Shown here piece by piece: positions 1-64,000 of a stretch of 64,000 nucleotides of DNA; within the stretch, counting starts at the first letter, position 1; each line of letters begins with the position of its first letter. The DNA comes from SAR116 cluster bacterium (GTDB lineage Bacteria; Pseudomonadota; Alphaproteobacteria; Puniceispirillales; Puniceispirillaceae): assembly GCA_004212735.1 (NCBI GenBank), contig SHBD01000003.1, positions 62,001-126,000 of the forward strand, written 5' to 3'. The position numbers and the translations under genes are program-made. The notes under the pieces were generated by a model. It did not search any database. It saw nothing but the letters and a program-made list of their open reading frames with translations, and had not been told where the DNA came from.

Positions 1-332
1 GCATGACCATTTCTGAACTCAGTACAGCGGTGGATTATGGCATCAACACCGTGACCATCGTGATGAACAATCAATGTTGGGGGGCGGAGAAAGCCTATCA
101 GAGAGATTTTTTCAATGGGCGCTATATCGGGGCGGATGTCTCAAGCCCGTCCTTTGACAAGGCGGCCGAGCTTTATGGTGCGGCAGGTTTCAAGGTTGAC
201 CATCTTGACCAGATTGGTGACGCTGTCGGCGCGGCTCTCGCTGCCAACAGGCCAGCGGTCATCGACGTATCTGTTGATCCTGCCGCTCTCTACAGTTTCC
301 GCCGGGATAGTTTCAAACACCGGGGAGGGTAA
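1..332 (+). CDS. Thiamine-diphosphate-dependent enzyme, C-terminal part (acetolactate synthase / sulfoacetaldehyde acetyltransferase-like), cut by window edge
   Basis: Only the last ~110 residues are present; the frame is open to the left edge, so the ATG at position 3 is almost certainly internal. The visible part is the end of the TPP-binding (PYR/PP) fold: an AVDYGINTVTIVMNNQ strand followed by WGAEK, and a C-terminal FRRDSFKHR. WGAEK and a terminal FRRD are features I associate with sulfoacetaldehyde acetyltransferase (Xsc), which converts sulfoacetaldehyde plus phosphate to acetyl phosphate and sulfite, but the tail is shorter than in Xsc proteins I remember. Other acetolactate-synthase-like decarboxylases cannot be excluded. 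If it is Xsc it would complete the taurine pathway encoded at 36.9-49.6 kb. It ends 2 bases from the convergent malonyl-CoA decarboxylase gene. Family is fairly sure, substrate is not. Confidence 0.6.
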   Translation, partial: MTISELSTAVDYGINTVTIVMNNQCWGAEKAYQRDFFNGRYIGADVSSPSFDKAAELYGAAGFKVDHLDQIGDAVGAALAANRPAVIDVSVDPAALYSFRRDSFKHRGG

Positions 333-334
333 GG

Positions 335-1624
335 TTACAATGATTTCATCAGTGCCTTTACGCCAGACGAGAGTGGCACTGCCTTGGTCTTGTTGAATTC
401 CTCGTGGTTTTTTTCCACCACATCCAGATCATAAAGGTAGTTCACCATTAACCCGCCTGCCTGTGCCACCGCTTTTGGTGACCGGTCGCCGCCATAATTC
501 AACTGTTCCAGAAAGGCACCATTGCCAAGATGGAATCGGGCCACGGGATCGTTTGGTAAGCCGTCAGGCCGGCCGGACACTGTCAGATATTCAAGCGCGG
601 CGCGGGTGAAATCTGCCTGCAACCTCTCAGCATTCTCAGACCAGAAACTGTCATCCACGCCGCTAAATTCAGTGGCCAGATCAGGGTGGGCCGCGCTCAT
701 CCATTTCATCAGGCCCGGCACCGGCGACAAGGTGACAAAGCGCGACAGGTTCGGCAATTCCTGACGCAAGTGACCGGCAACGCGCTTGATCAGAAAATTG
801 CCGAAGGAAATGCCTGCCAAACCGCTTTGACAATTCGAAATGGAATAGAAGACTGCAGTCGTTGCCGCACTGGCGGCGTCTGCATCACGGTTCAGCGCCA
901 GAACATTGTCGATCCGCTGGGGAATCTCAGTCGTCAGCGCCACTTCCACAAAAATCAGAGGCTCATTGGGCATGGCTGGATGAAAAAAAGCGAAACAGCG
1001 ACGGTCCTCAGGCGCGAGACGCGCTCGCAAATTCTCCCATGAGGTGATTTCATGAACTGCCTCATAGGCGATGATTTTTTCGAGGATGTTTGCCGAGGTC
1101 GACCAGTCGATTGGCTCTAGGACAAGAAAACCGGGGTTGAACCAGTTGCGTAGAAGCCGGACAAGGCCCGAGTCAATGCGTTGGAAATCAGGGTGATTGC
1201 GCATCAGGTCACGCAAGCGTTCTCGAAAATGGACCAGACGGACGGTTCCGTTGGTGGTCGCATTCAGCCGCCGGAAAAGTTCCATCCATCCGGGCTCGGC
1301 GGCATTTGCGATGATCTCAAGGCCGCCATGCGTGGGGGCAGTGGCGTAGGTTTTTGCTGCTTTGGCCAGAGCCTGCGCATTGATGTCATGGGTGTCGAGA
1401 AGATGTGTAAGCACCGCCGCCAGCTGCTCATCATCCAGCGCTTCAATAACATTCAGCAGGTTTTCAGCATAAACAAGCGAGGATACCTCACCGGTGGCAG
1501 ACAACACGGCTTTGACGGCCTGTTGTGGCTCTGAGCTTAGATCGGAAACATGCTTGCGGCCAAAGGCAGATAAGCCCATTGTGCCGCGCATGAGATTGGA
1601 CAACATATCCTGTAAAAGCCGCAT
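335..1624 (-). CDS. Malonyl-CoA decarboxylase
   Basis: Converts malonyl-CoA to acetyl-CoA and CO2. The 429-residue protein has the full bacterial architecture: an N-terminal helical domain (about 1-170) and a C-terminal acetyltransferase-fold catalytic domain. In the latter I see the family signatures HPAMPNEPLIFVEVAL and FYSISNCQSGLAGISFGN, and a late HLGNGA segment that carries the expected catalytic histidine. The start at 1624 is chosen because a GGGGGA ribosome site lies 8 bases upstream; TTG/GTG codons at 1642/1639 would add 5-6 residues. It is convergent with the TPP enzyme on its left and divergent from ppk on its right. No malonate transporter or malonyl-CoA synthetase is nearby, so the source of malonyl-CoA is not shown here. 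Confidence 0.93.
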   Translation of the reverse strand: MRLLQDMLSNLMRGTMGLSAFGRKHVSDLSSEPQQAVKAVLSATGEVSSLVYAENLLNVIEALDDEQLAAVLTHLLDTHDINAQALAKAAKTYATAPTHGGLEIIANAAEPGWMELFRRLNATTNGTVRLVHFRERLRDLMRNHPDFQRIDSGLVRLLRNWFNPGFLVLEPIDWSTSANILEKIIAYEAVHEITSWENLRARLAPEDRRCFAFFHPAMPNEPLIFVEVALTTEIPQRIDNVLALNRDADAASAATTAVFYSISNCQSGLAGISFGNFLIKRVAGHLRQELPNLSRFVTLSPVPGLMKWMSAAHPDLATEFSGVDDSFWSENAERLQADFTRAALEYLTVSGRPDGLPNDPVARFHLGNGAFLEQLNYGGDRSPKAVAQAGGLMVNYLYDLDVVEKNHEEFNKTKAVPLSSGVKALMKSL

Positions 1625-1911
1625 ATTCTGATCCCCCACCAAAATAAGTCACATGTCTTACATCCAAATATTGTGCATTTGAACGGGCTTTTCCATGCCT
1701 GGCTGATTATTTTTACACGGCGAATGTTCACGTTTTTATTGATTTGTTACATCCGCTACACATTTCCGTATTATTGTGATTATGCAACAGAAGGGTGCGG
1801 CGGCGTAACAGCAAGTTAGATATCCATGAATGTTGAATTTTTTGTCACTTGCATGAATGCCTTATGGGTGAGGACAGAGTTACGCGCCAGTGGCGTTGGG
1901 GATTGAGATCT
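1625..1911. promoter_or_regulatory. Divergent intergenic region between malonyl-CoA decarboxylase and ppk
   Basis: About 290 bp, AT-rich in its middle (about 1655-1760), between two divergent genes, so it must carry promoters for both. I see no convincing Pho box; isolated TGTCAC-like (about 1843) and GTTACAT-like (about 1745) half-sites are present but unpaired. No RNA gene or small coding sequence is evident. Confidence 0.4.
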
Positions 1912-4035
1912 ATGGCAAATGATATGATGTTTTCAGGACTGACCGAGTCCATTCTGCCACCGGCGAACAGTGACAATCGCTATTTCAATCGGGAATTAAG
2001 CTGGCTCGCCTTTAATGAGCGAGTGCTAGCACTCGCCGAGGATGTATCACTACCCTTAGCTGAGCGTCTGCGATTTGTGTCGATTTCGGCAGATAATTTG
2101 CATGAGTTTTTTATGGTTCGAATCGCTGGTCTGCGCCAGCTGCAGCAGCGCGGCATACATCGGGTGCCTGTTGATGACACCGAACTTGATACGCTTCTCT
2201 CGCTGCTTCACCAGCGAAGCTCTGCTCTTCTGGCCAAACAAAACAGGTTGCTTGCATCGTTGATCGCTGCCTTTCAGGCAGAGGATATTCTGATACTTGA
2301 TAACGTTCCAACTGATGGTGAGGATATGGAATGGCTGGAGGCGCATTTTGTTTCCAATATTTTGCCATTGCTGACACCAACGACATTGGACCCTGCACAC
2401 CCTTTTCCCTTTTTTCACAATCAGGGAAAAGGCATGTTGTTCGAGCTTGCCGACTCAAACAAAAAGCTTGTCCATGGTGTGATTTTGCTACCAGAAAATC
2501 TGGGCCGTTTTGTAAAGCTGCCAGGTGACCAACTACGTTTCGTTCTGGTGGAAGCGGTGATCAAGGCCTTCATTGGTAAGATCTACACGAAACATGTGCT
2601 GAAATCATCGTCGGTGTTCAGCATTATCCGCGACTCGGAAATCGAAATTGATGATGAGGCGAATGACCTGATCAATGAGTTTGAGACGGCTCTTCGCGCA
2701 CGAAAGCGCGGCAACGTTGTCTTGTTAACCCTGACCTCTGATGCCTCTGCTTCAACGCTCAATCTTCTCTGCCAAGCGATGGCGATCGAAAAGGACAGGT
2801 GTTTCGGCGCGGATGGACCTGTGTCGCTGAATAATTTTGCCGAGTTGATCAGCTACATGCCGAAGCATCTGCTCTATCCCACATTCAACCCCCGTTTTCC
2901 ACAGCGCATCCGTGACTTTGATGGGGATTGCTTTGCCGCCATTCGCAACAAGGATATTGTTGTTCACCACCCCTATGAGAGTTTCGAAGTTGTTGTTCGG
3001 TTTCTGCAACAGGCAGCGCGGGATCCAGATGTGCTGGCCATCCGCCAGACACTCTACCGCACGACACCGAATTCGCCGATTGTCCGGGCATTGATCGAGG
3101 CGGCCGAGAGCGGTAAATCCGTCACAGCGGTCATTGAGCTGAAAGCGCGGTTTGACGAAAAGAACAATATTCTGCTGGCACGCGATCTGGAGCGTGCCGG
3201 GGTGCATATCGCTTACGGGCTTACCGATCTGAAAATCCATGCGAAGATGTCGGCCGTTGTCCGGCGTGAATCCGGGCGCCTTGTCACCTACACGCATCTT
3301 GGAACTGGCAATTATCATCCGATCACGGCAAAGGTTTACACCGATCTGTCCTATTTCACCTGTGACAAGGAGGTAGGCCGTGATGTCTACGAGGTTTTCA
3401 AATATTTGACCAGTCACGTGCATCCTGAGAAGCTAAAGAAAAGTTTCATTTCTCCGCATCAGTCAATGCCACGGCTCAGCAGCCTGATTGATGCGGAGAT
3501 TGCGGCAGTTGGAGAGGGGAAACCCTCCGGTATATGGATCAAATGCAATGCGATCGTCGATCGCAACATAATCGACAAGCTCTATGAAGCTTCATGTGCT
3601 GGGGTGAGAATAGAGATCATTGCACGGGGCATCTGTTGCCTTCGTCCCGGTATCGATGGCCTGTCGGAAAACATAACCGTGCGATCGATCGTGGGTCGCT
3701 ATCTAGAACATGGGCGCATCTATGCCTTTGCCAATGGTGGCAAGTTCGGATCGCCAAAGAATATGGTGTTTATGTCATCTGCCGACCTGATGCCTCGTAA
3801 TTTACTGCGCCGGGTGGAAACGTTTGTCCAACTGGAAAATCCAACGGTGCGCAAACAGGTGATCAATCAAATTCTGACAGCAACGTTGCGGGATGAAAAG
3901 AACAGTTGGTTTCTCAAGTCTGATGGTAGTTATCGACATCCGGCGACAGGTCCTGATAGTTTTTCGGCGCATGATTATTTCATCGCCAACCCCAGCCTAT
4001 CGGGCGCCGGCAGCCTTGCGAAAGAGACCAAATGA
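1912..4035 (+). CDS. ppk: Polyphosphate kinase (PPK1)
   Basis: Reversibly polymerises the gamma-phosphate of ATP into inorganic polyphosphate at the inner membrane. About 707 residues, the usual PPK1 size. The N domain begins with the family signature YFNRELSWLAFNERVL; the head domain contains NLHEFFMVRIAGL; the two phospholipase-D-like catalytic domains follow. The phosphorylated histidine is expected in LKIHAKM (His443 with this start), and THLGTGNYHP follows. The frame extends upstream to a TTG at 1849 with an ATG at 1864, but those have no ribosome site and would add sequence atypical of the family. The stop overlaps the ppx start, so the two are translationally coupled. The pairing with ppx, phoR and phoB indicates phosphate-storage control. 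Confidence 0.96.
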   Translation: MANDMMFSGLTESILPPANSDNRYFNRELSWLAFNERVLALAEDVSLPLAERLRFVSISADNLHEFFMVRIAGLRQLQQRGIHRVPVDDTELDTLLSLLHQRSSALLAKQNRLLASLIAAFQAEDILILDNVPTDGEDMEWLEAHFVSNILPLLTPTTLDPAHPFPFFHNQGKGMLFELADSNKKLVHGVILLPENLGRFVKLPGDQLRFVLVEAVIKAFIGKIYTKHVLKSSSVFSIIRDSEIEIDDEANDLINEFETALRARKRGNVVLLTLTSDASASTLNLLCQAMAIEKDRCFGADGPVSLNNFAELISYMPKHLLYPTFNPRFPQRIRDFDGDCFAAIRNKDIVVHHPYESFEVVVRFLQQAARDPDVLAIRQTLYRTTPNSPIVRALIEAAESGKSVTAVIELKARFDEKNNILLARDLERAGVHIAYGLTDLKIHAKMSAVVRRESGRLVTYTHLGTGNYHPITAKVYTDLSYFTCDKEVGRDVYEVFKYLTSHVHPEKLKKSFISPHQSMPRLSSLIDAEIAAVGEGKPSGIWIKCNAIVDRNIIDKLYEASCAGVRIEIIARGICCLRPGIDGLSENITVRSIVGRYLEHGRIYAFANGGKFGSPKNMVFMSSADLMPRNLLRRVETFVQLENPTVRKQVINQILTATLRDEKNSWFLKSDGSYRHPATGPDSFSAHDYFIANPSLSGAGSLAKETK

Positions 4036-5561
4036 AATCAACAGTGGCACCTGTTCCGGGCATGCGGCAAATTGAAAATTCACGCCCCCCGCAAGGTGAA
4101 CCGATGGCCATTATCGATGTCGGGTCAAACTCCATCCGTATGGTCATCTTCGCATCGCAGGGTCACTATCCCTATCCCCTGTTCAATGAGCGCGCAAACT
4201 GCCGGCTGGGTGAGGGCGTGGGTGGTGATGGCATGTTACAGGAGGAGCGGATCAGGGTTGCGCTTGCAACGCTCGCCCGATTTGCCAAGATTCTGGGCGA
4301 TATGGGGATATCAAAAATTCACGCGTTCGCCACAGCGGCAGTCAGACGCGCCAAGAATGCCGAACAATTCACCAGACCAGCTGCCGTTCTGCTCAATCAG
4401 GAAATTTCAGTCCTGTCACAGCAGGAGGAGGCCTATCATGTCGCTCGTGGTCTGACACTCAATCTGCCACGGGCAACGGGTCTTGTTGCCGATCTGGGTG
4501 GCGGGAGCATAGAGATCATCAAACTGAAAAATGGCCAGATAAAGCAGTCGACAAGTTTTGACTTTGGCCACTTGTCTGATGTCAAACGCTCCGAGGTTGA
4601 TGATGCCTTTGAAGGCACGGACTGGATTTCCGGTGCTTCACCCAAGCGGCTCTATGGTGTTGGTGGGTCGTTTCGCGCCTTTGCATCAGCCTATATTGAG
4701 CAGTCAGGCTACCCCTTACCCGTGTTGCATGGGCTGACTGTCCCAAAAAAAGCTGCGAAGGGGCTGTTGGCGACGTTTACCGGTAGATCGCCAGAACTGG
4801 GTGGTGTGCCGCTTGGACGACGAAAAACCATGCCGACGGCAGCAAAAATCATTGATTGTCTTTTGGATCACTGCGGTGCCAAGGAGATCTACATCAGTGG
4901 AACGAGCATTCGTGACGGGGTTCTCTCGGAGAGGGAGTTGAAAGATGACGAACGCGCCGACATGCTGAGGGTTGTATGTGGCGAGATTTCAAAGGCCAGT
5001 CATCGTTTTGCTGGCGTGCCCGACAGCCTGTTCAGATTTTTGCGCCCTCTAGGAGAGTCGTTGGCAGGTGCATCTGGCAAAACCAATAAAGCCAGGAGAC
5101 AGAAATTTGAACGCCTTTTGCAGGCTGCCTGCCTGATGTCGGATTTGTGCTGGAACGAACACGAGGATATTCGCGGCGAAATAGGGGCAAAGCGTGTTCT
5201 CGGATTGCCCGTGAATTGTGTGTCTCACAAGGAGCGGATTTGGTTGGCGACAGCGATCTATCACCGCTATGTGGGCCACAAAACAAATAAGTCGCGACCG
5301 CCGGAACTTGGCGCCATTCTTGGTCAAAAACGTCGGTCAGAAGCCGCCACCATTGGTCTGGGATTGAGATTTGCTCTCATGTTTTCCGGTGGAACCGCGC
5401 ATTGTCTGGAATATCTGAGCCTGACTAATGAGGCAGGCGTGTTAACGTTGCACGTCACGGAGCAGGGCCGGAGCCTGTTGGACAAACATTCCTGCCGGCG
5501 GTTCGCACAATTGGCACAGAGCGCGTCACTCATTCCAGAGATTGAACAGGCCCAAAATTAA
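4032..5561 (+). CDS. ppx: Exopolyphosphatase / guanosine pentaphosphate phosphatase family (Ppx/GppA)
   Basis: Releases orthophosphate from the ends of polyphosphate chains; some relatives hydrolyse pppGpp. The 509-residue protein belongs to the ASKHA fold. The phosphate-1 loop is AIIDVGSNSIRMVIF near residue 26, the phosphate-2 motif is VADLGGGSIEI, and YISGTSIRDGVL marks the end of the ATPase-like core. The remaining ~190 residues are a helical C-terminal domain as in alphaproteobacterial Ppx. ATGA overlap with ppk (4032-4035) argues for one operon in which synthesis and breakdown of polyphosphate are made together. The stop codon lies inside the first unit of a 16-bp tandem repeat array that fills the gap to phoR. 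Confidence 0.93.
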   Translation: MKSTVAPVPGMRQIENSRPPQGEPMAIIDVGSNSIRMVIFASQGHYPYPLFNERANCRLGEGVGGDGMLQEERIRVALATLARFAKILGDMGISKIHAFATAAVRRAKNAEQFTRPAAVLLNQEISVLSQQEEAYHVARGLTLNLPRATGLVADLGGGSIEIIKLKNGQIKQSTSFDFGHLSDVKRSEVDDAFEGTDWISGASPKRLYGVGGSFRAFASAYIEQSGYPLPVLHGLTVPKKAAKGLLATFTGRSPELGGVPLGRRKTMPTAAKIIDCLLDHCGAKEIYISGTSIRDGVLSERELKDDERADMLRVVCGEISKASHRFAGVPDSLFRFLRPLGESLAGASGKTNKARRQKFERLLQAACLMSDLCWNEHEDIRGEIGAKRVLGLPVNCVSHKERIWLATAIYHRYVGHKTNKSRPPELGAILGQKRRSEAATIGLGLRFALMFSGGTAHCLEYLSLTNEAGVLTLHVTEQGRSLLDKHSCRRFAQLAQSASLIPEIEQAQN

Positions 5562-5626
5562 ACAGGCCCGAAATGAAGCAGGTCCAGGGTAAATTAGGCC
5601 CCAAGTAGATTAGGCCCCGAGTAAAG
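5547..5626. repeat. Five tandem copies of a degenerate 16-bp unit between ppx and phoR
   Basis: Units start at 5547, 5563, 5579, 5595 and 5611, an exact 16-bp period. Each begins with CAGGCCC or TAGGCCC (CAGGTCC in unit 3) and ends AT-rich, for example CAGGCCCGAAATGAAG and TAGGCCCCGAGTAAAG. The first unit contains the ppx TAA. The array ends about 14 bases before the phoR start. Confidence 0.9.
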
Positions 5627-5640
5627 TAGAAAGGTGTGTG

Positions 5641-6726
5641 ATGAGGAGTGATGAGCGGATCAGGGATGAGAGCGCGCTGACATTGGAATATGCAAGCGAG
5701 GTTGGCCGGTTGCTGGATGATGGATTGCTCCTGGCTAATGGTGAGGGAATGATCCTGACAGTAAATAGCGCAGCTGTCAGACTGCTTGGGGAGAATGTTG
5801 TTGGTAAAAATATAACCGAGGTTGTCGAGCGTGACGAGGCAACCGAGAAATTGACACGGTCAGCAAATGACGACATCGACCAGGAGTTTATATTTCAACC
5901 CAAGTCGGCAGTGCGACTTGAGTTCAAGGTGCGCATCAAAGAACTGGCAAACGGTTTTATTCTGGTGTTGCTGATGGATATGACGCTGCAACGAAACCTT
6001 GAAAAGGTGCGGCGCGATTTTGTGGCGAATGTAAGCCATGAGCTGCGTTCACCTCTGACCAGTCTTGCTGGATTCATTGAAACCATTTTGGATAATAACA
6101 TTCAGGATCAAGAAACATTACTTCGGTTCCTTAAAATCATGGATGAGGAGGCCAAGCGCATGTCACGCCTTATCGATGATCTGCTGTCGCTGTCGCGTGT
6201 TGAGGTGGATGAACATATTGTGCCATCGGAGACGGTGCCGTTAATGGAGGTTGTCCGCTCCGTCATTCACTCCTTGGATGATCGTGCACGGCGCCGCGAA
6301 ATGCAGATTGATCTGGTTGATGACCGTTCGCCGGGCTCACCCAATATTTTCATGTATGGCTACGCTGATGAAATCAATGAGGTGTTCCACAACCTTCTGG
6401 AAAACGCGATTAAATACGGGACCGAGGCATCACCGATTACCGTCCATGTTGCGAACCAGCGCGATGATCAAGTGATTATTTCCGTAAGTAATTTTGGCGA
6501 TCAAATTGCAGAAAAACACCTGCCACGTCTTACCGAGCGGTTTTACCGGGTAGACAAGGCGCGCTCTAGGCAAATTGGCGGGACTGGCCTTGGTCTTGCC
6601 ATCGTAAAGCATATTGTCAATCGCCATCGTGGGATTTTGTCGGTGAAAAGTCGGCCCGAAGGCAAAACCACCTTCACTGTCGAATTGCCAATAATCGACG
6701 CATCGGAACAGCCAAGCGCACCGTAG
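5641..6726 (+). CDS. phoR: Phosphate regulon sensor histidine kinase PhoR
   Basis: Autophosphorylates and controls PhoB. About 361 residues: an N-terminal PAS-like segment (about 15-115), a HisKA dimerisation domain with the H-box FVANVSHELRSPLTS (His133), and a HATPase_c domain with NLLENAIKYG (N box), FYRVDKARSR and GGTGLGLAIVKHIV (G boxes). The sequence matches PhoR more than generic kinases. I see no N-terminal transmembrane helix, so as annotated it would be soluble. The ATG at 5641 is preferred to the GTG at 5638; AAAGGTG lies just upstream. It lies 85 bp before phoB, after ppk-ppx, the reverse of the common phoB-phoR order, and no pst/phoU genes are adjacent. Confidence 0.9.
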   Translation: MRSDERIRDESALTLEYASEVGRLLDDGLLLANGEGMILTVNSAAVRLLGENVVGKNITEVVERDEATEKLTRSANDDIDQEFIFQPKSAVRLEFKVRIKELANGFILVLLMDMTLQRNLEKVRRDFVANVSHELRSPLTSLAGFIETILDNNIQDQETLLRFLKIMDEEAKRMSRLIDDLLSLSRVEVDEHIVPSETVPLMEVVRSVIHSLDDRARRREMQIDLVDDRSPGSPNIFMYGYADEINEVFHNLLENAIKYGTEASPITVHVANQRDDQVIISVSNFGDQIAEKHLPRLTERFYRVDKARSRQIGGTGLGLAIVKHIVNRHRGILSVKSRPEGKTTFTVELPIIDASEQPSAP

Positions 6727-6738
6727 TATGAGAATGCT

Positions 6739-6756
6739 TTTTCATAAAAATGTAAC
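6739..6756 (+). promoter_or_regulatory. Candidate Pho box upstream of phoB
   Basis: TTTTCATAAAAATGTAAC matches 13 of 18 positions of the classical PhoB consensus (CTGTCAT, AAAA, CTGTCAT), with the TGTAAC second half often seen in alphaproteobacteria. It is 56 bp before the phoB ATG, suggesting autoregulation of phoB separately from phoR. Confidence 0.4.
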
Positions 6757-6811
6757 AAAGTACCGGCATATGTTAGATTAATTGAGGTAAACGAGGTGCA
6801 AACAGGGAGAC

Positions 6812-7531
6812 ATGACCATAGCTATTCGGGTACTTATCGCTGACGACGAGCCCAACCAGCTTGAGTTGTTGTCATATAATTTGGGCCGATCTGAGTTCGA
6901 GGTTATTCGTGCCGAAGATGGTCAACAGGCTCTGGAGATGATTGAGGATCATCGTCCTGATCTTGTGATACTAGATTGGATGATGCCCAACTTGTCTGGA
7001 ATTGATGTGTGTCGGACTCTACGGGGCCGTCCTGAGACCAAATTGCTGCCCGTCATTCTGTTGAGTGCCCGCGGTGAGGAAGGTGACCGCACTCTTGGTC
7101 TGGATATTGGTGCTGATGACTACATCTCGAAGCCCTTTTCACCCCGCGAATTGATCAGCCGGGTGAAGGCGTTGCTGCGTCGCTCGCGTCCGGCATTGCT
7201 GGATGATGTTCTGGAGTATCATGATCTGATTCTCAACCAGGCGACGATGGAAATCAGTCGTGCTGGTCACGCCATTGCGCTGGGGCCAAAGGAATGCCGC
7301 CTGCTATCTATTCTGATGGAGCGGCCGGGCCGTGTTTTCAGCCGGGCTCAGTTGCTGGATCTGGTGTGGGGTCATGGTGTGTATGTAGAAGAGCGAACAG
7401 TCGATGTTCACATGAGCCGCCTTCGCAAGGCGATCAACAAACCGTTTAGCGATGGTGAGCAGGTTGCCAATTTGATCCGCACGGTGCGGGGCAGTGGCTA
7501 TGCGCTTCGTGCGCCAGCAGATGTACATTAG
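6812..7531 (+). CDS. phoB: Phosphate regulon response regulator PhoB
   Basis: OmpR/PhoB-family transcription factor activated by phosphorylation under phosphate limitation. 239 residues. The receiver domain (about 6-122) has the acidic pair DDE at 11-13, the phosphoacceptor Asp55 in VILDWMMP, and the switch lysine in YISKPFSPRE. The winged-helix DNA-binding domain (about 135-235) includes GPKECRLLSILMERPGRVFSR and the RTVDVHMSRLRKAI recognition region, ending IRTVRGSGYAL. The ATG at 6812 has GGGAG 3 bases upstream, a tight spacing. It is the last gene of the ppk-ppx-phoR-phoB set and is followed by a strong hairpin. Confidence 0.94.
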   Translation: MTIAIRVLIADDEPNQLELLSYNLGRSEFEVIRAEDGQQALEMIEDHRPDLVILDWMMPNLSGIDVCRTLRGRPETKLLPVILLSARGEEGDRTLGLDIGADDYISKPFSPRELISRVKALLRRSRPALLDDVLEYHDLILNQATMEISRAGHAIALGPKECRLLSILMERPGRVFSRAQLLDLVWGHGVYVEERTVDVHMSRLRKAINKPFSDGEQVANLIRTVRGSGYALRAPADVH

Positions 7532-7551
7532 TAAAGCCTCGGTTTCGATGG

Positions 7552-7603
7552 CGGCAATGAAAATAGGTGGCAAGGTTGATGGTCTGGCCACCTAATTTTG
7601 CCG
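7552..7603 (+). terminator. Long imperfect hairpin after phoB
   Basis: The arms are 7552-7571 (CGGCAATGAAAATAGGTGGC) and 7587-7603 (GCCACCTAATTTTGCCG); they pair almost fully apart from a small bulge, with a 15-base loop. It sits 20 bp after the phoB stop. There is no clean U-tract after it, so it may stabilise the 3' end or terminate inefficiently. Confidence 0.45.
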
Positions 7604-7644
7604 AGGATGGCATTGCAACGCGTTGCATGTCATAAGAGAGCAAA

Positions 7645-8127
7645 ATGTCCCTCCTGACCGTGAGCCTTCCCATGCCCGACAGCGATATCTCCAATAATTC
7701 CGCCCATTTTGTGCCGCTATCCGTAATTATGGATCAGCATGCCGGCCAGCTTCTCACCTATATGCAAGAACATGAGACGCGTAATGTCGTAATCACATTG
7801 CCGGTGAGGATTGATGTTGCGGGCAAGAGGAAACAGCCCTTTTTCGTTGCGGTCGGCGTTACGTTTGATTTTGAGACGCCGGAAGCGTTGGTCGACGAGG
7901 TTGAGCGTCAATGCCCAAATGATCATCTCTGTCTTTTTGCATGGGTGCCGGCGCATCTTTTCGGCAGTGAGGATTTTGGCATTGCGATTGATGAAATTAG
8001 GGTTGGCGAAAATCTACAGAACGGTCTTGTCGGTGAGGTGATTGACAAGGCGGCGGTGGAACAAGCTGTCACCACTTTGGCCGCGTCCTGGCAGGGCAAA
8101 TGCTATGTCGACAAAAATCTACATTGA
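7645..8127 (+). CDS. Conserved-looking protein of unknown function, 160 residues
   Basis: I do not recognise a family. The protein is acidic and soluble-looking, without signal peptide or membrane segments. Its visible parts are an N-terminal stretch with repeated hydrophobic beta-like segments (FVPLSVIMDQHAGQLLTYM, NVVITLPVRIDV), a central FFVAVGVTFDFETPEALVDEV segment, a short CLFAWVPAHLF strand and an acidic helix near the end. Alternating strands and helices suggest a small alpha/beta fold. The coding frame is supported by its length and by a 23-bp overlap with yaiI, which starts inside its last codons, so the two are probably co-translated. The start ATG at 7645 follows an AGAGAG stretch at good spacing. 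Function cannot be stated. Confidence 0.7.
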   Translation: MSLLTVSLPMPDSDISNNSAHFVPLSVIMDQHAGQLLTYMQEHETRNVVITLPVRIDVAGKRKQPFFVAVGVTFDFETPEALVDEVERQCPNDHLCLFAWVPAHLFGSEDFGIAIDEIRVGENLQNGLVGEVIDKAAVEQAVTTLAASWQGKCYVDKNLH

Positions 8128-8572
8128 TGCTGATGCCTGTCCGGTCAAGGATGAGGCGGTACAGGTTGCCCGCCGGCACGGCTTGTCTGTTTTCATTGTA
8201 TCAAACGGGGGTATCCGTCCGCATCAAGATCCGCTGGTGGAGACTGTGATTGTTCCAGATGGCCCTGACGTTGCCGACAAATGGATTGCTGATCGCGCCT
8301 CTGTGGGTGATGTTGTGGTTACGGCTGATATCCCCTTGGCCGCCCGGGTGATTGCCAATGGTGCTGCTGCCTTGCGTCACAATGGCGATGTTTTTAACGC
8401 GGAAAACATTGGCTCGCAGCTTGCCACCCGTGATCTGATGGCCGATCTCAGGGCTGCGGATCCGCTGATGACCGGGGCAGGCAAGCAAGGTGGGCGGGCA
8501 TTTGCAAAACATGATAGGTCGCGATTTCTGGAGCGCTTGGAGGCTTTGATCCGTAAGGCTAATCGGTCTTGA
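8105..8572 (+). CDS. yaiI: UPF0178 / YaiI family protein (NYN-like domain)
   Basis: 155 residues, matching the YaiI/DUF188 family, an uncharacterised group related to PIN/NYN nuclease-like folds. The signature [13 protein letters not shown] occurs near the N terminus, followed by [39 protein letters not shown] and [12 protein letters not shown], all typical. The start is placed at ATG 8105 because family members begin directly with the IDADACPV strand; the frame is open further upstream but that part overlaps the preceding gene. The gene overlaps the upstream unknown gene by 23 bp and its 3' end overlaps the convergent DUF2256 gene by 14 bp. Molecular function is not established for the family. 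Confidence 0.9.
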
Positions 8573-8723
8573 CCATTTTTCTGGCTCTGTTTCCCGCGCA
8601 CGCCTTAGAACAATAGCGTACGTTCTCCCAATCGCGCTCCCATTTCTTTCTCCAGACAAAAGGTCGTGAACATGTCGGGCAGATTTTTGATGGAAGATTT
8701 TTCTTTTGTAACATTTTTGCCAT
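8559..8723 (-). CDS. DUF2256 family small zinc-ribbon-like protein, 54 residues
   Basis: A small gene on the reverse strand. The product has two CxxC-type pairs: [15 protein letters not shown] near residues 14-28 and [11 protein letters not shown] near 36-46, with conserved tryptophans between. This is the DUF2256 pattern, a short basic protein often found alone or next to cryptochrome/photolyase-like genes, of unknown function. The four cysteines probably bind one zinc. The ATG at 8723 is used; an ATG at 8714 is an alternative. It is convergent and overlapping with yaiI (14 bp) and divergent from arsC. The cysteine and tryptophan spacing makes the call convincing despite the size. Confidence 0.8.
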
Positions 8724-8769
8724 GTAGCCAGACTAACCTTTGAATTCTGCGATTCCAAGAGCATATGAG

Positions 8770-9261
8770 ATGATGATTAGTGCCAAAAATGTTCTATTTC
8801 TGTGTACGGGAAATTCGGCCCGCTCGGTGATTGCAGAGGGTATCCTGCGGCATCGTGGTGGAGACCGTTTTCATGGGTTTTCTGCGGGATCAATGCCGAC
8901 TGGAAAGCCAAATCCCTTTGCGGTGCGAGTGTTGCAAAAGCATGGCATCGAGACCGGCTTTGCGCGATCAAAGAGTTGGGATGAATTTGCCGGACCGCAG
9001 GCAAACACGATGCACATCATTATCACCGTCTGTGATAATGCGGCGGGTGAGATCTGCCCAATTTGGCCAGGCATGCCGGTTTCAGCTCACTGGGGCGTTG
9101 TCGACCCTGCCGCTGTTACTGGCTCTGATGAAAAAATTGCCGCTGCCTTTGATGTGACCTATGATCAGATGAGCCGTCGAATTGAGAATTTGTTGGCCCT
9201 CGGTGATATGAATGAGACTTCGTTAAAGGCCGCAATCGCTGAGATTGGTAATTTGGATTGA
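8770..9261 (+). CDS. arsC: Arsenate reductase, low-molecular-weight phosphatase type (ArsC)
   Basis: Reduces arsenate to arsenite through a catalytic cysteine in a low-molecular-weight protein-tyrosine-phosphatase fold. About 163 residues from the ATG at 8770 (an adjacent ATG at 8773 is equally possible; a TTG at 8742 has no support). The P-loop is CTGNSARS (Cys12 to Arg18), and the general-acid region is AHWGVVDPA near residue 105. The protein also has the C-terminal helical part, with about 30 residues past the usual core. Two bases separate its stop from the next gene, an aquaporin, and this pair recalls the arsC-aqpS combination of Sinorhizobium. The general tyrosine phosphatase alternative is less likely given the neighbour. 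Confidence 0.85.
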   Translation: MMISAKNVLFLCTGNSARSVIAEGILRHRGGDRFHGFSAGSMPTGKPNPFAVRVLQKHGIETGFARSKSWDEFAGPQANTMHIIITVCDNAAGEICPIWPGMPVSAHWGVVDPAAVTGSDEKIAAAFDVTYDQMSRRIENLLALGDMNETSLKAAIAEIGNLD

Positions 9262-9263
9262 TC

Positions 9264-9926
9264 ATGGGTAGTTTATACCGCGCTCTCGTCAGTGAATGGC
9301 TCGGCACCATGTTGTTGCTGGCCACTGTCATTGGTTCGGGAATTATGGCGGAGAACCTGGCGGCAGGGAACATGGCCATTGCCCTGCTTGGTAATACAAT
9401 TCCGACAGGTGCCATTCTTGTCGTTCTGATTACCATCTTTGGCCCGATTTCGGGCGCTCATTTCAACCCGGCGGTGACCATTGCCTTTTTGCTGCGCGGT
9501 GAGATCCTGCCACGGCGGGCGGTGGCTTATGTCGGGGTTCAGGTTGTGGGTGGAATTTGCGGTGCTGTTCTCGCACATTTCATGTTTGAGCTTCCCCTTA
9601 TCCAGGAATCGATGAAGCTGCGGACCGGTATGGCACAATGGATATCGGAGTTTGTGGCGACCTTTGGATTGCTGGCAACGATTTTTGGCACATTGCGGTG
9701 GCGGGCAAAGGCCGTGCCGATGATGGTGGGTCTCTATATCACCGCTGCCTATTGGTTCACCGCCTCGACCAGCTTTGCCAACCCGGCTGTAACCATTGCC
9801 CGTTCCTTCACCAACACTTTTTCTGGCATCTTTCCTGAACATGCGCTTGGTTTCATTGTTGCTCAGCTAGCAGCTGCGGTGATCGGCACCCACGCTCTGA
9901 GGTGGTTATTCGCGCCGACACGGTGA
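9264..9926 (+). CDS. aqpS: Aquaporin / glyceroporin family channel, AqpS-like
   Basis: MIP-family channel of 220 residues with six predicted membrane helices and the two pore-lining half-helices, HFNPAVT (near residue 69) and FANPAVT (near residue 173). Both Asn-Pro-Ala boxes are intact. Directly downstream of arsC (2-base gap), so the likely role is passage of arsenite, As(OH)3, made by ArsC, as for AqpS in Sinorhizobium meliloti. Downhill efflux through a channel works only when arsenite is made inside the cell. A role in water or small neutral solute flux remains possible. The ATG at 9264 is chosen over the TTG at 9258, which lies inside the arsC stop region. No arsR or arsB/acr3 gene is nearby. 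Confidence 0.82.
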   Translation: MGSLYRALVSEWLGTMLLLATVIGSGIMAENLAAGNMAIALLGNTIPTGAILVVLITIFGPISGAHFNPAVTIAFLLRGEILPRRAVAYVGVQVVGGICGAVLAHFMFELPLIQESMKLRTGMAQWISEFVATFGLLATIFGTLRWRAKAVPMMVGLYITAAYWFTASTSFANPAVTIARSFTNTFSGIFPEHALGFIVAQLAAAVIGTHALRWLFAPTR

Positions 9927-9948
9927 CGACTGTTCTGTCTGTGTGGCA

Positions 9949-9985
9949 GTTACCAAATGTTCAAAATGATTTGGCGGATGGTAAC
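9949..9985. terminator. Possible hairpin after aqpS
   Basis: GTTACC (9949-9954) can pair with GGTAAC (9980-9985), and an inner CCAAAT with ATTTGG (9969-9974). No U-tract follows, so this is a weak call; it lies between aqpS and typA. Confidence 0.3.
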
Positions 9986-10116
9986 AGGTAGATTAGATGA
10001 TTCTGCGCCGAGACATTGGCTCGGCAGACTGAATTTAGCAAATTAATGCTTTCCCTTAACCCTGTTTGCCATTAGGAATGCGGCGCGACCCCAAAAACGC
10101 ACCCACCCTAAGAGAA

Positions 10117-11940
10117 ATGATGATGACTCAGGAATTGCGCAACATTGCGATCATTGCCCATGTTGACCATGGCAAAACCACGCTAATCGACAGCATCATG
10201 AAACAGTCTGGCACTTTTCGTGACAATCAGCATGTCGATGAGCGCGTCATGGACTCGGGTGATCTTGAAAAGGAACGTGGCATTACGATCCTGGCAAAGC
10301 CGACCTCGGTCCAGTGGAAAGATGTGAGGATCAATATCATTGATACTCCGGGTCACGCCGATTTTGGCGGTGAGGTTGAGCGCGTCCTCGACATGGCTGA
10401 TGGCGTCATTCTGCTGACGGATGCGGCCGAAGGTCCGATGCCACAGACCAAATTCGTTCTCGGCAAAGCGCTGAAACAGGGGTTACGCCCGATGGTCATC
10501 ATCAACAAGATTGACCGTAGCGACAGCCGGGCCGAAGACGTTGTGGATGAGGTTTTTGATTTGTTCGTGGCCCTTGATGCCAACGAAGAACAGTTGGACT
10601 TTCCCATTCTCTATGCCTCTGGCCGAGACGGCTGGTGTGTTGAGGATCTGGAGGATGAGCGGGTCAATCTTCATCCGCTCCTCGATCGCATCCTGACACA
10701 TGTTGACTGCCCGGATGTTGATGCGCAGAAACCATTTGCAATGCTGGCGACGCTTCTGGACTCCGATCCGTATCTTGGCCGCTGTCTGATTGGACGGGTC
10801 ATTCAGGGAGCAACGAATGTCAACGCGTCTGTGCGGGCGATTAATCTGGATGGTGATACTGTTGAAACTGGCCGTCTGACCAAATTGCTGCGCTTTGAAG
10901 GCACTCAGCGTGTTCCAGTCAATGAGGTCAGTGCTGGAGATATCATTTGTGTTGCGGGTCTTACAAAGGCGTCGGTGTCAGACACCATTGGCACCCCAGA
11001 TATTACCGAACCCCTGTCATCCACACCAATTGATCCGCCAACAATGTCGGTGACGATCACCGTGAACGATTCGCCGCTAGCTGGTCGTGAGGGAAAGAAG
11101 GTAACCTCGACGGTAATTCGTGAACGGTTGCTTGCAGAAGCTGAGACGAATGTTGCCATCACATTTGCCGAAAGTGCCTCAAAGGATGCCTTTGAAATAG
11201 GTGGTCGCGGCGAATTACAGCTTGGTGTTCTGATCGAGCAAATGCGGCGCGAGGGATTTGAGATGACAGTCTCGCGTCCACGCGTGCTGTTCCAGACCAA
11301 TGAGGCTGGCAACCGGATCGAGCCTATGGAAGAAGTCACGATCGACGTCGATGATGAATTTTCAAGCACTGTGGTTGACAGCATGAACCGGCGCAAGGGA
11401 GAGATGCTTGACATGCGTGCCGCGGGAGCAGGCAAGACACGAATTGTGTTTCTTGCACCGTCACGTGGCCTGATCGGGTATCAAAGCCGATTCCTCACTC
11501 AGACACGCGGCACCGGTGTGTTGAACCGTATTTTTCACTCCTATGCGCCTTACAGGGGCGATGTCGAGGGACGGCGCAATGGTGCGTTGATCTCCACCGA
11601 TTCTGGTGTCGCTGTGGCCTACGCACTTTTCAATCTGCAGGACCGCGGCCTTATGTTTGTCAATCCACAGACACCTGTTTATCAGGGGATGATTGTCGGT
11701 GAACATAACCGCAACAATGATCTTGAGATCAATGTATTGAAGGGTAAGCAGCTGACAAATGTGCGGGCATCTGGCAGCGACGAGGCGGTCAAACTCGTAC
11801 CCGCCAAGCAAATGTCGCTTGAGCAGATGATGGCCTACATCAACGAGGATGAGCTGGTCGAAGTAACGCCGCAAAGCCTGCGCCTGCGTAAAATGTTTCT
11901 TGATCCACATGAACGCAAGCGCGCAGCGCGCGCTTCTTGA
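10117..11940 (+). CDS. typA: Ribosome-associated GTPase TypA/BipA
   Basis: Translational GTPase that binds the 70S ribosome and helps large-subunit assembly and stress or low-temperature growth. About 607 residues, the standard length. The G domain shows AHVDHGKTTLID (P loop), RGITILAK (switch I), DTPGHADFGGEV (G3) and NKIDR (G4). It is followed by domain II, the EF-G-like domains III and V, and the BipA-specific C-terminal domain with GLIGYQSRFLTQTRG. Three consecutive ATGs lie at 10117-10125 behind AGAGA; the first is used, and upstream start codons at 10066/10078 lack a ribosome site. It stands alone, followed by a perfect 16-bp tandem duplication and then pyrE. Confidence 0.97.
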   Translation: MMMTQELRNIAIIAHVDHGKTTLIDSIMKQSGTFRDNQHVDERVMDSGDLEKERGITILAKPTSVQWKDVRINIIDTPGHADFGGEVERVLDMADGVILLTDAAEGPMPQTKFVLGKALKQGLRPMVIINKIDRSDSRAEDVVDEVFDLFVALDANEEQLDFPILYASGRDGWCVEDLEDERVNLHPLLDRILTHVDCPDVDAQKPFAMLATLLDSDPYLGRCLIGRVIQGATNVNASVRAINLDGDTVETGRLTKLLRFEGTQRVPVNEVSAGDIICVAGLTKASVSDTIGTPDITEPLSSTPIDPPTMSVTITVNDSPLAGREGKKVTSTVIRERLLAEAETNVAITFAESASKDAFEIGGRGELQLGVLIEQMRREGFEMTVSRPRVLFQTNEAGNRIEPMEEVTIDVDDEFSSTVVDSMNRRKGEMLDMRAAGAGKTRIVFLAPSRGLIGYQSRFLTQTRGTGVLNRIFHSYAPYRGDVEGRRNGALISTDSGVAVAYALFNLQDRGLMFVNPQTPVYQGMIVGEHNRNNDLEINVLKGKQLTNVRASGSDEAVKLVPAKQMSLEQMMAYINEDELVEVTPQSLRLRKMFLDPHERKRAARAS

Positions 11941-11947
11941 ATGGTGC

Positions 11948-11979
11948 CTCCTGTTCCTGATGACTCCTGTTCCTGATGA
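11948..11979. repeat. Perfect tandem duplication of a 16-bp unit after typA
   Basis: CTCCTGTTCCTGATGA occurs at 11948-11963 and again, without a mismatch, at 11964-11979. It begins 8 bp after the typA stop codon. Confidence 0.95.
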
Positions 11980-12060
11980 CAGGGCGCGCGCCACGTAATA
12001 TGATGCGGGGCGGTGCTGGCGAAGCGGCACCCTCTATATTGTGTTCCCGGAGCCAGTGAA

Positions 12061-12741
12061 GTGACGAAAATTCATACTTACGACAAGCAGGCCATCGCCC
12101 GGTCCGTTGCCAGGATGTTACTGGAGATTGATGCAGTTCTCTTTCGTGCGGATGATCCGTTCAAGCTGACCTCCGGCATGATGAGTCCTGTCTATATCGA
12201 TTGCCGCAAGATCATTTCTTTCCCAAGAATGCGGGCCGCGATGATGGATTATGGAGCAACTGTCATCATGCACGATATTGGGCATGAGAGTCTTGACGCG
12301 CTTGCCGGTGGTGAGACGGCAGGCATTCCCTTCGCCGCTTGGCTTGCCGAGCGCACAGCGCTACCTATGCAGTACGTGCGCAAAAAACCCAAGGGATTTG
12401 GGCGCGATGCCCGGATCGAGGGTGCCATCGCTGAGGGCCAGCGTGTTTTGCTTGTGGAGGACTTGACGACAGATGGCGGCAGCAAGCTGAATTTTGTTGA
12501 GGCTCTGCGTGAAGCTGGTGCGGAGGTGGCAGATACATTTGTTGTTTTCTATTATGATATTTTCAAGGACACACCTGAGAAGTTGGCTGCCGAGGGCATA
12601 AATCTACATTATCTTGCCACCTGGTGGGATGTGTTGGCCGAATGCAAGCAGACAAATCGCTTTGACGCTGATACTCTCGAAAAGGTTGAGGCATTCTTGA
12701 ACAACCCGCGTGAATGGTCACAGGCACATGGCGGCGTTTGA
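12061..12741 (+). CDS. pyrE: Orotate phosphoribosyltransferase
   Basis: Transfers phosphoribosyl from PRPP to orotate in pyrimidine synthesis. About 226 residues. The N-terminal part has LKTSG-like [17 protein letters not shown] for orotate binding. [17 protein letters not shown] is the flexible catalytic loop with lysines. [14 protein letters not shown] is the PRPP-binding motif. The GTG at 12061 is taken as start because no ATG fits and the family begins near here; GGAGCC lies 9 bases before it. The neighbours (typA, a YeeE/YedE pair) are unrelated, and no pyrC or pyrF is close, so the gene is probably its own transcription unit. Confidence 0.93.
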
Positions 12742-12785
12742 CATTTTTTCTGATTGTGTTTTTTCATGTTTAACGTGGGCCATCA

Positions 12786-13247
12786 ATGACAGTTAACTGG
12801 GTTGCCTTCACACCTCTTTCTGCCCTGATCGGCGGCTGCCTCATCGGTTTCGCCGCGGCTTTGTTGCTGGCTGTAAACGGCCGAATCATGGGTGCCAGCG
12901 GCATTCTGGCGGGGCTGATTGTATCGGCAAAGACTGGCAAGGGTGAAGCAGAGAGCAAATCCTGGCGTTGGCTTTTCGTCGCTGGAACCGTGACCGGTCC
13001 TTTGCTTGTCTGGATGGTTGGCGGCAAACCGATTGATATCCAGCCTGTCGCCAGCGGCTTGACGCTGCCGGCAGCGGGCCTGCTGGTTGGGTTTGGTGCG
13101 GCCTTTGGGAGTGGTTGCACTTCCGGTCATGGAATATGCGGTTTGGCGCGGCTGTCTATCCGTTCGCTGGTCGCTGTGCTGAGCTTCATGGCCTCGGGGC
13201 TGATCACCGTTTATCTTATCCGGCATCTGCTTTGGGTCTGGCCATGA
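12786..13247 (+). CDS. YeeE/YedE family membrane protein, first half-transporter
   Basis: 153 residues with four to five hydrophobic helices. The key motif is GSGCTSGHGICGLARLS near residues 108-124, which carries two cysteines and is diagnostic of the YeeE/YedE (TsuA-related, DUF395) family. That family is linked to uptake of thiosulfate or other sulfane sulfur through membrane cysteines. The protein is only half the length of YeeE; the second half is the next gene, overlapping by ATGA at 13244. Two-gene versions of this transporter (PmpA/PmpB type) are common in proteobacteria. No sulfur dioxygenase or ArsR regulator accompanies the pair here. Substrate is inferred from family only. Confidence 0.87.
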   Translation: MTVNWVAFTPLSALIGGCLIGFAAALLLAVNGRIMGASGILAGLIVSAKTGKGEAESKSWRWLFVAGTVTGPLLVWMVGGKPIDIQPVASGLTLPAAGLLVGFGAAFGSGCTSGHGICGLARLSIRSLVAVLSFMASGLITVYLIRHLLWVWP

Positions 13248-13666
13248 AACCATCTTTTCTTGTTTTTTGTTCCGGTGTGATCTTTGGGATGGGGCTTGCT
13301 GTGTCAGGCATGTTGAATCCTTCAAAGGTTGTCGGGTTTCTTGATTTGTTTGGTGAATGGGACCCGTCGCTGGCCTTTGTCATGGGTGGCGGCATGGTGG
13401 TCAATTTCATTGGCTTCAGGCTTATAACCCGGCATGGCAAGCCGTTATTTGCTCCGCGTTTTATGCTGCCCTTGAAAACAAATATCGAAATGCCGCTTGT
13501 CATTGGTGCAGCAATCTTTGGCGTGGGATGGGCAATGGCTGGGCTTTGCCCGGGCCCGGCGATCGCGTCGGTTCTGCTTAATCCAGCCGATGGAGTGCTT
13601 TTCCTGGTCCTTATGTGTGCGGGCCTTGCCGCGGGGCGCTTGTTGGCGCGCCGGCTGGACCGATGA
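13244..13666 (+). CDS. YeeE/YedE family membrane protein, second half-transporter (DUF6691-type)
   Basis: 140 residues, mostly hydrophobic, with four predicted helices. It has the partner signatures GMGLAVSGMLNPSKVVGFLD near the N terminus and GVGWAMAGLCPGPAI in the C-terminal half. The single cysteine in GLCPGP is the expected third pore cysteine of a split YeeE. The start ATG lies inside the stop of the preceding gene (ATGA overlap, 13244-13247), indicating translational coupling and a likely heterodimer. Role: import of a reduced sulfur compound, inferred from the family; the direction and substrate are not shown by sequence. Confidence 0.87.
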   Translation: MKPSFLVFCSGVIFGMGLAVSGMLNPSKVVGFLDLFGEWDPSLAFVMGGGMVVNFIGFRLITRHGKPLFAPRFMLPLKTNIEMPLVIGAAIFGVGWAMAGLCPGPAIASVLLNPADGVLFLVLMCAGLAAGRLLARRLDR

Positions 13667-13739
13667 AAATCTGTTTCAGGTAACAGATTTTTAGCCTATG
13701 TTGCCTCTGTGATCGATGTCGGTGTTTATAGGCGGCCGA

Positions 13740-15356
13740 ATGCAGGATTTTGACTATATCATTATAGGTGCCGGGTCGGCTGGTTGCGTTCTCGCTGACA
13801 AGCTCACCGCATCAGGCAGACACAAAGTTCTGCTGTTGGAGGCGGGGCCATCTGATCGGCGGTTCTGGGTACGGGTCCCCATCGGCTACGGCATTTCCTA
13901 TCATGACGCGCGGGTGAACTGGAAATATCAAAGTGAACCTGATCCCGGAATTGCCGGGAGGAGGATGTATTTTCCAAGGGGCAGGGTGGTCGGTGGCTCC
14001 AGCTCCATTAACGCGCTCATTTATCATCGTGGTCAGGCGCGTGATTATGATGATTGGGCAGCCGCGGGTAACCCGGGGTGGGATTATGCGTCAGTCGCAA
14101 AAATCTATGACAGTTTTGAGCAGGTCGGCAAGGTCGGTAGCGAACAAGAGATTGCACCTGATCAGCCGCGTTTGTCAGTTACAGACGCCACTGCCAGCTA
14201 CCACCCTCTTAAGGAGAGGTTTGCTGATATGTGCGAGCAGTTGCAGATGCCGGTCTCGCGTAATCCGGTGATAGAGGGCCATAGCGCTGGCCCTTATTTC
14301 ATCACCACGCGGCAAGGCACACGCTGCTCAAGCGCGGTTGCGTTTCTGCATCCTGCTGCAAAGCGCCCCAATTTGACGGTGATGACCAATGTTACCGTGC
14401 AGCGAATTGGGTTTCAGGGCCGCCGCGCGACACATGTTGACTGCCTTCATGCCGGTCGTCAGATCACCTTTAACGCGGGCCGCGAAGTGCTTTTAACGGC
14501 TGGGGCGATCAATTCTCCGCAATTGTTACAACTCTCCGGGATAGGTCCACAAGACGTTATTCGTGACGCTGGGGTGGAGGTTTTGCTCAACCAACCAAAT
14601 GTGGGCAGCCACATGCAGGACCACCTCGGGGTCAATTACATATACAAAGCCAATCGACCCACTCTGAACGATGTTCTTGGTAAGTGGCCCGGCCGTATTT
14701 TGGCCGGGATTGAGTATTTGGCGCGGCGAACCGGGCCTTTGTCTCTCAGTGTCAATCAATTCGGGGGCTTAGTGAAATCATTGCCTGACAAGGCCTTTCC
14801 TGATACCCAGCTCTATCTGAATCCGCTCAGCTACCAGTCCTTCTACAAAGGCCGGAGGGCACTAACAAAACCTGACAAATTTTCTGGGTTCATCATGAGT
14901 TTCAACAGTTGCCGTCCGGTCAGTGAGGGCCATGTGCGAATACGCTCATCTGATCCGACGATGCCGCCGGCAATCATCCCAAATTATCTGTCGGCACAAA
15001 GCGATGTGGATGATGTGATCCGCATGGCCAGGTTGATACTGCGCATGCAGCAGACTCCCGCAATTCGCGAAAGCCTGTCCGGACCACCGCTTACGCCGCT
15101 GGAAAACATGACAGATAACGAGATTGTGAACGATTTTCGTCAGCGTTGTGGTACAGTGTTTCATCCTTGTTGCACTGCCAGAATGGGCCCGGATCACAGA
15201 ACCTCCGTTGTTGACGGTCGATTGAAAGTGCATGGTCTTGAGGGGTTGCGGGTTTGCGATGCATCAGTGTTTCCAAACATTACATCGGCAAACACGAACG
15301 CGCCAACCCTTGCGGTGGCTCATCGTGCTGCTGAAATGATTTTGGCAGACGTCTGA
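13740..15356 (+). CDS. GMC-family FAD-dependent oxidoreductase (choline/alcohol dehydrogenase-like)
   Basis: 538 residues. The N-terminal FAD-binding motif is YIIIGAGSAGCVLADKL. The GMC signatures follow: PRGRVVGGSSSINALIYHRG (near 75-95) and GAINSPQLLQLSGIGP. In the C-terminal substrate domain, FHPCCTARMG supplies the catalytic His and NTNAPTLAVAHRAAEMIL the second catalytic position (Asn). Members oxidise alcohols such as choline, aliphatic alcohols or polyethylene glycols, and the substrate cannot be read from sequence. The ATG at 13740 is preferred because the FAD strand begins right after it; an in-frame ATG at 13716 would add 8 residues. It is clearly different from the second GMC gene at 21.5 kb, which matches choline dehydrogenase better. 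Confidence 0.9.
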   Translation: MQDFDYIIIGAGSAGCVLADKLTASGRHKVLLLEAGPSDRRFWVRVPIGYGISYHDARVNWKYQSEPDPGIAGRRMYFPRGRVVGGSSSINALIYHRGQARDYDDWAAAGNPGWDYASVAKIYDSFEQVGKVGSEQEIAPDQPRLSVTDATASYHPLKERFADMCEQLQMPVSRNPVIEGHSAGPYFITTRQGTRCSSAVAFLHPAAKRPNLTVMTNVTVQRIGFQGRRATHVDCLHAGRQITFNAGREVLLTAGAINSPQLLQLSGIGPQDVIRDAGVEVLLNQPNVGSHMQDHLGVNYIYKANRPTLNDVLGKWPGRILAGIEYLARRTGPLSLSVNQFGGLVKSLPDKAFPDTQLYLNPLSYQSFYKGRRALTKPDKFSGFIMSFNSCRPVSEGHVRIRSSDPTMPPAIIPNYLSAQSDVDDVIRMARLILRMQQTPAIRESLSGPPLTPLENMTDNEIVNDFRQRCGTVFHPCCTARMGPDHRTSVVDGRLKVHGLEGLRVCDASVFPNITSANTNAPTLAVAHRAAEMILADV

Positions 15357-15452
15357 GACTTTCCTAATGATCCTTGTTTAGGTCAGGGCTGTGTCCCATA
15401 TTCAAGTCAGTTCTGCACCGGGAACTATTTTGGGGGATGGGTGAGAATTCCT

Positions 15453-16940
15453 ATGAAAATTAGATCTTCATATTTGTGGGCCGGATTGGTCGCGCTTGCT
15501 GTTGTTGGATGGATGGTGTCGGATGATCTGTTGAGCCAGCGCGATGATGCCGACAAGGAAATGTCTTCAGCAGCGGTGGGTACAGGTGATGCGTTGGCGG
15601 ATGAAGGCGATGACAGTGCCAAGAGCAGCGCGCAGCCCGTATCAGCGGAGCGAAGCTTCATTGTCTCCGCCCGTCAGGTTAAGAATGAAACGATCCCAAG
15701 GTTGATCCGGGCAAACGGTATAGTCGAACCGGAGTATGAGGTGACGGTATCCTCAAAAATCGACGGTAACATTGTTGATGTACCGGCACGTGAAGGCGCA
15801 AATGTAGAGGCGGGTGATGTCCTCGTGGTCTTGGACAAAGACACGCTGCCTGCTCAGATTGCCGCGGCTCGCGCTGAAATCAAGGCGGCTGAAACGGCTT
15901 TGAATGCCGCAAGAGAGCAGTCACGCGGCACTCTGGAAGAAGAGTTGGCAGCCGCCCGGGCTGAGGTGGTGGCAGCGGAAACCGCGTACCGGGCATCGCT
16001 GGAACAATCGCGAAGCACACTCGAGGAGGAGCTTGCGGCGGCTGAGGCAAATCTTGCGGTTGCTAAAAAGCGAATGGAAATTTCAGAAAGGCTGGCACAA
16101 CAGAATTTCAGCGCTCCCCTTGAGCAGGTCCAGTTGAAAGCAGATTATGAAAACGCCCGGGCGACACTTGCCAAGATCAGGTTGCAGCAGGATTATCAGC
16201 TCGATGTTGATCAGGCGCAGTTAAAGGCAAATTTTGAAAATCGCCGCATGGCGCTTGCAAAAATCGAGATGGCTCAAAATTTCCGTGCGGATATTGAGGT
16301 GTCGCAGAACACTGCCCGACTTGAAGCGGCACGTTCAAATCTGTCGGTGTTGCTTTCGCAACTGGATGACTCGACCATTGTCGCGCCAAAGAATGGCAGG
16401 CTCGAGACAATTCATGTGGATGTTGGCGAGCGGCTTCGGCGGGATCAGGTGGCGGCAACCATACTCGGCATGGATAGTCTGTCGGTTGTTGTTGCGGTGC
16501 CGCAGACCAGTGTCTCACGGATTTCGATTGGTGATACGGTTGAAATTGATATTGCAGGTGCTGGCACGCATCAGGGCGAGGTGGTGAAAATTGCCTCGCA
16601 GACAAGTGCTGCCACGCGGACTTTTGATGTTGAGATTGTGGTTCCGAATGATGAGGGCAAGCTGCGCGCAGGCGTGACTGTTGAAGCTGCCATTGACATT
16701 GGGTCAGTGAGCGCATTCGCAATGTCCCCGGCGCATCTTTCGGTCGCTGGCGATGGGTCCCTTACGGCGAAAGTCAGTAACGAAGATATTGTCCGTTTAA
16801 TCCCGGTTGAAATGGTTCGCTCGGGTGCCGAACGCGTTTACGTGTCGGGGCTGGAGGATGGGATGATTCTACTTACTGTCGGCCAGGCATTTGTTGAGAA
16901 AGGTGATGCCGTGAACTATTCGTTGGGTGATGGTTCATGA
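15453..16940 (+). CDS. RND efflux periplasmic adaptor (membrane fusion protein)
   Basis: 495 residues. One N-terminal membrane anchor (about 8-24), a low-complexity acidic linker, then a biotinyl-lipoyl half (VSSKIDGNIVDVPAREGANVEAGDVL), a long alpha-helical hairpin (about 135-300), the second lipoyl half (APKNGRLETIHVDVGERL) and beta-barrel and membrane-proximal domains. The hairpin is unusual: each helix contains a 29-residue segment present twice (155-183/184-212 in the ascending arm, 225-253/254-282 in the descending arm). GGTGAG lies 7 bases before the ATG at 15453, which decides the start over a GTG at 15441. The stop overlaps the pump gene by 4 bp. It bridges the inner-membrane pump to an outer-membrane channel, but no TolC-like gene is in the window. 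Confidence 0.92.
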   Translation: MKIRSSYLWAGLVALAVVGWMVSDDLLSQRDDADKEMSSAAVGTGDALADEGDDSAKSSAQPVSAERSFIVSARQVKNETIPRLIRANGIVEPEYEVTVSSKIDGNIVDVPAREGANVEAGDVLVVLDKDTLPAQIAAARAEIKAAETALNAAREQSRGTLEEELAAARAEVVAAETAYRASLEQSRSTLEEELAAAEANLAVAKKRMEISERLAQQNFSAPLEQVQLKADYENARATLAKIRLQQDYQLDVDQAQLKANFENRRMALAKIEMAQNFRADIEVSQNTARLEAARSNLSVLLSQLDDSTIVAPKNGRLETIHVDVGERLRRDQVAATILGMDSLSVVVAVPQTSVSRISIGDTVEIDIAGAGTHQGEVVKIASQTSAATRTFDVEIVVPNDEGKLRAGVTVEAAIDIGSVSAFAMSPAHLSVAGDGSLTAKVSNEDIVRLIPVEMVRSGAERVYVSGLEDGMILLTVGQAFVEKGDAVNYSLGDGS

Positions 16941-19900
16941 ATTCGTTGATTGCGGCGGCATTTTCCCGGACCAGTGCAATTTTGCTGACCTTGATGCTGC
17001 TGGGTGCCATCGGTATTGTCTCTTACATCCAGATTCCCAAAGAAGCGCGACCTGACGTTGACATACCGGTTGCCTATGTCTCAGTTGGCTATGAAGGCAT
17101 TTCTCCGGATGATGCGGAAAGGCTGCTGGTAAAGCCACTGGAGAAGCACCTTCGCACGGTCGAAGGCCTTGACGTGATGAAATCTGTCGCGTCTGAGGGC
17201 TACGCCTCTGTATCGTTGGAATTTGCCGCTGGCGAGGATATTGATTTGGTGTTGGCAGACGTGCGCAAGGCCGTTGATGACGCCAAGCCTGATTTGCCCA
17301 CAGATGCAGATGAGCCAAAGGTAATAGAGGTCAGCCTCTCACTATTTCCTGTGCTGACCGCGGCCTTGTATGGAACGGTGTCTGAGCGTGACATGGTGCA
17401 GGCTGCCCGTGACATTAAGGACAAGCTGGAAGCATTGCCGGGCGTTCTGGAAGTTGAGATCGGTGGTGACCGCGAAGAAGTTCTGGAAATCTTGGTCGAT
17501 GCCTCGGCGATGGAGGCCTACGGTCTTGATCCAAATGTGGTTAGGGGTCTGGTCAAGGGAAACAATCAACTGGTTACTGCCGGTGCGATTGATGATGGCG
17601 GAGGGCGTCTACTGGTAAAAGTTCCCGGTGTCATAGAGACCATAGATGATCTGATCAACATGCCCATCAAGGCAAGTGACGGCACAAGCATCAAGTTTGG
17701 TGACGTTGCCGTCGTGCGCCGCGCCTTCCGTCAGGCTGAGGGATGGTCCCGGGTCAATGGTGAGGCAGCAATTGTATTGGATGTGCGCAAACGTGTCGGT
17801 TCCAACATCATCAATGTCATTGAGGCGGCCCGTGAGGTGATTGACGAGGAGGCACCGAAGATTGGCGATGACGTCAAGGTCAGCTATCTTTTTGATGACT
17901 CCAAGGATGTCCGCAACCTGCTCAGCGATCTTGGTAACAATGTTGGGGCGGCGGTGATCATCGTGATGGTGGTGGTTCTTGCCGTGCTGGGAATTCGCAA
18001 CGCATCACTTGTGGGTCTGGCAATTCCCGGTTCCTTTCTTATGGGCATAACCGTGTTGAATTCGATCGGTGTTACGATGAACATCATCGTTCTGTTCTCG
18101 CTCATTCTGGTGGCTGGAATGTTGGTTGATGGCGTGATCGTCACGACAGAATATGCCGATCGCCGGATTGCCATGGGCGAGAGCCGCCGCACCGCCTATC
18201 GTGTGGGCGCACAGCGCATGGCCTGGCCAATCATTACCTCGACAGTCACAACATTGATGGTCTTCATGCCGTTGCTGTTTTGGCCAGGAATTGTTGGCCA
18301 GTTCATGAAATATCTGCCGATGACAGTGATCGCGGTTTTGCTGTCATCACTCTTCATGGCCTTGATCTTCATCCCCGTCCTTGGCGGTATGATCGGCAAG
18401 AAGACGGTGGCGAAGCATGCAGTTTCGGCGACAGCTCCTCGGTTCTACCGGCGTCTATTGAAGTTTGCGGTGAGGCGACCGGCTATTACCATGCTGGCGG
18501 TTATCGTGGTGATAGTATCGGCCTTTATGGGGTATGGTCGGGCTGGTCTCGGCGTTTCCTTTTTTCCTGATATTGAGCCGGATCAGGCACAAGTTCAGGT
18601 GCTCGCAAGAGGCGACCTCTCGGCGCGTGAGCGTGATCTTCTGGTGCAGCAGACAGAACAAAATATTAACTCCGTCGAGGGTGTTCAGGATTTCTATGCG
18701 CGGTCCTTTCGTTCTGGTGGCGATGGCAATCAGGCGCCCCGGGATTCGGTTGGTACCATACGCACGGTGTTTGCTGAGTGGAATGAGCGGGAGAAAGCAT
18801 CGAGCCTGATGGATCAGATGCGGGACTTGGTGGCTGATCTTGCCGGAGCCGACATCAGCATCACAAAACAACAGGAAGGCCCGGGTGGTGCCCTGCCGAT
18901 TGCCATTGATATTCTTGGTGATGATCTGGACGACCTTGCCGCGGCCACAGATGATTTGGTAGCCCGTATGGAGAAGCTTGGCGGATTCGTTGATATCACC
19001 GACAGCCGCCCATTGCCCGGCATGGAATGGACACTTGTTACGGATCGGGATGCTGCAAGTCGGCATGGTGTGTCAATTGCCGGTCTTGGTACAATGATCA
19101 AGATGTTAACGCGCGGCGTTCGTATTTCCGACTATCGGCCTGACGATTCCGAGGATGAGTTGGACGTCGTTATGCGGTTTCTGGGTGATCAGCGCAATCT
19201 TGACAGGCTGAAGGAATTGCGGGTGCCAACAGCCGCCGGTGCGTTTGTGCCATTATCAGTGTTTGCAACCCTGCAACCACAGCCCAAACGCGGTGACATT
19301 GAGCGCCAAGATGGCCAGCGCTACATGTATATAAAGTCGGATGTCATGACCGGTGTGCTGGCTGGTGAGAGGCTTGAGGCCATCAAGACCACACTCGCCG
19401 AACAGCCACTTGCCCAAGACGTGCAGGTGAAATTTGGTGGTGAAGACGAGGATATTGCCGAAACGCAGGCATTTCTGGGGCAGTCTTTCATGATCTCCAT
19501 GGTGCTGATGGCTATTGTCCTGATGGTTCAGTTCAACTCCGGCTGGCAGGCCTTTGTCACGATGTCGGCGATTGTGCTGTCGACCGGGGGTGTTGTTCTT
19601 GGCCTGTGGGCCGCAGGTCAGCCATTTGGTATCGTCATGTGCGGCCTCGGCGTGATTTCGCTGGCCGGCATTGTGGTGAACAACAATATCGTTCTGATAG
19701 ATACATTTAACGAATATCGCGGGCGTGGTTACAGCGCTGGACATGCTGCGTTCCGGGCTGGCCTTGTCAGGTTCAGGCCGGTTGTTCTGACAGCGGTAAC
19801 AACCATACTTGGCCTGATGCCGATGGTGTTCCAACTGACAATCAAGATTCTCGACCGGGAAATTCTTGTTGGCGCGCCATCATCGCAATGGTGGACACAA

Positions 19901-20077
19901 CTATCGAGCACCATTGCCGGTGGTCTTACCTTTGCAACTATCCTGACTTTGGTCGCAACGCCAGCCATGCTTGTTATTGGCGGTGCATTTGTGCGTGGTA
20001 GTAAACCGGCATCTCCGGGCCTGATCAGGTGGGTTCTGGCATTGAGGTCAAAAAGGTTGGCACCAGCCCAAGGTTAG
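16937..20077 (+). CDS. RND-family efflux pump, inner-membrane permease subunit
   Basis: 1046 residues, the usual HAE-type RND size, with twelve predicted membrane helices in two repeats and two large periplasmic loops (about 35-330 and 555-870). N-terminal FSRTSAILLTLMLLGAIGIVSYIQIPKEARPD is typical. The proton-relay region of TM4 reads GMLVDGVIVTTEY, where AcrB has two adjacent aspartates; here the second is Gly. In TM10 VNNNIVLID replaces the AcrB lysine with Asn. Such substitutions occur in environmental RND subgroups, so the pump may use a different relay. It is coupled to the adaptor gene by ATGA overlap. Substrate unknown. The 3' end overlaps the convergent amidase by 4 bp. Confidence 0.93.
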   Translation: MNSLIAAAFSRTSAILLTLMLLGAIGIVSYIQIPKEARPDVDIPVAYVSVGYEGISPDDAERLLVKPLEKHLRTVEGLDVMKSVASEGYASVSLEFAAGEDIDLVLADVRKAVDDAKPDLPTDADEPKVIEVSLSLFPVLTAALYGTVSERDMVQAARDIKDKLEALPGVLEVEIGGDREEVLEILVDASAMEAYGLDPNVVRGLVKGNNQLVTAGAIDDGGGRLLVKVPGVIETIDDLINMPIKASDGTSIKFGDVAVVRRAFRQAEGWSRVNGEAAIVLDVRKRVGSNIINVIEAAREVIDEEAPKIGDDVKVSYLFDDSKDVRNLLSDLGNNVGAAVIIVMVVVLAVLGIRNASLVGLAIPGSFLMGITVLNSIGVTMNIIVLFSLILVAGMLVDGVIVTTEYADRRIAMGESRRTAYRVGAQRMAWPIITSTVTTLMVFMPLLFWPGIVGQFMKYLPMTVIAVLLSSLFMALIFIPVLGGMIGKKTVAKHAVSATAPRFYRRLLKFAVRRPAITMLAVIVVIVSAFMGYGRAGLGVSFFPDIEPDQAQVQVLARGDLSARERDLLVQQTEQNINSVEGVQDFYARSFRSGGDGNQAPRDSVGTIRTVFAEWNEREKASSLMDQMRDLVADLAGADISITKQQEGPGGALPIAIDILGDDLDDLAAATDDLVARMEKLGGFVDITDSRPLPGMEWTLVTDRDAASRHGVSIAGLGTMIKMLTRGVRISDYRPDDSEDELDVVMRFLGDQRNLDRLKELRVPTAAGAFVPLSVFATLQPQPKRGDIERQDGQRYMYIKSDVMTGVLAGERLEAIKTTLAEQPLAQDVQVKFGGEDEDIAETQAFLGQSFMISMVLMAIVLMVQFNSGWQAFVTMSAIVLSTGGVVLGLWAAGQPFGIVMCGLGVISLAGIVVNNNIVLIDTFNEYRGRGYSAGHAAFRAGLVRFRPVVLTAVTTILGLMPMVFQLTIKILDREILVGAPSSQWWTQLSSTIAGGLTFATILTLVATPAMLVIGGAFVRGSKPASPGLIRWVLALRSKRLAPAQG

Positions 20078-21420
20078 CCGCGGATAACTGACTCTGCACC
20101 TGCGGCGATGGCCAGCAGCCGCCTGTCATGTTTGTGCGAACCCATCAGAGACAAGCCCACTGGCGCTGTTCCCTGTTTGTGGCACGGAATCGTAATTGTC
20201 GGTCTGTCGAGGAAATTCGCCAGTGCTGTATTGCGCAGGGCCATGCCGCTCATTTTCATTTTCGCGTCAATTGTTGAAAGTGCCTCAATCTTTGGAGGAA
20301 TGAGTGGGGATGTTGGCATTGCCAGCGCGTCATAGAAGCGTGTCTGTTGCCAAACCAGCTGCATCGTCTGCCGACGTATGGTGAATTGATCAATGTAATC
20401 GGCCGCTAGAATATCGCTGCCAGAGTTGATGCGCGACGCAACAAAAGGGTCATAGCTTTCACGTATGTCGCTTTGTAGCCGGTCTCGATGAAGGGCATAG
20501 GCTTCGGCGGCAACAATGCTCTTGGGATTGTTTGCGGGGCGTAGTTCTTCGAGGGTGTCGAGACTGATTTCGCTGATTATCGCACCTGCGGCACTGAGCC
20601 TCTGGACAGCTTCGTCGAAGCTGGTGGCAACCGCATCATCCAGCCCGTCAAACAAATAGCCGACCGGCATGGCAAGGCGAAGCCCTTTGAGCGGAAAGGG
20701 TGTTTCCGCCGCGCCGTCACCACCGGCCATGATGCTGTCCATGATGGCGGCGCAGTCAACGCTATTGCTCATCGGGCCAGCTGCATCAAACGAGGTTGAG
20801 AGAGGATAAACTCCATTGCCTGGCATCCGCGTCGAAGTTGGTTTGAGGCCAACAATGCCGCAAAATGCAGCCGGTGTTCGGGTTGAGCCACCTGTGTCTG
20901 AACCGATGGTTGCCGGTGCCATGCCATCACTGATCGAGACGGCGCTGCCGGATGATGAGCCACCAGCAACCCGGCCGCCATCGATTTGGCGTTCAAAAGG
21001 GCTCCTGGGGTCACCGTAATGTGGGTTCATTCCAAGGCCCGAGAAGGCGAATTCTGTCATATTGGTACGCCCGATGAGAATGAAGCCGGCCGCTTTCAAC
21101 CGGCTGACAACACGGGCGTCCGTTGTGGCGGCGGCATTGTCTGCCATAACGGTCGAACCGGCACGGGTCACCTCGCCCCTTACATCGAACAGATCCTTGA
21201 TCGAGAGTGGAATGCCGGCAAAGGGTGGCAGCGCATGGCCATTCTGTCGCGCTCTGTCAATGTGATCGGCTTCAACGCGCACACGGTCACTATACACCTC
21301 GATAAAGGCGCGCTTGCCATCTTCGCTTGCAATCGCCTCAAGGCAGGTTTCAGTCAGCTCACGCGCGGTGAGATCACCTGCGGCAAGCGCTCTGGATAAC
21401 GTGTTCAGATAAAATGTCAT
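20074..21420 (-). CDS. Amidase (amidase signature family)
   Basis: 448 residues. The Ser-cisSer-Lys machinery is visible: the lysine in [12 protein letters not shown], and the glycine/serine-rich signature [17 protein letters not shown] followed by [23 protein letters not shown]. Members hydrolyse linear amides (for example indoleacetamide, allophanate, aryl or acyl amides); GatA of tRNA amidation is a relative but is longer and sits with gatB/gatC. The start is placed at ATG 21420, where the family-typical N-terminal helix begins, leaving about 96 bp to the divergent choline dehydrogenase; upstream start codons exist to 21528 but would overlap that gene. It is probably a catabolic amidase of unknown substrate. 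Confidence 0.88.
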
Positions 21421-21516
21421 TTCGTCAGTATGGCCGTGCATTCGGAAAAAATCATCCCGTTTTTGCCACCTATCAGCCATCTTGACTTGGCCGGGATGAC
21501 TGCGGATAGTCGTGCC

Positions 21517-23178
21517 ATGGAAACGCAAAATTTTGATTACATTATCGTTGGTTCAGGTTCGGCAGGTAGTGCCATGGCCTATCGTCTTGGTGAGGATGGA
21601 ACGCACAGAATTCTGGTTCTGGAATTTGGTGGTTCCGACATTGGCCCATTGGTGCAAATGCCGGCTGCATTGTCCTATCCAATGAACATGTCGCGCTATG
21701 ACTGGGGATATGTTGCGGAACCCGATGAAGGGCTTGGAGGCAGACGGCTTGTCTGTCCTCGCGGCAAGGTCATCGGCGGGTCCTCGTCAATAAATGGCAT
21801 GATCTATGTACGGGGCAATGCGGGTGACTACGCACATTGGGAAGAAGCCGGCGCAACCGGATGGGGGTATGCGGATGTATTGCCCTATTTCCGCCGGATG
21901 GAACAATCGCATGGCGGTGAGACACCATGGCGCGGAACCAAGGGACCGCTGCATGTGACACGTGGCCCCCGCGACAATCCACTGCATGATGCGTTCGTTG
22001 AGTCCGCCGAGGCCGCTGGCTATGTTCACACGCCTGATTACAATGGCTACCGACAGGAAGGGTTTGGCCCCGCCGACATGACTGTCTGGAAGGGGCGGCG
22101 TTGGTCGAGTGCAAACGCTTATTTGCGGCCAGCTCTCAAACGGGGAAATGTAACGCTGCTGAAAGGTGCTTTGGTCGACAAGGTGCTTTTTGACGGTAAG
22201 CGTGCCACCGGTGTAAGCTATATGCGAAATGGCCAGCAGCAATTGGCCACGGCAGCTGCTGAGGTGATTCTGGCTTCGGGAGCGATAAATTCTCCACAGA
22301 TTCTGCAACGTTCGGGAGTTGGGCCGGGACATGTCCTGCAGGCAGCCGATGTGCCGGTGATTACTGAGCGCAGAGCTGTCGGTGAGAATTTACAGGATCA
22401 TCTGGAGGTCTATTTTCAGGTTGCCTGTCTTCAACCGATCACACTCTACAAACATCTTGGGCTAATCTCAAAGGCGATGATCGGCGCGCAGTGGTTGTTC
22501 TTCAAATCTGGCCTTGGGGCGTCCAACCAATTTGAGACTTTGGGCTTCATCAGGTCGCGTGCGGGCGTCACCTATCCTGACATTCAATATCATTTTCTCC
22601 CCGTCGCGATCAGTTATGATGGCACGGCACCAGCTGCTGGACACGGGTTCCAGTTGCATGTCGGGCCGATGCGCTCAAAGTCACGTGGTTATGTGAGGAT
22701 TCGGGATGACCGGGCTGAAAGCGCGCCAAAAATCAAATTCAACTATATGAGTCATGATGATGATTGGCTGGAGTTTCGCCGGTGTATCAGGCTTAGCCGG
22801 GAGATCCTGCAACAGGCACCGATGGACCCCTTTCGCGGAGCGGAAATTCAGCCTGGCGATGACCAAACATCGGATGACCAGATTGATGCGTTTATCCGTG
22901 ATAATGCGGAGAGTGCCTATCATCCCTGTGGGACGGTGCGCATGGGGACAGTGGATGACCCGGGGGCGGTTGTTGATCCTGAGTGTCGTGTCATTGGTGT
23001 CGATGGGCTGCGCGTCGCAGACTCATCCATTTTTCCGCGTATCACCAACGGCAATCTGAATGCCCCCTCGATCATGACCGGAGAGAAGGCGGCAGACCAT
23101 ATTCTTGGCCGGCAGCCGCTGGCTCGGGCCAATGATGTTCCCTTTTCCCATCCAGATTGGGAAACCAGCCAGCGGTAA
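21517..23178 (+). CDS. betA: Choline dehydrogenase (GMC family)
   Basis: 553 residues, close to the 556 of E. coli BetA. FAD motif [20 protein letters not shown] at the N terminus; [37 protein letters not shown]; the BetA-like stretches [15 protein letters not shown] and [17 protein letters not shown]; then [10 protein letters not shown] with the catalytic His and [19 protein letters not shown]. It would oxidise choline to betaine aldehyde at the inner membrane. Start at ATG 21517 where the FAD strand begins. No betB or betI is adjacent, but formaldehyde-oxidation genes follow directly; they would deal with C1 units released when betaine is demethylated. Other methylated amino-alcohols are possible substrates. 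Confidence 0.85.
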
Positions 23179-23316
23179 GCCTTTGGTTGTGGTGTAGCCA
23201 GGTTCATGATCAGCAAAAAACTGCCTTGAATTCTGACTGACTGTCGTGCCATCGTGCAGACAGTATAAAAGAAACCAAAAACACAAATAGAGTGAAATGT
23301 CTCGGGGAGTTGAGTG

Positions 23317-24426
23317 ATGAAGACGAGAGCCGCGGTTGCTATTCAGGCAGGAAAGCCACTTGAAATCATGGAGGTCGATCTTGACGGTCCCCGCGCTGGT
23401 GAGGTGCTGGTGGAAATCATGGCGACCGGCATTTGTCACACGGATGAATTCACCCTATCCGGTGCTGATCCCGAGGGTATGTTCCCAGCCATTCTTGGAC
23501 ATGAGGGTGCCGGTATTGTGCGTGAGGTAGGAGCGGGCGTGACCAGCGTAGAGCCTGGTGATCATGTTATCCCACTCTACACACCGGAATGCCGTGAGTG
23601 CGACTATTGCCTGCATCCAAAGACAAATCTCTGTCAGGCCATCCGCACAACGCAGGGACAGGGTGTGATGCCAGATGGCACCAGTCGTTTCTCAATCGAT
23701 GGCAAACCGGTTCTTCACTATATGGGAACATCGACATTTTCGAATTTTACTGTGCTGCCGGAAATCGCCCTTGCCAAAGTCGATAAGGCGGCGCCGTTTG
23801 ACAAGATTTGCTATATCGGCTGCGGCGTGACCACTGGTATCGGTGCCGTGATCAACACCGCCAAGGCGGAGCCGGGATGTAACGCGGTGGTATTTGGCCT
23901 TGGAGGTATCGGGCTGAATGTTATTCAGGGGCTGCGAATGATTGGAGCCAACATGATCGTTGGTGTTGATATGAATAACAGCAAAAAGGAATGGGGTGAA
24001 AAATTTGGAATGACGCATTTCGTCAACCCAAGCGAGGTTGGGGATAATCTTGTTGGTCACCTTGTCGAGTTGACGGGTGGCGGTGCTGATTATTCGTTTG
24101 AATGTATTGGCAACACATCTGTCATGAGACAAGCACTGGAATGTGCGCATAAGGGATGGGGCGAGTCCATTATCATCGGGGTCGCCGGAGCAGGGCAGGA
24201 AATCTCAACCCGTCCCTTCCAGCTGGTGACGGGACGTAGCTGGCGAGGCACAGCCTTTGGTGGTGCACGCGGTCGGACAGATGTGCCAAAGATTGTCGAT
24301 TGGTATATGCAGGGAAAGATCGATATTGACCCGATGATCACACATACGCTGGCGCTTGAGGATATCAACAAGGGCTTTGATCTTATGCACGCTGGTGAGT
24401 CAATCCGGTCGGTTGTTGTATTCTGA
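23317..24426 (+). CDS. frmA: S-(hydroxymethyl)glutathione dehydrogenase / class III alcohol dehydrogenase
   Basis: NAD-dependent, zinc-dependent oxidation of the formaldehyde-glutathione adduct to S-formylglutathione. 369 residues, standard length. Catalytic zinc ligands are in GICHTDEFTLSG (Cys) and LGHEGAGIV (His), with the later Cys in YIGCGVTTG. Structural zinc cysteines are in PECRECDYCLHPKTNLC. The coenzyme motif is FGLGGIGLNVIQG. The class III character is clear from the overall match and from the next gene, S-formylglutathione hydrolase. ATG 23317 has CGGGGAG upstream at suitable spacing; the GTG at 23314 is an alternative. Overlaps fghA by one base (TGATG). Confidence 0.95.
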   Translation: MKTRAAVAIQAGKPLEIMEVDLDGPRAGEVLVEIMATGICHTDEFTLSGADPEGMFPAILGHEGAGIVREVGAGVTSVEPGDHVIPLYTPECRECDYCLHPKTNLCQAIRTTQGQGVMPDGTSRFSIDGKPVLHYMGTSTFSNFTVLPEIALAKVDKAAPFDKICYIGCGVTTGIGAVINTAKAEPGCNAVVFGLGGIGLNVIQGLRMIGANMIVGVDMNNSKKEWGEKFGMTHFVNPSEVGDNLVGHLVELTGGGADYSFECIGNTSVMRQALECAHKGWGESIIIGVAGAGQEISTRPFQLVTGRSWRGTAFGGARGRTDVPKIVDWYMQGKIDIDPMITHTLALEDINKGFDLMHAGESIRSVVVF

Positions 24427-25253
24427 TGGAAATGGTTTCTACAGCCTTGTCCCATGGTGGAATACAGGGTGTTTATAGGCATCAGGCGGAAACCACTGGC
24501 TGCGAGATGACGTTTGCTGTCTTTATGCCGCCAGACAGTGACGGCCCTGTTCCCGTTCTCTGGTATCTGTCAGGCCTCACTTGTAGCCACGCCAATGTCA
24601 TGGAAAAGGGCGAATACCGGCGTCTGGCTGCCGAGCTTGGTATTGCCATAATCTGCCCTGACACCAGCCCGCGTGGGGATGCCGTGCCGGATGAAGCCGA
24701 TAACTGGCAATTCGGATCAGGTGCCGGCTTCTATCTTGATGCCACACAATCCCCCTATGCCAGACATTACCAAATGTATTCCTACATTCTGGGCGAGCTG
24801 TCAGAACTTGTTGCCGCCAATTTTGCCGTTGATATGTCGCGTCAGGGCATTTTTGGACATTCAATGGGCGGACATGGCGCTCTGATTATGGCACTCAAAA
24901 ATCCAGAGAGATTCAAAAGCTGTTCTGCTTTTGCGCCAATCGTCAATCCAATGACGGCAGACTGGTCGTCAACGGCTTTTGGCAAATATCTGGGTGATGA
25001 CACGGCCGGCTGGCGCGCATATGATGCTGTCGCCTTGATTGAGGATGGTCATGAGTTCTCTGATCTTCTTGTTGATCAGGGTGAGGCTGACAGCTTCCTC
25101 GACAATGGTCTGCGTCCTTGGTTGCTTGAGGCCGCTTGCCAGAAGTCAGATATCGAACTGACCTTGCGGATGCAGGTAGGCTATGATCATTCCTATTTTT
25201 TTATCTCAACATTTATGGATGATCATTTGCGCTGGCACGCTGCCCGCCTTTAG
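24426..25253 (+). CDS. fghA: S-formylglutathione hydrolase
   Basis: Serine esterase that splits S-formylglutathione into formate and glutathione, the second step of formaldehyde detoxification. 275 residues in the alpha/beta hydrolase (esterase D) fold. The nucleophile is in GHSMGGHGALI (Ser near residue 147); the oxyanion region is PVLWYLSGLTCSHANVMEKG; the catalytic His lies in YDHSYFFI near the C terminus. The start overlaps the frmA stop by one base, so the two are one operon. Formate dehydrogenase, the next step, is not in the window. Confidence 0.95.
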   Translation: MEMVSTALSHGGIQGVYRHQAETTGCEMTFAVFMPPDSDGPVPVLWYLSGLTCSHANVMEKGEYRRLAAELGIAIICPDTSPRGDAVPDEADNWQFGSGAGFYLDATQSPYARHYQMYSYILGELSELVAANFAVDMSRQGIFGHSMGGHGALIMALKNPERFKSCSAFAPIVNPMTADWSSTAFGKYLGDDTAGWRAYDAVALIEDGHEFSDLLVDQGEADSFLDNGLRPWLLEAACQKSDIELTLRMQVGYDHSYFFISTFMDDHLRWHAARL

Positions 25254-25286
25254 ATCTCGGTTTAAATCTTTGGAGAGGGTGTGGCG

Positions 25287-26249
25287 ATGAGTGACGATGA
25301 GCTGTTTCAGCCGCTGGGTGGTAACGAGATGCCACGTTTTGCGGGTCCCGGAACGATGATGCGGTTGCCAGCAGCAGCGGAGGCTGCTGGGCTTGATGCG
25401 TGTTTTATCGGCATTCCACTGGATGTCGGAACCTCAAATCGACCCGGCACGCGTTTTGGACCAAAGCAGATACGTGCCGAGTCGGTGATGTTGCGCCCCT
25501 ATAACATGTGGACGCGCGCCGCGCCTTTTGACTCTCTGCGGATTGCTGATATTGGGGATGTGCCAATCAACACATTTGATCTGAAGGATGCTGTGCGGCG
25601 CATAGAAATGTTCTATGACTCTGTCCTCACCCATCCAGTCATTCCCGTCACTCTTGGCGGAGATCACACACTTACCTTGCCAGTGTTGCGGTCGATTGCC
25701 AAAAAACATGGGCCTGTCGGTCTTGTTCACATTGACGCTCATGCTGACATCAATGATCATATGTTCGGTGAGGCGATTGCCCATGGCACGCCGTTTCGCC
25801 GGGCCTTCGAGGAAGGGCTGATTGATGCTGATCACACGTTTCAAATCGGCCTGCGTGGCACTGGGTACACCGCTGAGGATTTTGACTGGGCACGGGATAA
25901 GGGATTTACAGTCGTTCAAGCCGAAGAGTTATGGCACAAATCGGCAACGCCGCTGATTGACGATATTCGCGCCAAGATGGGAACGCGCCCTGTATATCTG
26001 ACATTTGACATTGACTCGCTGGACCCAGCCTATGCACCGGGCACAGGCACCCCTGAGATTGGGGGGCTGACTTCGGTGCAGGCGATTGAGCTTATCCGTG
26101 GCTGTCAGGGAATGAATTTGGTTGGCTGTGACCTCGTCGAGGTGTCTCCACCCTATGATTTGCAAGGCAATACGGCGCTTCTTGCCGCCAATTTAATTTT
26201 TGAGATGCTATGTGTGCTGCCCGGTGTAGGCTACAGGATGAATGACTAA
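25287..26249 (+). CDS. speB: Ureohydrolase, agmatinase / guanidinobutyrase family
   Basis: Binuclear manganese enzyme that removes urea from a guanidino compound. About 320 residues. Metal ligands are in GGDHTLTLP, HIDAHADIND and TFDIDSLDPAYAPGTGTPE, the three arginase-superfamily motifs, all intact. RPGTRFGPKQIRAESVMLRPYN-like wording and the NTALLAANLIFEMLCVLPG end resemble guanidinobutyrase or guanidinopropionase (GbuA/GpuA) more than agmatinase, though I cannot align them here. ATG 25287 has GAGG 8 bases before it; GTG 25281 is possible. It leads a run with an ectoine-hydrolase-like M24 enzyme and an M20 deacylase, which suggests a joint guanidino/amide compound pathway. Confidence 0.88.
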   Translation: MSDDELFQPLGGNEMPRFAGPGTMMRLPAAAEAAGLDACFIGIPLDVGTSNRPGTRFGPKQIRAESVMLRPYNMWTRAAPFDSLRIADIGDVPINTFDLKDAVRRIEMFYDSVLTHPVIPVTLGGDHTLTLPVLRSIAKKHGPVGLVHIDAHADINDHMFGEAIAHGTPFRRAFEEGLIDADHTFQIGLRGTGYTAEDFDWARDKGFTVVQAEELWHKSATPLIDDIRAKMGTRPVYLTFDIDSLDPAYAPGTGTPEIGGLTSVQAIELIRGCQGMNLVGCDLVEVSPPYDLQGNTALLAANLIFEMLCVLPGVGYRMND

Positions 26250-26273
26250 CCGCTTCAGGTGAGGGAGACGGTC

Positions 26274-27443
26274 ATGGCGCCTGCATTTTCCAGAGCTGAA
26301 TATGATGACAGGTTGGCCCGGGTCAGGGCTGAAATGGTTGCACGCGGGCTTGATGCTTTGATCATTGGTGACCCGGCCAATATCAATTGGTTGACAGGTT
26401 ATGATGCGTGGTCGTTCTACACACCCCAGATTATGCTTGTTGATTTGCAGGATGGTCCATTCTGGATGGGCCGCCTGATGGATGCGGGGTCGGCGAGATC
26501 CACCACCTATCTGAGGGAGTCGCAAATTGTTGCTTATCCCGAACCGCTGGTGCAGCGTCCCGACACCCATCCGATGGATTTCTTGGCAGACTGGATGGCT
26601 GGCAATGGCTTTGCCTCGGCGCAGATCGGCTTTGAAGATGATGTCTATTATCTCACGCCACGTGCGATTGGGGCTCTGCAGGCAGGATTGCCGAATGCCA
26701 GTTGGACGGGGGCTGATCTGTTGGTAAACTGGGCACGTTTCATCAAGAGCGACAACGAGATTGAAGTGATGAAGCAGGCGGCGCAGATCGCCGAGATCGC
26801 AATGCAGACAGCGTGGGATGATGCGCAAATTGGCGTGCGACAATGCGATCTGATGGCTGATATCACGGCGGCAATGATTAAGGGAACACCGGAATTTGGC
26901 GGCGATATGCCTGCGTTGCATCCGCTGATTTTGGCGGGTGAGGCGGCAACGGCGGCGCACCCCATGTGGACTGATGCTCCGCTTGAGGCAGGACAGACTG
27001 TGGCCTTTGAATTGGGGGGATGCCGCAAACGCTATAATGTTGGGCTGGCGCGGACAGTTCATTTTGGCGAGCCATCAGATAGATTGTTGCGCACATCGGA
27101 CGCGGTTCAAGAGGGTATGGCGGCGGTGATGAATGCGCTTCATCCTGGCGCTGTCGCTGGTGATGTTCATCAGGCATGGCAGACGGTCCTTGACCGCTAT
27201 GGCCTCGAGAAAAAGAGCCGTATCGGCTATTCAATCGGCAATGCCTATGCGCCCGACTGGGGTGAGCATACATTGTCACTCCGGCCCGAAGAGCCGACAA
27301 TTATACCTCAGAACGCTGTCGTCCATGTGATTTTGGGTATGTGGATGGATGATTGGGGAATGGAACTGAGCGAGACGTTGCACGTTACGGGAACGGGTTG
27401 TGTCCGCTTGTGTGATTTTCCGCAGCATGTCCATGTGATTTAA
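26274..27443 (+). CDS. M24 family amidohydrolase, ectoine hydrolase (DoeA/EutD)-like
   Basis: 389 residues in the creatinase/prolidase (pita-bread) superfamily. An N-terminal creatinase-like domain carries ANINWLTGYDAWSFYTPQIMLV, and the C-terminal domain ends with GMWMDDWGMELSETLHVTGTG. The wording, including RIGYSIGNAYAPDWGEHTLSLRP, closely recalls ectoine hydrolase (DoeA), which opens the tetrahydropyrimidine ring of ectoine. Classical M24 metal residues are not all obvious, as in creatinase and DoeA, which are metal-free. Start ATG 26274 follows GGGAG at 7 bases. It lies 25 bp after the ureohydrolase and 4 bp before an M20 deacylase. In known doe/eut loci the partner deacetylase (DoeB) is a different fold, so this may be a variant pathway or a different substrate such as a creatine-like compound. 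Confidence 0.75.
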   Translation: MAPAFSRAEYDDRLARVRAEMVARGLDALIIGDPANINWLTGYDAWSFYTPQIMLVDLQDGPFWMGRLMDAGSARSTTYLRESQIVAYPEPLVQRPDTHPMDFLADWMAGNGFASAQIGFEDDVYYLTPRAIGALQAGLPNASWTGADLLVNWARFIKSDNEIEVMKQAAQIAEIAMQTAWDDAQIGVRQCDLMADITAAMIKGTPEFGGDMPALHPLILAGEAATAAHPMWTDAPLEAGQTVAFELGGCRKRYNVGLARTVHFGEPSDRLLRTSDAVQEGMAAVMNALHPGAVAGDVHQAWQTVLDRYGLEKKSRIGYSIGNAYAPDWGEHTLSLRPEEPTIIPQNAVVHVILGMWMDDWGMELSETLHVTGTGCVRLCDFPQHVHVI

Positions 27444-27446
27444 CCG

Positions 27447-28622
27447 ATGTCTGACCGTCTTGAAAAAACAGTTGGTCTTCTGGCTGACCTTGTGGCCTTC
27501 CCAACCGTCAGTGGTGAGCCCAATGGCGAGATTATTGGCTATATCAAATCCTATCTTGAGTCGCATGGCGTCAGTGTGTTGCTGGATGTGACGGATGACG
27601 GCCAGCAAATGAATTTGTTTGCCACGATCGGCCCAAAGGTTGATGGGGGAATCATTCTGTCGGGCCACACTGACGTTGTACCCGCCTCAGCCGATGGATG
27701 GCAGGGCGACCCCTTCGTCCTCAGACGCGATCAAGGGCGGCTTTATGGGCGCGGTGCTGTTGACATGAAAGGATTTGTTGCCATCGTGCTGGCCATGGTG
27801 CCAGATTTCTTTGCCGCACGTGACAGCCTGTGTGTGCCGATTCACCTCGCCTTTACCTTCGATGAGGAAGTTGGCTGCTTCGGGTCTGCCCGGATGCCGG
27901 AATTTTTGACGCGCCATGGTATCTCCGCTGAGATGGCGATTATCGGTGAGCCGACAGAGATGCGTCCTTTTATTGGCCATAAGGGTGGCATGGAGTTGTC
28001 TGCGGAAATTACCGGAACATCCGGGCATGCGTCAAAGCCGGCGGGCAAGGTCAATGCCATTATCTATGCTGCCCGTCTGATTGAATTTATCAACCAGATT
28101 GCACAGGATCTTGCCAGCAAACCAGATCCAGACTCACCTTTTGATCCACCATACACCAGCGTTTCTGTTGGTGTTATCAATGGCGGCGAGGCACGAAATG
28201 TTATTCCCGCATATTGTCAGTTTGATTGGGAAATCCGACCTCTTCCAGAAGGTGATCCGCACGCTGTTCTGGCATATGTCCGCGCCTTTGTTGATGATGT
28301 TCTACTACCGGAAATGAAAACCCTGTCACCTGAAGCGAATATCACATTGACCATTGTCTCGGATGTTCCGGGAATGGAGGCCCGTCCGGAATCACCGGCG
28401 GCGGAGCTTGTGGCGCGGCTATGGACGAATGAGGAGCCGGGGGTTGTGTCATTCGGCACTGATGGCGCCTATTTCCAGAAAGCCGGAGTGGAAACCATCG
28501 TATTTGGTCCGGGCGGAATGGCGCAAATGCATCAGCCAGATGAGTATATAGAAGAAACCGCAGTGGAGCAGGGATTGCAGTTCCTGGACCGTGTTCTTGA
28601 TAATCTTGTATCAACCCGGTGA
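27447..28622 (+). CDS. argE: M20 family deacylase, acetylornithine deacetylase (ArgE)-like
   Basis: 391 residues. Zinc-binding motifs of the M20 peptidase family are present: SGHTDVVPA, GRGAVDMKGF, TFDEEVGCFGS with the catalytic Glu, and GPGGMAQMHQPDEYI at the C terminus. The dimerisation (lid) domain contains GHKGGMELSAEITGTSGHASKPAGKVNAI. ArgE removes the acetyl group from N-acetylornithine; homologues act on other N-acyl amino acids. It begins 4 bp after the M24 gene, so both are in one operon, and its job there is probably catabolic: deacylating the product of the M24 enzyme. Whether the true substrate is N-acetylornithine or N-acetyl-diaminobutyrate cannot be read from sequence. Confidence 0.85.
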   Translation: MSDRLEKTVGLLADLVAFPTVSGEPNGEIIGYIKSYLESHGVSVLLDVTDDGQQMNLFATIGPKVDGGIILSGHTDVVPASADGWQGDPFVLRRDQGRLYGRGAVDMKGFVAIVLAMVPDFFAARDSLCVPIHLAFTFDEEVGCFGSARMPEFLTRHGISAEMAIIGEPTEMRPFIGHKGGMELSAEITGTSGHASKPAGKVNAIIYAARLIEFINQIAQDLASKPDPDSPFDPPYTSVSVGVINGGEARNVIPAYCQFDWEIRPLPEGDPHAVLAYVRAFVDDVLLPEMKTLSPEANITLTIVSDVPGMEARPESPAAELVARLWTNEEPGVVSFGTDGAYFQKAGVETIVFGPGGMAQMHQPDEYIEETAVEQGLQFLDRVLDNLVSTR

Positions 28623-28661
28623 TGATCCGCCTCCGAACCCAAGAGAAGTGGTGCCGCGGCG

Positions 28662-29537
28662 ATGACAATTAGGCATATCCTAATTGCGCTTCTGGTGCCA
28701 TTGACATGGGGTTTTGGCTTTGCCTTGGCGAAGGCCGGGCTTGACCATTTCTCCCCGCTATTGCTGATGGGTATGCGGTTTCTGATTGCGGCGGCGGTGT
28801 TGGTCTGGTTCGTGCCAATCCCCCGTGGTTATCTGAAACAGATCTGCAGCATCTCATTCATTGCCGCAACATTGCAATATGGGCTTACCTTTTCCGGGTT
28901 GGCGAGAATGGATGCCACGCCAGCTGTTTTGCTGGTGCAGGCAGAAGTGATATTTGGTGTGATCATTGCGGCATTGCTGCTTGGTGAAAAACCATCATTG
29001 AAGCAGATTGTGGGTATTACCATTTCCTGCCTTGGTATTCTGACAATAGTCGGGGCACCCTCGCTGGACGGTCAGATTTTTGGTGTGATGCTGATCCTTG
29101 GTGGCACATTGGCCTTCGCACTCGGGCAGGTTCTGATCCGCCGACTGAAAGGTGCATTGACAGGATTTCAGCTGACAGCATGGATGGGGGTCATAGCTGG
29201 CCCGCAGATGATCCTTGCCGCGATGCTCTTTGAGGGTGATTTGATTCTGCAGATTTCGACAGCGCCGCTGGCGGCGTGGGGGACTGTCCTGTATCTAGGG
29301 CTGATCATGACAATTATCGGCTACTCTGCGTGGTACTTTATCCTGGCTCGCTATCCGGTGCCGATGGTGATGCCGGTCCTGCTGCTTCTGCCGGTAGCCA
29401 CTATTCTCGGGGCGGTCAGCTTTCTAGGAGAGCGTCCGGATATGATTGTCCTGTTTGGTGGCGCCATCGTCATTTCTGGCGTCGGCGCGGTGATTATCGA
29501 CCCATCGGCCTATGCAAAGCGGCAAAGACGGGATTGA
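28662..29537 (+). CDS. EamA / DMT-superfamily transporter
   Basis: 291 residues with ten predicted hydrophobic helices arranged as two EamA repeats: the first starts ILIALLVPLTWGFGFALAKAGLDHF, and the second starts GVMLILGGTLAFALGQVLIRRL. YdcZ/RhaT relatives export amino acids or metabolites. The gene follows argE by 40 bp on the same strand, so it may export a metabolite of the ureohydrolase/M24/M20 pathway, but the spacing is long enough for a separate unit. The stop is one base away from the convergent gcdH. Substrate unknown. Confidence 0.88.
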   Translation: MTIRHILIALLVPLTWGFGFALAKAGLDHFSPLLLMGMRFLIAAAVLVWFVPIPRGYLKQICSISFIAATLQYGLTFSGLARMDATPAVLLVQAEVIFGVIIAALLLGEKPSLKQIVGITISCLGILTIVGAPSLDGQIFGVMLILGGTLAFALGQVLIRRLKGALTGFQLTAWMGVIAGPQMILAAMLFEGDLILQISTAPLAAWGTVLYLGLIMTIIGYSAWYFILARYPVPMVMPVLLLLPVATILGAVSFLGERPDMIVLFGGAIVISGVGAVIIDPSAYAKRQRRD

Positions 29538-29538
29538 G

Positions 29539-30723
29539 TCAGCCGGTAAATGCCTGAATGCCGGTGATTGCGCGCCCCAGAATCAGGGCATGGACATCAT
29601 GTGTTCCCTCATAGGTGTTTACGGTTTCCAGATTCATCAGGTGGCGCATCACGTGATATTCTTCGGCAATGCCGTTGCCACCATGCATGTCACGTGACAT
29701 GCGGACGATGTTCAACGCTTTGCCGCAGCTGTTGCGCTTGATTGTGGAGATGTTTTCCGGGGGGCAATTCCCATCATCCAGTAAACGGCCAACGCGAAGA
29801 CAAGCCTGCAAGCCGATGCTGATCTCGCTGTGCATATCCGCCAGTTTAAGCTGGATCAGCTGATTGGCTGCCAGTGGCCGGTCAAATTGTTTCCGGTCAA
29901 GTGTATATTGCCGGGCTGCGGCATAGCAAAACTCGGCTGCGCCAAGAGTTCCCCAAGCAATGCCGTAACGAGCTTTGTTGAGACAGGAGAACGGCCCTTT
30001 CAATCCGGATATCTCGGGAAAGATATTGTCATCGCTGACGAAGGCTCTATCCATTTGAATAGATCCTGTTATCGAGGCGCGCAGTGAGAGTTTGCCCTCA
30101 ATCTTGGGCGTCGTCAGGCCGGGGCCAGCTGTCGCACGGTCGATGATAAAGCCACGAATGACACCATCCAGCTTCGCCCAAACAACTGCAATATCGGCAA
30201 TCGGCGCGTTGGATATCCACATTTTGGATCCACTGAGAAGATATCCGCCATCCGCCTTGACGGCCTTTGTTGCCATGTTGCCAGGGTCTGAGCCGTGGTC
30301 GGGCTCGGTGAGACCGAAGCAGCCGATCATCTCGGCAGTTGCCAATTTTGGTAGATATTTTGTTTTCTGCTCTTCCGTACCGAAGCTGTTTATCGGATGC
30401 ATCACCAAGGATGACTGAACCGACATGGCGGATCTGTATCCGGAATCGATGGCCTCAATCTCTCGGGCCGCAAGCCCATAGGCCACATGATTGACGCCAG
30501 CACCACCATATTCTGCCGGTAAGGTAGGTCCCAGCAGACCAAGCTGGCCCATTTGCTGCATCACCGCGGGATCGAACCGCTCTTCCCGGAAATCATCAAT
30601 AACCCGTGGCAACAGGACGTCGCGCGAAAACTGCCGGGCTGTGTCCCGAACCATACGCTCCTCATCAGAGAGCTGTTGATCGAGGAATAATGGGTCATTC
30701 CAGTCGAATACGGGCTTGGCCAT
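29539..30723 (-). CDS. gcdH: Glutaryl-CoA dehydrogenase
   Basis: FAD enzyme converting glutaryl-CoA to crotonyl-CoA and CO2 in lysine and tryptophan breakdown. About 394 residues. The acyl-CoA dehydrogenase signatures are present: [35 protein letters not shown], and [20 protein letters not shown]. The catalytic glutamate lies in [23 protein letters not shown], a stretch I associate specifically with glutaryl-CoA dehydrogenase. Start ATG 30723 with AAAGG upstream; codons further upstream are in an AT-rich leader and lack a ribosome site. No other lysine-degradation gene is adjacent. Converges with the DMT transporter gene with one base between the stops. Confidence 0.93.
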
Positions 30724-30963
30724 GTGGATACCTTTCAATGGAGCTATGTTTATATAGCAATTCCCATGACCTGCAAAGAAGAGGCAATGCGGCAAAATTT
30801 CGCTGAAGTTTATTCTTTATGGGGGGAGTTTTGACCTCAGCGAAAGAGACTTTTGACTGTCTGGGTAGGTTGTTTTCTTTCGTTTCGCGTTCTATCAAGG
30901 CGGAGCGGCTCGGGTATTCTAAGAGAGCTTCTAGGTTTAGCGGATGCCGAAAGGGCAAATTAA

Positions 30964-31650
30964 GTGGCAAATGACATTATTATAGCGCCATCTGTTCTGG
31001 CTTCCGATTTTGGAAATCTGGCAGCAGAGATCTCTGCTGTTGATGACGCCGGTGCCGATTGGATTCACCTTGACGTTATGGATGGTCATTTTGTGCCTAA
31101 TTTGACCTTTGGTCCGCCGATCATCAAAATGGTCCGCGCCGCGTCAGCAAAGGTTTTCGATGCACATTTAATGGTGTCAAACCCCGACAGCCTTCTCGAG
31201 AGCTATGCCGATGCTGGTGCGGATATCATCACCGTTCACGCTGAATCCTGTTCGCATCTTGACAGCACAACGGCACGGATTAGGGAACTCGGCTGCAAAG
31301 CCGGTGTCGCATTGAACCCCCATACCCCTCCTGATTGTCTGTCCTATATTCTTGACCGGATTGATCTTGTCCTTGTGATGACGGTCAACCCTGGCTTTGG
31401 GGGACAATCCTTTATCAGCGCAATGACGGACAAGATCACCGAGGTTAGAAAGATGATTGGTGATCGCGACATCACCATTGAGGTTGATGGTGGCATCACC
31501 GCAGACAATTCTGGCGCCGTTGTCGCTGCTGGTGCCACTGCGCTTGTTGCTGGATCAGCTATTTTCAAAGGTGGGGGCGTCTCTGCCTACACAAAGAATA
31601 TTTTAGCCATTCGTCAGGCCGCCGCCTCATATAGCGCTCAGGAGGACTAG
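30964..31650 (+). CDS. rpe: Ribulose-phosphate 3-epimerase
   Basis: Interconverts ribulose 5-phosphate and xylulose 5-phosphate in the pentose phosphate pathway. 228 residues in a TIM barrel. Family signatures: APSVLASDFGNLAAEI at the start, WIHLDVMDGHFVPNLTFGPP with the metal and catalytic residues, FDAHLMVSNPD, VMTVNPGFGGQSFI, and TIEVDGGITADN, then ALVAGSAIF. Translation starts at GTG 30964 behind AAGGG; no suitable ATG lies upstream in frame. The next gene starts 4 bp after its stop, so the two are co-transcribed. Confidence 0.96.
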   Translation: MANDIIIAPSVLASDFGNLAAEISAVDDAGADWIHLDVMDGHFVPNLTFGPPIIKMVRAASAKVFDAHLMVSNPDSLLESYADAGADIITVHAESCSHLDSTTARIRELGCKAGVALNPHTPPDCLSYILDRIDLVLVMTVNPGFGGQSFISAMTDKITEVRKMIGDRDITIEVDGGITADNSGAVVAAGATALVAGSAIFKGGGVSAYTKNILAIRQAAASYSAQED

Positions 31651-31654
31651 GATC

Positions 31655-32635
31655 GTGGGATTACTGGTTGATGGGAAATGGTCTTCGCAATGGTATGACA
31701 CGCAAAAAAGTGGTGGCCATTTTGTACGTGATACAGCCCGCCATCGGAATTGGATAACCGCTGATGGGTCCGCTGGCCCAAGTGGTAAAGGTGGGTTTCC
31801 TGCCGAATCAGGTCGTTATCATCTATATGTTTCCTATGCTTGTCCGTGGGCCCACCGCACATTGATCTTTCGTCATTTAAAGGGGCTGGAAGAGCATATC
31901 TCGGTGTCGGTGGTGCATCCTCTGATGCTGGATGAGGGATGGACCTTTGAGACAGATTTTGATGGTGCAACCGGCGATGATGTGTTGCGAAAGACCAGGC
32001 TCTTTGAAGTCTATCTGCAAAGCGATCCAAAATCGACAGGTCGGGTGACGGTCCCTGTCCTCTGGGACCGACAAGTCGGAACCATCGTCTCCAATGAATC
32101 CTCTGAAATCATACGGATGTTCAATAGCGCCTTTGATCAACTGACGGGAAATGACCTTGATTTCTGGCCAATGGCAATGCGTGAAGACATTGAGGAAATC
32201 AATAATGACATCTACCAAAATGTGAACAACGGTGTGTACCGGTCAGGGTTTGCAACACGCGCCGATGCTTACGAACAGGTGGTTCACCAGTTGTTTGCGG
32301 CGCTGGATAGGCTCGAGCTACGCCTGAGTAGCAACCGTTATCTCCTTGATGATAGGCTGACCGAGGCAGATTGGCGTCTGTTTACAACGCTGATTCGTTT
32401 TGATGCTGTCTATGTTGGCCATTTCAAATGCAACATCCGGCGTATTGTCGATTATCCCGCGCTCTCAGGCTACATGCGTGAGCTTTACCAGATGTCAGGA
32501 ATTGCCGACACGGTGAACATGAAGCATATCAAATATCATTATTATGCAAGTCACCTAAACATCAACCCAACCGGCATTGTGCCGGCAGGGCCGGAGCAGG
32601 ATTTTAGCGCGGCACATGGACGTGACCATCTCTGA
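31655..32635 (+). CDS. yqjG: Glutathionyl-hydroquinone reductase (Xi-class GST, YqjG/PcpF-like)
   Basis: 326 residues. Reduces glutathionyl-hydroquinones to hydroquinones with glutathione. The active-site cysteine is Cys63 in YVSYACPWAHRTLI, the Xi-class GST motif that corresponds to Cys63 of E. coli YqjG. The thioredoxin-like domain includes TVPVLWDRQVGTIVSNESSEI, and the C-terminal helical domain carries the LTEADWRLFTTLIRFDAVYVGHFKCN stretch typical of the family (the tyrosine and phenylalanine form the hydroquinone site). It starts at GTG 31655, 4 bp after rpe. Linkage to rpe does not suggest a specific substrate; a general quinone-repair role is likely. Confidence 0.93.
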   Translation: MGLLVDGKWSSQWYDTQKSGGHFVRDTARHRNWITADGSAGPSGKGGFPAESGRYHLYVSYACPWAHRTLIFRHLKGLEEHISVSVVHPLMLDEGWTFETDFDGATGDDVLRKTRLFEVYLQSDPKSTGRVTVPVLWDRQVGTIVSNESSEIIRMFNSAFDQLTGNDLDFWPMAMREDIEEINNDIYQNVNNGVYRSGFATRADAYEQVVHQLFAALDRLELRLSSNRYLLDDRLTEADWRLFTTLIRFDAVYVGHFKCNIRRIVDYPALSGYMRELYQMSGIADTVNMKHIKYHYYASHLNINPTGIVPAGPEQDFSAAHGRDHL

Positions 32636-32672
32636 CGGGTTGGCCGTCAATCGGCCGCAAAAAAGCATCGTT

Positions 32673-32930
32673 TCAAACGGCCATTTCTTCTTCAATGGTG
32701 TCGCAATCCATGAGTGTGAATGTCAAAGGCACCCGCATGTCGACCGTCTTTTTCAGAACGCGTAATGTGGTTGGTAAAACTGGCAGATCATCAATGTAAT
32801 GCCAGCTGTCATAGCGGCTGGTAAAGGCTTTTGGCTGATCATCTCCAAACCATTTGAGCTCTACAGCACGCTGTGCGCAGCCATCAATAAATGCAGGGAT
32901 TTGATCCTCTGACAGAGCATCAGCGAGGTG
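32673..32930 (-). pseudogene. C-terminal remnant of a PLP-dependent aminotransferase (DegT/DnrJ-like)
   Basis: On the reverse strand an open stretch of 86 codons, ending with TGA at 32673 and bounded upstream by an in-frame TGA at 32931-32933, encodes AFIDGCAQRAVELKWFGD, then FTSRYDSWHYI, and later VDMRVPLTFTLMDCDTIEE. I recognise this as the end of a roughly 400-residue DegT/DnrJ/EryC1-type aminotransferase. The rest of the gene, including the lysine for PLP, is missing; the space where it should be is taken by trhO on the same strand. There is no start codon with a ribosome site. Most likely a decayed gene tail left by a deletion. Family assignment is from memory of the motif and is moderate. 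Confidence 0.6.
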
Positions 32931-32945
32931 TCAACACCATGCAAG

Positions 32946-33941
32946 CTACTCATGCTTGTAGTAAGAGACGCCAAGATGCTCTTCGCCGCGCTCCCTTGCC
33001 AGCTTGATCTGTTTCTGCCGTTCGGCAAAACGTTTGGTGCGGGCTGGGTCTTGAGCAGATTTGCAATGATGACAACTGATACCGTCCTCATAATCTGGGT
33101 GGGTCATATCTGACTGTGACAGTGGCATGCGGCAGGCGTGACACATGCCATAGCTTCCCGGCTTGAGGTCATGGTCAACCGCGACCCGGCCATCGAAAAC
33201 AAAACACTCACCTGTCCATTTGCTGGCGTCATCTGGCATATCCTCCAGATACTTCAGAATGCCACCCTTCAGGTGATAGACCTCCTCAAATCCCAAATCC
33301 TGCATCAAGGCGCTGGCCTTTTCACAGCGAATTCCACCTGTGCAATACATCGCCAGCTTCTTTGGTTTGGTCTTGTCATCCTGATCCGCCAGCGCCTGCG
33401 CCCAGGATGGAAAATCGCGAAAATTTGTTGTCTTTGGATCGACTGCACCCTCAAACATGCCGATCGCAGTTTCGTAAGTGTTGCGCGTGTCCACCACCAT
33501 GACGTCCGGGTCCGCAAGCAGCTTGTTCCACTCATCTGCGTCGACGTAGGTCCCCGTCTGTTGCGCAGGGTTGATCTGGGGAACACCCATTGTAACAATT
33601 TCGCTTTTGAGGCGCACTTTCATCCTCAAAAAAGCCGGTTCGGTGGTGAAGGAAAATTTCAGGGAAGGTGTCTCAAAGCGAGGTTCGTGGGCAAGCCATT
33701 CCAAAATGGAGCTCATACCGCGTTCTGGCGCGCAGATGGTGCCGTTGATACCTTCCTTGGCGAGCAATATGGTACCGAGTGCCTCTGCGTCATCACACAG
33801 CTGTTGTATCACCGGTTGAAGCTCTTTGTAGTCTGGCAGGTCGGCAAATTTATAAAGCGCTGCAACCACAAATCCATCTTCATTCGGGGCACGCCTCGCC
33901 TTTACCAGCATCTGCTTCATTTTGGCGATATGGTCAGTCAT
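32946..33941 (-). CDS. trhO: tRNA uridine(34) hydroxylase TrhO (YceA-type rhodanese protein)
   Basis: Hydroxylates the wobble uridine (to 5-hydroxyuridine) in tRNA using oxygen. 331 residues. An N-terminal ferredoxin-like domain (LYKFADLPDY, ILLAKEGINGTICAPE) is followed by a rhodanese domain with the active Cys in MYCTGGIRCEKASALM, and a C-terminal cysteine-rich tail with YGMCHACRMPLS and GISCHHCK. This is the full YceA/TrhO layout. Start ATG 33941 is chosen; the frame is open for 16 more codons but without a ribosome site. The gene ends 16 bp from the aminotransferase remnant, so it is the probable site of a deletion joint. Confidence 0.93.
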   Translation of the reverse strand: MTDHIAKMKQMLVKARRAPNEDGFVVAALYKFADLPDYKELQPVIQQLCDDAEALGTILLAKEGINGTICAPERGMSSILEWLAHEPRFETPSLKFSFTTEPAFLRMKVRLKSEIVTMGVPQINPAQQTGTYVDADEWNKLLADPDVMVVDTRNTYETAIGMFEGAVDPKTTNFRDFPSWAQALADQDDKTKPKKLAMYCTGGIRCEKASALMQDLGFEEVYHLKGGILKYLEDMPDDASKWTGECFVFDGRVAVDHDLKPGSYGMCHACRMPLSQSDMTHPDYEDGISCHHCKSAQDPARTKRFAERQKQIKLARERGEEHLGVSYYKHE

Positions 33942-34145
33942 TGATCCGGCTTTGATCTTGAACGAAGGTGGTTTGCACGCGGCCTGCACTTACCAGCGCA
34001 ACCTAGCATTCCGGTCTCGGTTTTCCAATAGTGCCAGTATCAAGGCAGAGACTAGCAGATCACGGTGGAAATACCTGCTGATTGTCTGAGCTTGCGGCAA
34101 TAGTGTATGAGTGGCTAGGATGACGGCAACAAAGGAGTGTTTGCG

Positions 34146-35249
34146 ATGTTGAGTGACCTAACCTTGAAAAATGACTGTCTCACTGTTGTCATTTCCGGCA
34201 GCGGTGCTGTTGATTTTGATTATTTCTGGCTGCGTGACAATGCGCGTGATCCGATCAGCTTTGATAGCAGGTCGCATCAGCGTGAGCTCTTCACCTGCGA
34301 GGTCGATGCCGAGATCAAACCTGTCGAGGTGGGACTTGTGGATGATGGTCTGGCGCTGCAGATCAAATGGCCAGACATGGATGATCCCGTTTTTTATGAG
34401 GGACAGTTTCTGGCGGCCTATGCCACTCCCACGCCAATGCTGGCGATGCCCGAACCAATTATTTGGGATGCCGCCGGTCTTGACGATGATGTGGTCCGAA
34501 TAGCTCACCGTGAGGTTGTTGAGGATAATGGCACGGGACGGCTACTCAATATCATTTCGAAAAATGGCTTTGCTGTCATCACCGGAACTCCCAGAAACTT
34601 GGATGCAGTATCGGATGTCACTAACCGCATTGGTTATGTCAGACACACTATTTTTGGAGGATTGTGGGAGTTTGAGGCCAATGAGACCATGGCTGATTCT
34701 GCTTACACGCCAAAGGAACTCCGTCCTCATACTGATGGCACATACAGTCACGATGCGCCCGGGCTGCAAATGCTGCTGTGCGTGGATTATGATGCTACAG
34801 GCGGCGCCTCAATTATGGTTGATGGCTTTCGCATTGCCGCTGAATTGAAACGAACGGCCCCCGAGATATATGAAGACCTCACGCGCATTGATGTGACCGG
34901 CGCCTATATGGGTGATGGTGTAGTTCTGCGGGCGCAACGCCCCATTTTCCGAACTGACAGGGATGGCGCTCTGGTGCAAGTCAGTTTCAACAATTACGAT
35001 CGCGATACGGTAACCCTGCCAAAGGATGAGATGCGCTCTCTCTATGCCGGGATCAGGGCGTTTGACCGCTTGGCGAATGATTCACGTTTCCAGTGGCGCT
35101 ATACCTTGCGGCCGGGTGACATGCTGGCGTTTGACAATTGGCGTGTCCTTCATGGCCGTGGCCCGTTTCAGGGCCGGCGCAAGATGGCCGGTTCCTACAT
35201 CAACCGCGAGGACTATGAAAGCGCGGTTCGTGTTAATGGCCTTACCTGA
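34146..35249 (+). CDS. Gamma-butyrobetaine dioxygenase-like 2-oxoglutarate/Fe(II) oxygenase
   Basis: 367 residues. An N-terminal DUF971-like zinc-binding-type domain with FWLRDNARDP and HQRELFTCEV precedes a TauD/TfdA catalytic domain. The iron facial triad is visible as HTDGTYSHDAPGLQML (His, Asp) and the distal HGRGPFQGRRKMAGSYINRED (His, with the 2-oxoglutarate arginine). This two-domain layout is that of gamma-butyrobetaine and trimethyllysine hydroxylases, which make carnitine. AAGGAG lies 8 bases before ATG 34146. It stands alone between trhO and a flavin monooxygenase; no carnitine transporter or CoA ligase is beside it. The precise substrate (gamma-butyrobetaine or another betaine) is inferred. 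Confidence 0.85.
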   Translation: MLSDLTLKNDCLTVVISGSGAVDFDYFWLRDNARDPISFDSRSHQRELFTCEVDAEIKPVEVGLVDDGLALQIKWPDMDDPVFYEGQFLAAYATPTPMLAMPEPIIWDAAGLDDDVVRIAHREVVEDNGTGRLLNIISKNGFAVITGTPRNLDAVSDVTNRIGYVRHTIFGGLWEFEANETMADSAYTPKELRPHTDGTYSHDAPGLQMLLCVDYDATGGASIMVDGFRIAAELKRTAPEIYEDLTRIDVTGAYMGDGVVLRAQRPIFRTDRDGALVQVSFNNYDRDTVTLPKDEMRSLYAGIRAFDRLANDSRFQWRYTLRPGDMLAFDNWRVLHGRGPFQGRRKMAGSYINREDYESAVRVNGLT

Positions 35250-35325
35250 CGCAATGGCCCGTTGCCATCGTTGATGGGCTGATTGAGGCAATATATTGAC
35301 CGCGGCATGCTGCCGGGTTTGTTCG

Positions 35326-36462
35326 TCAGGTGCTTTGACGGCTGAGTCCGGGGTCGGCGGCCCAAACGTCTGCGAGCCAGTTTTGCATCAGATGGTTGCC
35401 GCCCAAATCGAGCGCGGCATTTCGCAGTCTGCCGGCAAATCCTGAAAAAGCCATGATCTTTCCAGATATCTCGGCTTTTTGGGCAATTTTTGCAACCATT
35501 CCAGATCGGTGGCGGGCATAGGCGGCAAAGGCTTTGCTGACATCGGTATACTCGGCGAGTGATTGCATCAGACACGCCGCATCCTGCAGGCTTTGGCCCG
35601 CACCCTGTGCTAAATGTGGTGGCATGACATGGGCGGCATCACCGGCAAGTACCATGTTGCCACGTCGCCAGCAGACGGTGTTGCCTGATCGGGGCAGGGG
35701 TGTCGCTGTCCAATGGATCGCTGGATCAGCCAGAGGCTGCAATGGCGTGTTGTGCCTGAAAAAACGGGCTTGCCATTCGACGCGGGCAAGGGATTTCGGC
35801 AGGGTGGCGACAATGTTCACACTATCGCCAATCGGGTAATGGACAATATGAACACCATCGCCAAGCCAGAGATTGCTGGCAGGGTGTGAGAAAAAGGTCG
35901 GCAAATCCGACAGGCGTACCATCGATCGTAATGCGATCTTGTCTGTGGCCAGCGAGGTCTTTATGGCTGACCCAGACTGGCCAGAAATAAAGGACCGGCC
36001 AAAGCCAGCAACCCCGTCGGCGGCAACCAGTCCCGCGGTATGATGTAGGCCTGTGTCTTTGCCTATGATGTTGACGCTGGCACCTGTTTGACTCGCTTCC
36101 TCGACGCTCGTGTTATGCCAACTAAAACGGCCAGTCTGCTTGATCCTCTGCTCCAAAACGTCTGCCAGGTCGGCCCGTGCCACACTGGCGTAAACATCCG
36201 TGAGCGGCAGTCTTGCCAAAGTCGCCTCGTTTGTCAGGTTGCGGACTGTGATCTCATGCAACCTTGTTGCCCGCAACATCACATCCTGTGCCATTCCCAA
36301 TACAGACAGTGCGGCCCATCCATTTGGCGCAAGCTGAACCACACCCGCCATCACTTGTGTCGTTGGTCCGAACAGCACACAGTCGCGCCCTGCGCCAAGA
36401 ATGGCGGTCGCCGCGGCGAGTCCGGCAATTCCAGTTCCGCTGATGGCGATATCTTGACCCAT
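35326..36462 (-). CDS. FAD-dependent monooxygenase (UbiH / salicylate hydroxylase-like)
   Basis: 378 residues of the aromatic hydroxylase family. It has the FAD dinucleotide motif IAISGTGIAGLAAATAIL at the N terminus, an ARADLADVLEQRI stretch with the conserved arginine of the FAD domain, and the second FAD motif VLAGDAAHVMPPHLAQGAGQSLQDA near residue 280. It adds oxygen from O2 to an aromatic or quinone substrate using NAD(P)H. I cannot tell whether it is salicylate hydroxylase-like or part of ubiquinone synthesis; no ubi genes are adjacent. The ATG at 36462 is the first residue of the FAD strand. Divergent from the taurine operon across 444 bp. Confidence 0.88.
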   Translation of the reverse strand: MGQDIAISGTGIAGLAAATAILGAGRDCVLFGPTTQVMAGVVQLAPNGWAALSVLGMAQDVMLRATRLHEITVRNLTNEATLARLPLTDVYASVARADLADVLEQRIKQTGRFSWHNTSVEEASQTGASVNIIGKDTGLHHTAGLVAADGVAGFGRSFISGQSGSAIKTSLATDKIALRSMVRLSDLPTFFSHPASNLWLGDGVHIVHYPIGDSVNIVATLPKSLARVEWQARFFRHNTPLQPLADPAIHWTATPLPRSGNTVCWRRGNMVLAGDAAHVMPPHLAQGAGQSLQDAACLMQSLAEYTDVSKAFAAYARHRSGMVAKIAQKAEISGKIMAFSGFAGRLRNAALDLGGNHLMQNWLADVWAADPGLSRQST

Positions 36463-36906
36463 TATGCATTTGCCTATCTAGTGATGAGGTAGTGGTGCAG
36501 ATTTTCCAGCAAAAAGCCCGGTCTCAAAATGCCTGTGTTCCCGCTTTTGCCCCTAATTATATGGTGATCGCGGCAAAGAATGATACCTGTCATTATCCAA
36601 ATCACGATGAGTCCCGCAAAAACGCCGGATCAATGAGGAGCTTTTCCTGAATTAGCAAGATGTAGAGAATCGCCGCCTCAGGCAGAATACATCGATTTGT
36701 CTGGTAAGGAAACGTGTTGGATTTTGGGATTTTTCCAACCAAAATTCAACGCATTTTAGGATTTATATTTCATATTTTATACAAAATGATAGGGTAAAAC
36801 CTTTCAACGAGTGCGATACCTGTTGAGGTTTGGCCTTTCAGGAGTGGTTCGGGTTGGAATATTGAAACCGCAAAGACGCGCTAAATGTGTCAAAGGGAGA
36901 TTATCA
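36463..36906 (+). promoter_or_regulatory. Regulatory region upstream of tauA (divergent from the monooxygenase)
   Basis: 444 bp without a supported gene. The segment 36720-36790 is very AT-rich and holds a TATACA box at 36778-36783, a candidate -10 for tauA. Just upstream an inverted repeat GTTGGA/TCCAAC (36716-36721 and 36734-36739, 12-bp spacer) could be an operator, and CTGGTAAGG at 36701 resembles the CTGGT motif found between tpa and tauR. The leader from the -10 to the ATG is about 120 bases. No riboswitch or RNA gene is recognised. Confidence 0.4.
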
Positions 36907-37887
36907 ATGAACAAGACTTTTAAAAAATACATGGCTGCGTCCGCCATTGTAATGGCTGGTGGCATTGCCTCGGCAGCCCACGCTGCGGACTCTGTCAATG
37001 TAGCGTTTTTCCTCGAATGGGCGACCCCGAATCAGATTGCTAAGGTTGACAAGGCTTATGACGATGCCATGGGTGTCGACGTGAACTGGACTGATTTCTC
37101 GACTGGTGTTCAGATGACTGAAGCCATGCTGGCTGGTGATATCGACATTGCCTACTCACAAGGCCTTGCGCCATTCGTGACGGCGATCCAGCAGGGCGCG
37201 CCATTGAAAATGGTATCAGTTGCCGTCGTCTATGAAGCCAATGATTGCTTTGTAAATGACACCCTTGGCATTACGTCTGCCAATGCCTCAGAATTGGAAG
37301 GCCAGACCGTGGCAGTTCCGCTGAACACAATGGCTGACTTTTCTTTCAGAAAGCAGATGGCAGCGCTTGACGTTGACATTTCGACAATGACAATCGTCGA
37401 CCAGGCACCAGCGGATGGCGCGGTATCACTTGCCGATGGTTCAGTAGCAATGGCCTGTATCTTCGGAGGTGCCTCAGCAAAGGCAGCTGGCGAGGTTGGC
37501 ACACCAATCATGTCATCCGACCAAAAGACAGATGCTGGCATTGGCTCGTTCGACGTCGTATCCGTCACTGAGAAGTTTGCTACGGAAAATCCAGATTTGC
37601 TCCGCACTTTCCTGCAGGTGACCGAAGAGGCGAACCAGGCATGGACAGGTAAGACCCTGCAGATCAAGAAAGTATCTGCTGACGCCGGCATGGATTTTGA
37701 GACAACAAAGGATCAGATGGCAGGTTTCATCTTCCCAACCATTGCAGAACAGCAAAGCGGTTACTTCGGCAAGGACGGGATCGCCGTTTCTGCGGCTGAG
37801 TCACTTGGTCTTGTGTTCAAGAAGCCGGGTTCGTGGAACGTTGATGAGAAAATTGCCAAGGTGATTACAGGCGAATATCTGGAATAG
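36907..37887 (+). CDS. tauA: Taurine-type ABC transporter substrate-binding protein
   Basis: Periplasmic receptor for uptake of taurine or a similar sulfonate. 326 residues with a clear signal peptide (about 1-26, cut after AAHA), no lipobox, then an SBP fold of the TauA/SsuA (NMT1-like) type: VAFFLEWATPNQIAKVDKAY, MTEAMLAGDIDIAYSQGLAPFV and the central LEGQTVAVPLNTMADFSF. AAAGGGAG lies 6 bases before the ATG. It heads the tauABC operon; a perfect hairpin follows its stop and probably sets higher expression of the binding protein than of the membrane parts. Taurine as ligand is inferred from the linked aminotransferase, MocR regulator, phosphotransacetylase and sulfite dehydrogenase. Confidence 0.85.
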   Translation: MNKTFKKYMAASAIVMAGGIASAAHAADSVNVAFFLEWATPNQIAKVDKAYDDAMGVDVNWTDFSTGVQMTEAMLAGDIDIAYSQGLAPFVTAIQQGAPLKMVSVAVVYEANDCFVNDTLGITSANASELEGQTVAVPLNTMADFSFRKQMAALDVDISTMTIVDQAPADGAVSLADGSVAMACIFGGASAKAAGEVGTPIMSSDQKTDAGIGSFDVVSVTEKFATENPDLLRTFLQVTEEANQAWTGKTLQIKKVSADAGMDFETTKDQMAGFIFPTIAEQQSGYFGKDGIAVSAAESLGLVFKKPGSWNVDEKIAKVITGEYLE

Positions 37888-37920
37888 CTCTGGACGCCAT
37901 GCAAAACACCACAACACATG

Positions 37921-37945
37921 ACAAGGCCCGCGATGCGGGCCTTGT
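37921..37945 (+). terminator. Intercistronic stem-loop between tauA and tauB
   Basis: A perfect 11-bp stem (ACAAGGCCCGC and GCGGGCCTTGT) around a GAT loop, 33 bp after the tauA stop and 31 bp before tauB. Only a short GTTTG follows, so it is probably a partial terminator or mRNA stabiliser that raises the level of the binding protein. Confidence 0.7.
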
Positions 37946-37976
37946 TTGCCAATTACAAGAATACAAACGGGGAAAA

Positions 37977-38774
37977 ATGTCCGATCTCTATTGCAAAGAC
38001 CTCTGCATGACCTTCGCTGACCCGATGTCAGGGTCCAAGGTTGAGGCGTTGAAAGACATCCAATTCAATCTAAAAGAAGGTGAAATCCTGACAGTGCTCG
38101 GGCCTTCTGGCTGTGGCAAGACCACTCTTTTGAATATGATCGCCGGCTTCATTACACCGACCAGTGGTACCTTGTCGCTTGGTGGTGTGGACATTCAGGC
38201 GCCGGGTGCGGAGCGCGGCATGGTGTTTCAGCAGGGCGCGTTGTTCGAGTGGCTTACAGTCGCAAGGAATGTCGATTTCGGTCTGCGCATGAAGGGTATG
38301 AGTGAAGAGGAATCCATAGAGCTGGTCAATTTCTGGCTCGACACAGTGGGCCTTCAGGGGTTTGGCGAGACGCCAACGTATCAGTTGTCTGGTGGCATGC
38401 AGCAACGCGTCGCTCTGGCCCGGTGTCTTGTCAATGACCCTGACTTGATCCTCATGGATGAGCCGCTTGGCGCGCTCGATGCGTTGACCCGAGAAAAAAT
38501 GCAGTCGCTGATCCTTGAGCTTTGGAAAAAGACAGGCAAGACGATAATCGTGATCACCCACTCTGTTGAGGAAGCCCTACTTCTGGGTGAGAGATTGTTC
38601 GTGATGGCACCGAGACCGGGTCGCATTCACCGTGAATATAATTTGCCCTTCGCTGAGATGGGTTTGAAGCGCTCGCTGCGCGAAATCAAGCAGGAAAAAG
38701 AGTTTAGCACTATCCGTGAAGAGATCCTGACCATGATTTGGGATATGGAAGAGGAGATTATGGGCGGTGTTTGA
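37977..38774 (+). CDS. tauB: Taurine-type ABC transporter ATP-binding protein
   Basis: Energises sulfonate uptake. 265 residues of the nitrate/taurine ABC ATPase class. Walker A is GPSGCGKTTLLNMIAGF, the Q loop FQQGALFEW, the signature LSGGMQQRVALARCL, Walker B LILMDEPLGALDAL, and the switch His in VITHSVEEALLLGERL. ATG 37977 follows GGGGAA at suitable spacing. Its last 8 bases overlap the tauC start, so the two are translated together. The C-terminal extension of about 30 residues after the H loop is typical for TauB/SsuB. Confidence 0.9.
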   Translation: MSDLYCKDLCMTFADPMSGSKVEALKDIQFNLKEGEILTVLGPSGCGKTTLLNMIAGFITPTSGTLSLGGVDIQAPGAERGMVFQQGALFEWLTVARNVDFGLRMKGMSEEESIELVNFWLDTVGLQGFGETPTYQLSGGMQQRVALARCLVNDPDLILMDEPLGALDALTREKMQSLILELWKKTGKTIIVITHSVEEALLLGERLFVMAPRPGRIHREYNLPFAEMGLKRSLREIKQEKEFSTIREEILTMIWDMEEEIMGGV

Positions 38775-40695
38775 TTGGATTTCGGATAATCGGGCGTTGA
38801 TCGCCCTTATAGTCATTATCGCGTTGGCCGTTTCTTTTGTGTTTTCAATTTTTGTTGGTGTAAAGCAGACAAGGCTGCGCGCCAAGGATGAAGTTTTTGG
38901 CGATCCGGAGCGGACCAAAGGTGGATGGTATTGGGCGTTATGCGGTGTTTCGGCACTCTTGCTGATCTGGTTCTATTATTCATGGGGAACTGCCCGAGCG
39001 GTCTTTCCAACCGCGGCGAATGAACTATGTCAGGTTGCCAAAGTTAAGGAGGCGATGTCGCCTATCACGGCTGCGTTGCCCGTTGAGTCGCGCTATCTGA
39101 AATCAACAACGCTGGTTGTGCGGAACGCAGCGCAGGTTGACAAGCTGGCGGTTTCAATGCCGACGCAGGTCTTCTCGGCGCGTGAGCAGGCGAAAATCAC
39201 CCTTGCTGTGGCGCAGATCAAAGATTTGCTGGCCATGTTGTCGAACCCTCAATTGTCTGATCCCGGTGCTGCAAGTGCGCTTTTGGCGGTTGAGATGGAT
39301 TTGCAGAATATCGCTGCGCGTCTAAAGTCTGATTATGCTGAGCTGCAACCACAGGAAGAGGCGCTGGAACAGCCAAAGTGGGGAACGTCTGAAGTCGAGA
39401 TTCCAATTTTGCCTATCACCAGCAGAGGTGTCCTTATCGATAGCGTGACGCCAGATATGCAGGAAATAGCCAAAGCGTTCCTGAAAGTGCGAAACATCTC
39501 GCCGCAGGCAAAGGAGCTGATTGCGGAAACAAAAGCGATCTTGGCGGATCTGAAAACGCCCGATCCGTTGATGCAGCTCAATGAGGCCGGGGAAGGTGCC
39601 CGCAACGCCTATGTCAAGGCAGTAGACCGGATATTCAAACGCCTCGACGATGGCACGATTTTTCCAGCGACTTCAATGGATGGTGTCCAGAAAGCCGTTG
39701 ATGAGGTGTTTGTATCACTGACGGATGCCAAGGGCAGCCTTGGTATTGTCGAGAGCCTGTTCTTCCCAGGTGATGGTGTGGTGAAATCGCGCACGCAATG
39801 CACCGAGCAGGGCTCTGGGCGTTGGCTGCCAAAGCCCACAGATGTGATTGCAACCTTCTCAACACTTGCAAATCCTGATCTGGAGAGTGGAGGTGGTTAC
39901 AAGGGAACCACCCTGCTGTGGTGGAAATGGTTACCGATTGCCGATGTTATCGCGTTTCTGATTCCCGACGGCCTTGTTGATATGTTGCCAGGCAGTTATG
40001 GCACCCATGGCGACAGCGGAGAGTTCAAGCCGAATTACAAGGACAGGCTGCTCGCGGTTGCACAGGGCGACGTCAATCTAGGGTCAGTGCCGATGCTGGA
40101 TGGCCATATCTGGGACTCGCTGTTTCGGGTTTTGGTGGCGATGGGCTTTGGCATTCTTGTTGGGGTGCCACTTGGCATTTATATGGGTGTCTCGCGCTTC
40201 TTCAAATCCTTCTTCGACCCGATGATTGAGCTCTATCGTCCGGTGCCGCCTTTGGCGTGGGCGCCATTGATCCTGACCATTTTTGGCATTCAGGATGATG
40301 GTAAGATCTTCCTGCTGTTCATGGTGGCATTTGCGATCATGGTGATTTCTGCCAGAACGGGCGCCTCCGGAACGCAGCTCTCAAAGATACGGGCTTCACA
40401 TTCCCTTGGTGCGACCAATGGCCAGATTTTGCGTCATGTTATTCTACCAAATGCGATGCCGGAAATTCTCACCGGGGTTCGCATTGCGATTGGCGTTTGC
40501 TGGGGCACGCTGGTTGCCGCAGAGATGCTTGCTGGCACCACAGGCATCGGCTTCATTGAGAATGTGGCGCGAACAGTGTCGGACTATGAACTGATTTGGG
40601 TCACCATTCTAATCATGGGATTGTTGGGTTTGTTTTTTGATCTGGTGATGCGGTGGGCAATCGCGAAGATCATTCCATGGCGAGGAAAAGGGTGA
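38767..40695 (+). CDS. tauC: Taurine-type ABC transporter permease with a large N-terminal extension
   Basis: 642 residues, more than twice the length of TauC/SsuC (about 260-280). Two N-terminal membrane helices (about 10-31 and 53-71) are followed by about 300 mostly soluble residues with long alanine/lysine/glutamate-rich helices (for example AREQAKITLAVAQIKDLLAML), probably periplasmic. A further hydrophobic segment lies near 390-405. The standard BPD_transp_1 domain begins near residue 446 (SLFRVLVAMGFGILVGVPLG) with the EAA loop RASHSLGATNGQILRHVILP and ends with TM6. Start is GTG 38767 overlapping tauB by 8 bp. The extension is coded without frameshift, so it is not a fused neighbour by sequencing error. 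Its role may be to gate or to contact TauA. Confidence 0.85.
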   Translation: MFDWISDNRALIALIVIIALAVSFVFSIFVGVKQTRLRAKDEVFGDPERTKGGWYWALCGVSALLLIWFYYSWGTARAVFPTAANELCQVAKVKEAMSPITAALPVESRYLKSTTLVVRNAAQVDKLAVSMPTQVFSAREQAKITLAVAQIKDLLAMLSNPQLSDPGAASALLAVEMDLQNIAARLKSDYAELQPQEEALEQPKWGTSEVEIPILPITSRGVLIDSVTPDMQEIAKAFLKVRNISPQAKELIAETKAILADLKTPDPLMQLNEAGEGARNAYVKAVDRIFKRLDDGTIFPATSMDGVQKAVDEVFVSLTDAKGSLGIVESLFFPGDGVVKSRTQCTEQGSGRWLPKPTDVIATFSTLANPDLESGGGYKGTTLLWWKWLPIADVIAFLIPDGLVDMLPGSYGTHGDSGEFKPNYKDRLLAVAQGDVNLGSVPMLDGHIWDSLFRVLVAMGFGILVGVPLGIYMGVSRFFKSFFDPMIELYRPVPPLAWAPLILTIFGIQDDGKIFLLFMVAFAIMVISARTGASGTQLSKIRASHSLGATNGQILRHVILPNAMPEILTGVRIAIGVCWGTLVAAEMLAGTTGIGFIENVARTVSDYELIWVTILIMGLLGLFFDLVMRWAIAKIIPWRGKG

Positions 40696-40755
40696 CTATC
40701 TGAGGGTGATCGTCTCTGGTGTGTGCTGGCATCGCCCCAGTAAAAAAACTCAAAC

Positions 40756-40785
40756 AAAAAGGGGGCCGTTGGCCCCCCTTTTTTT
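40756..40785. terminator. Bidirectional intrinsic terminator between tauC and tpa
   Basis: GGGGGCC and GGCCCCC form a 7-bp stem with GTT loop, flanked by an A-run on the left and a T-run on the right, so it serves both the tauABC operon and the convergent tpa gene. Confidence 0.9.
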
Positions 40786-40801
40786 CTATTCTGCTGCTTG
40801 G

Positions 40802-42115
40802 CTAGAGAAGCTCATCGAGCGTTTTGCGGAATTTATCGACAATCTCGTCAATATGTTTGCGCTCAGCAACAAAAGCAGGTGCGATGATGGCATTGTCGCC
40901 TGTCCATTTGATATGCAACCCGTTCCAGAACATCGCCTTTTGCAGTTCCATACCACGTGCGCCCGGTGCTGCCCCGGGATGCACCTCAACGCCAGCCATC
41001 ATGCCGATACCGCGGATGTCGGCAACCATTGGATGATCCTCAAGGCTCCAGATCGCATCAAGGAAATAGGACTCCATGCTGGCTGCCTGTTCGAACAGCC
41101 CCTCTTCCTGATAGAGCTTCTGCGTGGCGATGCCCGCAGCACATGCGGCTGGGTGCGCTGAGTAGGTGTAGCCATGGAAAAACTCGATGGCATTGGCTGG
41201 CGATGCGTCATTGATGGTGTTGTAGATCTCATCAGTTACGGCAACACCCCCCATCGGAATGGCTCCGTTGGTCAATGCCTTTGCCATAGTGATGATGTCT
41301 GGTTTGACATTGAATTTATGCGTTGCAAAGGGTGTTCCCATTCTGCCAAAGCCGGTAATCACCTCATCAAACACAAGCAACAGGCCATGTTTGTCACAGA
41401 TTTCCCGAACCTTCTCGAGATATCCGACTGGAGGAACCAGCGTACCGGTTGATCCGGCAACAGGCTCGATGAACACCGCAGCCAAAGTGCTGCCTCCTAG
41501 ATTTTCAGCAATGCGCTCAAGATCCATCGCCATTTCGGCCCCTGTGAGGGGCTGTCCCTTGGCAAAGCGTTGTTCCTCGGTCCAAGTGTGGCGGATCATT
41601 GAAACATTTGGCAATGTGAGCCCAAATGTTTCGCGGTTCTTCACCATGCCGGCCAGTGAAACACCGCCCATATTGACACCGTGATAGGCGCGTTCACGGC
41701 TGACCAGACGGTTTCGCTGTGCTTGCCCCCGGGCGCGTTGATAGGCGAGGATCACCTTGATAGCGGTATCAATCGACTCAGACCCGGAGTTGGTAAAAAA
41801 CACATGGTTGAAATCATCTGGAAGCAATCTGCAGACACGCTCCGCCAACTCAAATGATCCCGGATGACCAAGCTGGAAATGCGGCGTGTAATCATTGTTG
41901 AGCATCTGGTTGTAGACAGCTTCGGCAATCTCGCGGCGTGCATGACCGGCAGGCGTGCAGAACAGGGCTGACGAACCATCAATGATTTGTCCACCCTTGT
42001 AATCCCACATATACATGCCTTCGGACTTGACGACCATCCGAGGGTTGCTCTTGAAGTCACGGTTTGCCGTAAACGGCATCCAGTGGGCCTCGAGTGAATT
42101 CACATCATAAGACAT
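40802..42115 (-). CDS. tpa: Omega-amino acid--pyruvate aminotransferase, probable taurine--pyruvate aminotransferase
   Basis: PLP enzyme that moves the amino group of an omega-amino compound to pyruvate, giving alanine; here probably taurine to sulfoacetaldehyde. 437 residues, class III aminotransferase. The sequence starts HWMPFTANRDFKSNPRM as in beta-alanine--pyruvate aminotransferases; FFTNSGSESIDTAIKVILAY binds PLP, VFDEVITGFGR contains the PLP aspartate, and the Schiff-base lysine is in MAKALTNGAIPMG. Substrate range overlaps with beta-alanine and other omega-amino acids; taurine is inferred from the neighbours. GGAAGGA lies 8 bases before the ATG. Divergent from tauR across 194 bp, the arrangement known for tpa-tauR in Rhodobacter. 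Confidence 0.85.
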   Translation of the reverse strand: MSYDVNSLEAHWMPFTANRDFKSNPRMVVKSEGMYMWDYKGGQIIDGSSALFCTPAGHARREIAEAVYNQMLNNDYTPHFQLGHPGSFELAERVCRLLPDDFNHVFFTNSGSESIDTAIKVILAYQRARGQAQRNRLVSRERAYHGVNMGGVSLAGMVKNRETFGLTLPNVSMIRHTWTEEQRFAKGQPLTGAEMAMDLERIAENLGGSTLAAVFIEPVAGSTGTLVPPVGYLEKVREICDKHGLLLVFDEVITGFGRMGTPFATHKFNVKPDIITMAKALTNGAIPMGGVAVTDEIYNTINDASPANAIEFFHGYTYSAHPAACAAGIATQKLYQEEGLFEQAASMESYFLDAIWSLEDHPMVADIRGIGMMAGVEVHPGAAPGARGMELQKAMFWNGLHIKWTGDNAIIAPAFVAERKHIDEIVDKFRKTLDELL

Positions 42116-42309
42116 CGCTGGGATCCTTCCTCAATACGAAGATTAAATAGGTGCATTACTTTGAACAACGGGGAAAGGTGCCTGTCCGGCTGTATCGTTA
42201 ACCAACACCTTAACATATTAACGCTAGCCACGTGTCGCAGCAAACCTGTAGAACCAGATAAGGCTTTAACTGGTGCCAGTATCTATGGTTATATCAAAGT
42301 CTCGTTGTG
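42116..42309. promoter_or_regulatory. tpa-tauR divergent control region with repeat motifs
   Basis: 194 bp between divergent genes, a typical MocR operator position. ACCAG (42253-42257) and CTGGT (42270-42274) form an inverted repeat with a 12-bp spacer; CTGGTGCCAG (42270-42279) is itself a palindrome, and TATGGT recurs 15 bp further on. These are candidates for TauR binding, but I cannot fix the site by eye. Confidence 0.4.
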
Positions 42310-43839
42310 ATGGGACAAATTGACGGTGACGACGCAATGCAGGACCATATCATTATAACCCTCGATCACGCTTCGGACATTAGCCTCCAGGCGCAGATCA
42401 GACAGTCCGTCGTCGAGGCGATTTTGGCCCGCGCCATTCTGCCCGGTGATAAATTGCCATCTAGTCGGGCGCTTGCATCGCAGCTCAAAGTATCGCGTAA
42501 CACGGTCATTCTAGCCTATCAGGCGCTGGTTGATACCGGATATCTGCAGCCGCGGGAGCGTTCAGGCTACATGGTCAGTGAGGATGCACCAGTCTCGCAG
42601 CTTTCCCATCTTGCTTCGGACCGGCTGGAGGCGGGAGGTGCCCCTGACAGCGTGATTGACTGGGATAGCAAGTTGGTTCAGTCCTGCACCGATATTCACC
42701 CGGTGCAAAAGCCGCTGAATTGGCGTGAGTATCCCTATCCATTCATCTATGGGCAAGTCGATAATGAATTGTTTCCAATGTCGGAATGGCGCGATTGCGC
42801 CCGACAGGCACTCGGCATGCGAAATTTTGGAACCATGGTTGGTGATTTTGGCATGAATGACGATCCAATGCTGGTCAATTACATTTGCTCGCGCAGCTTG
42901 CCTCGTCGCGGAATCAAAGCCCGTCCAGAGCAGATTTTGGTGACATTGGGAGCCCAGAACGCCCTTTATCTGGTCGCACAGTTGATTGTTGATGGGCAGA
43001 AACGCGTTGTCATCGAAAGCCCGGCATATCCCGATCTGCGCGATATCCTGCGTCAGCGGACATCGCATATTACTGAGCTGCCAGTTGACGATGGTGGTCT
43101 TGTTCTTGACGAGGAGGTTCTTAGAAAATCGGACTCTGTTTTCATCACGCCTAGCCATCAATGCCCGACCACCTGCACCATGCCGGCCTCGCGGCGGCGG
43201 GCGTTACTTGATCTGGCAAGCCAGCATGATTTGCTGATCATCGAAGATGATTACGAATTTGAAATGAATTTCCTCGAGGCGGCAACACCTGCACTCAAAT
43301 CTCAGGATGACGAGGGTCGGGTGATTTATGTGGGCAGCCTGTCAAAATCTGTTTTTCCGGGATTGCGGCTCGGTTACCTTGTTGCACCAGAGGGTCTGAT
43401 TGCCGAGGCTCGCGCGCTTCGTCATTTGATTTTGCGGCATCCGCCAGGGCATTCGCAGCGTACGCTCGCCTATTTCATGGCGCTGGGGCATTATGATGCG
43501 CAGATCCGCCGATTACGGCGGCACCTTGCCGGGCGAAGAGCGGCATTACAGTCGGCAATGGATGATCATGGGCTGTTCACCCAAACGGCATCGCATTTTG
43601 GTGGAACCAGCTTCTGGGTCAATGGTCCCGATTGGCTGGACGCCGGTGATCTGGCAGTGCGGGCGCGTGATGAGGGTGTTTTGATTGAGCCGGGAGATGT
43701 TTTCTTTCAACCTGAAAAACCACCATTGAATTACTTCCGCCTGTCCTATTCGGCCATTTCAACCGATCGGATTGCTGATGGTGTGGCACGCCTTGCAGCG
43801 GTCATTGACGGGATGAAGGCTGAGCGTCAGGTGTCTTGA
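42310..43839 (+). CDS. tauR: MocR/GntR-family regulator with aminotransferase domain, TauR-like
   Basis: 509 residues with an N-terminal GntR winged helix (about 20-90: LQAQIRQSVVEAILARAIL, LPSSRALASQLKVSRNTVILAYQAL) joined to a class I aminotransferase-like domain (about 130-500). The latter keeps the PLP-pocket stretches IIEDDYEFEMNF and VGSLSKSVFPGLRLGYLVAP with the lysine. MocR proteins sense PLP together with an amino compound and usually control an adjacent divergent gene; here that is tpa. TauR of Rhodobacter capsulatus is the precedent for taurine. ATG 42310 is used, but ATG 42337 has a better placed GGTGAC and gives a more typical N terminus. Followed by pta and soeABC on the same strand. 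Confidence 0.87.
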   Translation: MGQIDGDDAMQDHIIITLDHASDISLQAQIRQSVVEAILARAILPGDKLPSSRALASQLKVSRNTVILAYQALVDTGYLQPRERSGYMVSEDAPVSQLSHLASDRLEAGGAPDSVIDWDSKLVQSCTDIHPVQKPLNWREYPYPFIYGQVDNELFPMSEWRDCARQALGMRNFGTMVGDFGMNDDPMLVNYICSRSLPRRGIKARPEQILVTLGAQNALYLVAQLIVDGQKRVVIESPAYPDLRDILRQRTSHITELPVDDGGLVLDEEVLRKSDSVFITPSHQCPTTCTMPASRRRALLDLASQHDLLIIEDDYEFEMNFLEAATPALKSQDDEGRVIYVGSLSKSVFPGLRLGYLVAPEGLIAEARALRHLILRHPPGHSQRTLAYFMALGHYDAQIRRLRRHLAGRRAALQSAMDDHGLFTQTASHFGGTSFWVNGPDWLDAGDLAVRARDEGVLIEPGDVFFQPEKPPLNYFRLSYSAISTDRIADGVARLAAVIDGMKAERQVS

Positions 43840-43906
43840 TTGTAATGGTGACGCGCCCAAGCCAAAGAGCCAAATGGCACTATGATTTGTTGTGGCTGGT
43901 TCTATT

Positions 43907-43948
43907 TGACAGAGTCTTAAACAACGACCATGTTGAGGCACTCTGTCA
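43907..43948. other. Inverted repeat between tauR and the phosphotransacetylase gene
   Basis: TGACAGAGT (43907-43915) and ACTCTGTCA (43940-43948) are a perfect 9-bp inverted repeat with a 24-bp spacer. It may be a hairpin at the end of tauR or an operator for pta-soeABC. No U-run follows. Confidence 0.5.
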
Positions 43949-44014
43949 TCTACGTCAGCATTCTTGCAAGCCCGCTGGCATCATCTCGACTGGCCAGTAA
44001 CATCGCGTGAGCAG

Positions 44015-44042
44015 TGACATATGAGTAATGACATATGAGCAA
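44015..44042 (+). repeat. 14-bp tandem duplication including the pta start codon
   Basis: TGACATATGAGTAA (44015-44028) is followed by TGACATATGAGCAA (44029-44042). Both copies carry ATGAG; the second is the start of the phosphotransacetylase gene. The first ATG (44021) opens a five-codon reading frame (MSNDI) that stops at 44036-44038, overlapping the real start. Confidence 0.85.
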
Positions 44043-44988
44043 TGAAAACAGCCCCTTTCTTCGCGCCCCAGATGACGCCTGTCCGCCAGCTTTGCTCGAG
44101 ATGGCCAGAAGCACTGCGCCCCGGCGAATTGCCTTTGTTCGCGCAACCGGGCGGGCCACTCTTGAAACTGCGCGTGATGCGCTGAACCACGCGGTGGCAA
44201 TCCCTGTTCTGGTTGGCGAGATCACGCAAATCCGCGCTGACGCCGATGCCATTGGCTGGAACCTTGATGGGGTTGAGCTGATTGCCGCAGAGGGTGAGCA
44301 GGGTGCCATTGATCGAGCCATCGAGCTTGTTGCTTCGGGTGCAGCGGTTGGTTTGCTGAAGGGGCAGCTTCATTCCGATGTTTTCATGAGTGCAATCGTC
44401 AGGAAACAGGCAGGCATCCGAACCGATAGGCGCATGCTGCATATTTTTGCGATGCTGCCACACGGTGGTGGCAAGCCATTATTCATCAGCGATGCTGCCG
44501 TCAATGTGACACCAAGTATCGAAACCCGTGTTGAGTCGGCATTGCAGATGGCCGATTTGGCGCGAAAGATGGGTACGGTGAGACCGAAAGTCGCGATTTT
44601 ATCGGCAACTGAATCATTGCTGCCAGCGGTGCCGTCAAGTATTGAGGCTGATGAGATCGCTGCGTTGGCGATGTCTCGCGATGCAAACGCAGATTTTGCC
44701 GGTCCGCTGTCATTCGATCTGGCGTTGTCACCTGAATCTGTCGCGGTGAAAGGCATTGCCGCAGACAGCCCGTTGTTTTCCGTCGCCGGACAGGCTGATG
44801 CCTTGGTCGTCCCCGATATCGTATCGGGAAATGTTTTGTTTAAATCACTGGCCTATTGTGCCGGTGGGCTGGCTGCCGGTCTTGTCGTTGGTGGCTCGGT
44901 ACCAATTTTATTGACGAGCCGAGCGGACCCACCGGCGGCACGTCTCGCATCACTGGCCTTGGCGGCAATCGCGGGCAGGAAAGGGTAG
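44035..44988 (+). CDS. pta: Phosphate acetyl/butyryltransferase family enzyme (Pta-type)
   Basis: Converts acetyl phosphate to acetyl-CoA (or the butyryl equivalent). 317 residues, the size of the short PTA_PTB catalytic domain. Signatures: GAAVGLLKGQLHSDVFMSAIV in the N half, MLHIFAMLPHGGGKPLFISDAAVNVTPS, and VVPDIVSGNVLFKSLAYCAGGLAAGLVVGGSVPILLTSRAD near the C terminus. In taurine dissimilation Xsc releases acetyl phosphate, so an acetyl-specific Pta is the logical partner. The gene ends 3 bp before soeA, placing carbon and sulfite branches in one operon. Start ATG 44035 lies in a tandem duplication. Butyryl specificity cannot be excluded from sequence. Confidence 0.87.
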   Translation: MSNENSPFLRAPDDACPPALLEMARSTAPRRIAFVRATGRATLETARDALNHAVAIPVLVGEITQIRADADAIGWNLDGVELIAAEGEQGAIDRAIELVASGAAVGLLKGQLHSDVFMSAIVRKQAGIRTDRRMLHIFAMLPHGGGKPLFISDAAVNVTPSIETRVESALQMADLARKMGTVRPKVAILSATESLLPAVPSSIEADEIAALAMSRDANADFAGPLSFDLALSPESVAVKGIAADSPLFSVAGQADALVVPDIVSGNVLFKSLAYCAGGLAAGLVVGGSVPILLTSRADPPAARLASLALAAIAGRKG

Positions 44989-44991
44989 ATT

Positions 44992-47895
44992 ATGAGTGTG
45001 GAACCACAATTGGACACCTCACCAAAGGTTGGTGACGAAGTTCGAAAGACCACCTGTTACATGTGCGCATGCCGGTGCGGCATCAATGTGCATCTGCGCG
45101 ATAACAAAATCCGCTACATCGAGGGCAACCGTGACCATCCGGTGAACAAGGGCGTTCTTTGCGCAAAAGGATCAGCGGGCATCATGCAGCATTACTCGCC
45201 AGCGAGGTTGCAATCGCCAATGAAACGGGTTGGACCACGAGGGTCTGGACAGTTTGAGCCGATTAGCTGGGAAGAGGCACTATCCACCGCCACAGAGTGG
45301 CTGGCGTCGATCCGCAAAAGTGATCCGAAAAAGCTGGCCTTTTTCACGGGCCGGGATCAGTCACAGGCGTTGACTGGGTGGTGGGCGCAGCAATTCGGCA
45401 CTCCAAATTTTGCCGCGCATGGTGGCTTCTGCTCGGTCAATATGGCGGCGGGTGGCATCTACACAATTGGCGGTGCCTTTTGGGAATTTGGCTCTCCTGA
45501 CTGGGACCTGACCGAGATGTTCGTTCTCTTCGGGGTGGCAGAGGACCATGATTCGAACCCGATCAAAATCGGGCTTGGCAAACTCAAGGGTCGCGGTAAG
45601 CGTGTTGTGTCGGTCAATCCAGTGCAAACAGGCTATGCTGCAATCTCTGACGATTGGTATGGGGTGACCCCCGGAACTGATGGTCTGCTGATCATCTCGC
45701 TGATCCGCGAGTTGATGCGCTCCGGTAACATCGATGTTGATTATCTGCGCCGTTATACAAATGCCCCTTGGTTGGTGATACGTAATCCTGGCGTGGAAAA
45801 TGATGGATTGTTCTTGCGTGACAAAGATGGTGAACCACAGGTTCTTGACCGGGCGACGGGCAAGCCTGTTTCGCACAAGATAGCAGGTGTCAGCGTTGGT
45901 TTGCAGGGTGAGGTAAAGGTCAAGGATGGTGGTGTTGCCGTTCCCGCTTTCATGCTGATGACCGAAGCCTACATGGATGACCGCTACGGGCCCGAGGAAG
46001 TGGCCGGGATTGTTGGCATTTCCGCCCAGCGAATTCGTCAGTTTGCGGCAGATTTGGCAGAGGCGGCCTTCGCACGGGAAGTGGTTGTCGACCAGCCATG
46101 GACAGATTGGAAAGGCGAGCGCCACGAGAAGATGATTGGCCGGCCTGTCTCGATGCATGCGATGCGTGGTATCTCGGCCCATTCCAATGGTTTCCAAACC
46201 TGCCGTGCATTGCATGTTCTGCAATTAATGCTTGGGTCGGTCGAGGTGCCTGGGGGATTTCGCTTCAAGCCTCCTTATCCAAAACCGCCGCATGCCCATC
46301 CCAAACCAGCTGGCCGGCCAGATCAGGTGGCTGCTGGCAAGCCACTTGGCGGTGCGCCACTTGGCTATGTTCTAGGGCCGGAAGATTTGCTCATCGGACC
46401 GGAAGGAGAGCCGCAGCGCATCGACAAGGCCTACAGCTGGGATGCGCCTATGTCGGCTCATGGTCTGATGCACATGGTCATTTCCAATGCCGTTGCCGGT
46501 GATCCTTATCCGGTTGATGTATTGTTCATGTATATGGCCAATATGGCGTGGAATTCGTCAATGAATACCCGTGGCGTGATGAATATGCTAACCGAAACCG
46601 ATCCTGAAACCGGCGGATATAAGATACCGAAGATCATCTATTCAGATGCTTATTCATCGGAAATGGTCGCTTATGCCGATCTCATTCTGCCGGATACCAC
46701 CTATCTGGAACGTCATGATGCAATTTCGTTGTTGGATCGCCCAATCTGCGAGGCCGACGGTGTTGCGGATGCCATCAGATGGCCGGTGATCGAACCTGAC
46801 CGGGATGTCCGCGGCTTTCAGTCGGTGCTTCTTGATATTGGTGCGCGCCTTAGTCTACCGGGGATGGTCAATGATGATGGCAGCGCGAAATACAGTGACT
46901 ACGGTGATTATATTGTCAATCACCAGCGCAAGCCCGGTATTGGGCCACTTGCTGGTTTCCGGGGTACGAATGGCACCAGTGAGGGGCGCGGCGAGGTAAA
47001 TCCTGACCAACTGGACGCCTACATCGAAAATGGCAGTTTCTGGCATACCGACATACCCGAGGAGGCACGCTATTACAAAATGGCTAATATGGCCTATCAG
47101 GATTTTGCCGTTGATATGGGTTTCTATGACAATCCACAGCCCTATGCCTTTCAGATCTATTCCGAGACTTTGCAAAAATTCAGGCTTGCGGCCGAAGGCC
47201 ATGGTAATATACAGCCACCAGACCATTTGCGAGAACGTGTGCGTACATGTTTCACGCCCCTGCCCACATGGTATGCTCCTTTCGAGGGCGAGGCCATCAA
47301 TGAGGAGGATTACCCGCTACATGCGCTGACCCAGCGGCCGATGGCAATGTATCATTCATGGGGATCGCAAAACCCGTGGCTGCGCCAGATCCATGGGCAT
47401 AACCCAATGTTTATCTCTCAGGGCCTTGCCGATGAGCACGACCTCGTCGATGGTGACTGGATCTGGGTGACCTCACATCATGGCAAAATACGTGTTCCTG
47501 TTGCTGTCATGGCTGGCGTAAATGACAAGACAATCTGGACATGGAACGCCATTGGCAAACGCAAGGGGGCATGGCAGCTTGATGAGGACGCACCAGAGGC
47601 CAAGAAGGGCTTTTTGCTGAACCATCTCATCTATGAATTGCTACCGCCAAAAGGTGACGGACAGCGTTGGTCAAATTCTGATCCGATCACGGGTCAGGCT
47701 GCATGGTTTGACCTGCGTGTGCGGATCGCCAAGGCGGCGGCTGATGAGCCTGCTGAGTCTGCTCCTCAATTTGCCCCTTTGCCCAGAATGAACGGTATGG
47801 CGCAACCGGACAAGACGCTTCGTTATGGATTGAAATGGACCTCAAATGCCAGCTCGGCAAAGGGCCGTGAGAAAAAAGGAAAAACCTCGTCATGA
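44992..47895 (+). CDS. soeA: Sulfite dehydrogenase SoeA-like molybdopterin subunit
   Basis: Catalytic subunit of the DMSO-reductase family, 967 residues, holding a bis-MGD cofactor and one [4Fe-4S] cluster. The N-terminal cluster ligands are Cys22, Cys25, Cys29 and Cys57 (CYMCACRCG and VLCAKG); a likely Mo-ligand Cys is in HGGFCSVNMAAG. No twin-arginine signal is present at the N terminus, so the enzyme is cytoplasmic, as known for SoeABC and unlike DmsA or PsrA. Role: oxidise sulfite to sulfate and pass electrons via SoeB and SoeC to quinone. It lies right after the phosphotransacetylase gene of a taurine pathway that releases sulfite. ATGA overlap with soeB. A polysulfide or thiosulfate reductase is the alternative. 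Confidence 0.85.
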   Translation: MSVEPQLDTSPKVGDEVRKTTCYMCACRCGINVHLRDNKIRYIEGNRDHPVNKGVLCAKGSAGIMQHYSPARLQSPMKRVGPRGSGQFEPISWEEALSTATEWLASIRKSDPKKLAFFTGRDQSQALTGWWAQQFGTPNFAAHGGFCSVNMAAGGIYTIGGAFWEFGSPDWDLTEMFVLFGVAEDHDSNPIKIGLGKLKGRGKRVVSVNPVQTGYAAISDDWYGVTPGTDGLLIISLIRELMRSGNIDVDYLRRYTNAPWLVIRNPGVENDGLFLRDKDGEPQVLDRATGKPVSHKIAGVSVGLQGEVKVKDGGVAVPAFMLMTEAYMDDRYGPEEVAGIVGISAQRIRQFAADLAEAAFAREVVVDQPWTDWKGERHEKMIGRPVSMHAMRGISAHSNGFQTCRALHVLQLMLGSVEVPGGFRFKPPYPKPPHAHPKPAGRPDQVAAGKPLGGAPLGYVLGPEDLLIGPEGEPQRIDKAYSWDAPMSAHGLMHMVISNAVAGDPYPVDVLFMYMANMAWNSSMNTRGVMNMLTETDPETGGYKIPKIIYSDAYSSEMVAYADLILPDTTYLERHDAISLLDRPICEADGVADAIRWPVIEPDRDVRGFQSVLLDIGARLSLPGMVNDDGSAKYSDYGDYIVNHQRKPGIGPLAGFRGTNGTSEGRGEVNPDQLDAYIENGSFWHTDIPEEARYYKMANMAYQDFAVDMGFYDNPQPYAFQIYSETLQKFRLAAEGHGNIQPPDHLRERVRTCFTPLPTWYAPFEGEAINEEDYPLHALTQRPMAMYHSWGSQNPWLRQIHGHNPMFISQGLADEHDLVDGDWIWVTSHHGKIRVPVAVMAGVNDKTIWTWNAIGKRKGAWQLDEDAPEAKKGFLLNHLIYELLPPKGDGQRWSNSDPITGQAAWFDLRVRIAKAAADEPAESAPQFAPLPRMNGMAQPDKTLRYGLKWTSNASSAKGREKKGKTSS

Positions 47896-48635
47896 CCAGT
47901 CTGCCAGAGCCATCGGCCATCAAGCTAGGCCTTGTGATTGACCTTGATATCTGTGTTGGCTGTCAGGCCTGCGTAGTGAATTGCAAGGAATGGAATACTT
48001 CAGGATATGGTGCGCCGCTGAGTGATGAAAATGCCTATGGAGCCAATCCCAACGGTGCGTGGCTCAATCGGGTGCATGCCTTTGAGGCGGGTGAGGGAGA
48101 AACAGCCAAAACCATTCACTTTCCCAAATCCTGTCTGCATTGCGAGGACGCGCCCTGTGTCACGGTATGTCCCACAGGAGCCTCCTTCAAGCGCGCCGAG
48201 GATGGTATCGTTCTGGTGAATGAGGATTGGTGCATTGGATGCGGTTTGTGCGCTTGGTCATGCCCCTATGGCGCCCGTGAGATGGACCCAGCCGAGGGCG
48301 TGATGAAGAAATGCACCCTTTGTGTTGACCGGATCTATAATGAGAACATTCCCGAGGAGGATCAGGTGCCCGCATGTGTGCGAACCTGTCCAACGAATGC
48401 CCGTCACTTTGGCGATCTTGGCGACCCGAACTCAGAGGTCAGCTTGATGGTGGCAGCGCGTGAAGGGTTTGATTTGATGCCTGAACAAGGCACGAAGCCG
48501 GTTAATAAATATTTGCCGCCACGCCAACGTCGCCAGACGGAGGGTGCCCCGATGTCGCTGGTGGCTATGGCAGATGCCGAGACGCCCAAGGGCTTTTGGA
48601 AGTGGGTGGATTCAACTCTGGAAAAACTAGGATAA
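47892..48635 (+). CDS. soeB: SoeB-like four-cluster ferredoxin electron-transfer subunit
   Basis: 247 residues. Four cysteine groups for [4Fe-4S] clusters can be seen: CVGCQACVVNCKEWN, CLHCEDAPCVTVCPTGA, CIGCGLCAWSCPYGAR and CTLCVDRIYNENI followed by CVRTCPTNARH. This is the DmsB/PsrB/SoeB type that wires the molybdenum subunit to the membrane anchor. No export signal. The start overlaps the soeA stop by 4 bp, and soeC begins 4 bp after its end. A C-terminal tail of about 50 residues (from PVNKYLPP) lies past the last cluster. Confidence 0.93.
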   Translation: MTSLPEPSAIKLGLVIDLDICVGCQACVVNCKEWNTSGYGAPLSDENAYGANPNGAWLNRVHAFEAGEGETAKTIHFPKSCLHCEDAPCVTVCPTGASFKRAEDGIVLVNEDWCIGCGLCAWSCPYGAREMDPAEGVMKKCTLCVDRIYNENIPEEDQVPACVRTCPTNARHFGDLGDPNSEVSLMVAAREGFDLMPEQGTKPVNKYLPPRQRRQTEGAPMSLVAMADAETPKGFWKWVDSTLEKLG

Positions 48636-48639
48636 AATT

Positions 48640-49554
48640 ATGCGTCCAGCCTGGTCGATTATTTTTTTCACCTCATCATCTGGCCTTGGCCTTGGCCTTG
48701 CCGCGTGGATTGTTCTCGGTCTTGTGCCGCTGGAGTCAGCGACACATCTGCTGGCAATTGCCGGATTCACCTTTGGGCTGATTGGTGCGGGCCTGTTCAG
48801 CTCAACCCTGCATCTTGGGCATCCGGAGCGGGCATGGCGCGCCCTGAGCCAATGGCGATCAAGTTGGCTGTCGCGTGAGGGTGTGCTTGCGGTTGTGGTT
48901 ATGGCGGCGTTGTTTATGTGGTTTGTTTATGTCCATGGCGGCGCGGTGCCTCCGTTATGGGCATCGGCCGGGGTGTTGACTCTGATTATCGCCACGGTCT
49001 ATGCCACTTCGATGATATACGCTTCGTTGAAAACGGTCGCGCGGTGGTATCATCCGTTGACGCCTATCTGCTATCTGATGTTTGCGGCAGCTGGTGGCCT
49101 GCTTGCAGCCTGCTGGCTGTTGGCGATGACTGGCCAGCATGTGACGGCCGCGATCCAGCAATCGACCCTGCTTTTGCTGGCAGCTGCATGGGGTGTAAAG
49201 CTGATCTGGTGGCGCGTTGCCGGGGCTTCGGGCTCTGGCAGCAGTCTTGCAAGTGCCACAGGCCTTACTGCGTTGGGCGAGGTGCGGAGCATCATGCCGC
49301 CGCACACATCGGAAAATTATCTACAGCATGAAATGGGGTTTATTGTGGCCCGCCGCCACGCCGAAAAGCTCCGGCTGTTGTCACTTGGCTTGGGTGCCGT
49401 TCTGCCGCTGCTTCTTATCTGGCTGGCACCTCTGAGCGCTCCGCTGTTGGGCATCGCGCTGGTAAGCCATATTGCAGGCGTCTTTGTCGAGCGATGGTTG
49501 TTCTTTGCCGAGGCAAAACATGTCGTCTCCCTCTATTATGGTGAGGTGCATTAA
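48640..49554 (+). CDS. soeC: SoeC-like membrane anchor subunit (DmsC family)
   Basis: 304 residues with eight predicted membrane helices and little polar sequence, the DmsC-type quinone-reactive anchor. It starts MRPAWSIIFFTSSSGLGLGLAAWIVL and contains SSTLHLGHPERAWRALSQW, whose histidines and the arginine are typical of the family. It passes electrons from SoeB to the quinone pool. It directly follows soeB and ends the operon, which stops at a strong bidirectional terminator. This order (molybdenum, Fe-S, anchor) matches soeABC. Confidence 0.9.
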   Translation: MRPAWSIIFFTSSSGLGLGLAAWIVLGLVPLESATHLLAIAGFTFGLIGAGLFSSTLHLGHPERAWRALSQWRSSWLSREGVLAVVVMAALFMWFVYVHGGAVPPLWASAGVLTLIIATVYATSMIYASLKTVARWYHPLTPICYLMFAAAGGLLAACWLLAMTGQHVTAAIQQSTLLLLAAAWGVKLIWWRVAGASGSGSSLASATGLTALGEVRSIMPPHTSENYLQHEMGFIVARRHAEKLRLLSLGLGAVLPLLLIWLAPLSAPLLGIALVSHIAGVFVERWLFFAEAKHVVSLYYGEVH

Positions 49555-49583
49555 CCTAGGATGCATCATCAGCAAAGTATAAA

Positions 49584-49610
49584 AAAACCGGCCCCGAGCG
49601 GGCCGGTTTT
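49584..49610. terminator. Bidirectional intrinsic terminator between soeC and hppA
   Basis: AAAACCGGCCC and GGGCCGGTTTT form an 11-bp stem with a CGAGC loop; the A- and T-runs serve both convergent operons. Confidence 0.93.
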
Positions 49611-49633
49611 ATTTGGGCGGAATGTGGGGTTGA

Positions 49634-51643
49634 TCAAATTAGCAGCGGTGCAATCACCAAGCTGACAATCGCCATCACATTGATCAGGATGTTCATTGAT
49701 GGACCGGATGTGTCTTTCAATGGGTCACCGACGGTGTCACCGACAACAGCCGCCTTATGCACATCGGAACCCTTACCACCAAGATTGCCCTTCTCGACAT
49801 ACTTCTTGGCGTTGTCCCATGCACCACCGGCATTGGCCATCATCAGCGCCATCATGACGCAACAGATCAACGCACCGGCAAGCATGCCGCCAAGCGCCTT
49901 CGGCCCAAGAGCGAAACCGATGATCACAGGTGCCAGCACTGCCATCGAACCAGGCATCACCATCTTGCGCAGCGCGGCACGTGTAGCAATATCGACACAG
50001 CGGGCCGTATCCGGCTTTCCTGTCCCTTCAAGAAGGCCAGGGATCTCACGGAACTGCCGGCGTACCTCAACGATCATCTCAAAGGCGGCGTCACCGACAG
50101 CGGTCATTGTCATCGCGCTTACCAAGAATGGGAAGATGCCGCCGATGAACATGCCACACAGAACCATCGGGTCATTGATGGCAAGAACGAAGTCGGGGTC
50201 GCCATTGCTGACCTTGGCGATGTAGGCACTGATAAGCGCCAGCGCAGCGAGTGCGGCAGCGGAGATGGCAAAGCCCTTGCCGATGGCCGCAGTCGTGTTG
50301 CCAACCTCATCAAGTGAATCCGTGATCTCGCGTGTCTCTGGTCCCATCTCAGCCATTTCGGCGATACCACCGGCATTGTCTGCGACCGGGCCATAAGCAT
50401 CGATCGCCATGGTGATGCCAACGGTTGAGAGCATACCAACAGCCGCAAGGCCAACACCATAAAGACCTGCTGCGGCGTTTGCGCAGAAGATGATGGCGGC
50501 AATTGTCAGAACCGGGATGGCAACAGACTGCATGCCCGTTGCAAGGCCGGAGATCATCACAGTCGCTGGCCCGGTCTCGCCATCCTTGGCGATTTTGCGG
50601 ACTGGCGGGCCTCCGGTGTAATATTCGGTAACGAGGCCGACGATGATGCCACCCACGGCACCAACCAGAACGGCGAACCAAACACCTGATGTTGCGCCCA
50701 TCGCCTGAATCACGGCATAGGCGGCGGCTATAAAGATGACTGATGAGCCAATTGTGCCAAAGCGTAAGGCAACGTCAGCGCTTTTGCTGGAGAACATCTT
50801 TACGGCAAGAATGCCGATCAGCGAGCAGACAAGGCCCGTTGATGCCAGAGCCAGAGGCATGAATTGCAACGCGCCCTGATCGCCTCCAAGACTGTTCACC
50901 GTCTCGATTGACATGGACGCAGCAAGGGCCATCGAAGCAATCATCGAACCACAATACGATTCGAAAATATCTGAGCCCATGCCAGCAACATCGCCAACAT
51001 TATCACCTACATTGTCGGCAATAACGGCAGGGTTGCGAGGGTCATCTTCTGGGATGCCAGCCTCAACCTTACCGACAAGATCGGCACCGACATCGGCTGA
51101 TTTGGTGAAAATGCCACCACCCACACGGCTAAACAGGGCAACTGATGAGCCGCCCATTGCAAAGCCCTCAATGGCCTCAATCCCGTGTGCGGTGTCACCC
51201 ATAAAATGGTACAGGATACCGATGCCGAGCAGACCCATTGAGGCAACTGTCAGGCCCATGATTGACCCACCGAAGAAAGCCACATTCAGAGCAGCAGCTG
51301 CGCCTTCGGTATTGGCCGCCACGGCTGTTCTGACATTTGCCTTTGTCGCTGAATACATGCCGATGTAGCCTGCAACACCAGAGCAAAGCGCCCCAAGTGT
51401 GAAAGAAATGGCTGTGTCAGCACCAAGACCCCAATATAGGGCAGCGATACAGATCAGACAGAAAATGGCCAGACGTTTGTATTCACTGGCCATAAAGACC
51501 ATCGCGCCAAGATGAATCTCATCCGAGATTTCTTTGACCCTGCCCTCCCCAGCTGGGGTTTGCAGAATTCTCGCATAGACCATGGAGGCCGCGACCAAGC
51601 CCAATATGCCAAGACTGATCGGCAAAACTGCGGAAGTAAGCAT
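49634..51643 (-). CDS. hppA: Membrane-bound ion-pumping pyrophosphatase
   Basis: Couples PPi hydrolysis to H+ (or Na+) transport. 669 residues with about 16 membrane helices. Catalytic loops are [45 protein letters not shown] and the C-terminal [20 protein letters not shown]. At the family's K+-specificity position the motif reads [10 protein letters not shown], with Ala where K+-independent enzymes have Lys, so this is probably the K+-dependent class. Whether it pumps protons or sodium cannot be read reliably here. AGAGGAAAG lies upstream of the ATG. It is a single-gene unit, bounded by a terminator downstream, with a hairpin in its leader. Confidence 0.95.
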
Positions 51644-51944
51644 GAAACTTTCCTCTTGATTGTAGTGAGAAAGCGGTTTGTTAGTGTGATTGTCTCCCCG
51701 ACAAACCGCGTAAAATCGCGCAGGTTATAGAACGAATGCCAATGAGTGTAAAGCTATGAGTGGCATAGCAATGCATCAGCGGGGTGAACGTTAAACATGG
51801 AAGCTGTTTGGCAGCAGATGGGAGTGGTGAGAGAAAATCAGGTTCCGGTCATTTTGCCAGTTTTTATGACTCGCGGTAACGTTTATACTATTGACTTAAA
51901 CCTGTGTGCCGAAAGGTGCGCCAGAACATGTAATGGGGGGATTG
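51644..51944. promoter_or_regulatory. Divergent region between hppA and the cupin gene, with a leader hairpin of hppA
   Basis: About 300 bp. GCGGTTTGT (51673-51681) and ACAAACCGC (51701-51709) form a perfect 9-bp inverted repeat with a 19-bp spacer, starting 29 bp before the hppA start; in the transcript it would fold close to the ribosome site. No protein gene or RNA gene is evident; a 54-codon frame at 51797 has no ribosome site. Confidence 0.45.
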
Positions 51945-52310
51945 ATGCAGCGGATTTCTGAAATAAAGAGACGCGTTATCAACTTGCAGGACGCAGTTTT
52001 TGAGCCATTCGAGGACGAGGTTGGAACAGGTTTGTTGCAACTCAACCCGAACGCGCCACGGGGAACAGGTTTTTACATTTACCGAATGGAACCGGGGGCC
52101 TCCTCATCGCCGCACCGGCATGTTGGAGCGGAGGAGTTCTATATCATCGACGGTGAACTGATTGATAATGATGGCACCATTTATCGTGCGGGTGATGTCG
52201 TCTGGCTGGATGCGGGAACCGAACATAACTCAACCTCACCCGGCGGTTGCACGATTGCTGTGTTCTCTGAAAAAGGCGAAGTGCTACCATCTGCCGCAGA
52301 CAGCGGATGA
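51945..52310 (+). CDS. Cupin-domain protein
   Basis: About 121 residues with one cupin barrel. The conserved first motif is SSSPHRHVGAEEFYIIDGEL (two His and a Glu that may bind a metal), and the second is GDVVWLDAGTEHNS with the last His. The protein is similar to small RmlC-like cupins of unknown substrate. Start ATG 51945 follows GGGGGG; a GTG at 51906 would extend into sequence with no domain. It is the first gene of a rightward run that includes a FolD homologue and a polyamine-catabolism set, separated from FolD by about 146 bp. Function is not known. Confidence 0.82.
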   Translation: MQRISEIKRRVINLQDAVFEPFEDEVGTGLLQLNPNAPRGTGFYIYRMEPGASSSPHRHVGAEEFYIIDGELIDNDGTIYRAGDVVWLDAGTEHNSTSPGGCTIAVFSEKGEVLPSAADSG

Positions 52311-52419
52311 CTCGGCATCCGACTTTACTCGCTTTCGTTAACGGTTAGAGGACACTCAGCTTGCCCAGAAGCCTACTCTGAAGTCTGCCCTAAAATATGT
52401 TAGGGAAAATGCCAGCCCT

Positions 52420-52449
52420 TTCACGAAAAGCCCGTTCACGAAAAGAGAG
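52420..52449 (+). repeat. 15-bp direct repeat before the FolD homologue
   Basis: TTCACGAAAAG occurs at 52420-52430 and 52435-52445, a 15-bp period, with a third TTCAC at 52452 just before the start codon. Confidence 0.8.
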
Positions 52450-52456
52450 TGTTCAC

Positions 52457-53347
52457 ATGACTAAATCTGGTGACCCGCGTCTGCTCTATGGCAAAGATGT
52501 CCGGCAAAGGATCATGGCAGAGGTCAGTAGTGACATTTCCCGCCTGTCACAGCAACGCAAGCTCGGGCGACTCGTGTCTGTTGGTATTGGCAATATCGAC
52601 GAAACATCAGTCTATATTCGGGGCCAAGCTCGTGCCGCGGCAGAAGTCGGCCTGCCCTTTGACGAGCAACGCTGGCCAGCATCTCTGACCCAAGAGGATT
52701 GCAAGCGGCACCTTGTCGAGATGAATGACGATCCTGATGTCATCGGAGTCATTCTCCAGCGCCCTGTTCCCGACCATATTAATGTGCGTTCACTCCAGTC
52801 TGCCATTCATCCGCTAAAGGATGTTGAGGGGATGAGCCCGGCATCGATTGGTAACATCGTCTATAATGATATGGCGCTGGCGCCATGTACGGCAGCTGCC
52901 TCTGTCGAGATGATCAAGGCAACGGGGCTGGATTTGAAAGGGCTTGAGGTGGTGATGGTTGGCCATTCGGAGATTGTCGGCAAACCGGCCGCTTTCATGC
53001 TAATGGCGGAGGGAGCCACGGTAACCGTGTGCCATCATATGACAAGATCGGTTGCCGCGCATACGCGCCGCGCTGATGCGGTGCTTGTGGCCGTCGGGGT
53101 GCCTGGCCTTCTTACCGCCGATATGGTCAAGCCGGGAGCGGCAATCATCGACATCGGCATCAACCAGATTGTTGGCGATGACGGAAAAATCCGCATCGTC
53201 GGTGATGCCGATACGGACAATGTTGCTACGGTTGCCAGCTGGACAACGCCAGTGCCCGGCGGCGTCGGGCCGGTCACGGTCGCCATGTTGATGCGCAATG
53301 CCGCCAGAGCATTGGAAAAGCAAATCAGCCTTGGATGGACGGAGTGA
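52457..53347 (+). CDS. folD: FolD-like methylenetetrahydrofolate dehydrogenase lacking the catalytic lysine
   Basis: 296 residues with the normal FolD layout: an N-terminal catalytic domain and a C-terminal Rossmann-type domain (VVMVGHSEIVGKPAAFMLMAEG, VTVCHHMT, TPVPGGVGPVTVAMLMRN). In the catalytic helix the family has Tyr-x3-Lys; here the segment is SVYIRGQARAAAEVG, so the lysine needed for the cyclohydrolase step is Gln57. KDVDG is KDVEG. Mutation of that lysine in other FolD proteins removes cyclohydrolase but can leave dehydrogenase activity, so this may be a dehydrogenase only or act on another one-carbon carrier. AGAGAG is 8 bases before ATG 52457. It is followed 26 bp later by an amine-oxidase-like flavoprotein. 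Confidence 0.87.
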   Translation: MTKSGDPRLLYGKDVRQRIMAEVSSDISRLSQQRKLGRLVSVGIGNIDETSVYIRGQARAAAEVGLPFDEQRWPASLTQEDCKRHLVEMNDDPDVIGVILQRPVPDHINVRSLQSAIHPLKDVEGMSPASIGNIVYNDMALAPCTAAASVEMIKATGLDLKGLEVVMVGHSEIVGKPAAFMLMAEGATVTVCHHMTRSVAAHTRRADAVLVAVGVPGLLTADMVKPGAAIIDIGINQIVGDDGKIRIVGDADTDNVATVASWTTPVPGGVGPVTVAMLMRNAARALEKQISLGWTE

Positions 53348-53373
53348 TCACTTTGTATCAGGGGGGATGATGG

Positions 53374-54711
53374 ATGCGTGACCAGGACTTTCTTGCGGCT
53401 GATTTCAAGCCTCAACCCTATTGGTGGGATCATGCACCGCCAACCCTGCCCGACAGCGCTGGAGGTGTCTTGCCCAACCGCTGTGATGTTGCGGTGATTG
53501 GTTCAGGATATGCCGGACTTCATGCTGCCATCGTTTTGGCACGCATGGGGGTTGATGTGGTCGTAATTGATGCTGAGGCACTTGGTCATGGGGCCTCATC
53601 GCGCAATGGTGGAATGGTGTCCGGCGGGGTCAATGTTGGCAAACACATTGACCTCGACCCGCTACAGGAACGGGCCATGTTGGCAGAGGCATCGCTTTCC
53701 TACAGTTGGTTTGAGGATTTCATTCAAACCGAAGGGATAGATGCTGATTATCAGCGGACAGGCCGGTTCGTTGGCGCACATTGTTCAAAAGCGTGGCAAA
53801 CCTTGGCCAAGCGGATGGCAAAATTGAATGAGGTTGCAGATTCCTCTGCTTATATGCTGCCAGCGGAACAGACCCGCGAGGAAATAGGGTCTGATTATTA
53901 CAAGGGGGGCATGGTTCTTGAGCGATCAGGCGCGGTTCATCCGGGAAAGCTGCATCGTGGTGTCCTGAATGTCGCGCGCAGTGCGGGTGTGAAGCTTTTT
54001 GGCAATGTTCGTGCTGGTGCCATGGCCAAGAGAGCGGACGGTTTGCGGCTCGAAACAAGCCGTGGTCCGCTAATGGCAGATAAGATCATCATTGCGACCA
54101 ATGGTTATACGGGCGATTTGAGTGCCTGGCACCAAAGGCGCGTTGTTCCGATCGCATCCTATCAGGTGGCAACAGAAGAGCTGGGTAGTGAGATGGTGAC
54201 ACAGCTGTTCCCAAAGCACCGGATGATTGCTGACACCAAGCGGTTGCTTTATTACTTTAGACCGTCACCTGACCGCAAGCGCCTTCTCTTTGGTGGTCGT
54301 GCCCGTTATCTCCATCATGATTCCACTGCGGGGGGATTGCATCTGCGGCGCAAGTTGACAGCTGTTTTTCCGCAGCTTGCCGAAGTCAAGCTGTCACATG
54401 GATGGTGGGGTTACGTTGCCTATCTGCGCGGCGGCGTTCCAGATTTGGGTGAGAGCCAGCCAGAGACGCTTCCGGGCGTGTATCATGCGCTTGGCTGCCA
54501 TGGCAGTGGAGTGGTGATGATGAGTTGGCTTGGTTATCGGACGGGATTGCTTGTCTCGGGTCAGGCAAACAGCCAGAGCGCCTTTTCAGGGGGGCGGATT
54601 GCCCCGTTTCCGCTTTACCAAGAAAAACCCTGGTTTCTGCCGATTATTGGCGCCTACTACCAGCTCCGTGATTGGACGGATCGCCGGCTCGATGGCAAAT
54701 TTTCCAAATAA
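53374..54711 (+). CDS. FAD-dependent oxidoreductase of the DAO family, gamma-glutamylputrescine oxidase-like
   Basis: 445 residues. The FAD motif CDVAVIGSGYAGLHAAIVLARMG (residues about 37-59) is preceded by an N-terminal part YWWDHAPPTLPDSAGG seen in PuuB/OrdL-type enzymes. Later markers are HGASSRNGGMVSGG, where the FAD pyrophosphate binds, IIIATNGYTGDLSAWHQRRVVPI, and the C-terminal GCHGSGVVMMSWLGYRTG. These enzymes oxidise the free amine of gamma-glutamylputrescine or N-methylated amino acids such as sarcosine. Context supports the polyamine reading: a PuuA-like synthetase follows, then an aminotransferase and a polyamine-binding protein, while the FolD homologue just before it fits a demethylating role. 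Confidence 0.85.
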   Translation: MRDQDFLAADFKPQPYWWDHAPPTLPDSAGGVLPNRCDVAVIGSGYAGLHAAIVLARMGVDVVVIDAEALGHGASSRNGGMVSGGVNVGKHIDLDPLQERAMLAEASLSYSWFEDFIQTEGIDADYQRTGRFVGAHCSKAWQTLAKRMAKLNEVADSSAYMLPAEQTREEIGSDYYKGGMVLERSGAVHPGKLHRGVLNVARSAGVKLFGNVRAGAMAKRADGLRLETSRGPLMADKIIIATNGYTGDLSAWHQRRVVPIASYQVATEELGSEMVTQLFPKHRMIADTKRLLYYFRPSPDRKRLLFGGRARYLHHDSTAGGLHLRRKLTAVFPQLAEVKLSHGWWGYVAYLRGGVPDLGESQPETLPGVYHALGCHGSGVVMMSWLGYRTGLLVSGQANSQSAFSGGRIAPFPLYQEKPWFLPIIGAYYQLRDWTDRRLDGKFSK

Positions 54712-54804
54712 TTGTTGGTAATCCCTGCTGACTTGATGTCACGCAGGGCTTGTTTTTGACGGCCACCGGTTGCAGAATTTTGCGGCAATGAGTGAGGATT
54801 GAAG

Positions 54805-56172
54805 ATGGACAAGACAGCCCTGTCCTCCTGGGCAGATTCATGGGCGATAGAACATCCTGACATAGAGAGCCTGCGTGGCTTCATTTTTGATATCAATGGC
54901 GTTATTCGCGGCAAAAGACTGCCGGTAGACCAGCTTGAGAAAATCTGTGGGGGTGGAATGCGTATTCCGCTATCTTCGGCAAATGTTGATATTTGGGGGC
55001 GCGATATCGAGGGTAGCAAATGGGTTTTTGAGACCGGTGACTCAGACGGGCGCTGTGAATGGACTGGCCGCGGCCCCCTTATGATGCCATGGTCTGATCA
55101 CGGCGCAGCCATGGTGCCACTCGTTGTGCAAAATGAGAATAAAACGCCCTTTGACGGTGATCCGCGTAATGCTCTTGCCGCTGTTTTGAAACGTTTCGCC
55201 GCGCTTGGGCTTCGACCGGTGCCAGCCTTTGAGCTGGAATTCTATCTGGCGGACCCAAAGGCGGTTGATGGTGCGCTGAGCAACCCGCTGACCGGGGCAT
55301 CAGTTATCCGTGAAGGGGTGCTATCGCTTGATGACCTAAATGATTTCGATGCGATCCTGACCGATATCTATGCTGGCTGCAAAATCCAATCGGTTGCAGC
55401 CGATGCCGCCATCAGCGAGAGCGGTATTGGGCAGTTCGAAGTCAATCTTCGCCATAGCGAGGATGCGATGAGAGTCGCGGATGATGCGATGCTGTTTAAG
55501 AATATCGTCAAATCTGTCGCCCGCAAACATGGCCTCGCCGCGAGTTTCATGGCCAAACCATTTGCCCAGAGGCCCGGCAGTGGTTTGCATATGCATTTCA
55601 GTATCCTCGATGGTGCTGGCGCAAATATCTTTGATAATGGAGATGCCGATGGCAGTGCCATGCTGCTCCATGCTGTGGCAGGTGTGCTTGCCGCGATGCC
55701 GGAATCGATGCTGTTGTTCGCGCCCCATCTCAATTCCTATCGGCGTTTGACGCCTGATCAGCACGCCCCGATGGTTGCCTGCTGGGGATATGAAAATAGA
55801 ACAGCCGCCGTGCGCATTCCCGGTGGCCCGTCGTCACAGCGCCGTATTGAACATCGTGTCGCTGGTGCTGACACCAATGCCTATCTGGTAATGGCAGCAA
55901 TACTTGGTGCAGCTCTGACTGGGATTGAGGGTGAGATGCAGCCACCAAAAGCAATCAAGACCAGCGCTTATGATGGTGATAATGCACACATGCCGACCCT
56001 GCCGCTCTCGTGGCAGGATTCCTTGGATGCCTTTATGGCAGGGAAAATGCTGAACGATTTTATTCCCGGCATACTGCGTGATATGGTGGTTAAGACGAAA
56101 CAGCAGGAAATGCGGCGGTTCAACGAAATGGTGACGCCGTTTGAATATCAATCATATCTTGATCAGGTGTGA
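54805..56172 (+). CDS. Glutamine synthetase family ligase, gamma-glutamylpolyamine synthetase (PuuA)-like
   Basis: 455 residues. ATP-dependent ligation of glutamate to an amine. The beta-Grasp N domain lacks the usual ammonia-channel features. The catalytic domain has FELEFYL (metal Glu), GSGLHMHFSIL (His), SYRRLTPDQHAP and WGYENRTAAVRIPGGP, and RIEHRVAGADTNAYLVMAAIL. This resembles PuuA/GlnA-like ligases, not GlnA I, which has a longer adenylylation loop. ATG 54805 follows GAGGA at 7 bases; TTG 54799 is an alternative. It is separated from the oxidase by 93 bp and precedes the aminotransferase. It would make a gamma-glutamyl amine for the oxidase. Confidence 0.87.
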   Translation: MDKTALSSWADSWAIEHPDIESLRGFIFDINGVIRGKRLPVDQLEKICGGGMRIPLSSANVDIWGRDIEGSKWVFETGDSDGRCEWTGRGPLMMPWSDHGAAMVPLVVQNENKTPFDGDPRNALAAVLKRFAALGLRPVPAFELEFYLADPKAVDGALSNPLTGASVIREGVLSLDDLNDFDAILTDIYAGCKIQSVAADAAISESGIGQFEVNLRHSEDAMRVADDAMLFKNIVKSVARKHGLAASFMAKPFAQRPGSGLHMHFSILDGAGANIFDNGDADGSAMLLHAVAGVLAAMPESMLLFAPHLNSYRRLTPDQHAPMVACWGYENRTAAVRIPGGPSSQRRIEHRVAGADTNAYLVMAAILGAALTGIEGEMQPPKAIKTSAYDGDNAHMPTLPLSWQDSLDAFMAGKMLNDFIPGILRDMVVKTKQQEMRRFNEMVTPFEYQSYLDQV

Positions 56173-56175
56173 TTG

Positions 56176-56205
56176 AGCGTTCTTGGATCAGACGTTCTTG
56201 GATTT
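56176..56205 (+). repeat. 15-bp direct repeat between the PuuA-like ligase and the aminotransferase
   Basis: CGTTCTTGGAT occurs at 56178-56188 and 56193-56203, giving a 15-bp tandem duplication with two or three changes, just after the ligase stop at 56172. Confidence 0.8.
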
Positions 56206-56231
56206 AACCGGGGCAATATTGGAGCCAAATT

Positions 56232-57611
56232 GTGACAAAGCTGAATTCGCCTTCGCCTGAAGATATTCGCCTCTGGGATAACCGGAATTTGATGCACCCC
56301 TGGCATTCGCTGGGAACTGAGGACGCCGACTTCATGATCGCCTCAGATGCTGAGGGAATCTATGTTTATGATGAGTCCGGACGGCGCTATATTGATGGGC
56401 CTGGCGGAATGTGGAGTTCGCAGATTGGCTATGGGCGGCAGGAAATGGCCGATGCAATTGCTGCGCAGGTTCTCAAGTTACCCTTCAACACACCCTGGAC
56501 CTCGACGTCGGGGCCGGCGGCACAGCTTGCGGCAAAAATTGCCGCTGAGTCGCCCGGCGACCTGAACAATGTGTTCTTTACCACTGGCGGTTCAACTGCG
56601 GTGGATACGGCTTTGCGTTTTTCCCATTTTTATAACAATCTGCGTGGCCGACCTGAAAAGAAGCACATCATCGCCCGCCAAAAGGGCTATCACGGCTCAA
56701 CATTTATGTCGGCCAGTGTTTCGGGCAAGGAACGCGACAAGAGTTTCCTCGATACCGATACCGACAGCGTACATTTCGTTGGCAACGTGAATCCCTATAT
56801 CCGACCTGACGGCATGAGTGTTGCTGCCTGGTGCGACGAGAAAACGACTGAATTGGAGGCAAAGATTCTTGAAGTGGGTGCCGACCGTGTGGCCGCCTTC
56901 ATTGCTGAGCCGATCCTTGCATCTGGCGGTGTGATTGTGCCGCCGGAGGGGTATCACAAGCGCTGTCTGGAAATCTGTCACCAGCATGATGTGCTGTATA
57001 TTTCGGATGAGGTGGTCACCGCTTTTGGCCGTTTGGGTGAATTTTTTGCCTCGGAGAGTGTGTTCGGCATCGTGCCCGATATTATTACCTCGGCGAAGGG
57101 CATTACCTCAGGCTATGTGCCGTTGGGCGCTGTGTTGATCTCAGACCGTTTGATGGCTGAACTCACCGCAGATGACCGCTCAGAGGTGTTGTTCTCGAAT
57201 GGCTTCACCTATTCTGCGCATCCTGTTTCCTGCGCAGCGGCGTTGAAGAATATCGAGATTATGGAGCGGGAAGAAATCTTTGCCCATGTGAATGCTATCA
57301 CACCCCATTTTCAAGCACGTCTGCAGGAATTGCGGCGTCACGAAATTGTTGGTGATGCCCGGGGAATGGGTCTGCTTGGTTGTGTTGAGGGTGCGGCGCC
57401 ATCAGATAGCAGTGAGGCGAAAAGGTTGGCAGTCGATAAGGAGTTTGGTTACCGGCTGGACGCCAAATGCGAGGAGAGGGGGCTGTTGCTGCGCCCGTTG
57501 ATCAATATGTGCGTTTTCTCACCGCCATTGATCATCAGCCGGGACGAGGTCGATATGATGTTTGACATCATTGATCAGGCGCTTGGCGAGGTGAATGCAG
57601 AAATGTGCTGA
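56232..57611 (+). CDS. Class III aminotransferase, polyamine / omega-amino acid type
   Basis: 459 residues. PLP binding is at FFTTGGSTAVDTALRF and ISDEVVTAFGRLGEF, and the Schiff-base lysine is in SAKGITSGYVPLGAV. The early MHPWHSLGTEDADFMI and the PWTSTSG pocket resemble putrescine or omega-amino acid pyruvate aminotransferases (SpuC-like). In the cluster it would transaminate a polyamine, or the aminobutyraldehyde-derived amino acid, using pyruvate. It starts at GTG with GGAG 7 bases upstream. It precedes the binding-protein gene by 128 bp. It differs from the tpa gene by lacking the HWMPFT start. Confidence 0.88.
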   Translation: MTKLNSPSPEDIRLWDNRNLMHPWHSLGTEDADFMIASDAEGIYVYDESGRRYIDGPGGMWSSQIGYGRQEMADAIAAQVLKLPFNTPWTSTSGPAAQLAAKIAAESPGDLNNVFFTTGGSTAVDTALRFSHFYNNLRGRPEKKHIIARQKGYHGSTFMSASVSGKERDKSFLDTDTDSVHFVGNVNPYIRPDGMSVAAWCDEKTTELEAKILEVGADRVAAFIAEPILASGGVIVPPEGYHKRCLEICHQHDVLYISDEVVTAFGRLGEFFASESVFGIVPDIITSAKGITSGYVPLGAVLISDRLMAELTADDRSEVLFSNGFTYSAHPVSCAAALKNIEIMEREEIFAHVNAITPHFQARLQELRRHEIVGDARGMGLLGCVEGAAPSDSSEAKRLAVDKEFGYRLDAKCEERGLLLRPLINMCVFSPPLIISRDEVDMMFDIIDQALGEVNAEMC

Positions 57612-57739
57612 AAATCTTTGTGATCCATGCAAAATATTGACTTCTGGCACTAAGCATCGCCATAGTTGAGAGCTGTAAAACGAGATGACGCCTTCCTCTG
57701 TTGAATGAGAGGCGTCGCCAACAAAAGGGGAGCGTTATC

Positions 57740-58795
57740 ATGAAAGCCACCGGAATTATCTCTGCTTTGACGGTTGCGACCATACTCACGGGTGGGGCCG
57801 CTGTTGCTGCAGACAAGGATCTTATTATTTTTGACTGGGCTGGGTATGAGGACAATAATTTCTATTTGAGTTATGTTGAAAAACATGGTGATCAGCCGAC
57901 CTACTCTTTCTTCAGTGATGAAGAAGAGGCGTTCAACAAGATTCGCGCCGGCTTCAAAGCCGATATGGCCCATCCATGCTCGCAGTCTGTGATCAAATGG
58001 CGTGAGGCGGGAATCATCGAACCGTTCGATACATCCCGCATTCCCAACTGGAAAGACATCAGCTTTGCCGATGCAGAGGGCTTTACCGTCAACGGTGACG
58101 TTTATGTTGTTCCGGTCGATTGGGGTTCAACAGGCTTGACCTATCGGACGGATCTTGTAAGTGCCGATGACGCCGCAACGCTGCAATCTTTCGCTGATCC
58201 GAAATTTCAGGGCCGGATCTCACTGCCTGACAATGTAGATGACGCCTACGCACTTGGCTATCTGGCCAATGGCGTTCGGGACTGGAACAAAGGAACCGAC
58301 GCAGACTTTGAAGCGGCGTCTGAATTTCTGCGTAAAGTCCATGCCAATGTCCGCACTTATTGGGCCGATGGTGCCGAGCTAAGCCAGTTGATGGCCTCGG
58401 GTGAGGTGTTGCTGTCATGGGCATGGAGTGAGACGCCAGTAACCATGCAGGCAGAAGGCCATCCCGTTGAGATGAATTTGAAGACCAAGGAGGGTTCATC
58501 TACCTGGGTTTGTGGCTATGTGAATATGGTCGATGGTCCAGGGTCTGAGGATAAGATGTATGATTTCATCAATGCTTGGCTCGAGCCAAGATCAGCTGAG
58601 TACATTGTAACTGAGTGGGGCTATGGCCACTCAAATCTTGATGCGATGCTGTCATTGGGCCAAGACGCGCTTGATGAAGTTGGTTTCTCAAACTTTGAGA
58701 CCTATACCGACAACACATTGCAGCAGGCACCGCTGCCCTTTGAGTTGCGCGAGCGGATGATCGCCGAGTTTGAAAAGATTAAGGCTGGCTTCTAG
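57740..58795 (+). CDS. potD: Polyamine-type ABC transporter substrate-binding protein
   Basis: Periplasmic receptor of the PotD/PotF family, 351 residues. Signal peptide about 1-24 (ALTVATILTGGAAVAAD). Mature features: LIIFDWAGYEDNNFYLSY, IPVDWGSTGL-type hinge (VVPVDWGSTGLTYRTDLV), and WAWSETPVTMQAEGHPVEM. Ligand may be putrescine, spermidine or a methylated analogue. ATG 57740 follows AAGGGGAG. Its partner permeases and ATPase (potB, potC, potA) lie on the opposite strand and converge on it, so the receptor is transcribed with the catabolic enzymes, not with its transporter. A strong hairpin separates the two operons. Confidence 0.87.
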   Translation: MKATGIISALTVATILTGGAAVAADKDLIIFDWAGYEDNNFYLSYVEKHGDQPTYSFFSDEEEAFNKIRAGFKADMAHPCSQSVIKWREAGIIEPFDTSRIPNWKDISFADAEGFTVNGDVYVVPVDWGSTGLTYRTDLVSADDAATLQSFADPKFQGRISLPDNVDDAYALGYLANGVRDWNKGTDADFEAASEFLRKVHANVRTYWADGAELSQLMASGEVLLSWAWSETPVTMQAEGHPVEMNLKTKEGSSTWVCGYVNMVDGPGSEDKMYDFINAWLEPRSAEYIVTEWGYGHSNLDAMLSLGQDALDEVGFSNFETYTDNTLQQAPLPFELRERMIAEFEKIKAGF

Positions 58796-58844
58796 GCATT
58801 AGTCTCATCAGGGGGGCAGGCGAACCTGTCCTGAAAGAATGCCG

Positions 58845-58876
58845 AAAGCCGCTGTTCCTAAAGGAATGGCGGTTTT
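58845..58876. terminator. Bidirectional terminator between potD and potA
   Basis: CCGC, TG, TTCC, a TAAA loop, GGAA, TG and GCGG followed by TTTT form a hairpin with one internal TG/TG mismatch, 50-80 bp after potD and just before the potA stop. Confidence 0.7.
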
Positions 58877-58892
58877 CCTATTTCTGGGAGTG

Positions 58893-59999
58893 TCAATCCT
58901 CAGCCAGAATAGTGATTGACTCGGCGCCCCATCCAACGCGTGTGGCATCTCCTTGGTCAAGGATTGGCCTCCCGGCCGTGTTGCGCATGGAAACCGTTGC
59001 CGTGATATCTGAATTTTCGAGGCGAACATCATAATAGGTCATATCGCCGTAATAGGCTGTGTCCTCTATGATGGCGTTGAAAACATGGTCCGCTTTATCT
59101 GTCTTGTCATAGAGAACAGTCAGCATCTCCGGACGAATGCCGATTGTGATCTTGTCGCCGGTTCTATGTGCTGCTGATTGTGGCAGTTCGATCTTGCCAA
59201 GCGCGTCGATATCGAGAGACAGCGTCTGCGCGGTGCTGGCGGTCACTGTCGCGGGGATGAAGTTCATCACTCCGATAAAGGAGGCAACCCGCTGTGAGGT
59301 TGGGCGACGATATAGCCCTTCAGGCGAGTCCAACTGGGCAATCTTGCCATCAAACATTACGGCGATACGGTCTGACATGATCAACGCTTCTTCCTGATCA
59401 TGAGTTACAAGAACAAAGGTGATGCCGACAGTCCGCTGCAATTTGCATAACTCGCTCTGCATCGCATCCCGCAGCTTTTTGTCCAAAGCTGACAAGGGCT
59501 CATCAAGCAACAATACCTGTGGTTTCATGATAAGGGCGCGGGCCAGAGCAACGCGCTGGCGCTGTCCACCAGACAGGGCATGTGACTCCCTCTGGCCGTA
59601 GCCTTCGAGGTCCACCAGCGCAAGTGCCTCATTGACACGGAGGTCCACTTCTTCCTTTGGCAATTTCTGTTTTTTTAGACCATAGCCAACATTTTCGGCC
59701 ACGTTTAGATGGGGAAAGATCGCATAGGATTGAAAAACCATATTGGTTGGACGCTCGTTCGGTGGCACATCAGTCATATCCGTTCCCCCGATAAAAACTG
59801 TGCCAACACTCGGATTGTCAAAGCCCGATATCATTCGCAGCAAAGTTGTCTTGCCGCAGCCCGAGGGGCCGAGAAGGGAAAAAAATTCACCGGCCCTGAT
59901 TTCGAGCGATATACCATCAAGCGCGGTGACGGAGCCAAAATGTTTCTCAATGTCATTGATGACGATAATCGGCTCTTCTGTTTTTTGGTCTCTGGCCAT
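58893..59999 (-). CDS. potA: Polyamine-type ABC transporter ATP-binding protein
   Basis: 368 residues: ABC ATPase domain plus a C-terminal TOBE domain. Walker A GPSGCGKTTLLRMISGF, Q loop FQSYAIFPHLNV, signature ALSGGQRQRVALARAL, Walker B VLLLDEPLSALDKKL, switch His in VTHDQEEALIMSDRI. The TOBE part starts near residue 245. Energises uptake by PotBC. Its start overlaps the potC stop by one base (TAA/ATG at 59999), so it is the last gene of a leftward operon that begins with the Rieske oxygenase. Confidence 0.93.
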   Translation of the reverse strand: MARDQKTEEPIIVINDIEKHFGSVTALDGISLEIRAGEFFSLLGPSGCGKTTLLRMISGFDNPSVGTVFIGGTDMTDVPPNERPTNMVFQSYAIFPHLNVAENVGYGLKKQKLPKEEVDLRVNEALALVDLEGYGQRESHALSGGQRQRVALARALIMKPQVLLLDEPLSALDKKLRDAMQSELCKLQRTVGITFVLVTHDQEEALIMSDRIAVMFDGKIAQLDSPEGLYRRPTSQRVASFIGVMNFIPATVTASTAQTLSLDIDALGKIELPQSAAHRTGDKITIGIRPEMLTVLYDKTDKADHVFNAIIEDTAYYGDMTYYDVRLENSDITATVSMRNTAGRPILDQGDATRVGWGAESITILAED

Positions 60000-60820
60000 T
60001 AGAAAATGCTTTCGTCGGAGGATTGTGGGTTGCCGGCGATCCGGTTTGCACGCCGGCGGAAATATTCAGCAGCCAGCAGCAGAATGAAAGATAGCAAGAC
60101 CATCAGGAAACCAAGGGCCATGATAGCCGGCAGTCTGGCTGGAAAGCGCAGCTGGCTCCAGATATAGACGGGCAATGTTGCATCGGTGCCGGTCAGAAAG
60201 AAGGCGATGATGAATTCATCGAGGGAGATGGTAAATGAGATCAGCAGGCTGGATATGATGCCCGGAGTGACAAGGGGCAAAATTACCCGGAAAAAGGTAC
60301 CAATCTTGTTCTCGCCCAAATCCATTGACGCTTCCTCCAGACTGCGATCCATGTTGTTGAAAGCAGACTGTAGAATGGCGATGGCAAAGGGTGTGCAGAT
60401 CAGTACATGGCCAATTATCACCGTCCAAGCAGATAATGACAGGCCGAGTTGGATAAGCACAACAATCAAAGCCACACCGACAATGATTTCCGGCAGCACA
60501 AGCGGCACCATGATGAAGCCAACAATGCCACGCTTTCCCGGGAACTCATATCTGGCTGCAGCGCGGGCCGCAAAAATACCCAGCGTTGTGCTGCCAATTG
60601 CCGTGACGACAGCAATCAGCAATGAGTTGTAGAGCGCCTCATGGAGAGCTTTTGTTTCCCACAACAGGCCGAACCAGTGGAAGGTAAAACCCGAGAGCGG
60701 CAGCGCGATAATGGCGCTGTCATTGAACGCAAACAACGGTAGCAGAAGGACCGGTGCATAAAGGAAAATGAGATAAATGACCGCATATGTGAACAGACTT
60801 CTTGGAGGTTTTGCTGACAT
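59999..60820 (-). CDS. potC: Polyamine-type ABC transporter permease (PotC-like)
   Basis: 273 residues, six membrane helices. The EAA loop is in NNMDRSLEEASMDLGENKIGTFFRVILPLVTPG. It pairs with PotB to form the channel. ATG 60820 is used because AGAGGA lies 8 bases upstream; a GTG at 60823 would add one residue. It begins 13 bp after the potB stop. Confidence 0.92.
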   Translation of the reverse strand: MSAKPPRSLFTYAVIYLIFLYAPVLLLPLFAFNDSAIIALPLSGFTFHWFGLLWETKALHEALYNSLLIAVVTAIGSTTLGIFAARAAARYEFPGKRGIVGFIMVPLVLPEIIVGVALIVVLIQLGLSLSAWTVIIGHVLICTPFAIAILQSAFNNMDRSLEEASMDLGENKIGTFFRVILPLVTPGIISSLLISFTISLDEFIIAFFLTGTDATLPVYIWSQLRFPARLPAIMALGFLMVLLSFILLLAAEYFRRRANRIAGNPQSSDESIF

Positions 60821-60832
60821 CACTCTGATCCT

Positions 60833-61756
60833 CTAGCCTTTCACCTTCAGGAAGCGGCGATTGAACAAAACGAAGGCGATCGATATCGAGGCCACGACAA
60901 TCATTGCTGAAACAGCAAGCGCTGATCCGAGGGGCGCGTTATTGGCTTTGCCAAACTGGATCTGGATCATATTCGCAATCATCAGACCGTTTGTGCCACC
61001 AAGCAGGCGGGGTGTCACGTAATCGCCCACGGTTGGGATGAAAACGATCAGCGAGGCGGCCACGACGCCCGGCATGGATAGTGGCAGTGTGACCCTCAGA
61101 AACCGTCTTATCGGGCCATCGCCAAGATCACGCGCAGCTTCGAGCAGACTCTTATCTATGCGGGCCAGTGAGACAAAAATTGGCAGGATGGCAAATGGCG
61201 CCCACGCATGAGCCAAGGTGATCACTACCGCGTTGGCATTATAGAGAATGAAGCTGAGCGGCTCCTCAATAAAGCCAAGGCCGAGGAGGCTGCCATTGAC
61301 GACACCGTTATAGCCGAGAATAACTTTCCACAGGAAAACCCTGATCAGGTAGCTGGTCCAAAATGGAATGGTGATCAGCAACAACCACATCGATTTTCGT
61401 TTGCCGCCAAAAAAAGCCACGTAATAGGCAATTGGATAGGCCAGCATAACTGTAACAACGGTTACCACGCCGGAAATCACCAATGAGCGAACCATCAAGA
61501 CCCGATAGAGCTCCTCTGATATCGCTTCTCTGTAGTTGGCCAACGTGACGGTGCGGTCAAGCTCAAGATAATTTTGTGTCCACATGCTGAGCAGGAACAC
61601 AAGCAACAAGGGTGCTGCCAGCATTAAAAGTGAATAAACAAAGGGTGGACTGATCAATGCAAGCCCGTGCCATCCGCCTGGTCGCATTACTGGCAGAAAA
61701 TGGGGCTTTTGCCATATCTTTGCGCGACCTTTCCCCGCCAGGCTTTCCTGTTGCAT
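60833..61756 (-). CDS. potB: Polyamine-type ABC transporter permease (PotB-like)
   Basis: 307 residues with six membrane helices. It has a short polar N-terminal part of about 30 residues before the first helix. The EAA loop is ARIDKSLLEAARDLGDGPIRRFLRVTLPLSMPG. The start codon directly abuts the stop of the Rieske oxygenase gene (no bases between), so the two are translationally linked; this is the best evidence that the oxygenase acts on the imported compound. Confidence 0.92.
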   Translation of the reverse strand: MQQESLAGKGRAKIWQKPHFLPVMRPGGWHGLALISPPFVYSLLMLAAPLLLVFLLSMWTQNYLELDRTVTLANYREAISEELYRVLMVRSLVISGVVTVVTVMLAYPIAYYVAFFGGKRKSMWLLLITIPFWTSYLIRVFLWKVILGYNGVVNGSLLGLGFIEEPLSFILYNANAVVITLAHAWAPFAILPIFVSLARIDKSLLEAARDLGDGPIRRFLRVTLPLSMPGVVAASLIVFIPTVGDYVTPRLLGGTNGLMIANMIQIQFGKANNAPLGSALAVSAMIVVASISIAFVLFNRRFLKVKG

Positions 61757-62965
61757 CTAGAGACCTTTCAACGCTGCGTTCCGCGCTGCCAGCGTTCCCA
61801 GTTCCGGTGATTGTTGTAGTGACAGAACCGGCATCAGGCCACGCAGATGGTCGTGGAAACTGCTGACACCATACTCCAGATCCGAGAGAATGATGCCGTC
61901 AAAACCACTCGACAGTGGGGCCTCATCTGTCCAACGCGTAAGCTGCAAATCCTCATCTGCCGTCAGCCCATCAATGCGTCCAGACAGATATCTGGCTGCC
62001 CGCATGGTGCGTGTTTCGCCGCGATGTCGATAGACAGCGCCGCGCTGAAGGGTGTGTTTTGTGCCTATAGGCACTTCCTGATAGAAAATGATTGAGTCAG
62101 GATAGAGGCCAATCACCGCATTTGGGAAAATGCCGAGATAAAGCCACGCAGCATTCAGCGGTTCCGGTAAATGGGTGAATCGGGAGACAAGTTCACGATA
62201 GGCCTTCACACTCCAAAGTTTGGAAGGTGAGCTGTTAAATTTTCCAAGGCTACGCGATGTGCCGTTTATGTAGGGCTCATCAATATAGGCCTTTCCATAA
62301 AGATCCTGCAGGCTGGGATGGGCCTTGGCAACATGATAGCCCTCATTGTCAACATCCCGCATCGACTTCCAGTTTACCTGCGCCTCGGCAAAAATGAAAT
62401 CACCGGCAACACGCTCCATATCGGCAATGTTGTAGGGCGCGACCTCACTATCAAATCGCTGCAACATCTCGGCAACACTGCCCTGTGAGCCGGGCTGAAA
62501 CCGGATGAAAATAAACCCATTCCAAATCTCGAGTTCAACTGGTTTCAATCCCCATTCCATAGGGTCCAACTCTGGAAAGGTTGAGGGCTGTGCCGCGCTT
62601 CTCAGGGTGCCATCCAGATTGTAGGTCCAGCCATGAAAAGGGCATGTCAGCGCGGATTTGCAGACGCCCCGTTCATTATCAACCACACGGCTGCCCCGGT
62701 GACGGCAAAGGTTGTGAAAGGCGCGAATCTTTCCTGCCTTGTCACGAAGGATCAATGCTCGCTCATATCCCATGTCAAAGGTGATGTAGGCTCCGGGTTC
62801 GGCAAGGTCGCTTATATGGCAGGCAAGTTGCCAATGTGCACGAAAAACAACATCCTGTTCCAACGCGAAAAGCTCATCATTGCTATAGGCCCAGCCAGGC
62901 AGGCCCTTCCTGTCCCAAGTGCCGGGAATTTTGTTTTGCGAGTATGATAAAGACAAATCACCCAC
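61757..62965 (-). CDS. Rieske-type non-haem iron oxygenase, alpha subunit
   Basis: 402 residues. The Rieske [2Fe-2S] ligands are in NLCRHRGSRVV and LTCPFHGWTYNLDG (Cys-His and Cys-His pairs). The mononuclear iron site follows in DVDNEGYHVAKAHP (Asn/Glu and two His). Members include aromatic ring dioxygenases and quaternary-amine demethylases (glycine betaine, stachydrine, carnitine oxygenases). Being directly joined to potBCA, and next to a polyamine-catabolism set with a FolD homologue, it may demethylate or hydroxylate an imported amine. No reductase gene is adjacent. The GTG at 62965 is the only start near the expected N terminus. Confidence 0.87.
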   Translation of the reverse strand: MGDLSLSYSQNKIPGTWDRKGLPGWAYSNDELFALEQDVVFRAHWQLACHISDLAEPGAYITFDMGYERALILRDKAGKIRAFHNLCRHRGSRVVDNERGVCKSALTCPFHGWTYNLDGTLRSAAQPSTFPELDPMEWGLKPVELEIWNGFIFIRFQPGSQGSVAEMLQRFDSEVAPYNIADMERVAGDFIFAEAQVNWKSMRDVDNEGYHVAKAHPSLQDLYGKAYIDEPYINGTSRSLGKFNSSPSKLWSVKAYRELVSRFTHLPEPLNAAWLYLGIFPNAVIGLYPDSIIFYQEVPIGTKHTLQRGAVYRHRGETRTMRAARYLSGRIDGLTADEDLQLTRWTDEAPLSSGFDGIILSDLEYGVSSFHDHLRGLMPVLSLQQSPELGTLAARNAALKGL

Positions 62966-63082
62966 CCCTCTAAAATCTTGTCAATTGCACATCCTTTTAT
63001 CAGTGATATCAAGCAAAAAGACGAGCGTGGCCTCGTTGGTGGCATTGGCATGTCGATTGCCGATGGGGTTTTGACTGCGGTT

Positions 63083-64000
63083 TTATCTATCGGGATTGGC
63101 GTTGCGCCTGAACCATGAAACCAGCAGATAAAAAATACCAACACTGACCATGAAAATCGGCAGGCCTAGCCGCATGTTGATGTCTAGTAAAATTCCGGCA
63201 ATTGCGGGCCCGGCCAGATTGGACAACTCGAAAATAATCACAAAGCCAGCATTAGCTGCGATGATTTCACCACCAGTAAACCGTTTTGCCAGCATCGCAA
63301 GGCCAATTGAATAAAGGCCATAGACGAGCCCCGCTCCGAGAAAAGCCAGAATCAGCGCCAGAAGGGCCGAATGCAGGAAGAACGGGATCAGACTACAGAG
63401 CGCAAGACCAATGGTGGCGATGATCATGCCAATTCTTCGCAGGCCATACCGATCCGCCAGAAGGGCAATCGGATATTGCAGGACAACGTTACCGACCGCC
63501 ATGGCCGGCACAATTGACAAGGTGAGCATTGTGGCTGCCTCAGGTGTTCGCGCAACAATCACAGGCATCAAGGTGATCAGCGCGAGATCGACACCGCCGG
63601 CAACGACGCAGGCCATGGCAACAGTTGGTGCCCGGCGGATCAGCCGAAGGGGTGAGCCACCTCCAGTGAAAGTGATTTTGGGTTCATGCCGTCGCAGCGC
63701 ATAGATTGGCAGAGCGCCGATCACCGGCAAAATGGCAATAAGGAAGAAAGGAGTGGCTGTTTCAAATCCGAACAACCAGATAATCCCGGGACCGACCGCA
63801 AATCCTAGTCCGACTGCCGTTGCATAGATTGCCATAACCCGGGTGCGTCCCTGATCAGCGGCAATTCGTGCAAGCCACGCTTCGGTTAACACCCAATGCA
63901 GCCCCAAGCCAAGACCGCCGATGAAACGAATGACGAGCCAGAGCGCCATTGACTCGGTAAAGCGCAGGGCCACCATCATCACTGCTGCCAGACACAGGCC
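63083..64000 (-). CDS. MFS transporter, N-terminal end beyond the window
   Basis: About 305 residues of a major facilitator family protein; the frame is open to the right edge, so helices 1-2 are missing. Visible helices carry RFIGGLGLGLHWVLTEAWLARIA, ATAVGLGFAVGPGIIWLFGF, and in the second half NVVLQYPIALLADRYGLRRIGMIIATIG, the loop 2-3/8-9 motif. YcaD-like and drug or sugar exporters are of this kind. Substrate is unknown. It follows the Rieske gene on the same strand at about 118 bp, upstream of it. Confidence 0.85.
   Translation of the reverse strand, partial: GLCLAAVMMVALRFTESMALWLVIRFIGGLGLGLHWVLTEAWLARIAADQGRTRVMAIYATAVGLGFAVGPGIIWLFGFETATPFFLIAILPVIGALPIYALRRHEPKITFTGGGSPLRLIRRAPTVAMACVVAGGVDLALITLMPVIVARTPEAATMLTLSIVPAMAVGNVVLQYPIALLADRYGLRRIGMIIATIGLALCSLIPFFLHSALLALILAFLGAGLVYGLYSIGLAMLAKRFTGGEIIAANAGFVIIFELSNLAGPAIAGILLDINMRLGLPIFMVSVGIFYLLVSWFRRNANPDR

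Follow-up and report, generated by a model that had tools for sequence, protein, structure and literature searches.

The ten genes at positions 51945-62965 of the window (the whole 64-kb stretch of DNA that was analysed) combine a core that is widely conserved among Alphaproteobacteria with a lineage-specific add-on. On balance, we consider that the locus is probably a pair of operons, resting on this core, for the catabolism of an N-methylated cationic amine. The ORF check of the window found all ten ORFs where an earlier note on this DNA had placed them, and the ORFs and Pfam assignments agree with the layout of two facing runs that it had described:

51945..52310, + strand: cupin (ChrR cupin-like), accessory; PF12973, 54.9 bits
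52457..53347, + strand: FolD2, a FolD paralogue; both FolD Pfam domains (THF_DHG_CYH)
53374..54711, + strand: DAO-family FAD oxidase/dehydrogenase, distant from PuuB; PF01266, 190 bits
54799..56172, + strand: glutamine-synthetase-like ligase, probably gamma-glutamyl-amine forming; PF00120 (Gln-synt_C), 309 bits
56232..57611, + strand: class III aminotransferase (PRK07036 family), core; 656 bits against a cut-off of 618; Aminotran_3
57740..58795, + strand: periplasmic binding protein of the PotD fold, its pocket diverged, core; fold match PotD1/PotD; SBP_bac_8
58844..58877, no strand: hairpin between the convergent operons; -24.4 kcal/mol, z -6.5
58893..59999, - strand: potA-like ATPase, core; ABC ATPase Pfam match
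59999..60823, - strand: potC-like permease, core; permease Pfam match
60833..61756, - strand: potB-like permease, core, its start abutting the Rieske stop; permease Pfam match
61757..62965, - strand: Rieske oxygenase alpha subunit, Group-V-like; Rieske and Ring_hydroxyl_A Pfam domains

The rightward and leftward runs converge on the hairpin at 58844-58877, which is a possible shared terminator of both. The contact claimed between the Rieske gene and potB was confirmed, the stop codon at 61757-61759 directly abutting the potB ATG at 61754-61756 on the minus strand (...GGT CTC TAG ATG...). Judged by relatives, the true starts of FolD (about 52457) and of the binding protein (about 57740) probably lie downstream of the first start codon; the same probably holds for the cupin, with its start at 51945 as in the earlier note.

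The gene-neighbourhood survey that had been proposed was carried out on 80 Rieske loci (distinct proteins; both 10-kb flanks were available for 58), a neighbour being counted as present at an identity of at least 45%. It can be seen that the core recurs: potABC adjoins the Rieske gene in 52/80 loci from many genera, the aminotransferase in 61/80 and the binding protein in 43/80, and the whole core (Rieske, potBCA, binding protein and class III aminotransferase) is complete in 42/80. This association exceeds chance. The remaining genes are distributed differently. At the same threshold the cupin was found in 5/80 loci (its relatives adjoin the Rieske gene in the Planktomarina and HTCC2150 loci), the glutamine-synthetase-like ligase in 1/80 (4 in all) and the DAO protein in 0/80 (3 weaker matches), and FolD had no match in the 80 loci. 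In the open-licence PMC literature, judged from titles and abstract openings, no prior description of this gene set was found.

The assignment of the Rieske protein was approached by profile and fold searches. In the profile search of the PDB, the best five matches were stachydrine demethylase (two), 3n0q and CntA (two), with E from 5e-57 to 2e-53, and the next match followed at 3e-36. The 18 best matches of the fold search were likewise CntA, stachydrine demethylase and 3n0q, although the gap that separates Group V from other Rieske enzymes is narrow there (2.5e-21 to 5e-20). Identity to CntA is 24%, and the best NCBIfam match, GbcA, reached 141 bits against a cut-off of 670. The window Rieske thus appears closest to the quaternary-ammonium oxygenases (Group V) and not to the aromatic ones, and the earlier view of it as an amine-type rather than an aromatic-type oxygenase is favoured by both searches.

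The Rieske motif (CxH...CxxH) and the 2-His-1-Asp site are intact: C87, H89, C108, H111, H211, H216 and D339 each occur in 80/80 proteins, and an alignment to CntA and Stc2 marks D339 as the third iron ligand. The bridging Glu (CntA E205) corresponds to E208, also in 80/80 distinct proteins, whereas aromatic-type HcaE has Asp. This bears on the idea that the substrate is an aromatic amine or N-heterocycle, with the aminotransferase taking the ring-opened product. Homarine- and trigonelline-like N-methyl pyridinium acids are N-methylated cations and would be examples of such substrates, and aromatics are substrates of many Rieske enzymes. However, the aromatic oxygenases come out with much lower profile scores, the fold search agrees, and a general scan of neighbour representatives turned up no ring-cleavage or beta-subunit protein. 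Together with the bridging Glu, these results make an aromatic substrate unlikely.

Within Group V the placement is less clear. According to an extract of PMC7948474, CntA position 203 is Tyr or Phe in Group Va and Asn in Group Vb; in the present family it is Asp206 in 80/80 proteins, in an ungapped part of the alignment, which is neither the Va nor the Vb residue. A Cys-X-X-Cys pair is present in some Group V members (PMC10952381, in part), and here it is replaced by Gly209 and Val212 in 80/80. With Asp as the signature residue and no Cys pair, the reasoning from Group V is loose, and activity of the family on a quaternary ammonium substrate is put forward as a candidate function. No family member with a known function was met in the analysis. 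No linked reductase gene was found; the genome has one unlinked candidate, L216:1150-2124. A reductase beside another Rieske gene of the genome (L002) was considered and rejected, the neighbours there being a 2OG-Fe(II) oxygenase and a protein without a Pfam match.

Further indications came from 28 extended loci, which were chosen by hand for spread and belong to related genomes. A THF-binding aminomethyltransferase (AMT) was detected in 16 of them, including L178, the source of the label, while 1.7 GCV_T genes would be expected in the 28 loci from genome density; it was present in 3/3 plasmid loci. In the other 12 it was below threshold, and some of these loci have their transporter on the opposite side, beyond the stretch that was fetched. 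An OYE-type oxidoreductase occurs in 5/28, and a DMGDH-like DAO+GCV_T fusion and a BetI-like regulator were also found in orthologous loci. The AMT representative matched the TMAO demethylase model in its C-terminal part with 256.6 bits, which is below the whole-protein cut-off of 1100. One regulator representative was above the cut-off of NF001978 BetI (126 against 118 bits) and below that of TIGR03384 (124 against 201). In three loci from another family of the window's order (L120, L127 and L128), the same Rieske, potABC and binding protein are accompanied by AMT and a FAD pair. The window itself (C23:62001-126000) contains none of the genome's GCV_T matches. The AMT and OYE-type genes at orthologous loci support the idea of N-demethylation.

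The Rieske enzyme might instead be a C-N bond-cleaving enzyme like CntA, which acts in this way on carnitine; it would then free a small methylated amine (TMA or DMA) in place of formaldehyde, and the other genes of the locus would handle the carbon skeleton. CntA is the best fold match and the best match of the single-sequence PDB search (2e-29, against 6e-29 for stachydrine demethylase), and three loci carry a second, CntA-like Rieske that has both Tyr203 and the Cys pair. Against this, the family profile puts the demethylase Stc2 first among PDB sequences, the family lacks Tyr or Phe at 203, and the AMT, DMGDH-like and OYE-type genes point to demethylation. We regard C-N cleavage as rather unlikely and prefer N-demethylation.

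The part played by FolD had to be revised. It had been proposed that formaldehyde released by the Rieske enzyme is taken up through FolD; however, apart from its absence from the 80 loci, three genomes of the window's genus lack FolD at this locus. In this genus the DAO and ligase genes do adjoin the Rieske. Outside this genus neither DAO (at least 45%) nor FolD2 was seen beside this Rieske in the loci examined. FolD and DAO occur together in 8 of 16 other loci of the order, all 16 being without a Rieske in the fetched stretch, and are thus a module separable from the Rieske core. Moreover, in 35/35 aligned copies of FolD2 the catalytic Lys of YxxxK is replaced by Gln and the second, pterin-binding Asp of KDVDG by Glu; the counterparts in the human bifunctional enzyme are Lys56 and Asp125, as given in a portion of PMC3368264. 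Ordinary FolD keeps both residues (7/7 in the same alignment, 2/2 in the class set) and is also encoded elsewhere in this genome. Since both residues are replaced, formaldehyde uptake as by an ordinary FolD is not to be assumed. FolD as a general formaldehyde sink for the Rieske enzyme was rejected on its absence from the 80 loci and from the three genomes of the genus. The Lys-to-Gln change is not claimed as proof of cyclohydrolase loss, as the silkworm enzyme kept both activities with K53A; its D120A variant (Ala, not Glu) was without measurable dehydrogenase activity on methylene-THF (both from an excerpt of PMC6443876). FolD2 was present in 22/386 genomes sampled from the class; outside the order its neighbours follow no single theme, Fhs and a molybdopterin oxidoreductase each being found once among the eight tested.

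The earlier note had also supposed that the remaining amine is gamma-glutamylated and oxidised. Gamma-glutamylation has the appearance of an accessory step peculiar to the window's lineage. The ligase is 34% identical to PuuA and scored 202 bits with the gamma-glutamylputrescine synthetase model NF045547 (cut-off 650). A relative of the neighbouring-set ligase, from L006, also falls below this cut-off (218 bits), so that such a failure alone is not decisive. The DAO protein is 30% identical to PuuB, and its best NCBIfam match, L-pipecolate oxidase AmaA, reached 144.5 bits where the cut-off is 600.

The binding protein has a fold of the PotD type (VcPotD1, E 4.6e-24; PotD 1pot, TM 0.78/0.87), a fold that also binds GABA and opines. 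We take the acidic ligand contacts of PotD to be D168, E171 and D257. Among 21 receptor orthologues the first is N in 20 and S in one, the second D in 21/21 and the third C in 21/21; the window receptor shows D168->N, D257->C and Y85->Q. As the pocket is almost invariant, the ligand is probably common to the 21 orthologues.

Ordinary putrescine or spermidine catabolism, with an unrelated Rieske gene beside it, would fit the PotD-fold receptor, the PotABC-like transporter and the ligase and DAO proteins; the window ligase has a higher PuuA score than the neighbouring one (270 against 228 bits), so that it may have a putrescine-like role, and an agmatinase gene adjoins the locus. But the Rieske gene and potABC stay together in 52/80 loci, and a separate PuuB/PuuA-like set just beyond the window holds the closer PuuB relative (38%). 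Because of this set and the loss of two PotD acidic residues, plain putrescine is less likely as the substrate, in line with the earlier remark that a simple putrescine route needs neither an oxygenase nor FolD, and the whole alternative is improbable, with a slender chance at best.

From the gene set, its conservation, the family assignments and the residue patterns we infer the following substrate, reactions and order for catabolism of an N-methylated amine, which may be a polyamine, a betaine or a compound of another class. The amine would be imported by the PotD-like receptor and PotABC. The Rieske enzyme, with electrons from an unlinked reductase, would oxidise an N-methyl carbon, and the hemiaminal would decay to formaldehyde and the demethylated amine. 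The remaining N-methyl amine would be demethylated or oxidised, elsewhere by AMT, FAD proteins and the OYE-type enzyme and here by DAO. In this lineage the ligase would gamma-glutamylate the free amine. The aminotransferase would then remove the last amine, and one-carbon units would enter THF metabolism, here with the FolD2 paralogue. With neither DAO nor FolD2 beside the Rieske outside the genus, the third and last steps rest on the lineage-specific add-on. Taken together, the N-demethylation reading stands as regards the Group-V-like Rieske and the AMT, DMGDH-like and OYE-type genes of orthologous loci, and fails in its link to FolD.

A broader joint reading is tentative, and we would not yet lean towards it. 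The core common to SAR116, roseobacters and rhizobia would serve one methylated amine in an undescribed 10-13-gene pathway headed by the Asp-type Rieske; the Rieske proteins with the RDVDNEGYHV motif would form a third amine-oxidising clade in which the Asp, in place of an aromatic residue or Asn, holds the protonated or methylated ammonium; and FolD2 would be a one-carbon enzyme of altered catalysis acting beside it in some SAR116 genomes. If the proposed amine pathway is real, many marine and plant-associated alphaproteobacteria would have one methylated-amine pathway in common, amine-acting Rieske oxygenases would gain a new substrate and active-site type, and a concrete gene set could be assigned to some of the flux of methyl carbon and dissolved organic nitrogen, with receptor, oxygenase and regulator each open to direct assay. 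The FolD2 paralogue would matter separately for one-carbon metabolism.

Several known systems resemble the locus in part. The Puu pathway shares with it a glutamine-synthetase-like ligase, a DAO oxidase and a PotD-type importer; in contrast, no PuuC- or PuuD-type gene is among the ten, the closer PuuB relative is in the next-door set, and the ligase is far below the cut-off for gamma-glutamylputrescine synthetase. GCV_T proteins of the kinds seen in the TMAO demethylase C-terminal domain and dimethylglycine dehydrogenase occur in orthologous loci, though not in the window. CntA/YeaW (Group Va) provide the best fold match and the bridging Glu, whereas the window Rieske lacks Tyr203, the Cys206/Cys209 pair and a linked reductase. 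Stc2 and GbcA (Group Vb) are also Rieske alpha subunits with the bridging Glu; unlike them, the window family has Asp, not Asn, at 203, without the Cys pair, and genes for a Pot-type transporter and for a class III aminotransferase lie next to its own.

All ten genes described in the earlier note were found by sequence and domain checks in the order claimed: a cupin, FolD, a DAO oxidase, a GS-like ligase, a class III aminotransferase and a PotD-like receptor on the forward strand, and potA, potC, potB and a Rieske oxygenase gene on the reverse strand. As had also been claimed, the Rieske and potB genes touch, the TAG of the former immediately adjoining the ATG of the latter. A strong hairpin lies where the two convergent operons meet. 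The genome has 2.49 Mb in 66 contigs and is 96% complete. Three positions are referred to below:

52457-53347, forward strand, FolD paralogue (FolD2)
61757-62965, reverse strand, Rieske oxygenase gene
63083-64000, the part within the window of an MFS gene that runs from 63083 across the window's end

Past the MFS gene come an agmatinase and a further DAO, aminotransferase and GS-like ligase (in 5087-11597 of L129, a fetched locus), so that a set which, by similarity, appears PuuB/PuuA-like adjoins the window locus. Against E. coli PuuB this further DAO scores 38% (298 bits) and the window DAO 30% (153 bits), which makes the window oxidase the more diverged one. The window ligase (34%, 270 bits to PuuA) is no further from PuuA than its neighbour (35%, 228 bits).

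In a scan of genome contigs, 80 Rieske loci were kept out of at least 567 confirmed; 58 have both full flanks, and in the remainder the contig stops short. With a threshold of 45% identity, potB was found in 56, potC and potA in 53 each, potABC together in 52, the binding protein in 43 and the aminotransferase in 61 of the 80 loci. PotABC with the binding protein occurred in 43, and this core held together with the aminotransferase in 42. The add-on genes did not follow: cupin was found in 5/80, GS in 1/80 and DAO in 0/80 at the same identity, and FolD had no match in the 80 loci (tblastn at E 1e-8 with query coverage of 35% or more). In the window's order, the Rieske gene was detected at E 1e-40 or better in 20 of 136 genomes, the window genome counted. 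In one family of this order (L121-L125) an MmgE/PrpD-type gene adjoins the Rieske gene.

An ordinary FolD is present elsewhere in the window genome. The FolD2 family occupies 17 places in 16/136 genomes of the order and was found in 22/386 sampled genomes of the class. Gln replaces the Lys of YxxxK, and Glu the second Asp of KDVDG, in 16/16 aligned copies of the order (L149 left out) and in 19/19 new class loci, that is, in 35/35 aligned FolD2 across Alphaproteobacteria (window 52457-53347; L131-L146, L197-L215). Both residues are retained in 7/7 ordinary FolD of the same alignment, and two ordinary FolD adjoining class FolD2 genes lack the substitutions. The roles of these residues are treated in PMC3368264 and PMC6443876, where mutant data are mixed.

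Of the 16 other order loci, 8 have a DAO (59-66%) beside FolD2. Six of these eight have potA/B/C matches and the other two run into contig ends; no Rieske gene was found in the eight stretches. A ninth FolD2 locus, L155, has a different DAO-family protein close by. FolD2 adjoins ordinary FolD in six other order loci (5 genomes), and the gene preceding this pair is Fhs in L160, the one tested. Moreover, three genomes of the window's genus carry cupin-DAO-ligase-aminotransferase-receptor-potACB-Rieske without FolD2. The proposed tie of FolD to the Rieske enzyme is therefore not borne out, and these neighbourhoods indicate that FolD2 partners the DAO side or other one-carbon genes. In L160:1814-11253, FolD2 is clustered with a Ring_hydroxyl_A protein, LysR, TauE-type proteins, a PanB-like hydroxymethyltransferase, Fhs and ordinary FolD; gene order is similar in L159, L161 and L162 (domains were checked in L160, plus a single TauE in L159).

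To describe what stands beside the core elsewhere, a single flank of at most 20 kb was labelled by blastp in each of 28 genomes behind the Rieske loci (L053 left out). These are related genomes hand-picked for spread, so the counts are descriptive and no independent test. An aminomethyltransferase with a GCV_T domain (AMT) was found in 16/28 (at least 40% to the L020 AMT; L178 among the 16 is the L020 genome itself), a CrtO-like FAD protein, frequently paired, in 16/28 (at least 55%), a BetI-like TetR in 16/28 (at least 35%), a methyltransferase in 12/28 and an OYE-type protein in 5/28 (both at least 45%, with one of each being the label's source), a second Rieske in 3/28 (at least 40%) and a GS-like protein in 2/28 (at least 30%); DAO and FolD were found in 0/28 at 30% or more. 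From the GCV_T density of 19 of these genomes (296 in about 93.5 Mb), 1.7 GCV_T genes would be expected in the 541 kb of extended loci. Among the 80 Rieske loci, many of which stop within the FAD genes, profiles built from these same loci picked out 21 with GCV_T, 8 with OYE-type and 26 with CrtO-like genes. Representatives have the domains GCV_T (AMT), Oxidored_FMN (OYE-type) and DAO+FAO_M+GCV_T+GCV_T_C (DMGDH-like). OYE-type enzymes are amine demethylases in other pathways. Annotated records of three plasmids, from Parasedimentitalea, Shinella and Fuscovulum, also contain the set. In another family of the window's order (L120, L127, L128), AMT (38-42%) and a FAD pair lie next to this same Rieske gene, potABC and the receptor gene, L120 having an OYE-type gene as well. 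In the window's lineage the AMT/FAD/OYE side is replaced by DAO, ligase and, in the window genome, FolD2. The 2.5-Mb window genome itself has 19 GCV_T domain matches, 16 over the family cut-off, which suggests broad methylated-amine use.

The receptor model (mean pLDDT 86.1) has Vibrio PotD1 and E. coli PotD as its best fold matches. Opine receptors and SAR11 PotD with GABA are also on the list, so that fold alone is insufficient to name the ligand. The aromatic box (W34, Y37, W229, W255, Y293, PotD numbering) is kept in 21/21 orthologues, while D168 is Asn in 20/21 and Ser in 1/21, and D257 is Cys, Y85 Gln and E171 Asp in 21/21 each.

The best-supported reading is that a methylated cationic amine would be imported, then N-demethylated stepwise and finally transaminated; we infer both what the substrate is and how the steps follow each other. 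SAR11 polyamine and one-carbon genes are treated in PMC8437039 and PMC3160333, where the word Rieske does not occur.

No reductase linked to the Rieske gene was found; the only PF00175 match in the window genome is a 324-residue protein away from the locus. In a PDB profile search with the Rieske protein the top places, at E 5e-57 to 2e-53, went to two stachydrine demethylase sequences, 3n0q and two CntA sequences, the next protein being at 3e-36; with only the window's sequence as query, CntA (2e-29) preceded stachydrine demethylase (6e-29). CntA, stachydrine demethylase and 3n0q also make up the 18 best fold matches of the AlphaFold model (mean pLDDT 89.6), at 2.5e-21 or better, with salicylate 5-hydroxylase close behind (5e-20). 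According to PMC7948474, Group V is split by residue 203 (CntA numbering) into Va (Tyr/Phe) and Vb (Asn), and PMC10952381 describes a Cys pair that some members have. The alignment is ungapped at position 203, where all 80 distinct Rieske proteins have Asp; the bridging Glu is retained in 80/80, and the Cys pair positions are Gly and Val in 80/80. Some roseobacters have a second, different Rieske in the module (L019:13983-15197, L165:16023-17240, L167:10859-11995). In L019, L029 and L082 (3/3 examined), the second Rieske carries Tyr at position 203 as well as the Cys pair, that of L019 being like CntA in both. By its defining residues the window family is close to Group V and at most a putative member. 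E. coli YeaW has Tyr, Glu, Cys and Cys where the family has Asp, Glu, Gly and Val; the aromatic-type HcaE has a bridging Asp in place of the family's Glu.
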